From Sphingobacteriales bacterium (GTDB lineage: Bacteria; Bacteroidota; Bacteroidia; Chitinophagales; Chitinophagaceae): a DNA stretch of 64,000 nt. A program made the translations under genes and the position numbers. This document shows, in pieces, positions 1-64,000 of the stretch. The stretch spans positions 451,722 to 515,721 of the forward strand of contig RXJG01000002.1 in the NCBI GenBank assembly GCA_003963365.1, in the 5' to 3' direction. The notes beneath the pieces are model-generated. The model did not search any database. It was not told where the DNA came from and worked only from the letters and a program-made list of their open reading frames with translations. The number at the start of each line of letters is the position of its first letter. The stretch's first letter is position 1.

Positions 1-848
1 CTGCTGGCCCGGTCAATGTATCCATCGCTGGAAATTTTAGAGATACGGGCATCAATGGTAAAATGATCATCAATTAAACCACTGCCTGCTTTGATCGTAT
101 GCTTCCAAGTGTTGAAGGAGCCATATGCATTGCTGGCTTCACCATAAGCATGTTCATTAAATTCATTGGTGCTCATGTTGATGGTAGCGCCAAATGCTCC
201 TGTTCCATTGGAAGAGGTTCCCACACCTCTTTGAATTTGAATACTGCTTACAGAGGAAGAGAAATCAGGCAGGTCAACAAAATAAGTCCCCTGGCTTTCT
301 GCATCATTATACGGAATGCCATTCAGTGTTACATTAATCCGGGTAGCATCTGTACCACGTATGCGAATGCCGGTATAACCTACTCCGTTACCGGCGTCAG
401 AATTTACTACAACCGAAGGAGTTTGATTCACAATAAATGGAAGATCCTGCCCAAGGTTTACTTTCTCAATTTCCTTTTTGCCAATATTGGTTTTGGTAAA
501 AGGAGCTTTGTCTCCGGCACGGGTTGATTTTACTTCTACCGGTTGTAAAAAGAGGTTGATCTTTTCTAATTCAAATACGATTGTTTCACTGGCGGGAATC
601 GTTACACTGTAATCGGCAGTGCGATAGCCAATGCTGCTGATCTTTAAACTGTACTTTCCGTTTTTAAAATTCTCCAGTACGAATTCGCCTTTTTCATCCG
701 TAAGTGCCCCGGCATTATTTACGTCAATGCTGGCGCCGGTTAGCGGCTGTTTGGTTTCTTTGTCAATAACTTTTGCTTTGAAATTCTGTTGTGCCCAGAT
801 GGCATTTGCTGTAAACAATACGCAAATACCCAAAAGCAATTTTTTCAT
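1..848 (-). CDS. TonB-dependent outer-membrane receptor, N-terminal part (runs off window start)
   Basis: Minus-strand reading from ATG at 848: MKKLLLGICVLFTANAIWAQQNFKAKVIDKETKQPLTGANIDVNNAGALTDEKGEFVLENF... (carboxypeptidase-regulatory-like domain) then plug-domain text ...VNLGQDLPFIVNQTPSVVVNSDAGNGVGYTGIRIRGTDATRINVTLNGIPYNDAESQGTYFVDLPDFSSSVSSIQIQRGVGTSSNG. Confidence 0.93.
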   Translation of the reverse strand, partial: MKKLLLGICVLFTANAIWAQQNFKAKVIDKETKQPLTGASIDVNNAGALTDEKGEFVLENFKNGKYSLKISSIGYRTADYSVTIPASETIVFELEKINLFLQPVEVKSTRAGDKAPFTKTNIGKKEIEKVNLGQDLPFIVNQTPSVVVNSDAGNGVGYTGIRIRGTDATRINVTLNGIPYNDAESQGTYFVDLPDFSSSVSSIQIQRGVGTSSNGTGAFGATINMSTNEFNEHAYGEASNAYGSFNTWKHTIKAGSGLIDDHFTIDARISKISSDGYIDRAS

Positions 849-904
849 CTTTTTTGTTTTTGATGGTTAAAAAATTGATTTGGGGTAAAAGCTGCGAAAC
901 GAGG

Positions 905-1000
905 AGGAGTTTGGCGTCCTTCCCTGCGCAGGCATTACCCTGTTCAGGTTCTACGGGTGTTATCTCAGCCATCTTTTTTACGGACAGCACCCCGGGAATC
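905..1000 (-). ncRNA. TPP (THI-box) riboswitch
   Basis: Minus strand reads GGGGTGCTGTCCGTAAAAAAGATGGCTGAGATAACACCCGTAGAACCTGAACAGGGTAATGCCTGCGCAGGGAAGGACGCC; matches the TPP aptamer core CUGAGA..ACCC..GAACCUGA...GGUAAUGCC..GC..AGGGAA. Boundaries approximate. Confidence 0.93.
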
Positions 1001-1186
1001 TGTTGCCATTGGTCATGTTTAATAACCGTTAGCGGGGGCAAAGATAGGGTAATGATAATTTATAACCAGCTGTAACTTTTTGTATTCAACTTCGTAATAT
1101 AATTATTCCAACCAGCCGTGCAACAGGATAAGCAGGCGCTTGTCCTTTAAATTGAACTAAAGTATTAACCAAAAAACTAAAGACGA

Positions 1187-1906
1187 ATGAAAAAGCTATT
1201 ATTCTTATTTCTGCTGGCAGGATTTACCGCTTCAGCACAGAAAGTTGTTAATGATGAAAATGCGGAAAAACGTACGGTTACTTCTTTTCATGCTATTAAA
1301 GTAAGTGATGGTATCGACTTGTTTTTATCGCAAAGTAATGAAGAGGCGGTAGCAGTAAGTGCCAGCGAAGCCAAGTACAGGGCAAGGATTGTTACGGTGG
1401 TGGAAGATGGGGTATTAAAAATTTATTACGATCATGAAAATAACTGGATCAATTACAATAGCGATAAAAAAAGACTGAAAGCTTACGTTTCTTTTAAAAA
1501 TTTAGATAACCTTAAAGGCAGTTCTGGTGCTGATATCAGTGTGGATGGTACGGTAAATGTCCCTAAGCTGGAAGTAAAACTTTCCAGTGGTGCTTCTTTC
1601 ACGGGTAAAGTGGATATAAATAACCTGGATGTGGATCAAAGCAGTGGTGCCGGCTCTAACTTTACCGGTAAAGCATCCAGCCTTACAGTGGAAACAAGCA
1701 GCGGTGCTGTTTTCCGTGGGTACGACCTGGCTACTGATTTTTGTACTGCTAAAGCCAGCAGTGGCGGTTCAGTAAGAGTTACGGTGAATAAAGAATTATC
1801 TGCTAAAGCCAGCAGTGGTGGTGGTATTCACTATAAAGGAAACGGTGTAATTAAAGATGTAGATACAGGAAGTGGAGGAAGTGTAAGTCGCAGCAAAACT
1901 GAATAA
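1187..1906 (+). CDS. DUF2807-type (putative auto-transporter adhesin head GIN domain) secreted protein, SSGA-repeat paralog
   Basis: Signal peptide MKKLLFLFLLAGFTASA; FHAIKVSDGIDLFLSQSNEEAV; repeated SSGA/SSGG turns. Confidence 0.85.
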   Translation: MKKLLFLFLLAGFTASAQKVVNDENAEKRTVTSFHAIKVSDGIDLFLSQSNEEAVAVSASEAKYRARIVTVVEDGVLKIYYDHENNWINYNSDKKRLKAYVSFKNLDNLKGSSGADISVDGTVNVPKLEVKLSSGASFTGKVDINNLDVDQSSGAGSNFTGKASSLTVETSSGAVFRGYDLATDFCTAKASSGGSVRVTVNKELSAKASSGGGIHYKGNGVIKDVDTGSGGSVSRSKTE

Positions 1907-1934
1907 AATAATTGACCGATTAAAATAACAACTC

Positions 1935-2660
1935 ATGCGCAAACTATTATTATTAACTGCTCTCTCTCTTACTGCCATCATCTCTTATGCACAAAAGAAA
2001 GTGTATGATGAAAATGCTGAAGTAAGAATGACCGGAAAAGATTTTAATGCTATAAAAGTATCAGGCGGTATTGATCTTTATTTAAGCCAGGATAATGAAA
2101 CAACGGTGGTTGCCAGTGCATCCGAAACAAAATACCGTGACCGTATTAAAACAGAAATTACAGATGGTGTATTAAGAATTTGGTATGATACAGAAGGAAG
2201 TATGTGGAAATGGAATACCGGTAACAAGAAGTTGAAAGTATATGTTGCCTGTAAGAATATTGATAAGCTGATTGCATCCGGAGCAAGCGATGTACATATT
2301 GAGGGAACATTGAGTGCTAATAACCTGGATTTAGATATAACCGGAGCAAGTGATTTAAAAGGAAGATTACAAGTAAAGGGCAAATTGAATATTGAACAAA
2401 GCGGGGCATCTGATGCAAGAGTGGAAGGCAGTGCCAGTGAACTGTATATAAAGGCAAGTGGTGCCAGTGATTTTAAAGGATATGATTTTGAAACACAAAC
2501 CTGCGAAGCACATGCCAGTGGCGCCAGCGATATTCAAATTTCTGTAAGTAAGGAGTTAAAAGCATATGCCAGTGGTGCCAGTGATATATACTACAGGGGT
2601 AATGCATCTATTACAGACATGCATTCATCCGGTGCCAGCAGTGTTAAGAAAAGGAGTTGA
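1935..2660 (+). CDS. DUF2807-type secreted protein, SGASD-repeat paralog
   Basis: MRKLLLLTALSLTAIISYAQ signal; FNAIKVSGGIDLYLSQDNETTVV; SGASD turns at about 15-25 aa spacing. Confidence 0.85.
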   Translation: MRKLLLLTALSLTAIISYAQKKVYDENAEVRMTGKDFNAIKVSGGIDLYLSQDNETTVVASASETKYRDRIKTEITDGVLRIWYDTEGSMWKWNTGNKKLKVYVACKNIDKLIASGASDVHIEGTLSANNLDLDITGASDLKGRLQVKGKLNIEQSGASDARVEGSASELYIKASGASDFKGYDFETQTCEAHASGASDIQISVSKELKAYASGASDIYYRGNASITDMHSSGASSVKKRS

Positions 2661-2963
2661 TACTTTAGCTGTCAATAAAACAAATGGTCAGTGCTTTATG
2701 TATTGGCCATTTTTATTTTGTAATGGTTACTTTCAACAGTAGTTACTGAAAGCCCTTCCCGGTATTCAGCGTTAAAAGATTATTTTCTATTGGCGAAAGT
2801 GATATCTTCAGCAGGGGCATTCATTTTCGTTTAATAACAACGGGTGAATAAAAATTTATTTCGGTTAATATTAAATGTTTTAAAAGTAAACCCGTAAAGC
2901 AATCAATACAAAAGAAGCTAAAAGCGTACACATACAATTAAATTAATTTAAGTTCTTCAATTA

Positions 2964-2995
2964 TTTGGCGGCAAAGTATTATTGCCGTACATTTG
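2964..2995 (+). promoter_or_regulatory. Bacteroidota-type promoter for tRNA-fMet
   Basis: TTTG at 2964-2967, 20 nt spacer, TACATTTG (TAnnTTTG) at 2988-2995, just upstream of the tRNA. Confidence 0.6.
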
Positions 2996-3005
2996 CGCCT
3001 CACAT

Positions 3006-3077
<72 letters not shown>

Positions 3078-3082
3078 CAAAA

Positions 3083-3108
3083 GCCCCGCAAAACGGGGCA
3101 ATTTTTTT
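3083..3108 (+). terminator. rho-independent terminator after tRNA-fMet
   Basis: GCCCCG-caaaa-CGGGGC followed by aattttttt. Confidence 0.85.
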
Positions 3109-3194
3109 CTTGCAGGCTTTAGTACCAGCAATGAATTTGATTATCTCCTCAATTCTTCGCTATCAGCTAACGGCTTGCGTTAACAGTTAACACA

Positions 3195-4064
3195 ATGAAA
3201 GCCGGTTTCGTCAACATCTTTGGTAAACCTAATGCAGGTAAAAGCACACTTCTCAATGCACTGATAGGAGAAAAACTGGCTATTGTATCATCCAAAGTAC
3301 AAACTACCCGTCACCGTATTAAAGGATTTCTTACTACAGATGAATACCAAATCATCTTCTCTGATACACCGGGCATCATTGAACCTAAATACAAGTTGCA
3401 TGAAAAAATGATGGGGGCTGTTAAAACCAGCCTCGAAGATGCCGATGTGGCTTTACTGCTGGTAGATGTAAAAGATAACCTGGATGAAGTAAATACCATC
3501 TTTGAAGGATTACAATTAAAAGTACCAGCTATTGTAGTTATTAATAAGATTGATAAAGTAAATAAAGAAAAGACAGCAGAGGTGGTTGAGTATTTTAAAA
3601 CGAAACCTTATGCAAAGAAAGTAATCACTATCTCCGCTTTACAAAAAGCAAAGCTGGATGATCTGCTCAAAGAGATACTTTCTTTTTTGCCTGACGGTCT
3701 ACCTTTTTATGATAGTGATGATATTACTGATGCTACGCAACGTTTTTTAGCAGGAGAGTTGATAAGGGAAAAGATATTTGAATTATTTGGAGAAGAAGTT
3801 CCTTATCAAACCACTGTACTGGTAACTGAGTTTAAAGAGAAATCAACTTTAATAAAAATAGCAGCCGATATTATTGTACATAGGGAAACACAAAAAGGAA
3901 TTATTTTAGGAGAGCGGGGAAAAATGATCAAAAAGCTTGGCACGGAATCCAGGGCATCCATAGAACAATTCTTAGGATCAAAAGTATTCCTGGAGCTTTT
4001 TGTAAAAGTAAAACCAAAATGGAGAGATGATGATTTGCGGTTGAAAGAGTATGGATATAGTTAA
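3195..4064 (+). CDS. era: GTPase Era
   Basis: MKAGFVNIFGKPNAGKSTLLNALIGEKLAIVSSKVQTTRHRIKGF...DTPG...NKID; C-terminal KH domain GERGKMIKKLGTESRASIEQFL. Confidence 0.97.
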   Translation: MKAGFVNIFGKPNAGKSTLLNALIGEKLAIVSSKVQTTRHRIKGFLTTDEYQIIFSDTPGIIEPKYKLHEKMMGAVKTSLEDADVALLLVDVKDNLDEVNTIFEGLQLKVPAIVVINKIDKVNKEKTAEVVEYFKTKPYAKKVITISALQKAKLDDLLKEILSFLPDGLPFYDSDDITDATQRFLAGELIREKIFELFGEEVPYQTTVLVTEFKEKSTLIKIAADIIVHRETQKGIILGERGKMIKKLGTESRASIEQFLGSKVFLELFVKVKPKWRDDDLRLKEYGYS

Positions 4065-4093
4065 GTTTAAAAGTCAAAAGTAAAAATTCAAAA
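4059..4093 (+). repeat. heptad word array, AAAA-type
   Basis: agttaag|tttaaaa|gtcaaaa|gtaaaaa|ttcaaaa, overlapping the era stop codon. Confidence 0.45.
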
Positions 4094-4169
4094 TCCTTCA
4101 TAATTAACCAGCAACTAAAAACCCCGTCCAACCGGGTCATCCGGGCGGACAGTAACAAGCAACAAGAAT

Positions 4170-5480
4170 ATGGGATTCACAGTAGCAATAGTAGGGAGGC
4201 CAAATGTTGGCAAGAGTACCTTCTTCAACCGTATGCTGGAGCAGCGTAAGGCCATTGTAGATGATCAGAGCGGCGTTACCCGTGACCGCCAGTATGGGGT
4301 GACTGACTGGAATGGTAAAACTTTCAACCTCATCGACACAGGAGGTTTTGTTCCCGACAGCCAGGATGTATTTGAAAGAGAGATCCGCAAGCAGGTGAAG
4401 ATCGCCCTTGATGAATCCAACGCTGTTGTCTTTATGGTGGATGCTGCTACTGGGGTAACAGATTTGGATGAAGCTATGGCCGATGTATTGCGGCGTACCG
4501 CTAAAAAAGTTTTCCTGGTGGTAAATAAAGTGGATAACAATGAACGCATGCTGGAAGGAGCAGAGTTTTACAGCCTGGGTTTTGAACATATCTTTTTTGT
4601 TTCTTCCATAACGGGTAGTGGCACGGGCGAATTACTGGATGCATTGGCTGAACTTATTCCCGCCGATACATCGGAGGAAGAAGAAAAAACAATTCCCCGC
4701 TTTGCCATTATTGGCCAGCCCAATGTTGGTAAATCATCTTTACTCAATTCACTCATAGGAGAGGAGCGTACCATAGTAAGTGATATTGCCGGAACGACAA
4801 GAGATACTATTCATACTCACTATAATTTATTTGGCAAAGAATTTATGCTGATCGATACAGCAGGGTTACGCCGCAAAACAAAAGTGGAAGAAGACCTGGA
4901 GTTTTATTCAGTGATCCGTGCTATTAAAGCATTGGATGAAGCGGATGTATGTTTATTACTGATCGATGCTACCAAAGGAATTACTCAACAGGATTTGAAT
5001 ATATTTTCACTGGCGGTAAAAAAAGGAAAGGGTATTGTGATACTGGTAAATAAATGGGACCTGGTTGAAGATAAACAAACCAACACGGCCCGTGATTATG
5101 AAAAAGAATTAAAAAACCGGTTGGCTCCTTTTAATGATGTACCGGTGATCTTTATCTCTGCCAAAGAAAAAACAAGAATACACAAAGCAGTGGAGACTGC
5201 CCTTGAGGTATATGAAAACCGCCAGCGTAAAGTGCCTACCAATGAATTAAATGAGGTAATGCTGAAGGCTATTGAAGCCTATCATGCACCGGTAGTTCGT
5301 GGCCATGCCATTAAGATCAAATACATTTCGCAATTGCCTACGCATACACCCTCCTTTGCTTTCTTCTGTAATTTTCCGGATGATATCAAAACACCTTACC
5401 GCAATTATCTCGAAAACCAGTTACGAAAGAATTTCCAGTTTACGGGTGTGCCGGTGAGGATTTATTTCAGGAAGAAGTAG
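4170..5480 (+). CDS. der: GTPase Der (EngA), tandem G domains
   Basis: GRPNVGKSTFFNRM and GQPNVGKSSLLNSLIGEERTIVSDIAGTTRDTI; C-terminal KH-like domain. Confidence 0.97.
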   Translation: MGFTVAIVGRPNVGKSTFFNRMLEQRKAIVDDQSGVTRDRQYGVTDWNGKTFNLIDTGGFVPDSQDVFEREIRKQVKIALDESNAVVFMVDAATGVTDLDEAMADVLRRTAKKVFLVVNKVDNNERMLEGAEFYSLGFEHIFFVSSITGSGTGELLDALAELIPADTSEEEEKTIPRFAIIGQPNVGKSSLLNSLIGEERTIVSDIAGTTRDTIHTHYNLFGKEFMLIDTAGLRRKTKVEEDLEFYSVIRAIKALDEADVCLLLIDATKGITQQDLNIFSLAVKKGKGIVILVNKWDLVEDKQTNTARDYEKELKNRLAPFNDVPVIFISAKEKTRIHKAVETALEVYENRQRKVPTNELNEVMLKAIEAYHAPVVRGHAIKIKYISQLPTHTPSFAFFCNFPDDIKTPYRNYLENQLRKNFQFTGVPVRIYFRKK

Positions 5481-5571
5481 GGGTTTGTGAATGCTGGAGG
5501 CCGGCCCCAATTTCTGTATCACAGCACATATGAGTGGGCAATAATTATTAACTTTAACCGGCATACTCTTA

Positions 5572-5814
5572 TTGAATATGAAAAAATTGTTCATCCTTTT
5601 CTTTCTTTCACTATTTTTATTTTCCTGTAACAGCGAAACAACCAGGGAAAATAACACTGATAGTTCTTCAGCTAAAGAGCCGGTACCTTTAAACGACAGT
5701 ACGAATGTGCATCCCGGAGATAGTATCAATACTATAATTAAACCTGCACCAGATAGCCTCAAACCTGTTAGCATCCGCTTTGGTGATAACAAAACACGTG
5801 ACTCCACCCGGTAA
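5572..5814 (+). CDS. small hypothetical lipoprotein
   Basis: MNMKKLFILFFLSLFLFSCNSE lipobox. Confidence 0.55.
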   Translation: MNMKKLFILFFLSLFLFSCNSETTRENNTDSSSAKEPVPLNDSTNVHPGDSINTIIKPAPDSLKPVSIRFGDNKTRDSTR

Positions 5815-6226
5815 TAGTTTTATTGGTGTAACCAGATGACATAAAAGCTATGCCGCAAAGAACCTTTTAATAAGTTTACATAATTGGGATTTGTATCTAT
5901 TGTGCACCAAAACACGGCCTGGTTGGTTATATCTTCTCTTTATCTAACCATGCAAAAAAGCATACAATTTTAAGCTGATCCAATACCCCTTTAAAGCCAT
6001 TTCATCCACCTGTTCTAACAGGCTGGTTTGATCAGCCGGTAATCCCGTTTGGGTAATTTTTCATATTTACACTATTGGATTATGAACAATTGGCACAGCC
6101 ACTTGTTTCTTAAGTAATTACATTTTATATTAGTGTTTAGTTTTATTGCAAATCCCTTTCCTTTTAAAGCCTGTACCCTTCTCCTAATGATTTACTTATT
6201 AAAAGGCGTATCCACAAAGGCTTTGT

Positions 6227-9200
6227 ATGAGGAAATTTTACTTGCTTTTTTTATTAGGTATTACTATTTCTAAAGTATTATCCGCTAACTCTGGTATATG
6301 TGAAAGTTATGCCATCTTAAATATTAATGGTGCAGGAAATGTATATTATGACATGCAGGCTGTTACTGCAAATCCGGATTTTAACGGGAATAATCTTGGT
6401 TCTTTCAATATCGGTAGTAATTCACTTATTTTAAACGGTGCTCAAAACAAGATTTACAAGTGCGTTTCGGATAATATTTATCAATCCTATTTTTATTATC
6501 GTATTTACAAAACTACTGCTACACCCGGTGTATTTAATTCTTCCGTAATTCTTTACAATTCTAATATTGCTCCTACAGCCTGTAGTTGTGGTGGTACTGA
6601 TCAACTTTGGGAATCATCCGGGGCAAATATCAATGTGTTAAATGGCCTTACGCCGGGTACTTATTACCTGGAAATATATACTAATGCTGATTTTACCTAT
6701 GCAGGTGGCAGCGGCACCCATTATGCTAATAATGGCGGTGCAAATTATAAAGCTACTTTTACTGTTTCGCCGGTATATGTAACATCCACCACCGGTACTT
6801 CTCCGGCTACCTATGCAACACTTAAAACTGCTTTTGATGCCATTAATGCCGGTACACATAAAGGAACAATTGCTGTTACCATTTATGGCAATACAACTGA
6901 AACAGCTACTGCCGCACTTAATGCCAGTGGTTCCGGCAGTTCCAGTTACACAACAGTTACCATAAAGCCGTCCGGACTTATAACAGTGAGCGGCTCTATA
7001 GACGGTTTACCATTGGTTGATTTGAACGGAGCTGATAATGTAACCATTGACGGGTTAAATGATGGTACCAACAGTTTAATAATATCTAATACCAGTGTTT
7101 CCAATCTTGCAAATACATCAACCATACGGTTTATTAATGATGCGACCAATAATACGATTACAAATGTCACCATACAAGGTTCTTCAACTACGGCTCTCAA
7201 CAGCAAAGGAGGTACAATTTTTTTTAGTACAGCTGCAACTGGTGGTTCGGGGAATGATAATAATTTAATTTCTAATTGTAATATAGGGGCGGCTGGGTCA
7301 AATATTCCTAATACAGCCATTCTTGGACAAGGAAGTAACATATCAAGTGCTCACAATAGTAATGTAGTAATAACTAACTGTAATATTTACGATTTTTTTG
7401 ATGTAGTGGGTGGTTCGAGGGGAATTTATATTGATGATGGGAATACCAACTGGACAATTTCCAATAATAAAATTTATCAAACAAGCAACAGGGCATGGAC
7501 CTCTTCCAGTGGTAGTGGGTATGTACAAAGAGCTATATCCATTATTCAATCGGCTAGTGTGGGTAGTAATTTCCAGATTACAAACAATACCATTGGCTTT
7601 TCAAATTCAAGCGGCACAGGGACATACAATCTACAGAATTACACCAACGCATTTATAGGTATTGATCTCAAAACAGGGTCAATTACCGCTACTACAGTTC
7701 AGGGTAATATCATTGCAGGTATAAGTCAAACCACCACCGCTCAAAACAGCAGCAATGGTGTTCCTGCTTTTGTGGGCATTTATGCAGAATCCGGCCTGTT
7801 TACTATCAGTAATAATACAATTGGAGGATCCGCAGCAGGCAATAAAATCAGTTTTGCCTCCAGCAATGTAAATCCAAATGACTGGATTGGTATTTATTCT
7901 ACGGCATCTTCAACTATAACATCTAATACCATCGATAATATTGCGGTAACCAGCACAGGTAACGCAACCACCTTATCGGGCATACGGGCGGCAACAAGTG
8001 TTACCAATGTCATTAATGGTAATACCATTGGCAGTACAAACGGGTTAAGTTCTACAGCCACTTCCGGAAAAGTAGTGGGTATATATATTGAGTCAGGCAC
8101 GCCCACTGTTATGAACAATAAAATTGCTGCCCTTTCCACTCCTTATTTTATAACCGGTATTGGTGTATATGGTGGCAGTTCAGCACTTGTGTATAATAAT
8201 TTTATTGCCCTTGGTTCAGGGGTTACATCAAATAGTATAATGGCTGGTATAGAGCATAACGGGGGCACATCGCCGTCCTTTTATTATAATACTGTACGCT
8301 TACAGGGTGCAGTCAGTTCGGGCGGGAATTCCACTGCGGCTTTTATGGTAAGTGCGTCTTTGTCAGCTACGGCAATCAATAATATTTTTTATAATGAGCG
8401 TTCTGGTGGCACGGGGGTACACTACGGTATCATGTTTGGCCTTGGTGTAAATTATACAGGTGATTATAATGATATTTATGCAGCAGGCGGGCAAACTGGT
8501 ACCATTAACGGGAGTGGCAATTTTTCAGGAATTGCAAACTGGCGCACTGGCTCGGGACAGGATGCTAATTCCATCGAAGCCGCTATAACTTTCACCAGTA
8601 CAACGGATCTTCATATTGCACCGGCATCCTATACTGTGGTTAAGAACAAAGGGGTCGATATTTCCCCAACAGTTACCACCGATATTGACGGAGAAAACCG
8701 CAAACCATCCTGCGGTACAGATGTGGGGGCCGATGAAATTTATTTTAATAATACAGCCGGTATTAACCAGTGGACGGGTGCATCTGACACCAAATGGTGT
8801 AATGCCTGTAACTGGGATAAAGAAACTATTCCTTCTTCCAGCGACAGTGCAGTTATTACAACCAGTTTATATGGCAACTACCCGGTATTAAATACTGCTG
8901 CGGGTTGCGGCGCCTCTGTTATTGGCGGGTTATCCATTACCGGCAGCGCCTCCTTAACCATTGGTACGGGAGGTTCTCTAACCGTGAATGGCGGCTTTAA
9001 TAACGCTGCCACCTTTACGCAAACGGGAGGCGATATCAACTTTGCCGGCACAAGTTCCAAAACCATTGCCTCCACAACTGACCTTAGTTTTTATAATGTA
9101 ACCTTTAGCGGGGGAGGGGCAAAAAATTTAACCGCTAATGCTACTGTTCATGGTACACTTGGTTTAACCAGCGGTATAGTAAATGTTTCTGCCAGTAAAT

Positions 9201-10342
9201 ATCTTGCTTTGCCGGCAGGTATTAGTTACACTGGTGGGGGCCCTGCTTCTTATGTAAATGGCACACTGAGAAAATATTTTAGTGCTGCTGAAACCAGTTT
9301 TACTTTCCCGGTAGGGAACGCCACCCGTTATGGTTCTATCAGCCTTACCAATATAGTGGCGCCTTCCACTGCAGAATATATGGATGTTAGTTATGCCACT
9401 GGTGCATTTAGTGGTAATCACCGTAACATACTTACACCAACACCTGCTGCTCCAACTAATTCAACAAACCCCGTGGTATTTGCCAGTTATGTAGAATACT
9501 GGAATATTAGTTTTATTAATACCGGCAGCAGTTTTAAAGCACAAGTAACACTTAATTATAATGATAATAATTTCAGCCAGCTTTATAATAAAGGAGCTGA
9601 CTGGCTAAGGGTGACCCGGTATGATGCTGCTGGAGTAATGGATTATGGAAATGACAACCCGTTGGCAGATCAGCCTCTCGGCTCCGGTACCTACAGCGGT
9701 TCTATTAATTCAGCACAACAGTTGGGTGCTTCTGCATTTGCCCCGGGCAGCATCTTTACATTTGGCACCACTGCCAATGGAGTAAACCCATTACCGGTAT
9801 TGATAAAAGAATTTACCGCTGTAAAACAAAATAATTTCAATCAATTAAACTGGAATATAAGCTGCAGCAGTGAAGAACTCAGGTTTGAGGTTATGCGTTC
9901 CACTGATGGACGTAATTACCAGGTGATTCAGCAACTGACTGCCAGCCAGGAACGTTGCAAGCAGCCGTTTGATTATAATGATTATACTGCAACGGGTGAA
10001 AAAGTATATTACCGGGTAAAAATGACAGACGAAAATGGTAAGATTGCTTATACCCAGGTAGCAGTAATTATTAACCGTAAAAACGGTTTAGAGATTACGG
10101 GCTTATTCCCCAACCCTTCTACGGATGTGATTTATCTTAATGTTAGTGCGGCTGCAAGAGATAGACTGCAATTATTTGTTACCGACATTACAGGCAAACA
10201 AGTTATATCCAATACAATTGTATTAATAGCAGGTTCTAATCTCGTTCCTTTGCAACTTAAGTCTCTTGCCAAAGGGGTTTACACTATTAATGGTATATAC
10301 AGTGATGGAAAAATAACAACACTTAAATTTATAAAACAATAA
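6227..10342 (+). CDS. large secreted beta-helix surface protein with type IX secretion C-terminal sorting domain
   Basis: N-terminal signal; repeated N-rich beta-helix rungs (SNNTI, ITNNTI); C-terminus GLFPNPSTDVIYLNVSAA...DITGKQV...LKSLAKGVYTINGIYSDGKITTLKFIKQ typical of a T9SS type A sorting domain. Confidence 0.9.
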   Translation: MRKFYLLFLLGITISKVLSANSGICESYAILNINGAGNVYYDMQAVTANPDFNGNNLGSFNIGSNSLILNGAQNKIYKCVSDNIYQSYFYYRIYKTTATPGVFNSSVILYNSNIAPTACSCGGTDQLWESSGANINVLNGLTPGTYYLEIYTNADFTYAGGSGTHYANNGGANYKATFTVSPVYVTSTTGTSPATYATLKTAFDAINAGTHKGTIAVTIYGNTTETATAALNASGSGSSSYTTVTIKPSGLITVSGSIDGLPLVDLNGADNVTIDGLNDGTNSLIISNTSVSNLANTSTIRFINDATNNTITNVTIQGSSTTALNSKGGTIFFSTAATGGSGNDNNLISNCNIGAAGSNIPNTAILGQGSNISSAHNSNVVITNCNIYDFFDVVGGSRGIYIDDGNTNWTISNNKIYQTSNRAWTSSSGSGYVQRAISIIQSASVGSNFQITNNTIGFSNSSGTGTYNLQNYTNAFIGIDLKTGSITATTVQGNIIAGISQTTTAQNSSNGVPAFVGIYAESGLFTISNNTIGGSAAGNKISFASSNVNPNDWIGIYSTASSTITSNTIDNIAVTSTGNATTLSGIRAATSVTNVINGNTIGSTNGLSSTATSGKVVGIYIESGTPTVMNNKIAALSTPYFITGIGVYGGSSALVYNNFIALGSGVTSNSIMAGIEHNGGTSPSFYYNTVRLQGAVSSGGNSTAAFMVSASLSATAINNIFYNERSGGTGVHYGIMFGLGVNYTGDYNDIYAAGGQTGTINGSGNFSGIANWRTGSGQDANSIEAAITFTSTTDLHIAPASYTVVKNKGVDISPTVTTDIDGENRKPSCGTDVGADEIYFNNTAGINQWTGASDTKWCNACNWDKETIPSSSDSAVITTSLYGNYPVLNTAAGCGASVIGGLSITGSASLTIGTGGSLTVNGGFNNAATFTQTGGDINFAGTSSKTIASTTDLSFYNVTFSGGGAKNLTANATVHGTLGLTSGIVNVSASKYLALPAGISYTGGGPASYVNGTLRKYFSAAETSFTFPVGNATRYGSISLTNIVAPSTAEYMDVSYATGAFSGNHRNILTPTPAAPTNSTNPVVFASYVEYWNISFINTGSSFKAQVTLNYNDNNFSQLYNKGADWLRVTRYDAAGVMDYGNDNPLADQPLGSGTYSGSINSAQQLGASAFAPGSIFTFGTTANGVNPLPVLIKEFTAVKQNNFNQLNWNISCSSEELRFEVMRSTDGRNYQVIQQLTASQERCKQPFDYNDYTATGEKVYYRVKMTDENGKIAYTQVAVIINRKNGLEITGLFPNPSTDVIYLNVSAAARDRLQLFVTDITGKQVISNTIVLIAGSNLVPLQLKSLAKGVYTINGIYSDGKITTLKFIKQ

Positions 10343-10370
10343 ATACCGATAAAATAAAAAATTGAATACG

Positions 10371-10398
10371 ATCTCCCCGGTAAGGGGAGATTTTTTTT
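10371..10398 (+). terminator. rho-independent terminator
   Basis: ATCTCCCC-ggtaa-GGGGAGAT followed by a T run. Confidence 0.85.
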
Positions 10399-10451
10399 AA
10401 CTGCAGAGTACAGTAAACGTTTAATTTTTTAATTTGATTTGAAACAGAAAC

Positions 10452-11552
10452 TTAGCTTATAGTTTTTAACACGGTACAAAACTGCCGCATCTCTTCCACC
10501 GTACCCATACTAACCCGGCACCATTTGCCGCCAAAATGAGGACGGAACTGTACATAGATATTTTGGGCCTGCATTTCTTTAATAAAGTCTTTTTGAATAG
10601 CATCAATATGGAATAAAATAAAATTAGTTTGCGAAGAGATATATTCCAGTTTTAGCTGATTGAAAAAGGCATAACAAAGTTCTCTTGCTTTAGCAGCATT
10701 TATACGGCATTGCTCCACAAAATTTTTATCTTCCAAAGAGGCCGTTGCTGCGGCAATGGAAACCACACTCGCCGCTGAATCCGGCCATGGCTGGTAACTG
10801 CTAAGTTTGTTAATAGTATCAGGATGTGCAATAGCATAACCTAATCTGGCGCCAGCCAAACCATAGATTTTAGAAAAAGTTTTGGCTACAATAATGTTTT
10901 TGTTTTTTGTAGCAAGATCAGCCAGGGAAGGGAGCTGTGCATATTCTGTATAAGCCTCGTCAATAAAAACCATCGTTTTTTTAGATGCTTCCGCTGCAAA
11001 AGCGCTTAATTCATTTACATCATTCACAGTACCGGTAGGGTTGTTGGGATTACAGATGTACACCATACTGGTTTCGCTGGAAATAGCACTAAGCATTTTG
11101 CCCAGGTCATGCACTCTCTTTTCATTCAGTGGAATGCGGTTAAATGATAAACCAAATGCTTCTGCCTGTCCATTCCACACTTTGTATGCTGGTTCTCCCA
11201 CTAATACATGACCTTTATTGGCAGATGCATGATGTGTTGCCAGCCCGATTATCTCTGACGAACCTGCCCCCAGCAAAATATTTTCTGTTCCCACATTCCA
11301 GTGTTCGGCAATTTTTTTCTTGAAGCCCGGTACCAGATCATCCGGGTAACGGTTGGAATCTACGTAAGCATCCAGCATCGCTTTTCTTGCCATAGGCGAG
11401 GGGCCATATGCATTCTCATTGCTGTTGAGTAATATCTGTTTGGTTACGGGAGAAAACGGTTTTATTTCCTTTGCTAAAAGCTCGGAAGCAAAACCTAAAC
11501 CTGCTAATGCCAAACTGCTCTGGCGTATCCATTGACGGCGGGATGATGACAT
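10452..11552 (-). CDS. PLP-dependent aminotransferase, HisC-like, with twin-arginine/secretion-like leader
   Basis: MSSSRRQWIRQSSLALAGLGFASELLAKE leader; PNNPTGTV, FIDEAYTEY, AKTFSKIYGLAGARLGYAIA motifs. Confidence 0.88.
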   Translation of the reverse strand: MSSSRRQWIRQSSLALAGLGFASELLAKEIKPFSPVTKQILLNSNENAYGPSPMARKAMLDAYVDSNRYPDDLVPGFKKKIAEHWNVGTENILLGAGSSEIIGLATHHASANKGHVLVGEPAYKVWNGQAEAFGLSFNRIPLNEKRVHDLGKMLSAISSETSMVYICNPNNPTGTVNDVNELSAFAAEASKKTMVFIDEAYTEYAQLPSLADLATKNKNIIVAKTFSKIYGLAGARLGYAIAHPDTINKLSSYQPWPDSAASVVSIAAATASLEDKNFVEQCRINAAKARELCYAFFNQLKLEYISSQTNFILFHIDAIQKDFIKEMQAQNIYVQFRPHFGGKWCRVSMGTVEEMRQFCTVLKTIS

Positions 11553-11636
11553 AACTTAAAATTTCCATTAAGTTACGGGATTTTCAAAACATGGTGTGAC
11601 GTTCCCATCTGATCATGTTTTGAATTGTTTTGAAAT

Positions 11637-11942
11637 TTATCTGAAATCCCAGCATTCATAATGCTGCACAGCCGGCTCAAATTCCAATAAATATTTCTCA
11701 TCCTCTTCATAATACTTAGCTTTTTCATAAGCTTCACCCGCAAAAGCTTTAATGCTATCATAACCATCCCACCAGGAAACTGTATAAATATGTGTAATAG
11801 CTCCTTCCTGTTGTTGCCATATCTGTGCAGCAATATTTCCTTTGGTGGCACGGTAACCCGCCATACCTGTTTTAATTACATAATCCCTGTATTTATCAGC
11901 ATCACTTGTTTTGGTTCTTCCATGCCATATTCTTACGATCAT
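11637..11942 (-). CDS. ABM-like small alpha/beta barrel protein
   Basis: MIVRIWHGRTKTSDADKYRDYVIKTGMAGYRATKGNIAA...HIYTVSWWDGYDSIKAFAG, typical of the antibiotic biosynthesis monooxygenase-like fold. Confidence 0.6.
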   Translation of the reverse strand: MIVRIWHGRTKTSDADKYRDYVIKTGMAGYRATKGNIAAQIWQQQEGAITHIYTVSWWDGYDSIKAFAGEAYEKAKYYEEDEKYLLEFEPAVQHYECWDFR

Positions 11943-11952
11943 ACTATTTTGT

Positions 11953-12426
11953 TTATGCGTTCTTTAAAGCTAAGGCTATTTGCCCAATATGGTAAATATC
12001 ATGTTGTATCTGTCCATGCAAAAATGTTCTTAATGGATAAGCTGAGCCGGCAAAGTTTTTATCTAATGAGTCATCCTTCCATTTAGAAAGACTTTTGATG
12101 AGCTCTTTTTGATTTTGCTGAATCTTTCTCACCAACGCATTCCATTCATTGGCCGTTTGCTTTTCGGGTAATGATGACCAGTCAGTTTCTGAATCGGTTT
12201 TAATAGTTGATTGTGTATCTCCATTCAATCGCTTCACCAGTAATTCCCGCCAGGCCAATACATGATGCAGCACTTCATACGCAGAGTGTCCATTTTTATG
12301 TTGCTTTTTAAAAACTGCCTTTGCATCTGCCTCTTTTAATACGGCCATTAATGGTTTGCCATACCATGGCTCTCCGTCATAAATCGTTTCAAATTCGGTG
12401 ATGTAGTGGTTGATCTCCTTGTTCAT
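11953..12426 (-). CDS. DinB-family protein
   Basis: 157 aa; HEVLHHVLAWRELLVKRL-type helix, C-terminal FLHGQIQHDIYHIGQIALALK. Confidence 0.8.
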   Translation of the reverse strand: MNKEINHYITEFETIYDGEPWYGKPLMAVLKEADAKAVFKKQHKNGHSAYEVLHHVLAWRELLVKRLNGDTQSTIKTDSETDWSSLPEKQTANEWNALVRKIQQNQKELIKSLSKWKDDSLDKNFAGSAYPLRTFLHGQIQHDIYHIGQIALALKNA

Positions 12427-12558
12427 AATTATAAAATTTGGGTAAGCAAATTGATGATTAATAAAAAAGCCGGGCTTAGGAATCTTGCTCTTTTATGCAA
12501 TGATGATCTTTTATATGAATGGTTGAATTATGTTTACCATAATAAATAACTTTAGAGA

Positions 12559-13416
12559 GTGACACTGGCAGATGTACATACATTACACCAGGGGGATTTT
12601 TACCGCATACTTGATTTTCGCTGTCATTGCGTGGAATGTAATGTGAGCGGAACAGAGTACAACAATTCATTTTGTTTTTCCTTTACCCGTAAAGGGTTTT
12701 TTGAATACAATACATTCCGGAAAAAGGAAGAAATACATGCGGGAAGAATATTGCTCTCCAAACCCGGTTATGAAAGAGTAGTGCGGCATATAGAAAACCA
12801 GCCGGATATTGTTACCATCTTTGAATTTAAATCCTCCTTCTATACGGATTGTTTAGTGGAAGTGTATGGTAAAAAACTTTCCGGTTTTTTGCTGAATAAA
12901 GATATTCATTCGCTGATGCTTACGGCTACTCCTGAACTGGAATATATGCATCACCGCCTGTTTCAAATTCTCCATTCAAAATTTTATAATTCATTGGACG
13001 CAGATGAAATGGTGATTATGCTGCTGGAGAAGATCATGATGGTGCCGGGTAATTATACAAGCCCTGAAGTGGTGGATGATAAACTTAAGCAACATCACCT
13101 GGTTACAATTGAATCGGCAAAGGAATACCTGTTGAAACATTTCAACGAAAATATTTCGCTGGGGCAATTAGCGGCACATTGTTTTGTCAGTCCTTTTCAT
13201 TTCAGCCGCATCTTTAAAACCATTACAGGAGAATCGCCTCATCAATACTTAACCAAAGTAAGATTAACACATGCTAAAATGCGGCTTGTGGAAACCAATC
13301 TGCCGGTGACGGATATTGCATATGAGTGTGGTTTTAACAGTGCAGAACATTTTGTTACCGCTTACAAAAAATATTATAATATCAGTCCTTCCTCCTTCAG
13401 AAATGTGATTGCGTAA
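12559..13416 (+). CDS. AraC-family transcriptional regulator
   Basis: C-terminal double HTH: ISLGQLAAHCFVSPFHFSRIFKTITGESPHQYLTKVRLTHAKMRL...VTDIAYECGFNSAEHFVTAYKKYYNISPSSFR. Confidence 0.93.
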   Translation: MTLADVHTLHQGDFYRILDFRCHCVECNVSGTEYNNSFCFSFTRKGFFEYNTFRKKEEIHAGRILLSKPGYERVVRHIENQPDIVTIFEFKSSFYTDCLVEVYGKKLSGFLLNKDIHSLMLTATPELEYMHHRLFQILHSKFYNSLDADEMVIMLLEKIMMVPGNYTSPEVVDDKLKQHHLVTIESAKEYLLKHFNENISLGQLAAHCFVSPFHFSRIFKTITGESPHQYLTKVRLTHAKMRLVETNLPVTDIAYECGFNSAEHFVTAYKKYYNISPSSFRNVIA

Positions 13417-13438
13417 TTATATTGCTTTAATTTTCTTT

Positions 13439-13933
13439 TTATCGGTTTCCTAACTCTATTACTTCACAGTTCTTCATTTCTTTACCATCAATTACGAGGC
13501 GGATGATGGTTCTTACTTTATGCCAGCCCTGTTTACCTGCTGCACCGGGATTTATGTGCAGGCAATTGAGTTTATCATCATACATCACTTTTAAAATATG
13601 GCTGTGTCCGCTAATGAATAGTTGTGGCTGATGAATCAATAATTCTTTTTTTGTTTCCGGGTTATACTTTGGGGGATAACCACCGATGTGCCGAATCATA
13701 ACCTTTACTTCTTCACACATGAAAACTAATTGCTCCGGGTAAACAGTTCGGATGTCCTGTCCGTCAATATTTCCATAAACACCTTTTAAAGTCTTTTTCT
13801 CTTTTAATCCTGTTGCTACTGCTTCTCCGCCAAAATCACCTGCATGCCATACTTCATCACATTGTTCAAAATGTTTGAACACTGCCTCATCCAGGTAACC
13901 ATGTGTATCAGATATTAATCCAATCCTTGTCAT
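13439..13933 (-). CDS. YfcE/MJ0936-type metallophosphoesterase
   Basis: MTRIGLISDTHGYLDEAV...WHAGDFGG...GNIDG...ISGHSHILKVMYDDKLNCLHINPGAAG. Confidence 0.9.
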   Translation of the reverse strand: MTRIGLISDTHGYLDEAVFKHFEQCDEVWHAGDFGGEAVATGLKEKKTLKGVYGNIDGQDIRTVYPEQLVFMCEEVKVMIRHIGGYPPKYNPETKKELLIHQPQLFISGHSHILKVMYDDKLNCLHINPGAAGKQGWHKVRTIIRLVIDGKEMKNCEVIELGNR

Positions 13934-14254
13934 GCTTAATCTATTAACCCATCTTTTTTAATTGTTCTAATCTTAATACAGCACCGGGTGCAGTTTAAGG
14001 TTGCCGAAAACCAGTAATTGTTTTCTGTGCTTAATAGCCAGTAATCCTGCACAGTGTAATTGCATGCGATAAAATTTCAGGCTGTAAATTAGTATTTCCT
14101 AACTTTACTATAACGAACCAGCTATGCCATTCTTCCGCAACTTTACATATTATATTGATAAACGCCGGTGGAAATATATTTTTCTGCTGGCTATGCTGGA
14201 ATTGTCAAGTATAAAGAATTAACTGTAGACTTTTAGCTGCAAGCTTTTGTATTT

Positions 14255-14286
14255 TCAAATTATCAAATCTTCAAATCATCAAATTA
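14255..14286 (+). repeat. octad array TCAAATNN x4 immediately upstream of hmgA ATG
   Basis: tcaaatta|tcaaatct|tcaaatca|tcaaatta; nearly identical to 26725-26756. Confidence 0.75.
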
Positions 14287-14288
14287 CT

Positions 14289-15446
14289 ATGCCTCATTAT
14301 TACCGATTAGGAAACATCCCTCATAAACGTCACACACAGTTTCGTAAACCTGACGGAAGTTTATACAGCGAACAATTATTTTCTACAGAAGGGTTTAGTG
14401 ATGATTATGCATTGTTATATCATTGTCACCCTCCCACACAAATTATCAAAACAGAGCCACATAAAGATGTGAGTCCGCAAATTGCCGAAGAAAAAATGCT
14501 GCGTCACCGCAGCTTCGAAGGGTTTAATATAAAACCGGCGAAAGATTTTTTGCTGAGCCGTGTCCCTGTGCTGGTAAACAATGACTGCCACATTGTGCTG
14601 GCGGCGCCGCAACAAAGTATGACGGATTATTATTACAAAAATGCCGATGCTGATGAAATGATTTTTGTGCATGAAGGAAGCGGTAAACTAAAAACGCAGT
14701 ATGGTGAACTGCCATTTGGTTATGGAGATTATATTGTATTGCCCAGGGGAACGATTTATCAAATTGAATTCAATGATGATAAAAATCGTTTGTTTATTGT
14801 TGAATCGTTTACGCCTTTACGTTTCCCCAAACGATATATGAGCAGGTTTGGACAACTGATGGAACATTCGCCTTATTGTGAAAGGGATATTCGTCCGCCA
14901 CAGGATTTAAAAACTTACGATACAAAAGGAGATTATTTAATTAAAGCAAAAAAGAAAGGAATGCTGTACGGATTGCATTATGGTACACATCCGTTTGATG
15001 TAATTGGTTGGGATGGTTGCTGCTATCCCTATATATTTTCTATTCACGATTTTGAACCCATCACGGGTCGTGTGCACATGCCACCACCCATTCATCAAAC
15101 TTTTGAAACCAATGCATTTGTAGTTTGCTCATTTGTACCAAGGTTATTTGATTATCATCCGCAGGCCATTCCTGCTCCATACAATCACAGTAATATCGAT
15201 AGCGATGAATTGATTTATTATGTGGATGGAGAGTTTATGAGCCGGAAAAATGTAACCCGGGGTATGATGACGTTACATCCGGCCGGTATCCCGCATGGCC
15301 CGCATCCCGGTGCAGTGGAAAAAAGTATTGGTGCCAGAGAAACAAAAGAGCTGGCGGTGATGGTGGATACTTTTCATCCACTGATGCTGACAAAACAAGC
15401 ATTGGAAATTGAAAATCCAAATTATGTGATGAGTTGGGCTGAGTAG
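14289..15446 (+). CDS. hmgA: homogentisate 1,2-dioxygenase
   Basis: MPHYYRLGNIPHKRHTQFRKPDGSLYSEQLFSTEGFSDDYALLYH...; cupin-like GSGKLKTQYGELPFGYGDYIVLPRGTIY; HPAGIPHGPHPG. ATG at 14289 preferred over the upstream ORF start. Confidence 0.93.
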   Translation: MPHYYRLGNIPHKRHTQFRKPDGSLYSEQLFSTEGFSDDYALLYHCHPPTQIIKTEPHKDVSPQIAEEKMLRHRSFEGFNIKPAKDFLLSRVPVLVNNDCHIVLAAPQQSMTDYYYKNADADEMIFVHEGSGKLKTQYGELPFGYGDYIVLPRGTIYQIEFNDDKNRLFIVESFTPLRFPKRYMSRFGQLMEHSPYCERDIRPPQDLKTYDTKGDYLIKAKKKGMLYGLHYGTHPFDVIGWDGCCYPYIFSIHDFEPITGRVHMPPPIHQTFETNAFVVCSFVPRLFDYHPQAIPAPYNHSNIDSDELIYYVDGEFMSRKNVTRGMMTLHPAGIPHGPHPGAVEKSIGARETKELAVMVDTFHPLMLTKQALEIENPNYVMSWAE

Positions 15447-15593
15447 AAAGGGGAGAATAAAGTGAAGGAGAGAAAAGGGTTATAATACCTTTTCTCTCTT
15501 TTTTTGATTTACCCGCTGTTTATATCATTTTATGTTGCTGCTTAGGCAGTAAGTAAAAAATATTTGGCAGGAAAATAAAAGAGTCTATTTTTG

Positions 15594-15609
15594 TTAACCA
15601 TTTGGTTAA
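15594..15609. promoter_or_regulatory. candidate TetR operator (copy 1)
   Basis: TTAACCA-tt-TGGTTAA dyad just upstream of the tetR ATG at 15615; exact reverse complement of 16247-16262. Confidence 0.8.
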
Positions 15610-15614
15610 ACTAT

Positions 15615-16232
15615 ATGGTTAAGAAAATAAAAGATACCGGTGCAGAAGAAAAGATATTGGCCGCAGCCCGTAAAGTTTTTCTTACTCAGGGAATGGCCGG
15701 CGCCAGGATGCAGGATATAGCTGATGAAGCCGGCATCAATAAAGCTTTACTGCATTATTATTTCCGGGATAAGGATAAATTATTTGAAACCATTTTCCTG
15801 GAAGAGGCGCAAAAGTTTTTTCCCAAGATTAATAAGATATTTAATTCAGACGATGCTCTTTTTGAAAAGATAGAAAACTTTGTACATGAGTATATAGATG
15901 AAATGCAGCAAAACCCCTACCTGCCCTGGTTTGTAATGAACGAAATGAACCGTGACCCGCAAAAGTTTTTAGATAAAATATGGGGTAATAGTAACCGGCC
16001 AGACCCGTCAAAGTTTTTATCACAGATTGAAAAGGAAGTAAAAAAGGGGACTATTAAAAGAATCAGTCCGCTTCATCTGTTGTTCAATTTGCTCGGTATG
16101 ACCATTTTCCCTTTTATATCAAAACCTATGATAACCCGTAACCTTGGAATGGATGAATTACAGTTTCGTACCGCTATGGAACAACGCAAAAAAGAGATAC
16201 CCAAATTTATTATGGATTCAATAAGTAAATAA
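15615..16232 (+). CDS. TetR/AcrR-family regulator
   Basis: EKILAAARKVFLTQGMAGARMQDIADEAGINKALLHYYFRDKDKLFETIF HTH domain; ATG at 15615 preferred because the upstream TTG places the operator inside the ORF. Confidence 0.93.
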   Translation: MVKKIKDTGAEEKILAAARKVFLTQGMAGARMQDIADEAGINKALLHYYFRDKDKLFETIFLEEAQKFFPKINKIFNSDDALFEKIENFVHEYIDEMQQNPYLPWFVMNEMNRDPQKFLDKIWGNSNRPDPSKFLSQIEKEVKKGTIKRISPLHLLFNLLGMTIFPFISKPMITRNLGMDELQFRTAMEQRKKEIPKFIMDSISK

Positions 16233-16246
16233 TTTTTACTTATTCA

Positions 16247-16262
16247 TTAACCAAATGGTTAA
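16247..16262. promoter_or_regulatory. candidate TetR operator (copy 2)
   Basis: TTAACCA-aa-TGGTTAA between tetR and the TolC-like gene. Confidence 0.8.
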
Positions 16263-16272
16263 ACATATTTTT

Positions 16273-17529
16273 ATGAAGAAAGGGCTTTTTATTTTATTGC
16301 TGTTGGGCGGAAAATTGTTTGCCCAGCCTTATACGCTGGACAAAGTAAATGAACTGGCCAAACAAAACTACCCGTTAATAAAGCAGCAGGACTTAATAAA
16401 CAGAACAAGAGACATTACCGTAGAGAACCTGCAAAAGAATTTTCTGCCCCAGTTTGCGTTGAGCGGACAGGCAAGCTATCAATCGGAAGTAACGAAAATA
16501 AGTGTACCTGTTCCCGGTATTACTATTCCATCTCCTTCAAAAGATCAGTATAAAATTCTGGCCGATGTAAGTCAGCTGGTTTATGATGGAGGAGCTGTAA
16601 AACAGCAAAAAGAAATTCAGCAACTAAATGCTACAGTTGAGCAGCAAAAGATAGAAGTGGAATTGTATAAGTTACAGGAAAGAATCAATCAACTATATCT
16701 TTCCGTGTTGTATATCGATGAACAAGTAGCACAGGTTGATTTAATTAAAAAAGATTTGGAGAATGGAATGAAGAAAGTAGAGGCGCAGGTGAAGAATGGT
16801 GTTTCTTTTAAATCTAATCTTAATGTATTAAAAGCAGAATGGTTAAAAGCAGATCAGCGAACCATCGAATTAGCAGCAACAAGAAAAGGGCTTTTAGAAA
16901 CAATTGGTTTGTTTATTAATCAGTCAATAGATACTGCTGCTGTTTTTGAAAAACCGGTATTGCCTCTAACGAAAATGGCATTTGATATACGTCGTCCGGA
17001 ATTGCAATTATTCTCTGCACAGCAAAAATTATTTAATGGTCAGAATAAATTAATCGAATCTAAAAATCTTCCCAAAGCCAGTTTGTTTTTCCAGGGAGGA
17101 TATGGAAGACCGGGTTTGAATTTTTTGAAGAACGATTTTGATTTCTTTTATACAACTGGTGTTCGTTTTAACTGGAGTTTTGGCGGATTATATACTTCTA
17201 AAAAAGAAAAAGAATTAGTACGCATCAATAATCAAATAGTAGATGTGCAGAAAGATTTGTTCCTGCTTAATACCAATACACAATTAAGACAACAGCAGGC
17301 AGAGATTGATAAAATTGAACAGCTGATAGCAAGAGATGAAGAAATCATTGAGCTGAGAGTTTCCGTTAAACAGGCAGCTAATGCACAATTAGAAAATGGC
17401 GTAATAACGGCCAACGATTACCTGCGGGAAGTAAATGCGGAAGACCAGGCAAGACAAACCCGTATCACCCATGAATTACAGTTGTTACAGGCAAAAATTA
17501 ATTATCTAACTACATCAGGCAATAAATAA
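16273..17529 (+). CDS. TolC-like outer-membrane efflux protein
   Basis: Signal MKKGLFILLLLGGKLFAQ; long coiled-coil segments; KSKNLPKASLFFQGGYGRPG...TGVRFNWSFGG. Confidence 0.88.
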   Translation: MKKGLFILLLLGGKLFAQPYTLDKVNELAKQNYPLIKQQDLINRTRDITVENLQKNFLPQFALSGQASYQSEVTKISVPVPGITIPSPSKDQYKILADVSQLVYDGGAVKQQKEIQQLNATVEQQKIEVELYKLQERINQLYLSVLYIDEQVAQVDLIKKDLENGMKKVEAQVKNGVSFKSNLNVLKAEWLKADQRTIELAATRKGLLETIGLFINQSIDTAAVFEKPVLPLTKMAFDIRRPELQLFSAQQKLFNGQNKLIESKNLPKASLFFQGGYGRPGLNFLKNDFDFFYTTGVRFNWSFGGLYTSKKEKELVRINNQIVDVQKDLFLLNTNTQLRQQQAEIDKIEQLIARDEEIIELRVSVKQAANAQLENGVITANDYLREVNAEDQARQTRITHELQLLQAKINYLTTSGNK

Positions 17530-17535
17530 ACGATT

Positions 17536-18468
17536 ATGAAGAATTATTTACTTATAGCAACGGCAGTTTTGTTGATGACTGCGTGTAATAAGAATGGCAA
17601 TTCATCCGATGCTTCGGGAACTTTTGAGGCAGAGGAAACAGTAGTATCTTCTATGCAGGCAGGCAAACTACTCTCGTTGAAAGTAGAGGAAGGGATGCAA
17701 TTGGCTAAAGACAGTGTGGTAGGATTGGTTGACCCGCAAAATCTTATTCTGCAGCAGCAACAGGTGGAAGAAAGTATTAAAGCATTGAATGCAAAAACTG
17801 CAGATGTAACACCACAGGTTCAGTTGTTGTATGACCAGTTGAAAGTACAGGAAACACAATTATCCAACCTGAATCACGAAAAGACAAGAATTGAAAACCT
17901 GCTAAAAGCCGATGCCGCTACACAAAAGCAACTGGATGATATTAATTACCAGATTGAATCATTACAGCGGCAAATGATGGTAACCCGTCAGCAGGTAGCT
18001 GTGCAGGTAAATAATGTGAATACGCAAAACAGGAGTGTGCTGAGTGAGTCGGCGCCGCTGGGAAAAAGAGCTGAGCAATTAAAAGATCAGATAAATAAAG
18101 CAGCTGTTGTTAATCCTGTGAGTGGAACTGTGCTCACAAAATATGTGCAGGAAGGAGAGATTGTCAGTTCCGGTAAGGCATTGTATAAAATTGCTGATTT
18201 ATCAACACTGAAACTCCGTGCCTATGTAACAGGTGACCAGTTCTCTAAAATAAAATTAAACCAGCAGGTGAAAGTGCTGATTGATGATGGGAAAGATAAG
18301 TACAAAGAATATCCCGGCACTATTACCTGGATAAGTGATAAAGCGGAGTTTACACCAAAAACAATTCAGACAAAAGATGAGAGGGCTAACCTGGTGTATG
18401 CTATTAAAGTGAATGTGAAGAATGATGGATTGCTGAAAATTGGCATGTTTGGGGAGGTTAAGTTTTAG
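17536..18468 (+). CDS. HlyD-family periplasmic adaptor (lipoprotein)
   Basis: MKNYLLIATAVLLMTACNKN lipobox; VVSSMQAGKLLSLKVEEGMQLAKDSVVGLVDPQ; coiled coil; NPVSGTVLTKYVQEGEIVSSGKALYKIADLSTLKLRAYVTGDQ. Confidence 0.9.
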   Translation: MKNYLLIATAVLLMTACNKNGNSSDASGTFEAEETVVSSMQAGKLLSLKVEEGMQLAKDSVVGLVDPQNLILQQQQVEESIKALNAKTADVTPQVQLLYDQLKVQETQLSNLNHEKTRIENLLKADAATQKQLDDINYQIESLQRQMMVTRQQVAVQVNNVNTQNRSVLSESAPLGKRAEQLKDQINKAAVVNPVSGTVLTKYVQEGEIVSSGKALYKIADLSTLKLRAYVTGDQFSKIKLNQQVKVLIDDGKDKYKEYPGTITWISDKAEFTPKTIQTKDERANLVYAIKVNVKNDGLLKIGMFGEVKF

Positions 18469-18473
18469 TTTGA

Positions 18474-18556
18474 GGTTTGTGGTTTGTGGTTTGTGGTTTG
18501 TGGTTTGTGGTTTGTGGTTTGTGGTTTGTGGTTTGTGGTTTGTGGTTTGTGGTTTG
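18474..18556 (+). repeat. perfect heptanucleotide tandem repeat GGTTTGT x 11.9
   Basis: Eleven uninterrupted ggtttgt units plus ggtttg, starting 5 nt after the hlyD stop. Confidence 0.98.
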
Positions 18557-18581
18557 AAAGTTCAACTGTGTAAGATAAAAA

Positions 18582-18659
18582 ATGTTCCGTAGGAACATCT
18601 CGTGGGTAAAAAATTGAAATGATTCGTTTTGCAGGAACGATTGGTGATAAAAAAATATT
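18582..18659 (+). repeat. REP-like paired hairpin element
   Basis: ATGTTCC-gta-GGAACAT followed by ctcgtgggtaaaaaattgaa, then a second unit attCGTTttgcaggAACGatt followed by ggtgataaaaaaatattgaa. Confidence 0.65.
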
Positions 18660-18661
18660 GA

Positions 18662-19576
18662 ATGAATGCAGTTAGGGTAAATAGCATTATTAAAACATAC
18701 GGTAAGAAAAAAGAAATAACTGCTTTGCAGGATATTTCATTTGAGGTAAAGCCAAGTGAGTTGTATGGGATTATTGGACCGGATGGTGCTGGTAAAACAT
18801 CTTTGTTCCGCATATTAACCACTTTGTTGCTGGCTGATTCCGGTAATGCAACAGTGGATGGATTTGATGTGGTGAAAGATTATAAAGAGATAAGAAAGAG
18901 AGTGGGGTATATGCCGGGTAAATTTTCTTTATACCAGGATTTAAGTGTGGAAGAAAATCTTAACTTCTTTGCTACCATCTTCAATACAACCATCAGGGAG
19001 AATTATGATTTGATAAAAGATATCTATCAACAAATAGAACCTTTTAAAGACCGTAAAGCAGGAAAGCTGTCTGGTGGTATGAAACAGAAGCTGGCATTAA
19101 GCTGTGCATTGATTCATCGCCCCTCTGTATTGTTTTTAGATGAACCTACTACCGGTGTGGATGCTGTTTCAAGAAAAGAGTTTTGGGAAATGCTGAAACG
19201 ATTGAAAGAGCAGGGGATTACTATTCTGGTATCCACTCCTTATATGGATGAAGCTGGTTTGTGTGATAGGGTAGCTTTAATTCAAACCGGTAAAATTCTT
19301 TCTATCAATACCCCGCAGGGAATAGTGGATGATTATAAAAAACCGTTGTGGGCCGTTAAGTCGCCCAACATGCTGCAGCTATTAAATGAGCTGAAAGAAA
19401 GAAATGAAGTGGAAGATATTTATCCATTTGGTGAATACCATCACCTGGTGCTGAAGAATAATATAAAGAGAGAAGAACTGGAACAATGGATAAAACAATC
19501 TACTCCCGAAGCAGTAACTGTGGAGGCTGTGCGACCGGATATTGAAGACTGCTTTATTTCCTTAATGAAGAATTAG
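18662..19576 (+). CDS. ABC transporter ATP-binding protein
   Basis: GIIGPDGAGKTSLFRIL Walker A; LSGGMKQKLALSCALIHRPSVLFLDEPTTGVD. Confidence 0.95.
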   Translation: MNAVRVNSIIKTYGKKKEITALQDISFEVKPSELYGIIGPDGAGKTSLFRILTTLLLADSGNATVDGFDVVKDYKEIRKRVGYMPGKFSLYQDLSVEENLNFFATIFNTTIRENYDLIKDIYQQIEPFKDRKAGKLSGGMKQKLALSCALIHRPSVLFLDEPTTGVDAVSRKEFWEMLKRLKEQGITILVSTPYMDEAGLCDRVALIQTGKILSINTPQGIVDDYKKPLWAVKSPNMLQLLNELKERNEVEDIYPFGEYHHLVLKNNIKREELEQWIKQSTPEAVTVEAVRPDIEDCFISLMKN

Positions 19577-19577
19577 T

Positions 19578-20324
19578 ATGAGTACCGATAAAGTAATAAC
19601 CGCAGAACAGCTAACTAAACGCTTTGGAGATTTCACAGCGGTAGACCATATCAGTTTTGAAGTGCAAAAGGGTGAGATATTTGGTTTTCTCGGTGCCAAT
19701 GGCGCCGGAAAAACAACGGCCATGCGGATGTTATGTGGGTTGTCGTTGCCAACATCCGGCAAAGCAACAGTGGCGGGGTTTGATGTTTATAAAGAAAACG
19801 AAAAGATAAAAAAGAATATTGGCTACATGAGCCAGAAGTTTTCGTTGTATGATGATTTAACTGTGAAAGAAAATATGCGTTTTTATGGAGGCATTTATGG
19901 AATGAGTGATAAACAGATAAAGGATAAAACAGTTTTTATCTTAAAACATCTTCATCTTGAAAGTGAAGGTAATAAACTGGTTAAGTCTTTGCCTTTGGGA
20001 TGGAAACAAAAACTGGCTTTTTCTGTTGCCATCTTTCATGAACCTGAAATTGTTTTTTTAGATGAGCCAACAGGAGGAGTGGATCCTGTGACGAGAAGAG
20101 AATTCTGGAATATGATCTACCAAGCAGCAGCCGATGGTATCACGATTTTTGTTACTACTCACTATATGGATGAAGCCGAGTATTGTAATCGTGTTAGTAT
20201 AATGGTGGATGGAAGAATTGATGCATTGGATACACCATCGCAGCTAAAGAAAACTTACGAAGCAACATCAATGGATGAAGTGTTTTTGAAATTAGCAAGA
20301 AAAGCAGTGAGGAACGCAGATTAA
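19578..20324 (+). CDS. ABC transporter ATP-binding protein
   Basis: GFLGANGAGKTTAMRMLCGL; LPLGWKQKLAFSVAIFHEPEIVFLDEPTGGVDP. Confidence 0.95.
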   Translation: MSTDKVITAEQLTKRFGDFTAVDHISFEVQKGEIFGFLGANGAGKTTAMRMLCGLSLPTSGKATVAGFDVYKENEKIKKNIGYMSQKFSLYDDLTVKENMRFYGGIYGMSDKQIKDKTVFILKHLHLESEGNKLVKSLPLGWKQKLAFSVAIFHEPEIVFLDEPTGGVDPVTRREFWNMIYQAAADGITIFVTTHYMDEAEYCNRVSIMVDGRIDALDTPSQLKKTYEATSMDEVFLKLARKAVRNAD

Positions 20325-20342
20325 CAATTGAATAATCAGGCA

Positions 20343-21449
20343 ATGAAACAATTTTTATCTTTTATAAAGAAAGAATTCCTGCACATCTGGCGTGATAAAC
20401 GTACCATGTTTATCCTGCTGGGGATGCCCGTGGTGCAGATCATCATCTTTGGGTTTGCCCTCACCAATGAAGTAAAGAATTCTAAAATTGCCATACTCGA
20501 TTATGCGAAAGATGCTGCTTCCACTTCATTGATAACAGAATTGGATGCCAGCCGTTATTTTGAAATAGACAAGAATTTATATTCTTACGATGAAATAGAG
20601 GCGGAGTTTAAAAAAGGGAAAATAAAACTTGCCTTAGTTATTCCACAGCAATTTGCTTCCGACTTACAACATTTCAATAAAGCACAGGTGCAACTGATTG
20701 CGGATGCGTCAGACCCTAACACCGCTAACCAGCTTACCAACTATGCTACTGCTGTAATAATGGATTATCAAAAGAGGATTACCAACGACAGGAAACTGCC
20801 TTATACTATCAATACTGAAATAAGAAATCTATATAATCCTCAATTGAAAGGCGCTTACAATTTTGTGCCCGGCGTAATGGCTATGGTGTTGTTATTAGTT
20901 TGTACAATGATGACAGCTATCACCATTGTGAAAGAAAAAGAAATGGGCACTATGGAAATTATGCTGGTTTCCCCAATGAAACCGCAAATGGTTGTGATTG
21001 CCAAAGCTGTACCCTATCTTGTTTTGTCCGCCGTAAACATCAGCAGCATTTTATTATTAAGCCGTTTTGTGCTGGATGTTCCAATTAATGGCAGTCTTGT
21101 TTTATTGTTATTTGAAAGTATATTGTTTATACTTGTTTCCCTGTCATTAGGGTTATTGATTTCATCTGCTGCTGCTTCGCAACAAACGGCTATGTTCATT
21201 TCATTAGTGGGTATGTTCTTACCAACGGTTATGCTGAGTGGTTTTATGTTTCCCATTGAAAACATGCCGTTGGCTCTGCGTATTGTTTCCAATATTGTTC
21301 CGGCTAAATGGTATTTCACTATTGTAAAATCAGTAATGATCAAAGGAATTGGGTTGCATGCTATCTGGAAAGAAACATTGGTATTAACCGGCATGATGCT
21401 TTTCTTTCTTACGGTTGCGATTAAGAAATTTAAAATTCGTTTGGCATGA
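20343..21449 (+). CDS. ABC-2 type permease
   Basis: MKQFLSFIKKEFLHIWRDKRTMFILLGMPVVQIIIFGFAL; TIVKEKEMGTMEIMLVSPMKP; YbhS/YbhR-like. Confidence 0.93.
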   Translation: MKQFLSFIKKEFLHIWRDKRTMFILLGMPVVQIIIFGFALTNEVKNSKIAILDYAKDAASTSLITELDASRYFEIDKNLYSYDEIEAEFKKGKIKLALVIPQQFASDLQHFNKAQVQLIADASDPNTANQLTNYATAVIMDYQKRITNDRKLPYTINTEIRNLYNPQLKGAYNFVPGVMAMVLLLVCTMMTAITIVKEKEMGTMEIMLVSPMKPQMVVIAKAVPYLVLSAVNISSILLLSRFVLDVPINGSLVLLLFESILFILVSLSLGLLISSAAASQQTAMFISLVGMFLPTVMLSGFMFPIENMPLALRIVSNIVPAKWYFTIVKSVMIKGIGLHAIWKETLVLTGMMLFFLTVAIKKFKIRLA

Positions 21450-22564
21450 GGACACTGAAATTTTTATTGCAGAAAGAGTTTCGCCAGATATTCCGTGATA
21501 AGGCTATTATCCGCATCATCTTTATAATGCCGGTAATACAATTGCTGATTTTACCATTGGCAGCCGATTATGAAATGAAGAATATTAAACTGAGTGTGGT
21601 TGACCATGATCATTCAGAATATTCCCGGCAACTCATTTCAAAAATTACGGCTTCCGGTTACTTTTTGCTGAACGATTATTCTTCTTCATTTGATAAATCC
21701 ATGAATGAAATTGAACATGACCGTTCTGATCTGATTATGGAGATACCCGCCAATTTTGAAAAAGATCTGGTGAAACAAGATGAAGCCAAAATTTTTGTTG
21801 CGGTAAATGCTATTAATGGAGTGAAAGGCAATTTAGGAGGAGCATACCTGCGTACTATCATTCAAAACTATAATACTGAAGTAAGAACGGAGTGGGTGCA
21901 ACTGCCAAGGTTTAGTCCCGAAACACAGATAGAAGTTACTTCCTCCAATTGGTTTAATCCATTGATGAATTATAAATACTTTATGGTGCCGGGTATACTG
22001 GTGATTTTATTGACGATGGTTGGTGCTAATCTCACCGCAATAAACATTGTAAAAGAAAAGGAGATAGGCACTATTGAACAGATCAACGTAACACCAGTCA
22101 AGAAATATCATTTCATATTGGGTAAACTAATTCCTTTCTGGGTATTAGGTTTGGTGGTGTTGACAATGGGATTGACAGTGGCAAGAGTGGCGTATGGAAT
22201 TATCCCCACCGGTAGTTTTTTTACTATATATGTATTTGCAGCCGTGTACCTATTGGCCATACTTGGATTGGGTCTTTTGATTTCTACCTATTCAGTAAAC
22301 CAGCAACAGTCAATGCTGTTATCGTTTTTCCTGATGATGATATTTGTATTGTTAGGCGGATTATATACATCAATCGACAGTATGCCGGAATGGGCCCAAT
22401 GGATTACCAAATTCAATCCCGTGTCTTATTTTGTTAATGTAATGCGGATGGTAGTGCTGAAAGGAAGCAATCTCGCAGATATTAGCAAGGATTTATTGAT
22501 AATGGGAGGTTTTGCCGTAGTGCTGAATGGCTGGGCCATTTTGAGTTATCGTAAACGGTCGTGA
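21446..22564 (+). CDS. ABC-2 type permease
   Basis: MRTLKFLLQKEFRQIFRDKAIIRIIFIMPVIQLLILPLA; NIVKEKEIGTIEQINVTPVKK; starts 4 nt inside the previous gene (ATGA). Confidence 0.93.
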   Translation: MRTLKFLLQKEFRQIFRDKAIIRIIFIMPVIQLLILPLAADYEMKNIKLSVVDHDHSEYSRQLISKITASGYFLLNDYSSSFDKSMNEIEHDRSDLIMEIPANFEKDLVKQDEAKIFVAVNAINGVKGNLGGAYLRTIIQNYNTEVRTEWVQLPRFSPETQIEVTSSNWFNPLMNYKYFMVPGILVILLTMVGANLTAINIVKEKEIGTIEQINVTPVKKYHFILGKLIPFWVLGLVVLTMGLTVARVAYGIIPTGSFFTIYVFAAVYLLAILGLGLLISTYSVNQQQSMLLSFFLMMIFVLLGGLYTSIDSMPEWAQWITKFNPVSYFVNVMRMVVLKGSNLADISKDLLIMGGFAVVLNGWAILSYRKRS

Positions 22565-22627
22565 TAAAATTCATTTTTCCATAATCCAAACTTTTGTAAA
22601 TTCAGGAAATCAAAATTGATCCTTGCT

Positions 22628-23032
22628 ATGATTAAAATTTCAGACCTCCAATTAGGCGATATTGTTAAAGCCACATTTGAAGAAACTACCAACATCGGCG
22701 AAGTAACACGAATCGACAAGGCGGAGAGAAAGGCCATTGTCGCCCATGGCGACCAGGAATTCTGGTACGATGAAAAAGACCTTGCTCCTGTTCCCCTTGA
22801 TGAAACTCAGTTATTGAATTTGAAGTTTACCAAAGAAGACCAGGAAGATGGCTCAGTAAAATACCTGAAAGGGGCTTTCCGCATCCATCTTCCTAAAAAA
22901 GGAGATTTCAGTCGCATGGAGGTTTGGTACCGCCAGGAGAGAAGCATTATCGATAACCCCATCAATGTGCATGATTTGCAGAATCATCATCTCCGGATGA
23001 CCAAGATTCACCTCACCGAAGAGGCTTATTAG
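22628..23032 (+). CDS. conserved hypothetical protein
   Basis: MIKISDLQLGDIVKATFEETTNIGEVTRIDKAERKAIVAHGDQEFWYDEKDL..., coherent 134 aa ORF with ATG at 22628. Confidence 0.7.
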   Translation: MIKISDLQLGDIVKATFEETTNIGEVTRIDKAERKAIVAHGDQEFWYDEKDLAPVPLDETQLLNLKFTKEDQEDGSVKYLKGAFRIHLPKKGDFSRMEVWYRQERSIIDNPINVHDLQNHHLRMTKIHLTEEAY

Positions 23033-23082
23033 ACCCTGAACGTCACCGTATTTAGCTATATTGGGGAGCTTTTCCACCAAAA

Positions 23083-23107
23083 GGGGAAAATTTTCCCCAT
23101 TTTTTTT
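23083..23107 (+). terminator. rho-independent terminator upstream of infA
   Basis: Perfect palindrome GGGGAAAATTTTCCCC followed by an eight-T run. Confidence 0.8.
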
Positions 23108-23127
23108 ATTTCTCCGCCATTAACTCA

Positions 23128-23135
23128 TATCTTTG
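23128..23135 (+). promoter_or_regulatory. candidate -7 element of alpha operon promoter
   Basis: TATCTTTG matches TAnnTTTG 17 nt before the infA ATG; no clear -33 TTTG seen. Confidence 0.4.
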
Positions 23136-23151
23136 CGCACCCAAAAAGAAT

Positions 23152-23370
23152 ATGGCTAAACAGGCACTCATTAAACAGGACGGAACTATCATCGAAGCAT
23201 TGAGCAATGCGATGTTTAAGGTGAAGCTTGAAAATGGTCACGAAATACTGGCCACCATCAGTGGGAAGATGAGAATGAACTACATCCGCATATTGCCGGG
23301 TGATAAAGTAGGAGTGGAGATGAGTCCATATGACTTAACAAGGGGAAGGATAATATTTCGTTATAAATAA
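23152..23370 (+). CDS. infA: translation initiation factor IF-1
   Basis: [72 protein letters not shown]. Confidence 0.97.
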
Positions 23371-23374
23371 CAAG

Positions 23375-23402
23375 CTACGAGCCCTGAGCCACGAGCTGCG
23401 AG
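23375..23402 (+). repeat. heptad array NNNYGRG x4 (infA-rpmJ spacer)
   Basis: ctacgag|ccctgag|ccacgag|ctgcgag. Confidence 0.85.
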
Positions 23403-23416
23403 TAAAAAATATAATT

Positions 23417-23533
23417 ATGAAAGTTAGAGCATCCATTAAAAAACGCAGTGCCGATTGCAAAATCGTTCGTCGCAAAGGCAAGTTGTTTGTAATTAACAAA
23501 AAGAATCCCCGCTTTAAGCAAAGACAGGGATAA
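23417..23533 (+). CDS. rpmJ: 50S ribosomal protein L36 (not in supplied ORF track)
   Basis: ATG at 23417: [38 protein letters not shown]. Confidence 0.97.
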
Positions 23534-23537
23534 GAAG

Positions 23538-23598
23538 CTGCGAGTATTGAGCTGTGAGTTGCGAGAATGACTCGAAACCCGAAGCTCACAACTCGAAA
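23538..23598 (+). repeat. 4+4 inverted heptad array (rpmJ-rpsM spacer)
   Basis: ctgcgag|tattgag|ctgtgag|ttgcgag - aatga - ctcgaaa|cccgaag|ctcacaa|ctcgaaa. Confidence 0.88.
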
Positions 23599-23626
23599 CT
23601 AAAAACAAAAAACTTAAACAAATAAT

Positions 23627-24007
23627 ATGGCTCGTATTGCCGGTGTTGATTTACCAAAAAATAAAAGAGGAGAAATAGGCCTTACCTATATCTATGGTAT
23701 TGGCAATTCTACTGCCCGCTACATTTTAGAAAAAGCTGGCATCAGTTACGATAAAAAAGTACATGAGTGGAACGATGATGAGCTGAATGCCATCCGTAAT
23801 ATCATTACTAACGAGCTGAAAGTAGAAGGTCAGTTACGCAGTGAAGTGCAAATGAGCATCAAGCGTTTATTGGATATCGCTTGTTACCGTGGTCTCCGTC
23901 ACCGTAAAGGTTTACCTGTTCGTGGTCAGCGTACTAAAACAAACAGCCGCACACGTAAGGGTAAGCGTAAGACAGTAGCCGGTAAGAAAAAAGTAGCTAA
24001 GAAATAA
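23627..24007 (+). CDS. rpsM: 30S ribosomal protein S13
   Basis: [34 protein letters not shown]...[34 protein letters not shown]. Confidence 0.98.
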
Positions 24008-24010
24008 CCG

Positions 24011-24081
24011 GAAGCTTCGGGAAATGAGCGGCGAGCCATGAGAAAATAACTCGAAACCCGCAGCCCGAAACCCGAAGCTTC
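24011..24081 (+). repeat. 4+4 inverted heptad array with perfect 11 bp terminal stem (rpsM-rpsK spacer)
   Basis: gaagCTTCGGG|aaatgag|cggcgag|ccatgag - aaaataa - ctcgaaa|cccgcag|cccgaaa|CCCGAAGcttc. Confidence 0.88.
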
Positions 24082-24200
24082 TTTTTATATGCACCATAAC
24101 TACTGGTTTAATTACGGATACTCCGGTGCAGGTGGAGGATTAAACCAGGACTCGTCTCAGACGAGTTACATTTTAAAACAAGATTACCTTTTAAAGTACA

Positions 24201-24617
24201 ATGGCAAAAGCACAACAACAGCAGCAACAATTAAGCGCTAAAGCGGCTGCTAAAAAAAGAGTGGTAAAAGTGGATGCTCAGGGTGATGCACACATTACTG
24301 CCAGTTTCAACAACTTAATTATCAGTATTACTAACAAACAAGGCCAGGTTATCAGCTGGAGCAGTGCCGGTAAAATGGGTTTTAAGGGTTCTAAAAAGAA
24401 TACTCCTTATGCTGCCCAGATGGCCGCTGCAGATGCTGGTAAAGTAGCATTTGATGCAGGTGTAAAAAGAGTAGAGGTTTATGTAAAAGGCCCCGGTTCA
24501 GGAAGGGAAGGTGCTATCCGTGCATTATCTCAATCTGGTATTGAAGTAACTATGATTAAAGACGTAACTCCGTTACCACATAACGGTTGCCGTCCTCCCA
24601 AGAAAAGAAGAGTTTAA
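24201..24617 (+). CDS. rpsK: 30S ribosomal protein S11
   Basis: [43 protein letters not shown]...[18 protein letters not shown]. Confidence 0.98.
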
Positions 24618-24626
24618 GATATTATG

Positions 24627-24686
24627 CTGAATGCTAAATGTTGGATGTTAAATGAAGGCATTCATCATTTAAAATTCAACATTCAA
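24627..24686 (+). repeat. 4+4 inverted heptad array, RATG-type (rpsK-rpsD spacer)
   Basis: ctgaatg|ctaaatg|ttggatg|ttaaatg - aagg - cattcat|catttaa|aattcaa|cattcaa. Confidence 0.85.
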
Positions 24687-24711
24687 AATAACATACTGAT
24701 AAGCACATAGC

Positions 24712-24794
24712 TTTCATTTTAAAAAAGGGTGACTAATTGATTTTTTAACGCTTTTACTGATTAGCTCACCGGTTTCTAAAAAGCGTAAATGAAA
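24712..24794 (+). promoter_or_regulatory. predicted pseudoknot r-protein leader upstream of rpsD
   Basis: Closing helix 24712-24719/24787-24794 (TTTCATTT/AAATGAAA); stem 1 24728-24737/24760-24770 (GGTGACTAAT/ATTAGcTCACC); stem 2 24748-24755/24779-24786 (ACGCTTTT/AAAAGCGT) interleaved with stem 1. Confidence 0.65.
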
Positions 24795-24801
24795 AAAAAC
24801 T

Positions 24802-25407
24802 ATGGCACGTTACACTGGTCCCAAGACCAAGATTTCCCGCATTTTTGGTGAGCCCATTTTGGGCAATGGCAAATGGTTAACTAAAAACAGTTTACCTCCA
24901 GGTCAGCATGGTGCAACCCGCAAGCGTAAAACTTTAGGTGAATACGCTTTACAGTTGCGTGAAAAGCAAAAAGCTAAATACACGTATGGTGTATTAGAAA
25001 AGCAATTCCGTAAAACATTTGAAGAAGCAGCCCGTATTACTGGTGTTACCGGTGAAAACCTCATTAAATTATTAGAGGCCCGCCTGGACAACACCGTTTA
25101 CCGCTTAGGTATTGCTCCTTCACGTCCTGCTGCACGCCAATTGGTAAGTCACAAACACATCACAGTAAATGGTGAAGTGGTTAACGTTCCTTCTTTTTCA
25201 TTAAAGGCCGGCGATGTAGTTGGCATTAAAGATAAAGACAAGACCAACACTGCTATCATCAGCGCTTTTAAAGGAAAGAATCCAAAGTTCAGCTGGTTAG
25301 ACTGGAACGAAGGTGAAATGAAAGGTACTTTCATTGCTTATCCTGAAAGAGAAAGTGTTCCTGAGAATATCAAGGAGCAACTGATTGTGGAATTGTACAG
25401 CAAGTAA
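24802..25407 (+). CDS. rpsD: 30S ribosomal protein S4
   Basis: MARYTGPKTKISRIFGEPILGNGKWLTKNSLPPGQHG...RLGIAPSRPAARQLVSHKHITVNG. Confidence 0.98.
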   Translation: MARYTGPKTKISRIFGEPILGNGKWLTKNSLPPGQHGATRKRKTLGEYALQLREKQKAKYTYGVLEKQFRKTFEEAARITGVTGENLIKLLEARLDNTVYRLGIAPSRPAARQLVSHKHITVNGEVVNVPSFSLKAGDVVGIKDKDKTNTAIISAFKGKNPKFSWLDWNEGEMKGTFIAYPERESVPENIKEQLIVELYSK

Positions 25408-25410
25408 TAG

Positions 25411-25438
25411 CTGCGAGCAACGAGTTGTGAGTGGCGAG
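25411..25438 (+). repeat. heptad array NNNYGRG x4 (rpsD-rpoA spacer)
   Basis: ctgcgag|caacgag|ttgtgag|tggcgag. Confidence 0.85.
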
Positions 25439-25452
25439 TTCTTTTTCTTAGT

Positions 25453-25519
25453 GGGCAGTATTCAGTGGGCAGTTGGCAATTCAAAATATGAGAGGCAAAC
25501 TGTGAACTGGCAACTGCAG
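25453..25519 (+). repeat. CAGT-type inverted heptad array (rpsD-rpoA spacer)
   Basis: gggcagt|attcagt|gggcagt|tggcaat ... actgtga|actggca|actgcag. Confidence 0.75.
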
Positions 25520-25629
25520 ACTTTTAAGCTGAATAAAATTACAGAACGTACAAGTGAGTGACACAACAGGCGATGATAAGAATTGTCAAAGCTTGTAACC
25601 AAACATCAAAAAAACTACAAACGTTTAAT

Positions 25630-26631
25630 ATGGGTATTTTAAATTTTGTAAAACCAGATAAAATTGTTCTTCAAAAAGCAACGGACTTTGAAGCACAATT
25701 CGAATTTCGTCCGTTAGAACCAGGATATGGTGTAACCATTGGTAATGCACTTCGCCGTGTGTTATTAAACTCTTTAGAGGGTTATGCTATTGTTGGTGTA
25801 AAAATTGAAGGGGCCGACCATGAGTTTGCTACTTTAAAAGGGGTAACTGAAGACGTGGTGGAAATCATCCTCAACTTAAAACAAGTTCGTTTTAAGAAGA
25901 AAGTTGACCACGATGTGAACCAGGAAAAATTAATGCTGAGCCTGAAGAACCGCACTGAATTTACTGCGGCTACTATTGGTGAAGCTACTCAAAGCTTTGA
26001 AGTAATGAATCCTGAGCAGTTAATCTGCACCATGGATCCTTCTGCAAAATTAGATATTGAAATCACTATTGCTAAAGGCCGTGGTTATGTTCCTGCTGAA
26101 GATAACAAAGTGAAAGATGCTCCGTTTGGTTATGTCCCAACTGACTCTATTCACACACCAATTAAAAACGTAAAGTATTCTATTGAGAATACCCGTGTGG
26201 AACAACGTACAGATTTTGAAAAACTGATCATGGAAGTTGTTACTGACGGTACGATTCATCCTGAAGAAGCAGTAAAACAAGCTTCCCGCATTTTGATTCA
26301 GCACCTGATGATCATCACTGATGAAAACATCACTTTTGATAATAAAGAAGATAAGAAAGAAGATGTGGTGGATGAGCAAATGCTGCAATTACGCAAAGTG
26401 CTGAAGACTCCATTGGAAGATCTGGATCTTTCTGTTCGTGCCTTTAACTGTTTGAAAGCTGCTAAGATCAACAGCTTAAGTGAACTGGTACAATATGAGC
26501 AGGAAGACCTGATGAAATTCAGAAACTTTGGTCAGAAATCTTTAGCTGAAATTGAGCAGGTGCTGGGTGAAAGAGGTTTGCACTTTGGTATGGACCTGAG
26601 CAAACTGGGTGTTGATAAAGATGAACTGTAA
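25630..26631 (+). CDS. rpoA: DNA-directed RNA polymerase subunit alpha
   Basis: MGILNFVKPDKIVLQKATDFEAQFEFRPLEPGYGVTIGNALRRVLLNSLEGYAIVGVKIEGADHEF...; alpha-CTD at C-terminus. Confidence 0.98.
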   Translation: MGILNFVKPDKIVLQKATDFEAQFEFRPLEPGYGVTIGNALRRVLLNSLEGYAIVGVKIEGADHEFATLKGVTEDVVEIILNLKQVRFKKKVDHDVNQEKLMLSLKNRTEFTAATIGEATQSFEVMNPEQLICTMDPSAKLDIEITIAKGRGYVPAEDNKVKDAPFGYVPTDSIHTPIKNVKYSIENTRVEQRTDFEKLIMEVVTDGTIHPEEAVKQASRILIQHLMIITDENITFDNKEDKKEDVVDEQMLQLRKVLKTPLEDLDLSVRAFNCLKAAKINSLSELVQYEQEDLMKFRNFGQKSLAEIEQVLGERGLHFGMDLSKLGVDKDEL

Positions 26632-26724
26632 TACAGTTGTGAGTAGTAAGAAAAGTAGATTGTAATTCCTGACACGGTACAATCGAATTATTTAATAACA
26701 AAGATTAGAAGAAGCGATTTATTT

Positions 26725-26756
26725 TCAAATTATCAAATCTTCCAATCGTCAAATTA
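26725..26756 (+). repeat. octad array TCAAATNN x4 upstream of rplQ
   Basis: tcaaatta|tcaaatct|tccaatcg|tcaaatta. Confidence 0.75.
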
Positions 26757-26763
26757 AAATGTC

Positions 26764-27252
26764 ATGCGTCACGGAGACAAAATTAAAAACCTCAGCAGAA
26801 CGGCTTCGCACCGTAAAGCATTGCTGAACAATTTAGCTTCACAGTTAATTACGCACAAGCGTATCGTTACTACTGTGGCAAAAGCTAAAGCATTAAGAGT
26901 GTTCATAGAACCATTAATTACTAAAGCAAAAACAAACAGTACGCATCAGCGTCGTGTAGTATTTAGTTACTTACAGGATAAAGAAGCGGTTACTGAATTG
27001 TTTAGCACAGTGGCCGAAAAAGTAGCCGCTCGTCCCGGTGGTTATACAAGAATCATTAAGCTGCATGCCCGTGTGGGTGATAATGCTGACTTAGCGATGA
27101 TTGAACTGGTAGACTTTAATGAAATATACGGTAAGGGTAAAGGAGAAGCAAAAGCTCCTGCTAAGAAAACCCGTCGTGCCGGTGGTGCTAAGAAGAAAGC
27201 TGCAGAAGCAAAAGCTGATGCACCTGCTGCTGAAGAGAAGTCAGCAGAATAA
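26764..27252 (+). CDS. rplQ: 50S ribosomal protein L17
   Basis: [56 protein letters not shown]. Confidence 0.98.
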
Positions 27253-27278
27253 GTTGAACGAATTGCTTACTATAATGA

Positions 27279-27306
27279 AGTCCCGCCGAGAGGTGGGACT
27301 TTTTGT
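27279..27306 (+). terminator. rho-independent terminator of alpha operon
   Basis: AGTCCCGCC-gaga-GGTGGGACT-ttttgtttt. Confidence 0.85.
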
Positions 27307-27361
27307 TTTAATAACTTTCTATATCTTTAAATTAACTTTAATTCATTGAACCTTTTTAAGT

Positions 27362-27982
27362 ATGAAAAAAAGGCATATAATTTTATTAACCTTCCTTTTT
27401 TTTATCTCGATACATGGCTTTTGTCAAAACAATTTATTAAGCTCATATAAAACTTATTTCGATAAAGACCTCAAAAATTGGACACATACATTTAAAGATT
27501 TTAGACTCTCTGAATTTAAACTAATTGACACACTAAGATTTGAAGACCTTCCGTTCGGGAATACCGATAATTTAAAAGAGTTTTTCAAATTGTATAAACC
27601 TGCTTTGACTTTTTCAAACGACAGCAGCCGTTTTATCGACATATACAGTTATTGGCTTAATCTTGAAAAACACGGAAATAAAATTGTGGCAAATACTGAT
27701 ATTGATCAAGCTGTTTCTCTTTGTGATATTAAAAACAAAAAATGGCTACGAATTTTTTTCTGCGGTTATTCAACAAGAATCGACGAAGTTATTTGGACGA
27801 GCAAAACGACTTTTATTCTGGCAGGATCGGAAATGAGTGAGGGGGATAAATTCAACCCTAAAATTTTAATCGGTGATATAAAAAACAGAATGTTCTTGAT
27901 TTATAAAGATGACTTGTGCATAAGTAATAAAATTGGTTATTCTTCCCCCAAATTAAAGCGATTAAATGTTCATGATGAATAG
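27362..27982 (+). CDS. hypothetical secreted protein
   Basis: Signal peptide MKKRHIILLTFLFFISIHGFCQ; 206 aa. Confidence 0.65.
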   Translation: MKKRHIILLTFLFFISIHGFCQNNLLSSYKTYFDKDLKNWTHTFKDFRLSEFKLIDTLRFEDLPFGNTDNLKEFFKLYKPALTFSNDSSRFIDIYSYWLNLEKHGNKIVANTDIDQAVSLCDIKNKKWLRIFFCGYSTRIDEVIWTSKTTFILAGSEMSEGDKFNPKILIGDIKNRMFLIYKDDLCISNKIGYSSPKLKRLNVHDE

Positions 27983-28030
27983 TAATAAGTCAAAGTAGTA
28001 AACAGAATATTATGTTAGCATTCTAAGTTT

Positions 28031-28459
28031 TTAACTACTATGATCCTTCACAATCACCCACTTATTCTTAACCTTCTGAAACAATAAAGTAAAATATCCT
28101 TCCGCATCACCAATGCTTCTACTTAAATGCCATTTGCCGGTAACAAAAAAGTAGACAGGGGATAAACGTTTTACTTCAAGCAGGTTAAAGTTTAGTTTGC
28201 CCATTGCTGCGGTGTCAGGATATCCTTTTTTATAACTGTTCAAGGTGTTTTGCCAGCCGTAGGTTATTCCATGACTGCCAATAAACATTACCGAATCACT
28301 TTTCCAGTATGTTTGCATGAAGGCTTCCAGGTTTCCTTCGTTCCAGTATTTTACCTGCTCATTCATTACTGTTCTTATGGCTGTTTCTGCAGTTGATTGG
28401 CTGTAAGATAATAGTGGAACGAGGCCGCTAAGGAGGCAGGCCATCAAAATTTTCTTCAT
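28031..28459 (-). CDS. SnoaL/DUF4440-like NTF2-fold secreted protein
   Basis: TAIRTVMNEQVKYWNEGNLEAFMQTYWKSDSVMFIGSHGITYGWQNTLNSYKKGYPD...GKWHLSR...FTLLFQKVKNKWVIVKDHSS. Confidence 0.85.
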   Translation of the reverse strand: MKKILMACLLSGLVPLLSYSQSTAETAIRTVMNEQVKYWNEGNLEAFMQTYWKSDSVMFIGSHGITYGWQNTLNSYKKGYPDTAAMGKLNFNLLEVKRLSPVYFFVTGKWHLSRSIGDAEGYFTLLFQKVKNKWVIVKDHSS

Positions 28460-28603
28460 GCTGTTTTTCTTTCAATTTACAACTATGAGTTGTTATGAGG
28501 ATAACTAATTGACGTTAGTCTTAATTCTCACTAAAAATTTGTGGACAATTGATGGAGGTTCCCATTTGATATTTTCGTTTCTTTGCAAAATCTCTTTTAA
28601 AAA

Positions 28604-29707
28604 ATGTCCACACCTCAACAAACCGCCATACTCGTTCTGGAAGATGGCAATGTTTTTTTCGGTAAAGCTTTTGGAAAAATTGGTACTACTTCCGGTGAAT
28701 TGTGTTTTAATACCGGCATGACTGGTTACCAGGAAGTGTTTACTGATCCCAGCTATTATGGCCAGGTGATCATTATGAACAATGTACACATCGGCAACTA
28801 TGGAACGTATGCCAAAGATGTGGAAAGCAAGAGTGTAAAGATACGTGGATTGATTGGCCGTAACCTTGAAGAAAAATATAGCCGTTATTTCGCTGATAAA
28901 TCATTACAGCAATACCTGGAAGAACAAAATATTGTAGCGATTGAAGATGTAGATACAAGAGCATTGGTGGCACATGTACGTACCAAAGGTGCAATGAACT
29001 GTATCATTTCTTCTGAGATCACTGATGTAGCTCAGCTGAAAGCCGAGTTAGCTAAAGTGCCTTCCATGGATGGATTGGAATTAGCCAGTATTGTCAGCAC
29101 AAAAGAAGCTTATACATTAGGTGATGAAAATTCTCCCATAAGAATCGCTGTGCTTGATTATGGCACTAAAGAACATATCATTCAATGCATGGTTGAGAGA
29201 GGAGCATATGTAAAAGTGTTCCCAGCCAAAACAAGTATTGAAGAACTGAAAGCATTTAATCCCAAAGGATATTTTATCTCTAACGGTCCCGGTGATCCGG
29301 CAGCAATGGATTATGCCATCAAAACAGTGAAAGATGTATTGAAGGAAAACAAACCCACCTTTGGAATTTGTTTGGGGCACCAGTTACTGGCATTGGCCAA
29401 TGGTATTCCCACTTTCAAAATGCATCATGGGCATCGTGGATTAAATCACCCGGTTAAGAATTTACAAACCGGTTTGTGTGAGATCACCACACAGAATCAT
29501 GGTTTTGCTGTGGATAGTGAAGCGGTTCGTAAAGCGGCGAATGTTGAAGTAACGCATCTAAATCTGAATGATCAAAGCATAGAAGGGATTAAATTGAAAG
29601 ATAAACCGGCTTTCTCTGTTCAGTATCATCCTGAGAGCACACCCGGTCCACATGACAGCCGTTATTTGTTTGATGATTTTATAGGAATGATAAACCCCAA
29701 CTCTTAA
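28604..29707 (+). CDS. carA: carbamoyl-phosphate synthase small subunit
   Basis: AILVLEDGNVFFGKAFG...GELCFNTGMTGYQEVFTDPSYYGQ; FGICLGHQLLALANG; VQYHPESTPGPHDSRYLF. Confidence 0.97.
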   Translation: MSTPQQTAILVLEDGNVFFGKAFGKIGTTSGELCFNTGMTGYQEVFTDPSYYGQVIIMNNVHIGNYGTYAKDVESKSVKIRGLIGRNLEEKYSRYFADKSLQQYLEEQNIVAIEDVDTRALVAHVRTKGAMNCIISSEITDVAQLKAELAKVPSMDGLELASIVSTKEAYTLGDENSPIRIAVLDYGTKEHIIQCMVERGAYVKVFPAKTSIEELKAFNPKGYFISNGPGDPAAMDYAIKTVKDVLKENKPTFGICLGHQLLALANGIPTFKMHHGHRGLNHPVKNLQTGLCEITTQNHGFAVDSEAVRKAANVEVTHLNLNDQSIEGIKLKDKPAFSVQYHPESTPGPHDSRYLFDDFIGMINPNS

Positions 29708-29776
29708 AGGAGCTTTAACTTTTTCTTTCCAATAAAACTGCCGCTACCGCATTTATATTTGTGTATTCATGACGGG

Positions 29777-30763
29777 ATGAAGCAAACTTTAATAATCATT
29801 TATATTATTTGTTCTTTTGCTTTCACTGCACAGTCACAGCAGGAGAATAAGTATTTCAAAGTAGATGAGTTTGTAAAAAACTATCCGCAAAGAATCAATA
29901 ACCAGCAGGATTTAGATCAGTTTATTGACGCCGTGAATAAGAAGTTCAATTCACCAACCGATAAAGTAAGAGCAGCTTTCTATTGGATATCAGAAAACAT
30001 CAGTTATAATTACAAAGCGGTTAATGATCGTTCTTACAGAACAAAAGATATTACTTCTCTTATTCAATCCGGTGAAGCATTGTGCAGTGGTTATTCTAAT
30101 TTAATGGAATATTTCTGTAAAAAGTTTGGAATAGAATGTGTAACGATTGATGGCACCGGAAGAAGTTTGTATTCAGATGTAGTGTTGAATCCACAGAAGC
30201 TGAGTGCAGATCATAGCTGGAATGCTGTAAAACTGAATGGTGAATGGAGACTGATTGATGCAACATGGGGGAGTGGTTATACGGATTACACATCTGGGCA
30301 ATATCATAAAAGCCGTAATGAAAAATATTTCCTGGCAGATCCGGCTTTTTTTATTTATAAACATCTTCCGTTAAAACCTGAATGGCAATTACTGGATTCA
30401 TCTGTATCAGCTGCACAATTTTGCAACTGGCCATTTATTGATGAGGGATATACAGCGAATAATATTACTAAAGTTTATCCCTTTCAATTATACATTGACC
30501 GTAAGGCTGGTGATACCGTGCAGTTTAAGTTTTATACCAGCAAACAGTTTAGTCACATTGCCCTGGAAAGTTTGGATAACCAGGTAGTGGAAAGAGAAAG
30601 ACTGAATGCAGGGAATGGTTATTACAGTTATACGTTTCGTCCCGGGAAAGTGGGCGAGTACGATTTGAGAGTCTCCTTGTTTTATATAGATGAGAAAGCC
30701 CGTTACAGTTATATTACGTATACGCCGGCACTTATTTACCGGTTACGGGTAAAAGCCAAATAG
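29777..30763 (+). CDS. transglutaminase-like secreted protein
   Basis: KVRAAFYWISENISYNYKA...SGEALCSGYSNLMEYFCKKFGIECVTIDG...HSWNAVKLNGEWRLIDATWGSGY Cys-His-Asp triad context; ATG at 29777. Confidence 0.85.
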   Translation: MKQTLIIIYIICSFAFTAQSQQENKYFKVDEFVKNYPQRINNQQDLDQFIDAVNKKFNSPTDKVRAAFYWISENISYNYKAVNDRSYRTKDITSLIQSGEALCSGYSNLMEYFCKKFGIECVTIDGTGRSLYSDVVLNPQKLSADHSWNAVKLNGEWRLIDATWGSGYTDYTSGQYHKSRNEKYFLADPAFFIYKHLPLKPEWQLLDSSVSAAQFCNWPFIDEGYTANNITKVYPFQLYIDRKAGDTVQFKFYTSKQFSHIALESLDNQVVERERLNAGNGYYSYTFRPGKVGEYDLRVSLFYIDEKARYSYITYTPALIYRLRVKAK

Positions 30764-30790
30764 AATCTTCTTATTCTGTATATTAGTGCT

Positions 30791-31210
30791 ATGAAAATAG
30801 CAATCATTAATGGTCCTAATTTGAATTTGCTTGGCAAAAGAGAACCGGATGTTTATGGCAACCAATCATTTGAAGAATATTTAAATAAACTGAAAGCTAA
30901 ATTTCCCAATGTAAATTTTACTTACTATCAAAGTAACGTAGAAGGGGAATTAATAAATGAAATTCAAAGAGTGGGTTTTGAGTATGATGGTATTGTGTTG
31001 AATCCCGGTGGCTATACCCATACTTCCGTTGCTATTGGTGATGCTATTGCTGCTATTAAAACTCCGGTGGTGGAAGTACATATTTCTAATGTGAATGCAA
31101 GAGAGGAGTTTCGTAAAATATCCCATGTAAGTGCTAAGGCTGCAGGAAGTATTATTGGGCTGGGGTTAAAAGGATATGAGTTAGCTGTTCAATACCTGCT
31201 GGAAAAATAG
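30791..31210 (+). CDS. aroQ: 3-dehydroquinate dehydratase type II
   Basis: MKIAIINGPNLNLLGKREPDVYGNQSFEEYL...YYQSNVEGELIN...LNPGGYTHTSVAIGDAI...VEVHISNVNAREEFR. Confidence 0.97.
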   Translation: MKIAIINGPNLNLLGKREPDVYGNQSFEEYLNKLKAKFPNVNFTYYQSNVEGELINEIQRVGFEYDGIVLNPGGYTHTSVAIGDAIAAIKTPVVEVHISNVNAREEFRKISHVSAKAAGSIIGLGLKGYELAVQYLLEK

Positions 31211-31218
31211 ATTATCTC

Positions 31219-32775
31219 TTACGAATTCTTCTGCCGTATTCCATATATCTTTTTCAGGTCAGGTTTAAAGAAAAGCTGAATGGATTTATCCTGTAACAAA
31301 TCATAATTAGTATGGAAGTAATGGTTGAATAAAAGTCTGAAAGTATTAACCGGGCTTACACCATCATAATAGTTTGTATAGTTTTCATCGGGCAAATAAA
31401 CAGCATTCAAATTTTCAAAAGCTTTTTCCTCAAAATTTTCTTCGCCCGGCCATGATTTAAAACCATGATCTCCCTGTAGTATGATTACGGCTTTGTTTTT
31501 ACTGTTAGCTTTAATATAATTCACTAAATCAATTAATATTTTACTGGCATATTTTGCCTGGTCAAGGTACCGGAGTTTGATATCCATATATCCAAAAGAA
31601 CGTGGGTTCCCCATTGAATCATAAATAAACGGGTCATGCGGTAACATAAAGTGGAAGTAAAAGAAATCTTTTTTAGCAGGATCCTGTGCCCGTACTGCGT
31701 CTTTAGCATCGGCCAGAGTTTTTTTAACATAAGGGTCTCTTATGTTAAACGTTTCCACATGGGCTAAAGAATCTCTTTTCCGCTGGTTACGAACAAACGG
31801 GTTGGATAAATTCCAGCCAATATCCCTCATGGTTCTGCCAAACAATGTTTCGTCGGAAATAAAAAGATCAGTCAGTTTGTCAAAATATATTCCATTATAG
31901 GCCGGATGATTCTTCATATCGAAGATGGAATAATTATGAAAAATGTATCCCTGCTTTTCAAAAATATTCACCACCGCATTATTAAATAATGTGTATTGGC
32001 CACGGGCCAGATCTATGGCACCGGCTTCTGTATAACCGGGTGGCAGGTTGAGGTATTGCATTTCCATTGTACAGGGCAATGAAAAAGTAGTGAAAGAATA
32101 GTTGCTGTGTGATTTTTCCGAAACAAAAAAATGGTTATCCCTGAAATAATTAATCAGTGTATCGTTGGAATAATTCCAGTATTGTTTCAGACATCGGCTG
32201 CTGGTAAATTCATCAAACAAAATAAAATACACATCTGGCTGCACACAGGTATCGCAGGGTGTAAAGTTTTTCACCATGGTCAATTCCGGATCACCTAAAT
32301 CGTTTTTTATATCATTTTTATTAACGATATTCTTTGTAAGAAATACTAATTCAATAATTAAATTAACACTGATTGCGATAAAAAGAAAAGTAGTGAGCCG
32401 GTTAAAACTGCGGGATGATTTTTTTAAATAGATCAGTAAAGAAAGCAGCATAATAAAAACCAGCGGCAGCATAAGTCTGTATGAACTCAACCTGCTTAGT
32501 GTATGTGACTCTGCCAAAAAATCTTTTACTGAGCCAAAACCAAAGAAATAACCTAATGCGATAAAAGAAAACAAGCAGCTTTTTACGAGGTCACGATAAT
32601 AAAACTGGGCAAAAAGAAAAACGGAAATAGTTAATGCTGTATAGGCAAAGCTGTGCCGTACCATAATATCACCGGGAATAAGCCCGTAATAGAAATTATT
32701 AACATGCAGCATGAAAAATACGGGGAGCAGTATAAAGTGAAAGTTTTTTATTTTATGGTAAAGGTTTTTCAGCAT
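31219..32775 (-). CDS. membrane sulfatase / alkaline-phosphatase-superfamily protein
   Basis: Five or so N-terminal TM segments; PDVYFILFDEFTSSRCLKQYWNY, FYFHFMLPHDPFIYD, IILQGDHGFKSW. Confidence 0.8.
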   Translation of the reverse strand: MLKNLYHKIKNFHFILLPVFFMLHVNNFYYGLIPGDIMVRHSFAYTALTISVFLFAQFYYRDLVKSCLFSFIALGYFFGFGSVKDFLAESHTLSRLSSYRLMLPLVFIMLLSLLIYLKKSSRSFNRLTTFLFIAISVNLIIELVFLTKNIVNKNDIKNDLGDPELTMVKNFTPCDTCVQPDVYFILFDEFTSSRCLKQYWNYSNDTLINYFRDNHFFVSEKSHSNYSFTTFSLPCTMEMQYLNLPPGYTEAGAIDLARGQYTLFNNAVVNIFEKQGYIFHNYSIFDMKNHPAYNGIYFDKLTDLFISDETLFGRTMRDIGWNLSNPFVRNQRKRDSLAHVETFNIRDPYVKKTLADAKDAVRAQDPAKKDFFYFHFMLPHDPFIYDSMGNPRSFGYMDIKLRYLDQAKYASKILIDLVNYIKANSKNKAVIILQGDHGFKSWPGEENFEEKAFENLNAVYLPDENYTNYYDGVSPVNTFRLLFNHYFHTNYDLLQDKSIQLFFKPDLKKIYGIRQKNS

Positions 32776-32778
32776 CAG

Positions 32779-34152
32779 TTATTTTCTTTTCATCAGGTAT
32801 AAAATCCTGTTGGTGGTTTGAATGGTTTCTTTATTCAATATTTCAAAATAAACCAAAAAACTATTTTCAAAAGTTGTTTGATCATAATTTTCAAATACAT
32901 CTTTCCGGTGGCTGAGTAATTGCTGTACTTTAGGATCACCCTTTGGTACAAACTCAATCAGCAAATATTTTGTTTTTTGGCTAAACCGTTCAGCCATCAT
33001 GGCAAAGCTGATATTAAAGCTGATGGCCAGGTGATGAACCAGGGCCAATGCCAATATAACATCTGTGTTGATCCTGTCCCAAAAACTGTTTCGTTCAGCA
33101 TTGGCCCAGCCAATAGCCGGACTGGGATTGGCCAAATCGATCACCAGCGGAAAAATATTATTTATTTTTTGTGCTTTGGTATGCAGGTACAACTCATTAA
33201 TACAGGCTGCATCAAAATCAGCAGCGATAATCTTAGTTACTTTTTCTTTTAACAGCAATGAAAATTCACCTTTATTAGCTCCTAAATCTGTAAGTGTGCT
33301 AAATGTAAGAGGCATTAAGAAATTTTTTACCAATTCCTGTTTGTGCATCAAATAGTCATTGCTCAGAATAGTTTCGTCATAATAATTGTTCCAGGTTGTT
33401 TTGGCACCGGATGCTGAAAGTTTTTTTATAAGATGGCGAAGACTTTCAATTATGTTGATTAATTGTGTGGTTGATAAATGTCTTTTGTTTTGCTGCTTAT
33501 CATCAGCTCCTTTCTTTTGCATTTTCGCCTGCAGGTGTATATGCAGGTAAAGATTCAGGTTGAATCTTGTTTTAAAAGGCAGCAGCGATGAAACAATTGG
33601 TAATGGAATTCCATTGGGAAAACTAACCAGTAATTTATTTAACTCATTACCCCGGTAATGCATCAGCAGGAGCGGAGCCAGGAAACATTCGCAAAACTGT
33701 TTATAAGCAACCCATGGTTCACCTTCTTTATGTTTTTCAAATGAAAGTGTGTCAATAAAGATAGCCTTGCTATTTAACCATTGTATATTAAAAGGAGTGG
33801 CATCTTTTAATATCATACCATAATTCAGGGCTTCTTTTTGAATATTGAGTGTAAGCAACGCAGCATCTTTCAGCTGATCAAAACTCCATTCGTATGGATA
33901 ACTTATAAAAGGTAATTGTTCGGGTTGTAAAGTTTTGAACCATTGTGATGCATCACTTTTTATAGTATCAATTTCAGTATGACGGATCAACCTGTTTTTT
34001 GAAATAAGCTTTTCATATAACCCTGAACTCACCAGCAATGAATAATCTTTGCTGCCAGCCTGGTTAACCTGGCGGTAATAAATACCTTCTGCAATAAAAA
34101 TAAATCCTGCAGGATCTTTAAACGAAGAAGGATGCGCAGGTAAATTATTCAT
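32779..34152 (-). CDS. class I SAM-dependent methyltransferase-like protein
   Basis: LTDLGANKGEFSLLLKEKVTKIIAADFDAACINELYLHTKAQKINNIFPLVIDLANPSPAIGW; VILALALVHHLAIS. Confidence 0.8.
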   Translation of the reverse strand: MNNLPAHPSSFKDPAGFIFIAEGIYYRQVNQAGSKDYSLLVSSGLYEKLISKNRLIRHTEIDTIKSDASQWFKTLQPEQLPFISYPYEWSFDQLKDAALLTLNIQKEALNYGMILKDATPFNIQWLNSKAIFIDTLSFEKHKEGEPWVAYKQFCECFLAPLLLMHYRGNELNKLLVSFPNGIPLPIVSSLLPFKTRFNLNLYLHIHLQAKMQKKGADDKQQNKRHLSTTQLINIIESLRHLIKKLSASGAKTTWNNYYDETILSNDYLMHKQELVKNFLMPLTFSTLTDLGANKGEFSLLLKEKVTKIIAADFDAACINELYLHTKAQKINNIFPLVIDLANPSPAIGWANAERNSFWDRINTDVILALALVHHLAISFNISFAMMAERFSQKTKYLLIEFVPKGDPKVQQLLSHRKDVFENYDQTTFENSFLVYFEILNKETIQTTNRILYLMKRK

Positions 34153-34330
34153 CAGTATTATCTTCTGTTGACGTTTCTTTTTTATCTCCTTTGTAAAAGA
34201 AAGATTTTATTCTCCACCAGATGGTTTTAAAATAAACTGCCACCCCCACAATAGCAGCAATAATCACCTGCAGTAAGTAACTGGTGCTGCCCGGGTCAAC
34301 ATAAAGAAGCATCATTTTCATAAGCGTCAA
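34145..34330 (-). CDS. small single-TM protein with YVDPGS motif
   Basis: MKMMLLYVDPGSTSYLLQVIIAAIVGVAVYFKTIWWRIKSFFYKGDKK; overlaps both neighbours. Confidence 0.7.
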   Translation of the reverse strand: MTLMKMMLLYVDPGSTSYLLQVIIAAIVGVAVYFKTIWWRIKSFFYKGDKKETSTEDNTDE

Positions 34331-35433
34331 AGGTAACTTAAATTCGTTTTTGGTGAAACAGTAAGCAGTGTTTCATAAATAAGCTTTATAGTGTTTTCAA
34401 TATCATCTTTATGCAGCATTTCTACCGTGGTATGCATATAACGCAGCGGGATTGAAATTAATACAGAAGGGCACCCGTCATTCGCATACGCAAAAGAATC
34501 GGTATCGGTGCCGGTACTGCGGCTTAATGCTCTCCATTGTACCGGTATTCTTGATTTTTTAGCTACTTCTTCCACCATGTTCAGTAATTTATTATGAACG
34601 GCCGGGGCTGTGGCTAATGATGGACCTTTACCACAAGTAATATCGCCTTCCACGGTTTTGCTGATCATGGGTGTGGAAGTATCATGTGTAACATCCGTAA
34701 CAATAGCGATATTGGGTTTAATTCTGCGGGCAATCATTTCAGCGCCACGCAGGCCAATTTCTTCCTGTACGGCATTTACCACATATAATGAATAAGGAAG
34801 TTTCTTTTTGTTTTCATGTATTAATCTTGCTACTTCGGCAATCATAAATCCACCGATGCGATTATCAAAAGCACGGGCTATATAATTGCCGTAAGCCAGT
34901 TCTTCAAAACCATCTTCATACGTAACTACCGCACCTACATGTATGCCTAAGCTTTCCACTTCTTTTTTGGAACGGGCGCCGCAATCCAGCCAAAGATTAT
35001 CTACTTTAGGACTGGTTTCTTTTTCACCGCCCATCCGGGTATGTATAGCCGGCCATCCAAACACAGCTTTTACCATTCCCTTTTTGCCATGTATCAATAC
35101 TCTTTTTGATGGAGCAATCTGGTGATCCACCCCACCATTTCTTTTCAAATAAATTAAACCCTCGCTGGTAATATAATTTACAAACCAGCTGATCTCGTCG
35201 GCATGTGCTTCTATCACTACTTTAAAAGGCTGATTGGGGTTGATGATGCCCGCCACACTTCCATAAGGATCTACAATATGTGAATGGATATAGGGCTTTA
35301 TATACTCTAACCATACTTTTTGCCCGGTGCTTTCAAAACCAACCGGAGAATGTGTGTTATGGTAATTTTTTAAGAAGTCGAGTGATTTTTCTGTAAGAAT
35401 TGATTTCTTTTTTGCTGCGCTTGCTTTTGCCAT
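34327..35433 (-). CDS. M42-family (FrvX-like) aminopeptidase/endoglucanase
   Basis: KVVIEAHADEISWFVNYITSEGLIYLKRNGGVDHQIAPSKRVLIHGKKG; RAFDNRIGGFMIAEVAR; VVNAVQEEIGLRGAEMIARR; TDSFAYANDGCPSVLISIPLRYMHTTVEM. Confidence 0.93.
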   Translation of the reverse strand: MAKASAAKKKSILTEKSLDFLKNYHNTHSPVGFESTGQKVWLEYIKPYIHSHIVDPYGSVAGIINPNQPFKVVIEAHADEISWFVNYITSEGLIYLKRNGGVDHQIAPSKRVLIHGKKGMVKAVFGWPAIHTRMGGEKETSPKVDNLWLDCGARSKKEVESLGIHVGAVVTYEDGFEELAYGNYIARAFDNRIGGFMIAEVARLIHENKKKLPYSLYVVNAVQEEIGLRGAEMIARRIKPNIAIVTDVTHDTSTPMISKTVEGDITCGKGPSLATAPAVHNKLLNMVEEVAKKSRIPVQWRALSRSTGTDTDSFAYANDGCPSVLISIPLRYMHTTVEMLHKDDIENTIKLIYETLLTVSPKTNLSYL

Positions 35434-35477
35434 AAAATATAGTATTTACTAAAAAAACAAACCTACTGTAAAATAGC

Positions 35478-36341
35478 TTACGGCCAAAGAAATGATGACC
35501 ACTGTTGAAATGAGGTTAATAAAAAGGAAAGGAACATCAGGCCATCTATAATAAAATAATACAGGTAATCATTTTTGCTTTGTTTAGCTTTTTTAAAAAA
35601 TAAGGTGGCAATTAGCAGCGGTATGCAAAGTAAGATGCCCTTTAATAAGGCATTAGCATTACCTGCAAATAAAACTGCCATTACTATACCGATGGTAACC
35701 GACAGGTAAAAAAGTATGGTAATACCATTATCACTTAAAATGGTAATGAGGGAGCGGATACCCTGTTTAATATCTTCTTTACGATCCCTGTAATCAAACA
35801 ATATGCAAAGCGCATAGATAAAGAAATACCGGTGAATAATGAATGCTATGGTATGAAGATTAAACGGTTGATTGGTGATGATCAGTGGAAGAATGGTGGT
35901 AACATATGTCCAGGCAAGGGCCAGGTAGATTGTTTTGGCAATTGCAATTTTTCTTAAAAGCATACTGAGTTTACCCGGTACTTTAGGGGCAGTGTAAAGT
36001 GCCGCCAGCAAAATGCCTGTTAGCAAAGCTATCCGGTATTGATCAAGAAAATAAAATGAAATGACGGATAGTATACCTCCAAAAACTGCCAGTGGGAGTA
36101 AGAGATACTGGTGCTGGTGTGTCCATTCATAACGTACCGACTGCGCATGATTTATTTTTGTATCAGTAAAATACCAGTGCAAATTATAACTGGTTACGGT
36201 GCCCCCGGCTGTAAAAAGAAAATAAAAGGGATTTAGTTGGTGGAGCTGAAATAAATCAGCCGTTTGAGCAACCATTGCCAATGCACACAGCATAATAAAT
36301 ACAGAACTGAAAAGGAAGGCATTTAAGATTCTTGTAAGCAC
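35478..36341 (-). CDS. UbiA-like membrane protein
   Basis: Multiple TM helices; FDYRDRKEDIKQGIRSL resembles the second Asp-rich motif of UbiA prenyltransferases. Confidence 0.6.
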   Translation of the reverse strand: MLTRILNAFLFSSVFIMLCALAMVAQTADLFQLHQLNPFYFLFTAGGTVTSYNLHWYFTDTKINHAQSVRYEWTHQHQYLLLPLAVFGGILSVISFYFLDQYRIALLTGILLAALYTAPKVPGKLSMLLRKIAIAKTIYLALAWTYVTTILPLIITNQPFNLHTIAFIIHRYFFIYALCILFDYRDRKEDIKQGIRSLITILSDNGITILFYLSVTIGIVMAVLFAGNANALLKGILLCIPLLIATLFFKKAKQSKNDYLYYFIIDGLMFLSFLLTSFQQWSSFLWP

Positions 36342-36411
36342 CGGTAATAATTAATTCTTTGCCAGGAAAAATAATGGTGCAAAAATAATTAAGTTAAACA
36401 GTAAGCTATTT

Positions 36412-36861
36412 TTATTTCTTCAGTAAAATTTTAGACGATTCAACATAATCGCTTTTGTTACCGGCACGGTCTTTAATGATTATACCAAATGAGGCTTCTG
36501 TATCATTTAACACTCCGGGCAAATTAGCATAGTCAGAACTTGACGAGTTGTAAAGAAAGGTGATATCAAGTTCTCCCTTTTTTAAAGAAGCAGGTAACCC
36601 GAAATTGGCAAAAGTATATTTTATTGTATCGGTGGTTGGTGGGTTTATATTATCATTTCGTTTTAAAACGAGGATAACAGAATCTCCTATGTCTCCCTCT
36701 TTATCAGTAAAGGTTGCTTTTACTTTTATCAGGTTTCCTGTATTAACAACAGCGGGAGTGATCGATTTAATTTTCACCTGGGGTTTGGTACTAACACTAT
36801 CTTTTTTGCAGGCTGTTATTGCCATAACCGTCAATATAATCAGCAATACCTTTGTCTTCAT
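36412..36861 (-). CDS. hypothetical lipoprotein
   Basis: MKTKVLLIILTVMAITACKKDS lipobox; KVKATFTDKEGDIGDSV. Confidence 0.7.
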   Translation of the reverse strand: MKTKVLLIILTVMAITACKKDSVSTKPQVKIKSITPAVVNTGNLIKVKATFTDKEGDIGDSVILVLKRNDNINPPTTDTIKYTFANFGLPASLKKGELDITFLYNSSSSDYANLPGVLNDTEASFGIIIKDRAGNKSDYVESSKILLKK

Positions 36862-36909
36862 TTCGTAGGTTTGTTGTCAAATTTAATTAAAAAAGAGTAT
36901 CCGCTTTAA

Positions 36910-37890
36910 ATGAACGCTGCTTTTATTAACAATATTTTCAATACAGTTCCGCATGCTTTCCCCTCTCTTGCATTGGAGGTTTTTCATTTTCAATACAGGG
37001 AAAATGCATTATACAGGAAATTTGTAAAGCAACTGGGAATAAGAAAAGAAGAAGTTACTTCCCCTGAAAAAATCCCTTTTCTGCCGGTTTCTTTCTTTAA
37101 AACACATACTGTTAAAACCACTTCCTTTGATTCGGAACTGGTATTTGCCAGCAGTGGAACCACCCAAACCATCAACAGCTTTCATTATATAAAAGAGACT
37201 GCAATATACAGGCAGTCTTTTTTCCAGTTTTTTGAAGAAAACTATGGCAATATCAGTAACTGGTGTGTGCTGGGTTTGCTGCCCTCTTATCTTGAGCGAA
37301 ATAATTCTTCCCTGGTATATATGGTGAATGCCTTGATTGAAGAAAGTAAACACCCGGAAAGCGGTTTTTACCTGAAGGAGTTTGATCAACTATTTTCGGT
37401 ATTAAAAAAGCTGGAGGCCAGGAACCAGCCTGCTATTTTAATAGGCGTAACATTTGGCCTTCTCGATTTTTTTGAACACTACGAAATACCGCTAAAGCAC
37501 ACCATCATAATGGAAACTGGTGGAATGAAGGGGAGAAGAGAGGAATGGACCAGGAAGGAAGTGCATGATTTTATAAAGTCAAAAACAGGTTTAAAACAGA
37601 TCCATTCAGAATATGGAATGACGGAATTATTATCACAGGCATATTCAAAAGGGGAAGGAATTTTTCAATGCCCTCAATGGATGAAAATATTAGTAAGAGA
37701 CGAAGATGACCCTTTGCTGGTGAAAACAGAAGGAAGGGGAGTGATCAATGTAATTGACCTGGCAAATATTTACAGTTGCAGTTTTATTGCCACAGATGAT
37801 GCGGGTACATTACATATGGATGGAAGTTTTGAAGTGATCGGCCGGGTTGACAACAGCGATATTCGTGGGTGCAGCCTGATGGCGGTTTAG
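36910..37890 (+). CDS. LuxE-like acyl-protein synthetase/acyltransferase
   Basis: IPFLPVSFFKTHTVKTTSFDSELVFASSGTTQTINSFHYIK; TGGMKGRREEWTRKEVHDFIKSKTGLKQIHSEYGMTELLSQAYS. Confidence 0.75.
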   Translation: MNAAFINNIFNTVPHAFPSLALEVFHFQYRENALYRKFVKQLGIRKEEVTSPEKIPFLPVSFFKTHTVKTTSFDSELVFASSGTTQTINSFHYIKETAIYRQSFFQFFEENYGNISNWCVLGLLPSYLERNNSSLVYMVNALIEESKHPESGFYLKEFDQLFSVLKKLEARNQPAILIGVTFGLLDFFEHYEIPLKHTIIMETGGMKGRREEWTRKEVHDFIKSKTGLKQIHSEYGMTELLSQAYSKGEGIFQCPQWMKILVRDEDDPLLVKTEGRGVINVIDLANIYSCSFIATDDAGTLHMDGSFEVIGRVDNSDIRGCSLMAV

Positions 37891-37893
37891 TAA

Positions 37894-38307
37894 TCAGCAC
37901 CGGCTGGCTAACACTTTTTTACTGTAGTATACCCCTCCAAAAGGATCTGTTTGTTTTAACCGGTATTCCGTTTTAGCGGTAAAATCTTCCGTATCAACAA
38001 ACTTGTATACTTCTTTGCCGGTGTAATTAAAATGGGCTATTTCAACATACTCACCATTATCATTTTTTCTTTCAACTGAAAATCCCCACCTGCCTGTTTT
38101 AGCATCTGATTGCCAAATCAGCACAATGCCATTGCGGCTTTTGATACCATTAAAGAAACAGAGTTTTAGAGACTGAACAGCATCATGTACATTGATGGTT
38201 GCATTATTGGTGTGATTACGTTCAAGACTGATCAAATACAATCCTCTTATCAGGGAAATAAAGGACATAGCAAAACATAAAACAGTCAGAATAATTCTGG
38301 TTTCCAT
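37894..38307 (-). CDS. hypothetical protein
   Basis: METRIILTVLCFAMSFISLIRGLYLI TM; 137 aa; C-terminal half resembles the segment preceding CTDs (YRLKQTDPFGGVYYSKKV). Confidence 0.55.
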   Translation of the reverse strand: METRIILTVLCFAMSFISLIRGLYLISLERNHTNNATINVHDAVQSLKLCFFNGIKSRNGIVLIWQSDAKTGRWGFSVERKNDNGEYVEIAHFNYTGKEVYKFVDTEDFTAKTEYRLKQTDPFGGVYYSKKVLASRC

Positions 38308-38431
38308 AGTTAGGGTATGTACGGATTACGGATTAAATTACCCTCAATAAACGCCTAACTGCATAGTTTAGTATGCCTGGCAAAAGAAAGTTTACAGTCA
38401 ATGTTTTACGGAATCGACTAGTTTACAGCGT

Positions 38432-39508
38432 TTAATCAGCGTATTTCACATCTATGAGCTCCGTACAGGGAACGGTTCTTTTTTCCTGGTTACTTTTTAT
38501 TGCCAGTTCAATCAGTCGTATGGTATTATACCCATGTTCCGGCTTTTCTTTTAAGGGGGCATTGTGAATAATGGTATTATAGAGGTTGGTATAATAAAGA
38601 CCGAAATTTCCGGGTTTTGATGGTAGATACTCTTTAATAACTTTCCCGTCTCTTTCAGTGTGCAAAAGTCCGTAATAAGAAGTAGGTTCCTGTCCCCATC
38701 CGGGTCCTCCGGGCATTTCTCCTTTTCTCAGGGCTGCTTCCTGTGGATCTTCTCCATATTTGATAAATGAGCCCATGGTTCCATGAATCATATACCTTGG
38801 TCCTGGTTCCCTTACCAGCATACCTGCTTTTAAAGTCACCCTGGTAAATCCATAATCTAAACGGATATCAAAAAAATCATCCACTTTGGCATGAGGTCTT
38901 TGCAACCTGATGTCAGTAGTAATATATTTGGGTAAGCCAAATAAATAAAGAGCCTGGTCAGCAAGGTGTGAGCCAAGGTCATAAAGTATTCCACTGCCAG
39001 GTTTATTTTCTTCCCGCCAGGCATTGGGTTTTGCTTCTGGCCGGTAACGATTGTAGTGCCCTTCAAATTCCACAATATCACCTAAAATTTTTTGCTGCAG
39101 CAGTTCTTTAATAGTGAGAAAATCTGAAACATATCTCCTGTTTTGATATACACTCAGGATTTTCTGCTCACGGCTGGCCGTTTCAATTAATGATAAAGCT
39201 TCTGCACTGGTAATGGTGAACGGTTTTTCAATTACCACATTTCTTCCCGCCTCCAGGATTGTTTTGGCATAAGGATGATGCGTTTCATTGGGAGAGGTAA
39301 TTACAAATAAATCCAGTGTTGTATCATCTAAAGCTTCCTCAAGCGAACGATAGGTTTTTATGTCTGCTTTTAATAGCTGGCCATTATTGGAAGATCGTTC
39401 TACCACTGCAGTCCAGTTAAAAAAGGGATTATTAAAAAAAAAGGGGGCATGAAAAACCTTTGCTGAAATACCAAAACCAATGATGCAAACATTTAATGGA
39501 ACTGTCAT
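38432..39508 (-). CDS. Gfo/Idh/MocA-family oxidoreductase
   Basis: VCIIGFGISAKVFHAPFF; VITSPNETHHPYAKTILEAGRNVVIEKPFT; WREENKPGSGILYDLGSHLADQALYLFG. Confidence 0.94.
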   Translation of the reverse strand: MTVPLNVCIIGFGISAKVFHAPFFFNNPFFNWTAVVERSSNNGQLLKADIKTYRSLEEALDDTTLDLFVITSPNETHHPYAKTILEAGRNVVIEKPFTITSAEALSLIETASREQKILSVYQNRRYVSDFLTIKELLQQKILGDIVEFEGHYNRYRPEAKPNAWREENKPGSGILYDLGSHLADQALYLFGLPKYITTDIRLQRPHAKVDDFFDIRLDYGFTRVTLKAGMLVREPGPRYMIHGTMGSFIKYGEDPQEAALRKGEMPGGPGWGQEPTSYYGLLHTERDGKVIKEYLPSKPGNFGLYYTNLYNTIIHNAPLKEKPEHGYNTIRLIELAIKSNQEKRTVPCTELIDVKYAD

Positions 39509-39900
39509 ACCTGGTATAAAAAATTATAAACAAATGTAACTACTTAAAATATTAACGGGCTGTAGGATCAATTCAAAAAGACTGGTAATATTAAGATACC
39601 CTAAATATGCTTTTATTATTGGTCAATCAGCCGATTATTTTATTTTTAAAACAGTAAAATAGTTTTAAAACCTATTATGAATATATTTGTAACGAACTGG
39701 TTACATTACATAGGGTTTTTGCAGCTGAAGAATTTACGGTAAAAGAGCAAATCACTTAATTTGCCGGAGGGAGGTGAAGAAAAGTGTTCCCTGGTGATGT
39801 CATGTAATCAGATAATATTATAAAAGCAAACCCGATTATTCATATTGCATCGTACAGGTAAAATGAAAAAAGAATAATACCTGAAACCCGTTTAAATAAG

Positions 39901-40956
39901 ATGAAAAAAATATTAGTTACAGGGACTGCCGGATTTATAGGATTTCATGTGGCCAAAAAATTATTGTCACTCGGGTATGAAGTCACAGGCATCGATAGCA
40001 TCAACGATTATTATGATACGGGTTTAAAATTCGCAAGGCTCAGAGACTGTGGTATTACACAAGAAATGATACAGCACAGTAAAATAGTTCAGAGTGAGGT
40101 TTATCCAAATTATAAGTTTGTACAGGTTCAGCTGGAAGATAAAAAGTTCATTGATAAACTCTTTAGTGAGAATCAATTTGAGGTGGTCATAAACCTGGCT
40201 GCACAGGCAGGGGTAAGATATTCCATTGAAAACCCTTATGCTTATCTCAACAGTAATTTACTGGGGTTTTTAAATCTGTTGGAAGCGAGCCGCCATCACA
40301 ATATCCGGCACCTGATCTATGCCAGTACTTCAAGTGTATATGGGTTGAATGAAAAATTTCCGTTAACAGAGAATGAAGCAGCTAACCATCCTATGACCCT
40401 TTATGCTGCTACCAAGAAGAGTAACGAAATGATGGCCCATTGCTACAGCCATTTATTTAATCTTCCTTCAACCGGTTTGCGTTTCTTTACTGTTTATGGC
40501 CCATGGGGAAGACCAGATATGGCTTTGTTCCTGTTTACTGACGCTATTATAAAAGGCGAACCAATAAAATTGTTCAACAATGGGAACATGATCAGGGATT
40601 TTACCTTTGTGGGAGATATTGCTGAATCTATTGCAAGGCTGGTACCGTTGCCACCACAGGGCGATGCCAACTGGAGCGGTCTTCAGCCAAACCCCGCTAC
40701 CTCCAGTGCACCTTACCGTATATTAAATATTGGCAACAATAAACCCGTACCGTTAATTGAATATGTAGAGGCTTTGGAAAAAGCATTGGGTATTAAAGCT
40801 AAAAGAGAATTACTACCCATGCAGTTAGGCGATGTGCCCGCTACACAGGCAGATTGCAGTTTGCTGGAAAACCTTACCGGCTATCGTCCCCTTGTTGATG
40901 TAGAGGAAGGAGTTGCGGAATTTGTAAAATGGTACCGGCAATATTATACCCTATAG
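39901..40956 (+). CDS. NAD-dependent epimerase (UDP-glucuronate 4-epimerase-like)
   Basis: KKILVTGTAGFIGFHVAKKLLSLGYEVTGIDSINDYYDTGLKFARL; AAQAGVRYSIENPYAYLNSNLLGFLNLLEA; YAATKKSNEMMAHCYSHLF; FFTVYGPWGRPDMALF. Confidence 0.94.
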   Translation: MKKILVTGTAGFIGFHVAKKLLSLGYEVTGIDSINDYYDTGLKFARLRDCGITQEMIQHSKIVQSEVYPNYKFVQVQLEDKKFIDKLFSENQFEVVINLAAQAGVRYSIENPYAYLNSNLLGFLNLLEASRHHNIRHLIYASTSSVYGLNEKFPLTENEAANHPMTLYAATKKSNEMMAHCYSHLFNLPSTGLRFFTVYGPWGRPDMALFLFTDAIIKGEPIKLFNNGNMIRDFTFVGDIAESIARLVPLPPQGDANWSGLQPNPATSSAPYRILNIGNNKPVPLIEYVEALEKALGIKAKRELLPMQLGDVPATQADCSLLENLTGYRPLVDVEEGVAEFVKWYRQYYTL

Positions 40957-41180
40957 CGAGATGCTGCTGATAATTTTTCTGCTGAAACTGGCAGATTTAA
41001 GCAGTGCTTAAACGGTTTTAATTCTATCCACAAAATAATTTTAGTGGTAAAACCTGTTAGCTAAGGCAAACTCATTTCTGGTTGACTATCTTTTAAATAT
41101 CACTAATAAAAAATTCCAAAAATGATTTTTTACTGCTAAATATAAAAGCTTTGCTGATATGCATTCAGCAAAGCTTTTAG

Positions 41181-41264
41181 TGCCCAGGACTGGATTCGAA
41201 CCAGCACGCCCTTTCGGGCACCACCACCTCAAAGTGGCTTGTCTACCAATTTCAACACCTGGGC
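41181..41264 (-). tRNA. tRNA-Leu (GAG)
   Basis: GCCCAGG...CCTGGGC+A acceptor; anticodon arm CCACT-TTGAGGT-GGTGG; long variable arm TGCCCGAAAGGGCGT. Confidence 0.93.
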
Positions 41265-41337
41265 TTGCCTGTCCCGATTGTTTCGGGAGGGTGCAAATAT
41301 AAACGAAAACCGGATAGAATGACGAGCCGAAACAGGG

Positions 41338-42492
41338 TTATTTCTTCAGCTCAATGCGGAAGCAGGTACCTTTTCCAACTTCGCTCCATTTTACAAATAG
41401 TTTTCCTTTGTGATATTGCTCCACTATTCTTTTAGACAGGGATAATCCCAAACCCCATCCACGTTTTTTGGTGGTAAAGCCGGGCTTAAATACCAGGCTT
41501 ATATTTTGCCGGCTGATGCCTTTGCCGGAATCTTTTATTTCTATAATCACATCATTAGCATCCTGCTTAATTTCTACACTTATTTTACCCTTACCTTCCA
41601 TAGCATCCAGCGCATTTTTCAATAAATTTTCCAAAACCCAATCAAACAACTGTGGTGAAATTTTAACCGGTATAGATGACTCATTGTAGGTATTCAAACT
41701 AAAATGTACTTTTCCGGCAGCTCTTTTCTTCATATAATCCATTACCTGCTGTACCTGCTGTATAATATTATGCTCTTCCAACTGTGGTGTACTGCCAATC
41801 TTGCCAAACCTTTCGGAAACTAATTTCAGCCGGTAAACATCTTTCTCCATTTCATGTGCAATTTTTTCGCTGCCGCTATTTTCTTTCAGCATTTCCACCC
41901 AGCCTTCTAATGAAGTAACCGGTGTGCCCAATTGATGCGCTGTTTCTTTAGCCATACCGGCCCATACCTGGTTTTGTGTGGATTTATTTCTAATGGTGAT
42001 GGAGAATATAGTAATGATAATAAAAAGTGCGACAATGATTAATTGAATAATCGGGTAATACTTCACTTGCTGTAACAACAATGACTGTCCATAATAATAA
42101 CGATTGATCAAAGAAGGATCTTTACCAATTACTACTTCAACAGGTTTGTTAAGCGATTTGAATTCCTGCAGTTTATCAGCAAGGTAATGGGGGTCATTAG
42201 TTATTCTACCGGAATCAAGGTTGATATAAGTACCAGTGATGCTGTCTCTTTCGTTTGTTTCAATGATGGGTACAGTTTTGTTTTCGGTGGTAATTAAAGA
42301 AGCCAGCCTCGTATCAGCATCAGAAGGGGAGGTGGCAAGAAAACGAAGTGCTTCGGCACATTGTTCAACCTTTTGTCTTTCCTCACGGGCAATTTTATTG
42401 GCTAAAAAGTTAGAATAAAAAATTGTGCCGCTTACAATCAGTATGGCAATAATGGCCAAACCTGTTCGCCAGTTGAATATTTGTGAAAACAT
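41338..42492 (-). CDS. sensor histidine kinase
   Basis: Two TM segments; MAKETAHQLGTPVTSLEGWVEMLKE H-box; NLLKNALDAMEGKG; DSGKGISRQN; RGWGLGLSLSKRIVEQYHKGKL. Confidence 0.93.
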   Translation of the reverse strand: MFSQIFNWRTGLAIIAILIVSGTIFYSNFLANKIAREERQKVEQCAEALRFLATSPSDADTRLASLITTENKTVPIIETNERDSITGTYINLDSGRITNDPHYLADKLQEFKSLNKPVEVVIGKDPSLINRYYYGQSLLLQQVKYYPIIQLIIVALFIIITIFSITIRNKSTQNQVWAGMAKETAHQLGTPVTSLEGWVEMLKENSGSEKIAHEMEKDVYRLKLVSERFGKIGSTPQLEEHNIIQQVQQVMDYMKKRAAGKVHFSLNTYNESSIPVKISPQLFDWVLENLLKNALDAMEGKGKISVEIKQDANDVIIEIKDSGKGISRQNISLVFKPGFTTKKRGWGLGLSLSKRIVEQYHKGKLFVKWSEVGKGTCFRIELKK

Positions 42493-42549
42493 TACTTAAA
42501 AATAGAAAACGATTGCCATCCTTCTGTTATTTTTGAAAAAATATTTCTG

Positions 42550-43575
42550 TTGACCCATCATCCATCAGTAGCGGTTGTTATTTTAAACTGGAATGGAAAA
42601 AACTATTTACAGCAGTTTCTTCCTTCCGTTATGCAATCTGCCTATTCCAATTTGCAGGTGATTGTGGCTGATAATGGTTCAACAGATGATTCAGTTTCTT
42701 TTCTTCAAACCAATTATCCTCAAATAAAAATTATCATCAATCAAACAAATGAAGGTTTTGCCAAAGGCTATAATACTGCCTTAAAGCAGGTACAGGCCGA
42801 TTACTGTGTTTTATTAAATTCAGATATTGAAGTAACGCCGGGCTGGATTGAACCAATCATTAGTTTAATGGAGACAGATAAAACCATTGCTGCCTGTCAG
42901 CCTAAACTTTTAGCTTTTCATAATAAAAAATTATTTGAATATGCCGGTGCAGCCGGTGGATGGATTGACGATTATGGTTATCCTTTTTCAAGAGGCCGTG
43001 TGTTTGATGTATGTGAAGAAGATAACGGGCAATATGATGAGGTGCAACAAGTGTTTTGGGCCAGTGGCGCCGCTTTCTTTGTTCGTTCATCCGTGTTTAC
43101 TGAAATGAAAGGCTTTGATGAATTCTTCTTTGCTCACCAGGAAGAAATTGATTTATGCTGGCGGATGCAACTGAGCGGTTATAAAATATATGCCTGCCCT
43201 CAATCAGTGGTGTATCATGTGGGCGGAGGAACATTACCTAAAGGAAATTCTAAAAAAACATGGCTTAACTACCGCAATAACCTCATAATGCTTTACAAGA
43301 ATTTACCAGTTAGTGAAAAACTCTGGAAAATTCCATTTCGTATTTCATTAGATGCTGTTTCAGCATGGAAAGCATTGTTAACAGGCGATGGTGGTTACTG
43401 GATAGCAGTATTGAAGGCGCATATTGATTTTTTTAAATGGGTAATCATCCAGCAATCGCAAAGTAATTTTGCCCCGGCAGGAAAAGAAAAGCCATCCTGC
43501 GTTTATCATGGTAATATTGTGTGGCAGTATTTTATCAACAAAAAAAGGACTTTTAAAGAAATAACGGGCAGATGA
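42550..43575 (+). CDS. family 2 glycosyltransferase
   Basis: VAVVILNWNGKNYLQQFLPSVMQSAYSNLQVIVADNGSTDDSVSFL; VLLNSDIEVTPGWIEP; FFAHQEEIDLCWRMQLSGYKIYACPQSVVYHVGGGT. Confidence 0.94.
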   Translation: MTHHPSVAVVILNWNGKNYLQQFLPSVMQSAYSNLQVIVADNGSTDDSVSFLQTNYPQIKIIINQTNEGFAKGYNTALKQVQADYCVLLNSDIEVTPGWIEPIISLMETDKTIAACQPKLLAFHNKKLFEYAGAAGGWIDDYGYPFSRGRVFDVCEEDNGQYDEVQQVFWASGAAFFVRSSVFTEMKGFDEFFFAHQEEIDLCWRMQLSGYKIYACPQSVVYHVGGGTLPKGNSKKTWLNYRNNLIMLYKNLPVSEKLWKIPFRISLDAVSAWKALLTGDGGYWIAVLKAHIDFFKWVIIQQSQSNFAPAGKEKPSCVYHGNIVWQYFINKKRTFKEITGR

Positions 43576-43622
43576 ATTTTAAAATAAATTTCCCCTTATT
43601 TTTGCGCCAGTAAATTCTGCAT

Positions 43623-43835
43623 ATGGATCAACAGGAAATATTCACCGAAGACAATACGAAGAAAGACTTCTCCCACGACTGGGTTAAATCTTCCCGCTTT
43701 TTATTTTATGTACAGGTATTGTGTATAGTAGCCTTTATTTTTGCTGGCTGTTATAAACTGTATGAAAAAAGATATAAGGGCAAGCCGGATGTAGTAGTGC
43801 CGGATAATACTTTATACGATCCTAAATACAAATAA
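43623..43835 (+). CDS. small membrane protein
   Basis: 70 aa with one TM; followed directly by a terminator. Confidence 0.6.
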   Translation: MDQQEIFTEDNTKKDFSHDWVKSSRFLFYVQVLCIVAFIFAGCYKLYEKRYKGKPDVVVPDNTLYDPKYK

Positions 43836-43858
43836 ACTGTAATAGATTTTATACTATT

Positions 43859-43885
43859 AATCCCGTTTTAAAACGGGATTTTTTA
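43859..43885 (+). terminator. rho-independent terminator
   Basis: Perfect palindrome AATCCCGTTTTAAAACGGGATT followed by ttttt. Confidence 0.85.
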
Positions 43886-43919
43886 TGCGAAAAACAGGAC
43901 AAAAAACAGCAAATAGTTT

Positions 43920-43950
43920 TTTGATAATTAGCTTAGTAACCCTATTTTTG
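43920..43950 (+). promoter_or_regulatory. Bacteroidota-type promoter of the tRNA-Gly/tRNA-Leu unit
   Basis: TTTG 43920-43923, 19 nt spacer, TATTTTTG 43943-43950. Confidence 0.65.
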
Positions 43951-43975
43951 CATCCCCAAAGTTCTTAAACAGTAT

Positions 43976-44048
<73 letters not shown>

Positions 44049-44102
44049 CAAAAGAAGGTGTGGGGACATTCCCGCACCTTTTTTATTCATCACCAGGTGA
44101 AT

Positions 44103-44188
44103 ACCCGGGTGGTGGAACTGGTAGACACGCAGGACTTAAAATCCTGTGGCCAGTAATGGCTGTACGGGTTCAACTCCCGTCCCGGGTA
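44103..44188 (+). tRNA. tRNA-Leu (TAA)
   Basis: acccggg...cccgggt+a acceptor; anticodon arm cagga-ctTAAaa-tcctg; long variable arm. Confidence 0.95.
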
Positions 44189-44190
44189 CA

Positions 44191-44226
44191 AAGGCCGTTT
44201 CGATTTTTTCGGAACGGCTTTTTTGT
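44191..44226 (+). terminator. rho-independent terminator after tRNA-Leu
   Basis: GGCCGTTTCGA-ttttt-TCGGAACGGCTTTTTTG. Confidence 0.75.
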
Positions 44227-44317
44227 TTTAGTATTACCGGCTGTATATTTCCATAGCATCACCTGTTGCCAATAGGGGTCATGTATCAAATTATTTGGTT
44301 TCGAAAAAAATAATTGA

Positions 44318-44359
44318 CATTCACCATTCACTATTGACTACTCACCACTCACTATTGCC
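44318..44359 (+). repeat. heptad array, TTCAC/CTCAC-type x6
   Basis: cattcac|cattcac|tattgac|tactcac|cactcac|tattgcc; last unit overlaps the stop region of the minus-strand gene ending at 44352. Confidence 0.75.
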
Positions 44360-45197
44360 CATTATAACTATACTCAATCTTCCCCACTAATTTTCTGTCC
44401 TTGTCAACACAAGCTTCTTTTAATTTCAATCCTCTTTCATCGTAGAGGTACATCCAGGTAAGATAATCGCTGCCGCTGCTTTGTACACGGTAAACCGTCA
44501 TTTCATTTAATCTTCCGGCATCATCGTAATCAAAACTGTAATCGGGCAGCATTCTTTTATAACGAATGTTGTAGCGTACAATATCGGTGAGTTGTTTTTT
44601 AGCATTGTAATAAAAATAGTAACGTTCTAATTGTTTGCCTTTGGCAAAATCAACCTCTTCACCGGCATTACCTTTTTCATCGTAATTAATGCGAATGGTT
44701 GCAGTGTCATTATCATTTTTAATTTTCAGCATTTTTTCCGGCAACCCATTGCTGTTATAAAACCATATATGTTTTTCAGAAAGAGAAAAGCTGGTATCTT
44801 TTGTTATGGAATTTGTTTCAATGCTTATCAGCTTCCCATCATTATCATACGTATAAACAGCGCTGTTTTCACTGTTATCATTTTTATCAACCGTTTTTAT
44901 CAATTGATCTTTTTCATTAAAATAACTGGTGAGTAAAGATTTGCCTGTTGCTGCAGAACCGGTAGTAGTTTCAATAGTTTTGTTTTGCAGGTTTATTTTT
45001 TGTTCCAGTAAAAAACCTTCGCTTGGCTGGCCGTCGCTTTCGGTGCTTTTAGTGGTAATGCTGATAATGGCATTTTGTTTATATAATTTCCACAGGTCAT
45101 TGGTCTTTTTTGTTCCTACTATATCATTGTAGTAATGCTGGGCATACAAAATAGGTGTTGTTAGCAAAAGGGCTACCGGCAAAAGAATTTTTTTCAT
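44352..45197 (-). CDS. hypothetical secreted protein with YD-like repeats
   Basis: Signal MKKILLPVALLLTTPILYAQ; repeated VYTYDNDGKLIS / INYDEKGNAGE / FDYDDAGRLNEMTVYR motifs. Confidence 0.75.
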   Translation of the reverse strand: MKKILLPVALLLTTPILYAQHYYNDIVGTKKTNDLWKLYKQNAIISITTKSTESDGQPSEGFLLEQKINLQNKTIETTTGSAATGKSLLTSYFNEKDQLIKTVDKNDNSENSAVYTYDNDGKLISIETNSITKDTSFSLSEKHIWFYNSNGLPEKMLKIKNDNDTATIRINYDEKGNAGEEVDFAKGKQLERYYFYYNAKKQLTDIVRYNIRYKRMLPDYSFDYDDAGRLNEMTVYRVQSSGSDYLTWMYLYDERGLKLKEACVDKDRKLVGKIEYSYNGQ

Positions 45198-45292
45198 GCT
45201 GCTGGAGGTATAATTTTTGTCAAAGATAACGGTGTATATTGTAACGTAATTTATACGTGTTTCTTTTATATTTTTATTAAAATTTAACTGCT

Positions 45293-46408
45293 TTGTCGCA
45301 CGCCAAAGAAAGAGCCGAAAAAATATGCCTTAACTGCGGGGCCGAACTGAAGGGAAGATATTGTCATCGCTGTGGCCAGGAAAACATTGAACCTAAAGAA
45401 AGCTTCTGGCATTTAGTAACCCATTTCTTCTACGACATCACCCATTTTGATGGTAAATTTTTTGAAACCGTTAAAATTCTCCTGTTTAATCCGGGTTTTT
45501 TAACCAGGCAATATATGGCCGGTAAAAGGGTTAGCTACCTCAACCCCATCAGGATGTATGTATTTACCTCCGCTATTTTCTTTTTGATCTTCTTCACGTT
45601 TATGACACCGGAAGAAACATTAAAAATTTCGGAAACAAAACCAAAAAAATCTCCCCTTTTAGTTGAAATACTGGAAGAAGCAAAAAATAATGCTAAACAG
45701 GAGTTAACTACGATTAAAGACTCTTCGGAAAAAGCAGATAAAGAAAAAGAGATAGCGGCTATTGAACATGATTTGAAACGATTGGCAACAGACAGCACCA
45801 TTACGGGGGACAGCCTGCAATCGGTTTCCGGTATTTTTAAATACAAGAAAAAGAATCCATTTGAAAAGCGCTTTGAAACGGTGGAAGCATATGACTCTGT
45901 TCAAAACACACTTAAGGGTGATGCAAAAGACAGCTGGCTGGAGCAATTCTTTACCCGTAAAAAAATTATGTGGGACAAGAAATATGGGGAAGGACATGTA
46001 ATGGAAGCTTTGAAAGAAAAATTTCTGCATTCCATTCCACAGTTATTGTTTGTATCGTTACCATTTTTTGCGTTGCTGCTGAAACTGCTGTATATCCGGC
46101 GTAAGAAATATTACTATGTTGATCACGGAATATTCTCCATTCATCTTTATTGCGCCATCTTTATTATTCTGTTGTTCATATTTGGATTGGAAAAGTTAAA
46201 AGTGGCTACGCAGTGGAACTGGATGTCTACCCTTATCGGCATAGTTATATTATCTGTTTATTTTTACGTGTACATTGCCATGAAGAAATATTATGAACAG
46301 GGATACTTAAAAACATTTTTAAAATATTGTATCCTGTTTATTTTATATCCAATAGTGGCGGGGTTACTGATGATGGTGTTTCTATTATTGTCAATTTTTA
46401 GATTATAA
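45293..46408 (+). CDS. DUF3667-type membrane protein with N-terminal zinc ribbon
   Basis: CLNCGAELKGRYCHRCGQENIEPKESFWHLVTHFFYDITHFDGKFFETVKILLFNPGFLTRQYMAGKRVSYLNPIRMYVFTSAIFF. Confidence 0.88.
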   Translation: MSHAKERAEKICLNCGAELKGRYCHRCGQENIEPKESFWHLVTHFFYDITHFDGKFFETVKILLFNPGFLTRQYMAGKRVSYLNPIRMYVFTSAIFFLIFFTFMTPEETLKISETKPKKSPLLVEILEEAKNNAKQELTTIKDSSEKADKEKEIAAIEHDLKRLATDSTITGDSLQSVSGIFKYKKKNPFEKRFETVEAYDSVQNTLKGDAKDSWLEQFFTRKKIMWDKKYGEGHVMEALKEKFLHSIPQLLFVSLPFFALLLKLLYIRRKKYYYVDHGIFSIHLYCAIFIILLFIFGLEKLKVATQWNWMSTLIGIVILSVYFYVYIAMKKYYEQGYLKTFLKYCILFILYPIVAGLLMMVFLLLSIFRL

Positions 46409-46411
46409 ATT

Positions 46412-47212
46412 ATGCAGGAAGATTTGAGCAAAGCGTTTTTACGGATGGTAAAAATAATGGATGAGTTAAGGGAGCAATGTCCGTGGGACAGGAAGCAAAC
46501 CATTCACACATTACGGCAACTTACCATTGAAGAAACATATGAGCTGGCCGATGCTATAACTGATGCTGACTGGAAAAGTATAAAAGAGGAATTAGGCGAT
46601 TTATTGCTGCATATTCTTTTTTATGCTAAGATTGGAAGTGAGCAAAAACAATTTGAATTAAAAGAGGTGCTGGATGGTATTGCTGAAAAATTAATTTTCC
46701 GTCATCCGCATATATACGGAGATGTGAAAGTGAATAATGAAGAAGATGTAAAACAGAATTGGGAAAAGTTGAAACTGAAAGAAGGAAAGAAATCTGTTTT
46801 GAGTGGAGTCCCTAAATCTTTGCCTTCAACTGTTAAGGCCATGCGGTTACAGGAAAAGGCTAAACAGGTGGGATTTGAATGGGAGAATAAAGAACAGGTA
46901 TGGGAAAAAGTGGAAGAGGAGATGGATGAATTAAAGTTAGCAGTTAACAGTTGGCAGTCTTCATCTCAGGATGAATCGGATAATGAACATAAAAAAGTTG
47001 AAGAAGAATTTGGGGATGTTATATTTTCTTTAATCAATTATGCACGGTTTTTGCAAGTGGATGCTGAAAATGCATTGGAACGTACCAATAAAAAATTCAT
47101 TCAGCGTTTTACACAGATGGAAGAAAAAGCTTTAAACAGGGGCAGGAGCTTACACGATATGACACTGGAAGAAATGGATTCTATTTGGAACGAAATAAAA
47201 CGTGTTAAATAA
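46412..47212 (+). CDS. mazG: nucleoside triphosphate pyrophosphohydrolase MazG
   Basis: LREQCPWDRKQTIHTLRQLTIEETYELADAI...KEELGDLLLHILFYAKI...FRHPHIYGDVKV; second domain EEEFGDVIFSLINYARFLQVDAENALERTNKKFIQRF. Confidence 0.95.
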   Translation: MQEDLSKAFLRMVKIMDELREQCPWDRKQTIHTLRQLTIEETYELADAITDADWKSIKEELGDLLLHILFYAKIGSEQKQFELKEVLDGIAEKLIFRHPHIYGDVKVNNEEDVKQNWEKLKLKEGKKSVLSGVPKSLPSTVKAMRLQEKAKQVGFEWENKEQVWEKVEEEMDELKLAVNSWQSSSQDESDNEHKKVEEEFGDVIFSLINYARFLQVDAENALERTNKKFIQRFTQMEEKALNRGRSLHDMTLEEMDSIWNEIKRVK

Positions 47213-50200
47213 CACACTATCATTGAAACCAGGTGAAAACTTCAGTAAATTCTTTTACCAGCATGGCTATTTGCTTATCATAGCCGGCTGGTTACTTACT
47301 ATTTCTTTATTCTTCAATAATTACTGGAGCGACACCTCTAATTTAAAAAATGCACATCGCCTGCTTCAATCAGATATTCAGCATAAGGAAAGGGATATTA
47401 ACCAACTCATTGCCGACTCAGCAACCATACAGTCACTTATCAATAACCAGTACAGCGAGGCAACACTGGAAAGCTTAACCGGTAAGGCATATGATTTTTT
47501 TATTTACTCAATACCTGAGTTTGGTGCGCCAAGAATGTTATTTTGGAATACAGCTTTGGTGGAGCCTACACCATACCAACTGCAAACGAATGATACCGTT
47601 TTTTACGAATCCATGAATAATGGCGATTATGTGGTGGTTACCAAAAGCATACAGTATAATTCCAGGTTTTATAAAATAGTAGCCCTTATCCCGGTAAGAT
47701 GGAATTACTTTATAAGTACTGATTACCTGCAAAATAATTTCATTGTAAATGATCAACTGGAGAAAAAATTTATCATTACCAACAGGTCTGCCGGAATGCC
47801 GGTTAAAAGTATCACCGATAAACCATTATTTAATATTGCAGAAAAATCATTTACCCCAATACCGCAGCTCAGCTGGTGGGCAATAGTTTTCCGGCTGGGG
47901 GGAATATTTTTTGTATTGTTTTTTATCCAGTTGTTATGTTTATGGCTGTCAAAAAAATACGGGGAATATACCGGTGTGATAAGTTTTACTGCAACGGTGG
48001 TGGTTTTAAGAGTGGTGAGTTACTACCTTCCCGTTCCTTTAAATTTCCGCCAGTTTGAATTGTTTGATCCTCAAATTTACAGTTCCACTGCGTTAAACCG
48101 TTCGTTGGGAGATGTGTTACTTAATGTATTACTAACATTATGGATATTGTTATTTTCTTATAACACGGTTGGTAAAATACGGGTGCCGGCTTTTTTAAAA
48201 ACCAAAGCAGGCAAATGGACAACAGCGGTGCTGCTGAGTTTTTCCATAGTAGGCATTACTTTTTTGAGTGGCAACCTCATTAAAAGCCTGGTTACTGACT
48301 CAAGAATTTCATTTGATGTCACCAACTTTTTCAGTTTATCGGTGTATAGTTATATCGGTATATTGGTGCTATGTGGTATTGCCACCGGTTATTACATCAT
48401 TATCAAATTCTTATTCGGGTATCTTCGGCTGATTTTAAATTACAGGAGTACCGAAGTAGTGCTTTTTGTGATTGTAAGCGGGTTAATTTTTTTATCGTTT
48501 AAAGCAGGGAGTGGTGGTTTCTTTGAGATTTATCTTTTTCTCTGGATGCTGCTTTTTCTTTCACTGCTTAATTTTCCGGCACTCTCACTCAATTTTCGTT
48601 CGCTGCAGTCTTCGGTGTTATTGTTGTGGTTTTTCTTTTTCTCCGCATCCATCGCCTCCCTGCTGATGGTAACAAACAGTGTTAAGGAAATTGAAGAAAG
48701 AAAAAGAATAGCAGAAAAATTAGCGATGCAGTCCGATCCCTCCAGTGAAAGCTTAATGAGTATCGGGCTGTCTAATTTCAATAACTTTTTTCTTTATGAA
48801 AATTTCGACCGGTTTAAATCACCCGGTGCTGCGCAAAAAATTAAAGACAGTTTAATTAACGAAAACTTCAGCGGGTATCTTAATAAATACGATACTAAGT
48901 TTTACACGTTTGATAAAGATTTTCATCCACTGTATAATGAAGACTCGGTATCGTACAACACATTAAACACCATTATCAGTGTACAGGGAAAAGTAACTAC
49001 GGTTCCGTCGCTTTATTATTATGAAACATCCTATGATAAATTTAATTATATCTGCCGCAAGGAGATCACCAATCCCTTTACACAGGAACTTTTAGGATAT
49101 GCATTTATTGTTTCAAAGCCACGGAAGTATAAGAGCGAAGCATTGCAGCCAGAATTGTTCAGCCGCAGTAATAATCCAATAGCTTTAATAGAAAAATCTC
49201 CCAACTATGCATACGGTATTTATGCTGAACTCCAACTGGTGCTGAACTATAATGATTACCCTTTCTCACTGAACCTGACAAGTAATGAAATTCCTAAAAA
49301 TGAATATGAAATCAGGAAAAACGGTTCAAATGAAGAATTATGGTATAAGGCCAGCGCCACCCGGCTGGTGATCCTGGTAAGGAAAAGTAATTTTATGCTG
49401 GAGGCTATTACTTTATTTGCCTGGTTCTTTTGCGCCTTCCTTGTTACGATCGCTGTTATACAGTTTTTTAATATGATCATTATGTCCCGCTTACGCTGGA
49501 GCAGGATGAAACAGTTTTGGGAACTGAACATACGCAGCCAGGTGCACAGCACAATTATATTCATCAGCTTATTGTCTTTTATTGTAATTGGTTTTTCAAC
49601 CATCCAGTTTTTTAAAGAAAGATTTAACCGAAATAATAAAGAGAAACTTTCCCGTACTATACAGATTGTTGCTTCAGAAGTTAAAAATGAATTAGATAAG
49701 CATAATACGTTTGATGATGTGCTGAAAGTGTACGACGAAGCCACCAACAGGGATTTGGATGCTGTGTTTACCAAGATATCTGAGATTCATAATATAGATG
49801 TTAGTTTATACGATTTGGAAGGTAACCTGAAACTGGCATCTAATAAACTGGTATATAATAAAGGATTGCTAAGTGAGAAGATGGAACCCAATGCCTATTA
49901 TCATTTAACAAGGATGCGGCAAATACAGCATGTGCAGAATGAGCATATTGGTACCAGGGAGTTTTTAAGTATTTATGTTCCGGTAAGAGACGAAAAAGGG
50001 GCGGTTTATGCGTATCTTAATATTCCTTCCTTTTATTCTCCGGATGAATTAAACCAGGAGATTTCAAATTTTTTAGTGACCATAATAAATCTTAACGCAT
50101 TTATCTTTTTGGTGGCAGGGTTAATAGCTTTATTAATCACCAACCGCATTACACAATCATTCTCAGTTATATCAGAAAGGATGAAAGCATTAAAGCTGGG

Positions 50201-50981
50201 AAGAAATGAAGAGATAAAATGGGATCGGAATGATGAAATAGGAGATTTGGTAAAGGAGTACAATAAAATGGTGAAGCAACTGGATGAAAGTGCACAACTG
50301 CTGGCGAAAAGTGAACGGGAAGGGGCCTGGAGAGAAATGGCGAGACAGGTAGCACATGAAATTAAAAATCCACTCACACCCATGAAACTAAGCATTCAGT
50401 ATTTACAAAAAGCTGTAGATAGTAATTCACCCAATGTAAAAGAAATGACCAGCAATGTGGCAGCAACATTAGTGGAGCAAATAGATCATCTTTCTAAGAT
50501 AGCCGGTGAGTTTTCACAGTTTGCCAATATTGGTAATGTAAATAATGAAGAATTTGATATTAATGAAGTGCTGGCTTCCATCATCTCTCTCTACCGTATA
50601 CAGGATGGGCTAACGATTAACTGGAACCGGCCGGAAGAAAAACAAATAATAAATGCGGATAAGACTCAAATAAACCGCCTGTTTACTAACCTGTTTCAAA
50701 ATGCAGTACAATCTGTGCCCGAAACAAGAGTGCCAAAAATCGTGGTAATGCAATCTTTAGATGATAATGTGCTTACTATATCTGTTTCAGACAACGGAAC
50801 CGGGATACCGGAGGAAGTGCAGTCAAAAATATTTACTCCTAATTTCACTACTAAAACTTCCGGTGCAGGATTGGGCCTGGCCATGTGTAAAGGCATTGTG
50901 GAAAATGTAAAAGGAAAGATTTGGTTTGAGACTGCTGAAAACGCAGGCACCACTTTTTATATTCAATTTCCGGTAATTTAA
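47202..50981 (+). CDS. large NtrY-like sensor histidine kinase
   Basis: 1259 aa with many TM segments; HAMP-like linker; REMARQVAHEIKNPLTPMKLSIQYLQKA; NLFQNAVQSVPE; DNGTGIPEEVQSKIF; AGLGLAMCKGIVENVKGKIWFET. Confidence 0.92.
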   Translation: MLNNTLSLKPGENFSKFFYQHGYLLIIAGWLLTISLFFNNYWSDTSNLKNAHRLLQSDIQHKERDINQLIADSATIQSLINNQYSEATLESLTGKAYDFFIYSIPEFGAPRMLFWNTALVEPTPYQLQTNDTVFYESMNNGDYVVVTKSIQYNSRFYKIVALIPVRWNYFISTDYLQNNFIVNDQLEKKFIITNRSAGMPVKSITDKPLFNIAEKSFTPIPQLSWWAIVFRLGGIFFVLFFIQLLCLWLSKKYGEYTGVISFTATVVVLRVVSYYLPVPLNFRQFELFDPQIYSSTALNRSLGDVLLNVLLTLWILLFSYNTVGKIRVPAFLKTKAGKWTTAVLLSFSIVGITFLSGNLIKSLVTDSRISFDVTNFFSLSVYSYIGILVLCGIATGYYIIIKFLFGYLRLILNYRSTEVVLFVIVSGLIFLSFKAGSGGFFEIYLFLWMLLFLSLLNFPALSLNFRSLQSSVLLLWFFFFSASIASLLMVTNSVKEIEERKRIAEKLAMQSDPSSESLMSIGLSNFNNFFLYENFDRFKSPGAAQKIKDSLINENFSGYLNKYDTKFYTFDKDFHPLYNEDSVSYNTLNTIISVQGKVTTVPSLYYYETSYDKFNYICRKEITNPFTQELLGYAFIVSKPRKYKSEALQPELFSRSNNPIALIEKSPNYAYGIYAELQLVLNYNDYPFSLNLTSNEIPKNEYEIRKNGSNEELWYKASATRLVILVRKSNFMLEAITLFAWFFCAFLVTIAVIQFFNMIIMSRLRWSRMKQFWELNIRSQVHSTIIFISLLSFIVIGFSTIQFFKERFNRNNKEKLSRTIQIVASEVKNELDKHNTFDDVLKVYDEATNRDLDAVFTKISEIHNIDVSLYDLEGNLKLASNKLVYNKGLLSEKMEPNAYYHLTRMRQIQHVQNEHIGTREFLSIYVPVRDEKGAVYAYLNIPSFYSPDELNQEISNFLVTIINLNAFIFLVAGLIALLITNRITQSFSVISERMKALKLGRNEEIKWDRNDEIGDLVKEYNKMVKQLDESAQLLAKSEREGAWREMARQVAHEIKNPLTPMKLSIQYLQKAVDSNSPNVKEMTSNVAATLVEQIDHLSKIAGEFSQFANIGNVNNEEFDINEVLASIISLYRIQDGLTINWNRPEEKQIINADKTQINRLFTNLFQNAVQSVPETRVPKIVVMQSLDDNVLTISVSDNGTGIPEEVQSKIFTPNFTTKTSGAGLGLAMCKGIVENVKGKIWFETAENAGTTFYIQFPVI

Positions 50982-52651
50982 TTTTTAACAGTTTTGAGAT
51001 AGGCTTCAAACTCAGCCAGGCTAAAGCTGCTCAAATTTTTTTCTTTGGTTACACCAGCTTTTTGTGCCACCAGCACTCCGTATTTACAGTCATCAAATCC
51101 TTCAATGGCATGTGCATCGGGGTCAATAGAGATTAACAGACCGTTGTTGATAGCCGCTTCAATATAACGCCAGTCAATATCCAACCGGCTGGGGTGAGCA
51201 TTTAATTCAATTACCACTTTATTTTTAATACAAGCTTCAAATATCTTTTCATAATTTACCGGGTATCCCTTACGGCTCAATAATAACCGGCCGGTCATGT
51301 GACCAAGAATGGTAGTGTGCGGATTTTCAATCGCTGTTAATAAACGCATCATTGCTTTCTCTTCTGTCATCTTTAAATTGGAGTGAACGGAAGCAATTAC
51401 CAAATCAAAAGTGGAAAGGATATTGTCGGAATAATCCAGCTTGCCATCATTCAGGATATCAGATTCTATACTTTTGAAAATTTTAAAGGGCTTTAGTTTT
51501 TCATTCAGTTTTTCAATTTCCTCATGCTGGGCTTTAATCCGGTCTTCTTTTAATCCATTAGCATAAGCAGCTGTTTTACTATGGTCGCTTATGACGAGAT
51601 ATTCCAATCCTTTTTCTTTAGCAGCTGTAGCCATTTGCTCTAATGAATGGCTTCCATCACTCCAGGTACTGTGGCTATGGATGATTCCTTTTATATCATT
51701 GGGCTGAATGACTTCGGGCAAAGAATTAGTTTTAGCTTTCTCAATGATGGAGGCAGTTTCTCTTAAATAGGGAGGTATATATTGAATCTTTGCCTGTTTA
51801 AAAATATATTCATCATCTGCTGATTTGCCATCGGCAAAATTTATTTTCGGAAAGGCTTTTATAAATGCATCCACAAATACATCAGAAGCTGATAAACGGA
51901 ATAACTTTTCACCTGTACCTTCTTTACCAGAATATAATTTAAGCTTCAAACCATTCTTCAGCTTATAAATAATATATTCTTTGGTTTCTTCTATAAGTTC
52001 AGGGGGAAAAGCAGTTTGAAACTTAGGTTTGATGTTTTCATTTGTTTCACTGATGATAAATTCTAATTCATCTATTGTTTCCATCTGCCGCCTGAAGGCG
52101 CCGGTTAATCTTACCTTATCTGAACCAAATAATTTCCCGAGATAGTTTTTAATATCCGGAACCACCGCTTCTACCTGCGCATATAAATGACTGCCCTGGT
52201 TTTGCTGGTAAAATTCAATAGCTTCTTTTACATTTTGCTGCGTTTTATCACCAAAGCCTTTGTATAATTTTAAACGGTTCTCATCACAGGCATACAACAA
52301 CTCACCAATGGTTTCAATTTCCATTTCTTTCCAAACGGTCGCAATTTTTTTTGGTCCCAATCCTTTTATGTTGAGCATTTCAATTACACCGGGAGGAGTT
52401 TTTTGAATAATATCTTTCAGCGCCTGCAGTTCACCCGTTTCCAGTAATTCAATAATTTTCTTACCGGTTGATTCACCTATTCCTTTTATGCTGAATAGCT
52501 CTTCATGTGGAACTTCAGAAAGCTGCATGGGCAGTTTTTCAATATTGAAAGCCGCCGCACCATACGATCTTGCTTTAAATGAATTTTCTCCATGTATATC
52601 CATTAATTTGGAAAGGAGAGAGAAGTGTTCTGCTATCTGGTAATTATCCAT
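50978..52651 (-). CDS. PolX-like protein (HhH plus PHP domain)
   Basis: Helix-hairpin-helix LFSIKGIGESTGKKIIELLETG, MLNIKGLGPKKIATVWKEM; PHP motifs IIHSHSTWSDGSHSLEQMA, LVISDHS, IELNAHPSRLDIDW, SIDPDAH. Confidence 0.92.
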   Translation of the reverse strand: MDNYQIAEHFSLLSKLMDIHGENSFKARSYGAAAFNIEKLPMQLSEVPHEELFSIKGIGESTGKKIIELLETGELQALKDIIQKTPPGVIEMLNIKGLGPKKIATVWKEMEIETIGELLYACDENRLKLYKGFGDKTQQNVKEAIEFYQQNQGSHLYAQVEAVVPDIKNYLGKLFGSDKVRLTGAFRRQMETIDELEFIISETNENIKPKFQTAFPPELIEETKEYIIYKLKNGLKLKLYSGKEGTGEKLFRLSASDVFVDAFIKAFPKINFADGKSADDEYIFKQAKIQYIPPYLRETASIIEKAKTNSLPEVIQPNDIKGIIHSHSTWSDGSHSLEQMATAAKEKGLEYLVISDHSKTAAYANGLKEDRIKAQHEEIEKLNEKLKPFKIFKSIESDILNDGKLDYSDNILSTFDLVIASVHSNLKMTEEKAMMRLLTAIENPHTTILGHMTGRLLLSRKGYPVNYEKIFEACIKNKVVIELNAHPSRLDIDWRYIEAAINNGLLISIDPDAHAIEGFDDCKYGVLVAQKAGVTKEKNLSSFSLAEFEAYLKTVKN

Positions 52652-53138
52652 ATGTCAAATCTACAAACGAATTAAATTAATAGGCATTTTCCCTGTTTGT
52701 TATTTAAAAACCCGCATTGCCTTTTTGGAGTTTCAAATGCTAATGAAAGATTTTTCCACCTAAAAACATGTTTGACAAATCCGGGCAGCACCTGGTTTAT
52801 CCGGGAAAAATTTTCAAGGTAAGCATGGAGATACAGCAGTGGCAGTTATCAGAAAAAGATAGAAAGATATAGTTTGTGCTATTGACAAGCGAATAACGAA
52901 CCAGCCTGCAGGATTTGGTGGTGTTGGTAATGCACCTGCTCTTATTGCCGGCATCATCAACAAGTATTTGCCTGATGCTGGATGGTAAATAATACAGAAA
53001 CTTTCCGGAACCTGTGCGTCAGGTTCTGTGGATTGAGGATGTTTTGCAGCTGACATCGTTTATTCATAACCGGAACATTAAGAGAAGAGTGCAGGTGCAA
53101 CCTGCGATTAGGGAGGAATCATTCTTTGTTGTGTACTG

Positions 53139-54167
53139 TTACTTTTTAAACAGGAACTCGATACTCGTACCTTTCCCCGGCAGACTATTTATTACCAGCT
53201 GGCTGTTAACTGAAGCAGCCCTGTTTTGAATGTGCTGTAATCCCTGCCCTGAAATTGCTGCGGAAGAATCAAAGCCTCTGCCGTTATCTTCAATAATAAA
53301 GGAGATAATGTTTTCTGTTTCTGTTATCCTCAGCGCCGCTGCTGATGCTCCGGCATGGTATAGGATATTTTGCAAAGCTTCCTGGCAAATCCGGAAGATA
53401 TCTAATTGCACTTCCATTGACAGCAGGGCAACATTACAGGAACCGGTTACGGTACAGGGTATTCCACTCAAAACGGAAAACTCTTTGCAAAGCCATTGTA
53501 ATGTTTCTTGCAGGCCAAGGTCATTTAACATGGCGGGGCTGATGGAAAAAGAAATCCGGCGGATACTGTTCATCAGCAGATGTGATACCGTAACCGCCTC
53601 TTTTAATTTTTCAACTCCCTCTGCGGAAAGTTGCTGTTCATTTTTTTGCAGGCATTCCAGGTTCATTTTTACAACGGAGGCCAGTTGCGCCAGTTCTTCG
53701 TGCAGTTCAACGGCAATGTATTTCCGGTCCCGCTCTGCTTTATTTTTAAAATGATGAGCTAAGGATTTGTACTGTTCATACTGCCCGGTTATTTCCAGCT
53801 CAACCAGCTTTCTGATGGTGATATCTTTTGCAATGGCAAAAACAACTTCCTGCTCCGGAATATAAACAGAAGTCCATTCAAGCCATATGGTGGAACCGGT
53901 TTTTGTGAGGTAACGGTTTTGGAAATTAAGCAGTGGTGTACCTTCCAGCAGCCTGTTACGGAATGCTGCAGTACGATCTCGGTCTTCGGGATGAATAAAA
54001 GATGCTATAGGCCTGGAAAGTAATTCCTCCTGGGTATAACCCAGTTTTTCGGATACCGAGTGGTTTATTTCTTTAAAGTATCCCTGTTTATTGGCGATGC
54101 AAACCAGGTCAAGTGTGATATCAAAAAAAAGATGAAATTCTTTAAGGTTTGGGCGGACAGCTAACAT
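53139..54167 (-). CDS. PAS-domain sensor histidine kinase (HisKA_3/NarX-type)
   Basis: FDITLDLVCIANKQGYFKEINHSVSEKLGYTQEELLSRPIASFIHPEDRD PAS; YIAVELHEELAQLASVVKMNLECLQ; EALQNILYHAGASAAALRI; IEDNGRGFD. Confidence 0.92.
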   Translation of the reverse strand: MLAVRPNLKEFHLFFDITLDLVCIANKQGYFKEINHSVSEKLGYTQEELLSRPIASFIHPEDRDRTAAFRNRLLEGTPLLNFQNRYLTKTGSTIWLEWTSVYIPEQEVVFAIAKDITIRKLVELEITGQYEQYKSLAHHFKNKAERDRKYIAVELHEELAQLASVVKMNLECLQKNEQQLSAEGVEKLKEAVTVSHLLMNSIRRISFSISPAMLNDLGLQETLQWLCKEFSVLSGIPCTVTGSCNVALLSMEVQLDIFRICQEALQNILYHAGASAAALRITETENIISFIIEDNGRGFDSSAAISGQGLQHIQNRAASVNSQLVINSLPGKGTSIEFLFKK

Positions 54168-54424
54168 GAGTGTAAATTAAACAAAGCAATCAGTAAACCG
54201 AAAACAAAAATGTAAAACAAATATTTTACTTAAGTAATTTATTATTCATTGTTGGTTCTCTGTAATCATTTTTACAGGTAAGTAGGGTGTTCAACTAAGC
54301 CAGCCTTTTCTTTTTTAAAATATTTTGCTGTGTACAATCATCATTGTTGTGGGTAAAAAGGATTTCGGTTGCTCTGCAAATGCCTATGTATAGCGCTTGA
54401 TTGGGTATTTGAGCACTATATAGG

Positions 54425-54515
54425 TAAAGATTTGTGATAAGGTTTCCTGATGCCGTCCCGCCCAGGCGGGATATTCAGCTATGCACAAGCCGGTGGAGGG
54501 ACTCTGCGGGGAAGG
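54425..54515. repeat. two-copy structured intergenic repeat, copy A
   Basis: taaagatttg...tttcctgatgccg...cagctatgcacaagccggtggagggactctgcgggg; imperfect match to 55668-55750. Confidence 0.55.
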
Positions 54516-54542
54516 AAAGTTGTTGTGCAGCTGTTGAATATT

Positions 54543-54878
54543 TTAATTTATTTTCTCAACAATAACGGCTGTTCCATAAGCTAATACTTCTGTAACTCCA
54601 TTCATTACATCATTGGCATCATACCGCATGTTGATGATAGCATTACAGCCGATTTCTTTTCCATGCCGGATCATTAATTGTAAGGCTTCTTCTCTGGTTG
54701 TTTCGCATAGTTCTGTATAGATAACACTTTTGCCACCAAATAAAGTCATTATTCCACCGGCTATATTACCCGGTAAACTTCTGGACCGTACTGTAATGCC
54801 TCTCACCAATCCTAATTGTTTTGTTACCCGGTAACCCTCCAGTGAGGTGCTGGTGGTGATCAGTATATTTTCGTTCAT
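54543..54878 (-). CDS. YbjQ/UPF0145-family protein
   Basis: ILITTSTSLEGYRVTKQLGLVRGITVRSRSLPGNIAGGIMTLFGG...REEALQLMIRHGKEIGCNAIINMRYD. Confidence 0.9.
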   Translation of the reverse strand: MNENILITTSTSLEGYRVTKQLGLVRGITVRSRSLPGNIAGGIMTLFGGKSVIYTELCETTREEALQLMIRHGKEIGCNAIINMRYDANDVMNGVTEVLAYGTAVIVEKIN

Positions 54879-55073
54879 AAATAATTTTTAGATGAATTAA
54901 TTAGTAATTGTTTAATAATAAATACTAAAGTTAGGAATTTTTACCTCTTTGGGAATTGTGCTTTTGTACTTTGATACTGCAGAAGCGTAAGTAAACCTAC
55001 CCTTAGTTGAGCCATTTATTTGCAATCAACTAACAAATACAATTAATAACTTTAGAAAAAATCAGTGACAATT

Positions 55074-55598
55074 ATGGAAGAAATAGAAGTTCCAACCGAA
55101 CACCTGCAGGAGACAATTAAAGAAAAAATTGAGGAAGCTGAGAAAGAAGAGAAGGAAAAAGAATCAAAATGGAGTATGTACGTGGCCATTTCTACTGCCC
55201 TGGTAGCTGTATTTGCTGCTATTGCCGCACTCATGGCAGGACATCATTCCAATGAGGCTTTGATAGAACAGATAAAGTCTTCCGATCAGTGGGCTTTTTA
55301 CCAGGCCAAGGGTATTAAAGCAGAAATAAAAAATATTACCAACGATGCTGAAAGCAAGGCAACAGCAGAGCGCTATAAAAAAGAGCAGGAAGAAATAAAG
55401 CAAAAAGCGGAAGAAGCGCAAACATTATCTGAAGCACATTTAGCGCATCATGTATTACTGGCAAGATCAGTAACGTTGTTCCAGATATCCATTGCTGTTT
55501 CTGCTATTGCCATCTTAACCCGTAAAAAAATCATGTGGTATGCAGGGCTTTTGTTTGCCATAACGGGGATTGTTTTTTTTGCCAGTGGATTATTTTAA
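55074..55598 (+). CDS. DUF4337-like membrane protein
   Basis: STALVAVFAAIAALMAGHHSNEALIEQIKSSDQWAFYQAKGIKAEI; three TM segments. Confidence 0.8.
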   Translation: MEEIEVPTEHLQETIKEKIEEAEKEEKEKESKWSMYVAISTALVAVFAAIAALMAGHHSNEALIEQIKSSDQWAFYQAKGIKAEIKNITNDAESKATAERYKKEQEEIKQKAEEAQTLSEAHLAHHVLLARSVTLFQISIAVSAIAILTRKKIMWYAGLLFAITGIVFFASGLF

Positions 55599-55667
55599 CG
55601 GACCTGATATTTTTTTCTCCGCTGGGTCTGGCCTAAGCCGACCCAGCGGAATTTGAAATACTGTAGT

Positions 55668-55750
55668 TAAAGATTTGCACTGTTGTTCCCTGATGCCGCA
55701 GAGTCCTCAGCCGTACACAAAGCCCGGGGAGTGACTCTTTGGAGAAGAGA
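55668..55750. repeat. two-copy structured intergenic repeat, copy B
   Basis: taaagatttg...ttccctgatgccg...cagccgtacacaaagcccggggagtgactctttgg. Confidence 0.55.
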
Positions 55751-55762
55751 GATAAGATATAG

Positions 55763-56212
55763 CTATCTTTCTTTGTTTAAACATCCAAGTCTTTCTGTTA
55801 TACTATAAGTCCCTTTGATTGTTGTGTCAGAATGATATAGTTTGTCAACTCTACATTGAAGAGTACTGGACTCAAGCCAATATGAAATCATTTTTGGACC
55901 TCTAGACCAATTGTGGATTTCGCTATCTAGTACTTTAAAGTTTTTATGTTTAAGTTTAAAAACCAAAAATAATGTGTCAATCTCTGGGATTTCCCGTGTA
56001 TTGGGATACATATCTATGAATTCCACTGCTGACCTACTTAATAAGTTATCAATAACAGAATCAACAAATCTTGTTTGTAATTGTATAGGGTTTTCAATGA
56101 AGTCATAATTTAATTTACTAGTCTGCACATAATTATTTTTTTTAGAATCATTGTTACCGCATGAAGAGATAGTAAAAATAGCAATGCTGGCTATGATAAT
56201 TTTAACCTTCAT
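55763..56212 (-). CDS. hypothetical lipoprotein
   Basis: MKVKIIIASIAIFTISSCGNND lipobox; 149 aa. Confidence 0.65.
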   Translation of the reverse strand: MKVKIIIASIAIFTISSCGNNDSKKNNYVQTSKLNYDFIENPIQLQTRFVDSVIDNLLSRSAVEFIDMYPNTREIPEIDTLFLVFKLKHKNFKVLDSEIHNWSRGPKMISYWLESSTLQCRVDKLYHSDTTIKGTYSITERLGCLNKER

Positions 56213-56257
56213 CTAAAAGATTTTAATCAAGATATATACCTTAATAAAAGCAAATTA

Positions 56258-56292
56258 ACAAAAAAAATCCCGCCTCAAAGAGACGGGATTCA
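56258..56292 (-). terminator. rho-independent terminator of icd
   Basis: Minus strand AATCCCGTCTCTTTGAGGCGGGATTTTTTT. Confidence 0.8.
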
Positions 56293-56314
56293 TTATTTCG
56301 ATTGTTACTGTTTA

Positions 56315-57550
56315 TTACAGTCCCATTTTCTTTTTCAAGTTGCTATCAATAGCATCTAAAAACTCTTCGGTGTACAAATAATGTTCACCATGGTTTACTT
56401 TATTGCCATGGATACATACGGCTAAGTCTTTCGTCATCTTACCCTCTTCAACCGTTTCAATACAAACTGCTTCAAGGGCATTGGCAAAATCAATCAATGG
56501 CTGGTTGCCATCTAATTTACCACGGAAAGCCAATCCTCTTGTCCATGCAAAAATAGAGGCAATAGGATTAGTAGAAGTTGGTTTACCAGCCTGGTGATCC
56601 CGATAGTGACGGGTAACCGTACCATGTGCCGCTTCTGCTTCCATTGTTTTTCCATCAGGAGTAACGAGTACAGAAGTCATCAAACCTAATGAACCAAAAC
56701 CCTGTGCAACGGTATCGCTTTGTACATCACCATCATAATTTTTACAGGCCCATACAAAATTGCCATTCCATTTTAATGCACTCGCCACCATATCGTCTAT
56801 CAGGCGGTGTTCATATACAATACCGGCTGCATCAAAGGCTGTTTTAAATTCATTTTTATAGATCTCTTCAAAAATATCTTTAAAACGTCCGTCGTATTTT
56901 TTAAGAATCGTGTTCTTGGTAGAAAGATATAATGGCCATTTTTTGCTCAACGCCATATTAAAACAACTGCGGGCAAAACCTTTAATACTTTCATCGGTAT
57001 TATACATTGTCATGGCCACGCCATCTCCTTTAAAGTTGAACACTTCAAACACCTGAGGTTCACCGCCACCTTCGGGAGTAAAAGTCATGGTTAATTTTCC
57101 TTTGCCTTTTATTACCGTATCAGTAGCACGGTATTGATCACCAAATGCATGACGGCCTACAATGATAGGGGCAGTCCAGTTGGTAACCAGGCGGGGTACA
57201 TTTTTTATAACGATAGGTTCCCGAAACACCGTTCCGTCTAAGATGTTGCGGATGGTTCCGTTAGGGCTCTTCCACATTTGTTTAAGATTAAATTCTTTTA
57301 CACGGGCTTCATCCGGAGTAATGGTGGCACATTTGATTCCCACACCGTATTGCTTAATGGCATTGGCACTGTCAATAGTAACCTGGTCGTTGGTCTGGTC
57401 ACGGTATTCAATGCCGAGGTCATAATATTTAATATCAAGTTCAAGATAGGGGAGAATTAATTTGTCTTTAATGAATTTCCAGATGATGCGGGTCATTTCA
57501 TCGCCATCGAGTTCAACAACCGGATTGGCTACTTTAATTTTTTGTGCCAT
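56315..57550 (-). CDS. icd: NADP-dependent isocitrate dehydrogenase (eukaryote-like type)
   Basis: [116 protein letters not shown]. Confidence 0.97.
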
Positions 57551-57615
57551 TTTATAAAACTATTTTACTTGTTTAAACGTAATTAAAGACTGCGAATGTA
57601 ATTAATATAAACGAA

Positions 57616-58371
57616 ATGAAAATGTCAGTAATCATACCATTGCTGCTGGTTGTTAGTATGGCCTGTAAAAAAAATAATATTATGGTAAATGGTGATACAA
57701 ACAGGCAGGATACTGTAATGAACCCGGCGGATACTACTAAAAAAGATACCACGGTATTCAACCCGCCAGCCAACAGGCGTTATCTTGCCCTGGGTGATTC
57801 ATATACCATTGGGGAAGCGGTGGGGGAGAATGAACGTTACCCGGCTCAGTTGAAAGATAGCCTGGCGAAGTATAATTTTAATATTTCCGATTTGAATATT
57901 ATTGCCCGTACCGGATGGACAACAGCCAATTTATTAAATGCCCTTCAATCTACTCCACCCGTGGGTAACTACGATTTGGTTACGCTGTTAATTGGTGTAA
58001 ATAACCAATACCAGGGATTAAGTTTACAACAATACAGTGTTGAGTTTACTGCATTGCTCGACAAATGCAAACAATACGCAGGCTACGATAACAAACGGAT
58101 TGTAGTGATTTCAATACCCGATTACAGTGTGGTACCCTTTGCCAAATACAGCGATACCGTTAAAATAAGAACACAGTTAGAGCAGTTTAATAGCACTAAT
58201 AAAAATATTACACAGTACAATGGTATAACGTATATTGATGTTTTTGGTTTATCGCAGGAGGCGAGGATTGATAAAAGCCTGGTGGCAAAAGATAGCCTTC
58301 ATTTCTCCGGTAAAGAATATGCTAAATGGACGAACTTGTTGCTGCCCTTAGCGAAAGAGATATTAAAATAA
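57616..58371 (+). CDS. SGNH/GDSL hydrolase lipoprotein
   Basis: RRYLALGDSYTIGEAVGENERYPAQL; RTGWTTANLL; LIGVNNQYQG; KDSLHFSGKEYAKW. Confidence 0.92.
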   Translation: MKMSVIIPLLLVVSMACKKNNIMVNGDTNRQDTVMNPADTTKKDTTVFNPPANRRYLALGDSYTIGEAVGENERYPAQLKDSLAKYNFNISDLNIIARTGWTTANLLNALQSTPPVGNYDLVTLLIGVNNQYQGLSLQQYSVEFTALLDKCKQYAGYDNKRIVVISIPDYSVVPFAKYSDTVKIRTQLEQFNSTNKNITQYNGITYIDVFGLSQEARIDKSLVAKDSLHFSGKEYAKWTNLLLPLAKEILK

Positions 58372-58378
58372 ATATAAG

Positions 58379-58439
58379 TAGCGAGTTGTGAGCTACGAGT
58401 TGCGGGAAAGACTCGCTACTCACAACCCGAATCCCGCAG
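58379..58439. repeat. 4+4 inverted heptad array filling a convergent intergenic gap
   Basis: tagcgag|ttgtgag|ctacgag|ttgcggg - aaaga - ctcgcta|ctcacaa|cccgaat|cccgcag. Confidence 0.88.
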
Positions 58440-60323
58440 TTACAAATTCACTATCAGCACCGGTACTTTCAATTCATGCCGTACAGTATTAACCGTTTCA
58501 CCGTATAAAAAATCTTTCAGGCCACTATGCCCATGTGCACCAATGACGAGCATATCGGCTTTTTGTTCCGTAACTAAGCGAACAATTTCTTTGGCCCGGT
58601 AATGATAGCCAATATAACTGCTGGCAGTATATCCTTTTTGAGCCAGTTGTTCAGCATAAGATTCTAACCTTTCAATATCACCTCTTGTTTCATAATCATC
58701 TGACTGTTCTCCTAAATACCTGGCCGAAACACTTTCCACAACATGTATCAGTAAATACTTTGTAGTGGGTTTGCCCTGCCCAATAGCATGTGCAATCAAT
58801 TTTTGATCATTAACACTAAAATCAAGGGCAATCGCTATTTTATGATATTCGGGAATAGCCATCTCTTTCAGTTGTGGTACATCCGGATGAATATGTGTTG
58901 GTTTACGGCTTTTTAGTTTATGGAGTAATGGGTGCAGGGTGATATACAACAGTAAAGCAATAAAGCCAGTTGCTACCGCAATGATGAGTGTTTTCCATAA
59001 AATACTTTGCGATTGCGCAAAGAAACTGATGGACTCATTAAACACCATTTTGATATTGAGATAAACTAAAATGGAAGCAATAAGCCAGGCAAATATTTTA
59101 GTGGGCGTTTTAATGGCAAATTCACCCATCGTTGTTTTATCACTCACAAAATGTATTAACGGTATAATGGCAAAGCCTAATTGCATACTTAGTATCACCT
59201 GGCTTAACACCAATAATGCATCCACTTTATGTTCCCCGTAAATAGAAATTACAGTTACAGCCGGAATGATGGCTAATAAACGGGTTAATAAACGGCGCAT
59301 CCATGGATTGATGCGTAACTGTAAATAACCTTCCATTACAATTTGTCCGGCTAAAGTTCCTGTTACAGTAGAGCTTTGACCTGCTGCTATTAATGCTACT
59401 GCAAAAAGGATAGGAGCAACTTTTGATCCCAATAATGGAGCCAGTAACTCATGGGCAGTTTTTATTTCAGCTACATCATTTCTCCCTGTTTTAAAAAATA
59501 CGGCGGCGGCTAACACTAATATCGCAGCATTGACAAAGAAGGCCGCATTTAATGCAATGGTACTATCAATAAAATTCCATTTGATAGCTTCTTTCATTCC
59601 TTCTGAATTTCTTTTAATCTTCCTTGTTTGTACCAATGCTGAATGCAGGTAAAGATTATGCGGCATCACGGTAGCTCCAATAATTCCTATAGCGATATAC
59701 AATGCCTCCTCATTAGGTAAATGCGGAATGAAACCTGTTACTACTTCACCCATATTGGGTTTAGCTAAAAATATTTCTGCTAAAAAAGATAAACCTACAA
59801 TCAACACCAAACAAAGAATAAAAGCTTCCATCTTTCTCATGCCTAATTTTTGCAGGTATAATAAAAGAATGGTATCAAATACAGTGATGGCAACACCCCA
59901 TGTTAACGGCAAACCCGTTAAGAGTTGGATACCGATGGCCATACCGAGTACTTCAGCTAAATCACAGGCGGCAATGGCTACTTCTGCTAAAATATAAAGT
60001 ACCAGGTTAATGTATTTGGGATATGCTTCATGATTAGCCTGCGCCAAATCCTTTCCTCTTACAATACCCAATCTTGCACTTAAACTTTGCAACAACAAAG
60101 CCATGATATTACTCATGAGCAATACCCATATCAATGTATAGCCAAACTTACTTCCACCGGCAAGGTCAGTGGCCCAGTTGCCCGGGTCCATATACCCTAC
60201 ACTTACCAAATAAGCCGGACCAAAAAAGGCAAATATCTTTTTAAACCCATTGGGTTTTCCATCAATTGAAATGGTGGAGTGCACTTCACTCAACGAAAGT
60301 TCCTTGTGAATCTTATTTACCAT
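58440..60323 (-). CDS. mntH: Nramp divalent metal transporter fused to a C-terminal UspA domain
   Basis: FFGPAYLVSVGYMDPGNWATDLAGGSKFGYTLIWVLLMSNIMALLLQSLSARLGI; IGATVMPHNLYLHSALVQTR; C-terminus HKIAIALDFSVNDQKLI...ADMLVIGAHGHSGLKDFLYGETVNTVRHELKVPVLIV. Confidence 0.95.
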   Translation of the reverse strand: MVNKIHKELSLSEVHSTISIDGKPNGFKKIFAFFGPAYLVSVGYMDPGNWATDLAGGSKFGYTLIWVLLMSNIMALLLQSLSARLGIVRGKDLAQANHEAYPKYINLVLYILAEVAIAACDLAEVLGMAIGIQLLTGLPLTWGVAITVFDTILLLYLQKLGMRKMEAFILCLVLIVGLSFLAEIFLAKPNMGEVVTGFIPHLPNEEALYIAIGIIGATVMPHNLYLHSALVQTRKIKRNSEGMKEAIKWNFIDSTIALNAAFFVNAAILVLAAAVFFKTGRNDVAEIKTAHELLAPLLGSKVAPILFAVALIAAGQSSTVTGTLAGQIVMEGYLQLRINPWMRRLLTRLLAIIPAVTVISIYGEHKVDALLVLSQVILSMQLGFAIIPLIHFVSDKTTMGEFAIKTPTKIFAWLIASILVYLNIKMVFNESISFFAQSQSILWKTLIIAVATGFIALLLYITLHPLLHKLKSRKPTHIHPDVPQLKEMAIPEYHKIAIALDFSVNDQKLIAHAIGQGKPTTKYLLIHVVESVSARYLGEQSDDYETRGDIERLESYAEQLAQKGYTASSYIGYHYRAKEIVRLVTEQKADMLVIGAHGHSGLKDFLYGETVNTVRHELKVPVLIVNL

Positions 60324-60975
60324 ACTTCACCAGTAAATTTTTTGCTAATTGTTCGCTGATGGTAAAGGCCGGCAGGTTGCGGATCTTTATTTCCAGCGAC
60401 TGGTCAAATTCAAAACGTTTTTTTACTTCAAGCTTCGTACCGATGCGGATGTTTTTATGTTTCAGCAATTCCAGCAGTTCACTGGACTGATTGCCCACAC
60501 CGGATACTTCGGCAGTTTTATTTAATTCCAGTTCATGTAACCCAATAGCTGAACTTGTTTCCATTTTTCCCTGGTTATCAGGAATGGGATCACCATGCGG
60601 ATCTACTTTGGGAAAGCCAAGGTATTCATCCAGTTTGTCAATGAGTTTTTTACTGCTTACATGTTCCAGGTCTTCAGCTATATCATGTACTTCATCCCAG
60701 TCGAAATGTAATTTCTCTGCCAAAAAAAATTCCCATAAACGGTGGCGCCGGATGATGCCTAAGGCAATCTTCTTTCCCTCGCTGGTTAAAGAGAACCCGT
60801 GATATTTTTCATAATGCACCAGTTTTTTTGTCTTTAGCTTTTTCAGCATATCCGTTACCGAAGCCGGACGGGTATTTAACTGACCCGCCAGCAGGTTAGT
60901 GGTTACATCATTGTTATACCGCTGCAGGTGCCAGATGGCTTTAATATAGTTCTCTTCGGCAACTGTAAAGTTCAT
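60313..60975 (-). CDS. DtxR/MntR-family metal-dependent repressor
   Basis: NFTVAEENYIKAIWHLQRYNNDVTTNLLAGQLNTRPASVTDMLKKLKTKKLVHYEKYHGFSLTSEGKKIALGIIRRHRLWEFFL; HDIAEDLEHVSSKKLIDKLDEYLGFPKVDPHGDPIP; FeoA-like C-terminus. Confidence 0.95.
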   Translation of the reverse strand: MNFTVAEENYIKAIWHLQRYNNDVTTNLLAGQLNTRPASVTDMLKKLKTKKLVHYEKYHGFSLTSEGKKIALGIIRRHRLWEFFLAEKLHFDWDEVHDIAEDLEHVSSKKLIDKLDEYLGFPKVDPHGDPIPDNQGKMETSSAIGLHELELNKTAEVSGVGNQSSELLELLKHKNIRIGTKLEVKKRFEFDQSLEIKIRNLPAFTISEQLAKNLLVKYGK

Positions 60976-60991
60976 AAATTCAAAAATTAAA

Positions 60992-61007
60992 TTTAGACAA
61001 ATCTAAA
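60992..61007. promoter_or_regulatory. candidate DtxR/MntR operator
   Basis: TTTAGA-caaa-TCTAAA 16-24 nt upstream of the repressor start codon. Confidence 0.7.
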
Positions 61008-61095
61008 AATTAATCCTCAAACCACCAATATTGCCGGGGAAAACAGGCTTTTAAGTATGGGTAAATCTGCTTACATTGGCAGCCAATTGATTTTT

Positions 61096-62082
61096 ATGCG
61101 ATTGATACCTGTATGTTTGGCCGCTATTATTTTACTGCTGGTCTCCTGTAATGGCAACAAAAAAGTGAAAACGCAGGCAGATGATGATATTACATTAAAA
61201 GAGTTCGTGGATTTTTTTCCCAGGGCAACCTTCCCTTACACCATTAATGATACTGTGCTCAACCGGAAAGAAAAGGATTCCCTGAGGATATCACTGGTGG
61301 CATTTAAAACATTTATTCCCGATTCTGTTTTTACCAGGTATTTTGGCGCCAAACCAAAGGCAAAATTATTTCCATTAGTAAAAGGAAAAGATAGTAATGA
61401 AAACATTTTCCTGTTTATTAAATCTTTAGCTGCCGCCAAAAAAGCTTATGTATTCTGCTTTACAAAAAATTTGCGATACATCAATTCAAGAGAGATTGCC
61501 GAAACAGATAAAGATCCCAGTTACCGTCGCTATTGTGAGGTGAGCAAAAATATGAATTTTAAAATTGTTACCGAAACAAAGAAACCGGGTGAGCAGGTAG
61601 ATATTAAAGAAGATAATTTATTTTTAGATAACAGCGGGCATTTTCGCACAGCGGTAATTGTGAGCAATAAAGACCTGAGTGATGAAGTGCCGGTGAACCC
61701 CCTGGATACTTTACCCCGGAAAAATAAATTTTCAGCTGATTATTTGCAGGATAAAAAAAATATTGTTTCTATACGGGATGGAAAGAATTTCAAAACTTGT
61801 TTGTTCTTTATTCACTTTAGCAAAAACGATGGTGAATGTATGGGTGAGTTAAAAGGGAAAGCTGAATTTACCGCACCCAATAAAGCCATGTTTACCGATA
61901 AAACCGGGCCCTGTGGTATTGAATTTATCTTCACCAATTCCACTGTAACTATTAAAGAAACGGGTGGATGTGGAAACTATCGTGGCATTACCTGCTTTTT
62001 TGAAGGATCTTACACTAAAAAGAAAGAACCGGTAAAACCGAAAGAGAAGAAAAAGAAAAAAAGTGATTTGAAGAGTTGGTGA
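61096..62082 (+). CDS. hypothetical lipoprotein, Lys-rich C-terminus
   Basis: MRLIPVCLAAIILLLVSCNGNKK lipobox (alternative start 61057); SCNG cleavage site. Confidence 0.7.
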   Translation: MRLIPVCLAAIILLLVSCNGNKKVKTQADDDITLKEFVDFFPRATFPYTINDTVLNRKEKDSLRISLVAFKTFIPDSVFTRYFGAKPKAKLFPLVKGKDSNENIFLFIKSLAAAKKAYVFCFTKNLRYINSREIAETDKDPSYRRYCEVSKNMNFKIVTETKKPGEQVDIKEDNLFLDNSGHFRTAVIVSNKDLSDEVPVNPLDTLPRKNKFSADYLQDKKNIVSIRDGKNFKTCLFFIHFSKNDGECMGELKGKAEFTAPNKAMFTDKTGPCGIEFIFTNSTVTIKETGGCGNYRGITCFFEGSYTKKKEPVKPKEKKKKKSDLKSW

Positions 62083-62095
62083 TTTGAAAATATGA
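62064..62095 (-). repeat. octad array, reverse orientation of the TCAAATNN family, spanning a stop codon
   Basis: tgatttga|agagttgg|tgatttga|aaatatga; overlaps LKSW* of the preceding ORF. Confidence 0.5.
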
Positions 62096-62155
62096 TAACG
62101 TGGCATGATGAAGAAATACTTTGCGTCTTTGGGGAAACATTAAACAGTAACCAAT

Positions 62156-62548
62156 ATGTCTCAACGAATAAACATAACCTCAGGCTCACCGTGGGAAGAT
62201 ATAGTAGGATACAGCCGTGCGGTTCGTATAGGAAATATTATTGAAGTGGCAGGCACCACCGCCATGGATGGTGATGTGTTAGTAGGAAAAGACGATTTGT
62301 ATGCACAAACAAAATATATTTTTCAAAAGGTAGAAAAAGCATTGAAGGAGGCCGGTGCATCTATACAAGACGTGGTAAGAACCAGGATGTTTGTTACGGA
62401 TATTGATAAATGGGAAGAAGCAGGAAGGGCACATGGGGAATTTTTTAAAACAATAAAACCCGTAGCCACTATGGTGGAGGTAAATAAACTGATTAATGAA
62501 AACCTGTTAATAGAAATAGAAGTTACCGCAATCGTTAGCAGTATATAA
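62156..62548 (+). CDS. RidA/YjgF-family protein
   Basis: GNIIEVAGTTAMDGD...QTKYIFQKVEKALKEAGASIQDVVRTRMFVTDIDKWEEAGRAHGEFF...ATMVEVNKLINENLLIEIEVTAI. Confidence 0.95.
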   Translation: MSQRINITSGSPWEDIVGYSRAVRIGNIIEVAGTTAMDGDVLVGKDDLYAQTKYIFQKVEKALKEAGASIQDVVRTRMFVTDIDKWEEAGRAHGEFFKTIKPVATMVEVNKLINENLLIEIEVTAIVSSI

Positions 62549-62664
62549 GATCATTTAATACTATCAGCTGTAAGCATTAATATTGATAATGGCTCTTCAC
62601 AATCCTGCTGATTTTCAATTTTTAAAAGTATATTGCGGCCCGTTTGCAAATAATCTGACTGCTT

Positions 62665-64000
62665 ATGAGTTTTAAGAATTATAAAGTCCCCTATGCTGTT
62701 GATGAAAAATATAGTAAAAAGGCAGCTTATTTCTCCATGGAGTTTGCTGTTCATCAGCCGTTGAAAATTTACAGTGGTGGTTTAGGTTTTCTCGCCGGTT
62801 CACATTTGCGCAGCGCATACGAGTTACGACAAAACATGATTGGTATTGGTATATTGTGGAAGTATGGTTATTACGACCAGGCCCGCAACCAGGACCAAAC
62901 TTTACAAGTGCAGTGGAATGAAAAAATCTATAGTTTTTTAGAAGATACGAATATAAAATTCCAGATTACCATTCATGATCATCCTATTTGGGTAAAAGCC
63001 TGGTATCTCAACCCGGAAACATTTAAATCAGCTCCTTTATTTTTATTAAGTACTGATTTACCGGAGAATGATTATGTTTCTCAAACCATTACCCACCGTT
63101 TATATGATGCCAATGTGGCTACTAAAGTTGCACAATTTATATTGTTAGGTGTGGGGGGGGCTAAACTGATTGATGAATTACTTTTTCAACCCGATGTTTA
63201 TCATCTGAATGAAGCCCATGGTGTTTCTGCAGCTTTTTATCTTTATAAAAAATTAGGCAGTAAAGAAGAGGTGAAAAAACGATTGGTCTTTACTACACAT
63301 ACTCCCGAGGAAGCCGGCAATGAAAAGCATGATATTCATTTATGCGAAAAGATGAGTTATTTCTGCGGAGTGCCTTTGGAGGAAGTAAGAAAAGTTACCG
63401 GCATGGAAGGCGACCAGTTTAATCATTCATTGGCGGCCTTACGTTTTGCAAGGTTAAGTAACGGGGTTTCGCAACTGCATGGTGAAGTATCCCGGCAAAT
63501 GTGGAGTAAGTATGATAATGTTGCTCCTATTAAAGCTATAACCAATGCACAAAACTGGCGTTACTGGGCCGATAAGCAAATGTATTTTGCTATGGATGAG
63601 AGTAACGACGAACGTTTTGATGACCGCAAGAATTATTTAAAACGCCGTTCTTTTGAGATAGTGGCTGATCAGACAGGAAAATTATTTGATCCAAATATTT
63701 TAACCATCGTTTGGGCAAGACGTTTTGCCGGGTATAAAAGAGCTGATATGATTACCCGTGATCAAAAGCGTTTCAATGCATTGATGAATAACAAAAAATA
63801 TCCTGTTCAACTGATATGGGCCGGCAAGCCATACCCCGTTGATTATCCTGCCATCAGTGAATTCAACAGCCTGGTTCATTTAAGCAAGCAGTATAAGAAT
63901 ATGGCTGTTTGTATTGGATATGAACTGGGGTTAAGTAAACGCCTTAAACAAGCAGCTGATATCTGGTTAAATAATCCACGGGTACCCAGGGAAGCCAGTG
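62665..64000 (+). CDS. alpha-glucan phosphorylase (GlgP-like), truncated by window end; not in supplied ORF track
   Basis: ATG at 62665: MSFKNYKVPYAVDEKYSKKAAYFSMEFAVHQPLKIYSGGLGFLAGSHLRSAYELRQNMIGIGILWKYGYYDQARN...NEAHGVSAAFYLYKKLG...TTHTPEEAGNEKHDI...FAGYKRADMI. Confidence 0.95.
   Translation, partial: MSFKNYKVPYAVDEKYSKKAAYFSMEFAVHQPLKIYSGGLGFLAGSHLRSAYELRQNMIGIGILWKYGYYDQARNQDQTLQVQWNEKIYSFLEDTNIKFQITIHDHPIWVKAWYLNPETFKSAPLFLLSTDLPENDYVSQTITHRLYDANVATKVAQFILLGVGGAKLIDELLFQPDVYHLNEAHGVSAAFYLYKKLGSKEEVKKRLVFTTHTPEEAGNEKHDIHLCEKMSYFCGVPLEEVRKVTGMEGDQFNHSLAALRFARLSNGVSQLHGEVSRQMWSKYDNVAPIKAITNAQNWRYWADKQMYFAMDESNDERFDDRKNYLKRRSFEIVADQTGKLFDPNILTIVWARRFAGYKRADMITRDQKRFNALMNNKKYPVQLIWAGKPYPVDYPAISEFNSLVHLSKQYKNMAVCIGYELGLSKRLKQAADIWLNNPRVPREAS

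Follow-up and report, generated by a model that had tools for sequence, protein, structure and literature searches.

The window analyzed here, a stretch of 64,000 nucleotides, is part of a Chitinophagaceae genome, as indicated by the closest relatives of its ribosomal protein S4 and by other kin. The operon it contains has the gene order rpsM, rpsK, rpsD, rpoA, and rplQ. Between rpsK and rpsD lies an AT-rich spacer of 184 nt, which holds all three of the complementarities reported in a preliminary description of this DNA; each of them was found letter for letter at its coordinates. In the family as a whole, rpsK precedes rpsD in all 139 loci with sufficient upstream DNA, and rpsD is found inside the operon throughout, with no relocation seen. 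The genes and the parts of the element, in window coordinates, are as follows.

23627-24007: rpsM
24201-24617, plus strand: rpsK, ribosomal protein S11, the gene upstream of rpsD
24697-24716, plus strand: 5' hairpin H0, TGA-t-AAGC ACATA GCTTTCA; subclade only, strand permutation 0/5000
24712-24719, plus strand: closing helix P0, 5' strand TTTCATTT; limited to a subclade, without covariation support
24728-24738, plus strand: stem 1 (S1), 5' strand GGTGACTAATT; covariation in 79 leaders
24739-24747, plus strand: loop 1, U-rich, GATTTTTTA; conserved alignment columns
24748-24755, plus strand: stem 2 (S2), 5' strand ACGCTTTT; strand permutation and double-sided changes
24756-24758, plus strand: loop 2, ACT, the A invariant; from the alignment
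24759-24770, plus strand: stem 1, 3' strand GATTAGCTCACC, with C24765 bulged; covariation
24771-24778, plus strand: loop 3, GGTTTCTA; from the alignment
24779-24786, plus strand: stem 2, 3' strand AAAAGCGT, ending 15 nt 5' of the rpsD ATG
24787-24794, plus strand: closing helix P0, 3' strand AAATGAAA, 8 bp with the 5' strand
24802-25407, plus strand: rpsD, ribosomal protein S4, the presumed regulated gene, with its ATG at 24802

Elsewhere in the window, a TPP riboswitch (Rfam RF00059, 64.3 bits) lies at 904-1004 on the minus strand. Word-like imperfect repeats (ATTCAACATTCAAAAT; GAGTTGTGAGTGGCGAGTT; CAGTGGGCAGTTGGCAATTC) occur in the window spacers 24621-24695 and 25410-25500, and the same repeats are frequent in the spacers of relatives, directly 5' of the pseudoknot. 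One record titled Phycisphaerales (L111, JASGCP010000001.1) encodes an S4 that is 73% identical to the Bacteroidota S4 of the window, which probably reflects contamination or wrong labelling of a metagenome bin.

The conserved element is an H-type pseudoknot of approximately 60 to 75 nt. Stem 2 has 8 bp with its 5' strand inside the stem 1 loop, as had been described and as can be read directly from the sequence. Stem 1 had been given as 10 bp with one bulge; the bulge, C24765, stands and is limited to a subclade, while the helix proved to be 11 bp long. Covariation was assessed in an alignment of 79 nonredundant Chitinophagaceae leaders. The preliminary description had named a lack of covariation in stems 1 and 2 as evidence against its reading, and both stems do covary: among the 79 leaders there are 74 distinct helices for stem 1 and 22 for stem 2, and for each stem 0 of 10,000 permutations of the 3' strand reached the observed pairing. 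The forms of stem 2 include GATTTTT/AAAAATC, ACGCTTTT/AAAAGCGT, AAGCTTTTT/AAAAAGCTT, GGTCTTT/AAAGACC, GACCTTT/AAAGGTC, GGCCTTT/AAAGGCC, and CAGTTTTTT/AAAAAACTG. By column counts, 93.2% of cells were paired, against 81.5% in shuffles and 38 to 59% when slid, and 147 double-sided changes were observed against 45 in the column-count comparison; these counts understate stem 2, because MAFFT misregisters part of it. On an rpsD tree, individual stem 1 pairs went through as many as 32 changes of paired state, and the covariation signal is therefore not one inherited event. The least variable alignment columns include the U-A pairs of stem 2 next to the junction and the loop 1 U tract, whose UUUU core hardly varies within the family. 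On this comparative evidence, stems 1 and 2 can be taken as real beyond reasonable doubt.

Nested folding of the region, computed for the single window sequence, was unremarkable (MFE of -19.3, z score of -0.95), and the pseudoknot would therefore escape a nested folding program. When the 90 nt 5' of each rpsD were searched for H-type pseudoknots, the window leader scored -28.0; its shuffles averaged -16.6, and 0 of 40 did as well. Most family members resembled the window in this search, and most outgroup sequences did not. As a control, a finder with the family topology was run on the 90 nt upstream of rpsK at the same loci, a score of at least 33 being considered strong. Such scores were obtained for 118 of 137 rpsD leaders compared to 6 of 135 rpsK leaders and, outside the family, for 1 of 48 rpsD leaders. 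In the absence of a ligand, nested folds are thermodynamic competitors of the pseudoknot.

The distance from stem 2 to the ATG has a median of 13 nt over the family (standard deviation of 6), and stem 1 follows the rpsK stop at a median of 71 nt (standard deviation of 35, range of 4 to 157). The tight distance to the ATG and the loose distance to the rpsK stop tie the element to the initiation of rpsD rather than to the 3' end of rpsK; the 3' strand of stem 2 falls within the rpsD translation initiation region. A covariance model was built from sequence and stem 1, stem 2 being left out of it as it crosses stem 1. In the whole genome, the model found one convincing site, at 60.1 bits; the next match, at 26.2 bits, was judged on inspection to be due to chance. 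The position at the rpsD start and the genome search without a second copy support the earlier placement of the element at rpsD and not at rpsM.

The covariance model matched 148 of 200 family genomes (E value up to 0.1), and in the named loci that were checked every sense-strand match lay at the rpsD start, approximately 70 nt upstream of the gene. In the order and phylum samples, all matches fell within the family with a single exception (G480), an ordinary hairpin that was dismissed as a chance match. The family members missed by the model belong mostly to a divergent subclade of Flavipsychrobacter- and Taibaiella-like organisms. Leaders of this subclade have the same topology in another sequence, for example GCTGTTCCG/CGGAGCAGC with ACGATTTTT/AAAAATCGT, and their stem 2 often ends 0 to 3 nt 5' of the ATG. 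Their complementarities are backed by strand permutation, the automatic labels of the two stems being sometimes swapped. No pseudoknot was seen in the genera g16 (L011, L153, and L154) and g48 (L155 and L156) or in a few single genomes. Both genera lie inside the family and appear to have lost it, and because it is absent from them, the pseudoknot is dispensable in some lineages. The shortest rpsK-rpsD spacers of the family, of 40 to 51 nt, agree with the short spacers of g16. In g48, repeats such as AATAACTACATAACAGAATAACTA fill the spacer upstream of rpsD.

The preliminary description had called the pseudoknot enclosed, and this part of it found no support. The closing helix P0 is confined to a single subclade, in which 32 sequences were examined, and permutation of its strands gave no signal (2,648 of 5,000 permutations as good). 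Since P0 is so uniform, covariation speaks neither for nor against it. We rejected P0 as a conserved enclosing helix belonging to the core, given the missing permutation signal and its absence outside one subclade; it is possibly a chance complementarity. Members of that subclade also carry a 5' hairpin, H0, which the preliminary description had missed and for which covariation was found (0 of 5,000 permutations as good, with a narrow margin over the best one). In most subclade members the 3' strand of H0 is shared with P0, and in the window it overlaps the P0 5' strand; in a few members the two are separate. Because of this shared strand, H0 and P0 are mutually exclusive in most members and compete with one another. 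Ahead of P0, a linear 5' motif of approximately ACATATTGA..GCCA is conserved in most subclade members (window 24690-24719). Its GCCA complements the AUGGC with which rpsD begins and is enriched, occurring in 24 of 32 leaders against 6.3 expected, a comparison uncorrected for kinship, but the energies of the GCCA/AUGGC duplexes were not significant as a group (median rank of 22.5 of 100).

A search against the ribosomal protein leader families of Rfam, proposed in the preliminary description as a check, yielded no such family at the window: with Rfam 15, both gathering and relaxed thresholds returned only chance matches at the site, and none of 20 further loci, family loci included, gave a match. 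The negative result is meaningful because the same search recognized RF03141 upstream of rpsD in Flavobacteria loci; the RF03141 covariance model had no match at gathering score in the window or in family loci. The model of the E. coli alpha-operon S4 target (Alpha_RBS, RF00140) did not match at the window at the gathering or the relaxed threshold. Local alignment of nine leaders with the genome's own 16S rRNA revealed no mimicry that was consistent beyond shuffles, and an apparent 16S similarity at L110 was gone once the search was limited to the 16S region. Lack of 16S similarity is no argument against S4, since the leaders of E. coli, Bacteroidia, and Flavobacteria reportedly lack it too. 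Literature searches, with subscription journals mostly outside their coverage, found no description of the Chitinophagaceae element. In Pedobacter, Sphingobacterium, and Solitalea, another hairpin-like sequence, TTTAAGATAAGATTC...GATACTTCAAA or a variant, occurs approximately 60 nt upstream of rpsD (L121, L122, L127, L128, L132, and L134). It is possibly yet another S4 leader, and no Rfam match was obtained for L121, L122, L132, and L134.

Several S4 leaders are available for comparison. Those upstream of rpsD in Bacteroidia and Flavobacteria have been described as hairpins (Eckert and Weinberg 2020, PMC7247131) that show no meaningful resemblance to one another, nor to rRNA or further S4 leaders; Chitinophaga is unmentioned in the main text of that paper (PMC7247131). 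The S4-Flavobacteria leader (RF03141) shares with the present element the phylum, the site upstream of rpsD in the alpha operon (rpsD-rpoA-rplQ), and the presumed ligand S4, but it is a 33-nt hairpin in contrast to an H-type pseudoknot of approximately 60 to 75 nt. The Bacteroidia leader (PMC7247131) likewise agrees in phylum, gene position, and presumed ligand and, going by its published description as a hairpin, would differ from the pseudoknot of the window. In Bacillus subtilis, the target of S4 is the rpsD leader, but there the gene stands apart from the alpha operon and the regulatory region is not a pseudoknot (PMC10931766); the Firmicutes rpsD leader has a GUAA mimicking rRNA (PMC7247131), whereas no rRNA mimicry and no Rfam match were found for the Chitinophagaceae leaders. 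In E. coli, S4 regulates the alpha operon by an entrapment mechanism through a pseudoknot at the translation start of rpsM (PMC10931766). The E. coli target and the Chitinophagaceae element are both pseudoknots located where translation of an alpha-operon gene begins, with S4 as the regulator in the former, but the E. coli target is at rpsM, the first gene, and the element described here is at rpsD. Pairing in the E. coli target continues past the start codon.

The pseudoknot is conserved with covariation, was found at one site in the genome and in this family, and lies at the rpsD start. The preliminary description had read it as a regulatory leader, and that reading is supported by where the element lies, by its conservation across the family, and by its single occurrence in the genome. 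We consider it likely that the element is a cis-acting ribosomal protein leader of Chitinophagaceae, formed by the alpha-operon mRNA between rpsK and rpsD and responsive to S4. An AT-rich spacer with unremarkable nested folding is also where one might misread a chance complementarity, a transcription terminator, or a repeat as a pseudoknot, but for stems 1 and 2 this is excluded by the covariation, the controls, the single genomic copy, and the positional conservation, and no T-run follows stem 1; we regard this explanation as extremely improbable. It is also very unlikely that the element is a constitutive, ligand-free structure that sets the translation level of rpsD or the stability of the mRNA, or that couples rpsD translation to that of rpsK. 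Position in a spacer is by itself no proof of regulation, and two genera manage without the element, but the 4- to 157-nt range between the rpsK stop and stem 1 is contrary to coupling by terminating ribosomes, and unpaired loop positions are conserved too, beyond the needs of a plain roadblock.

The remaining alternative is a real cis-regulatory pseudoknot with a ligand other than S4, such as S11, S13, L17, the alpha subunit, or a nonribosomal RNA-binding protein. The structure is demonstrated, while S4 as its ligand is what we infer from the position and from the S4 leaders of neighboring lineages; moreover, rpsK always lies 5' of the element and rpoA and rplQ 3' of it. Because rpsD never left the operon, relocation does not separate linkage to S4 from linkage to the operon. 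Against another ligand, S4 is the primary rRNA-binding protein among the operon products, in two other phyla it is the experimentally known regulator of rpsD or of this operon (PMC10931766, PMC7247131), and the element keeps its position relative to the rpsD start rather than to rpsK. We therefore judge a non-S4 ligand unlikely, and the best reading is an uncatalogued, lineage-specific S4 leader with a structure apparently unlike those of the S4 leaders described so far.

As an S4 leader, the element would most likely be a feedback switch by which S4 lowers its own production. S4 (uS4) in excess over free 16S rRNA would bind and stabilize the pseudoknot, and the S4-bound pseudoknot would block initiation on rpsD, either by occlusion of the 30S footprint or by trapping of the 30S subunit as in E. 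coli (PMC10931766). Because Bacteroidota ribosomes do not use Shine-Dalgarno pairing (PMC10931766), what would block translation is structure covering the initiation region rather than Shine-Dalgarno masking. The downstream genes rpoA and rplQ would perhaps be affected too. In the subclade of the window, the covarying 5' hairpin precedes this pseudoknot.

The geometry suggests a more specific model, which we offer tentatively. U.A-U triples are known in other H-type pseudoknots, and a loop 1 lying parallel to the A strand of stem 2, as expected here, would have the geometry of such triples. It is conceivable that the leader represents a new class of S4-leader pseudoknot, in which loop 1 forms U.A-U triples in the A-U groove of stem 2 and S4 recognizes the triplex-stabilized fold, and that in one subclade the choice between H0 and P0 adds a second switching step. 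If so, a triplex pseudoknot class would have evolved convergently with the S4 pseudoknot of E. coli, at another gene of the operon.

The likely S4 leader of Chitinophagaceae gives a large family without an Rfam model a leader that lies at rpsD, as in sister lineages, and, like the E. coli target, takes the form of a pseudoknot. An Rfam entry could be seeded with the present alignment and covariance model. Unrelated structures have evolved into S4 leaders on several occasions, and the Chitinophagaceae leader is apparently an independent solution. It would offer a comparative system for how one protein recognizes unrelated RNAs, and for how initiation may be blocked in a phylum without Shine-Dalgarno pairing.
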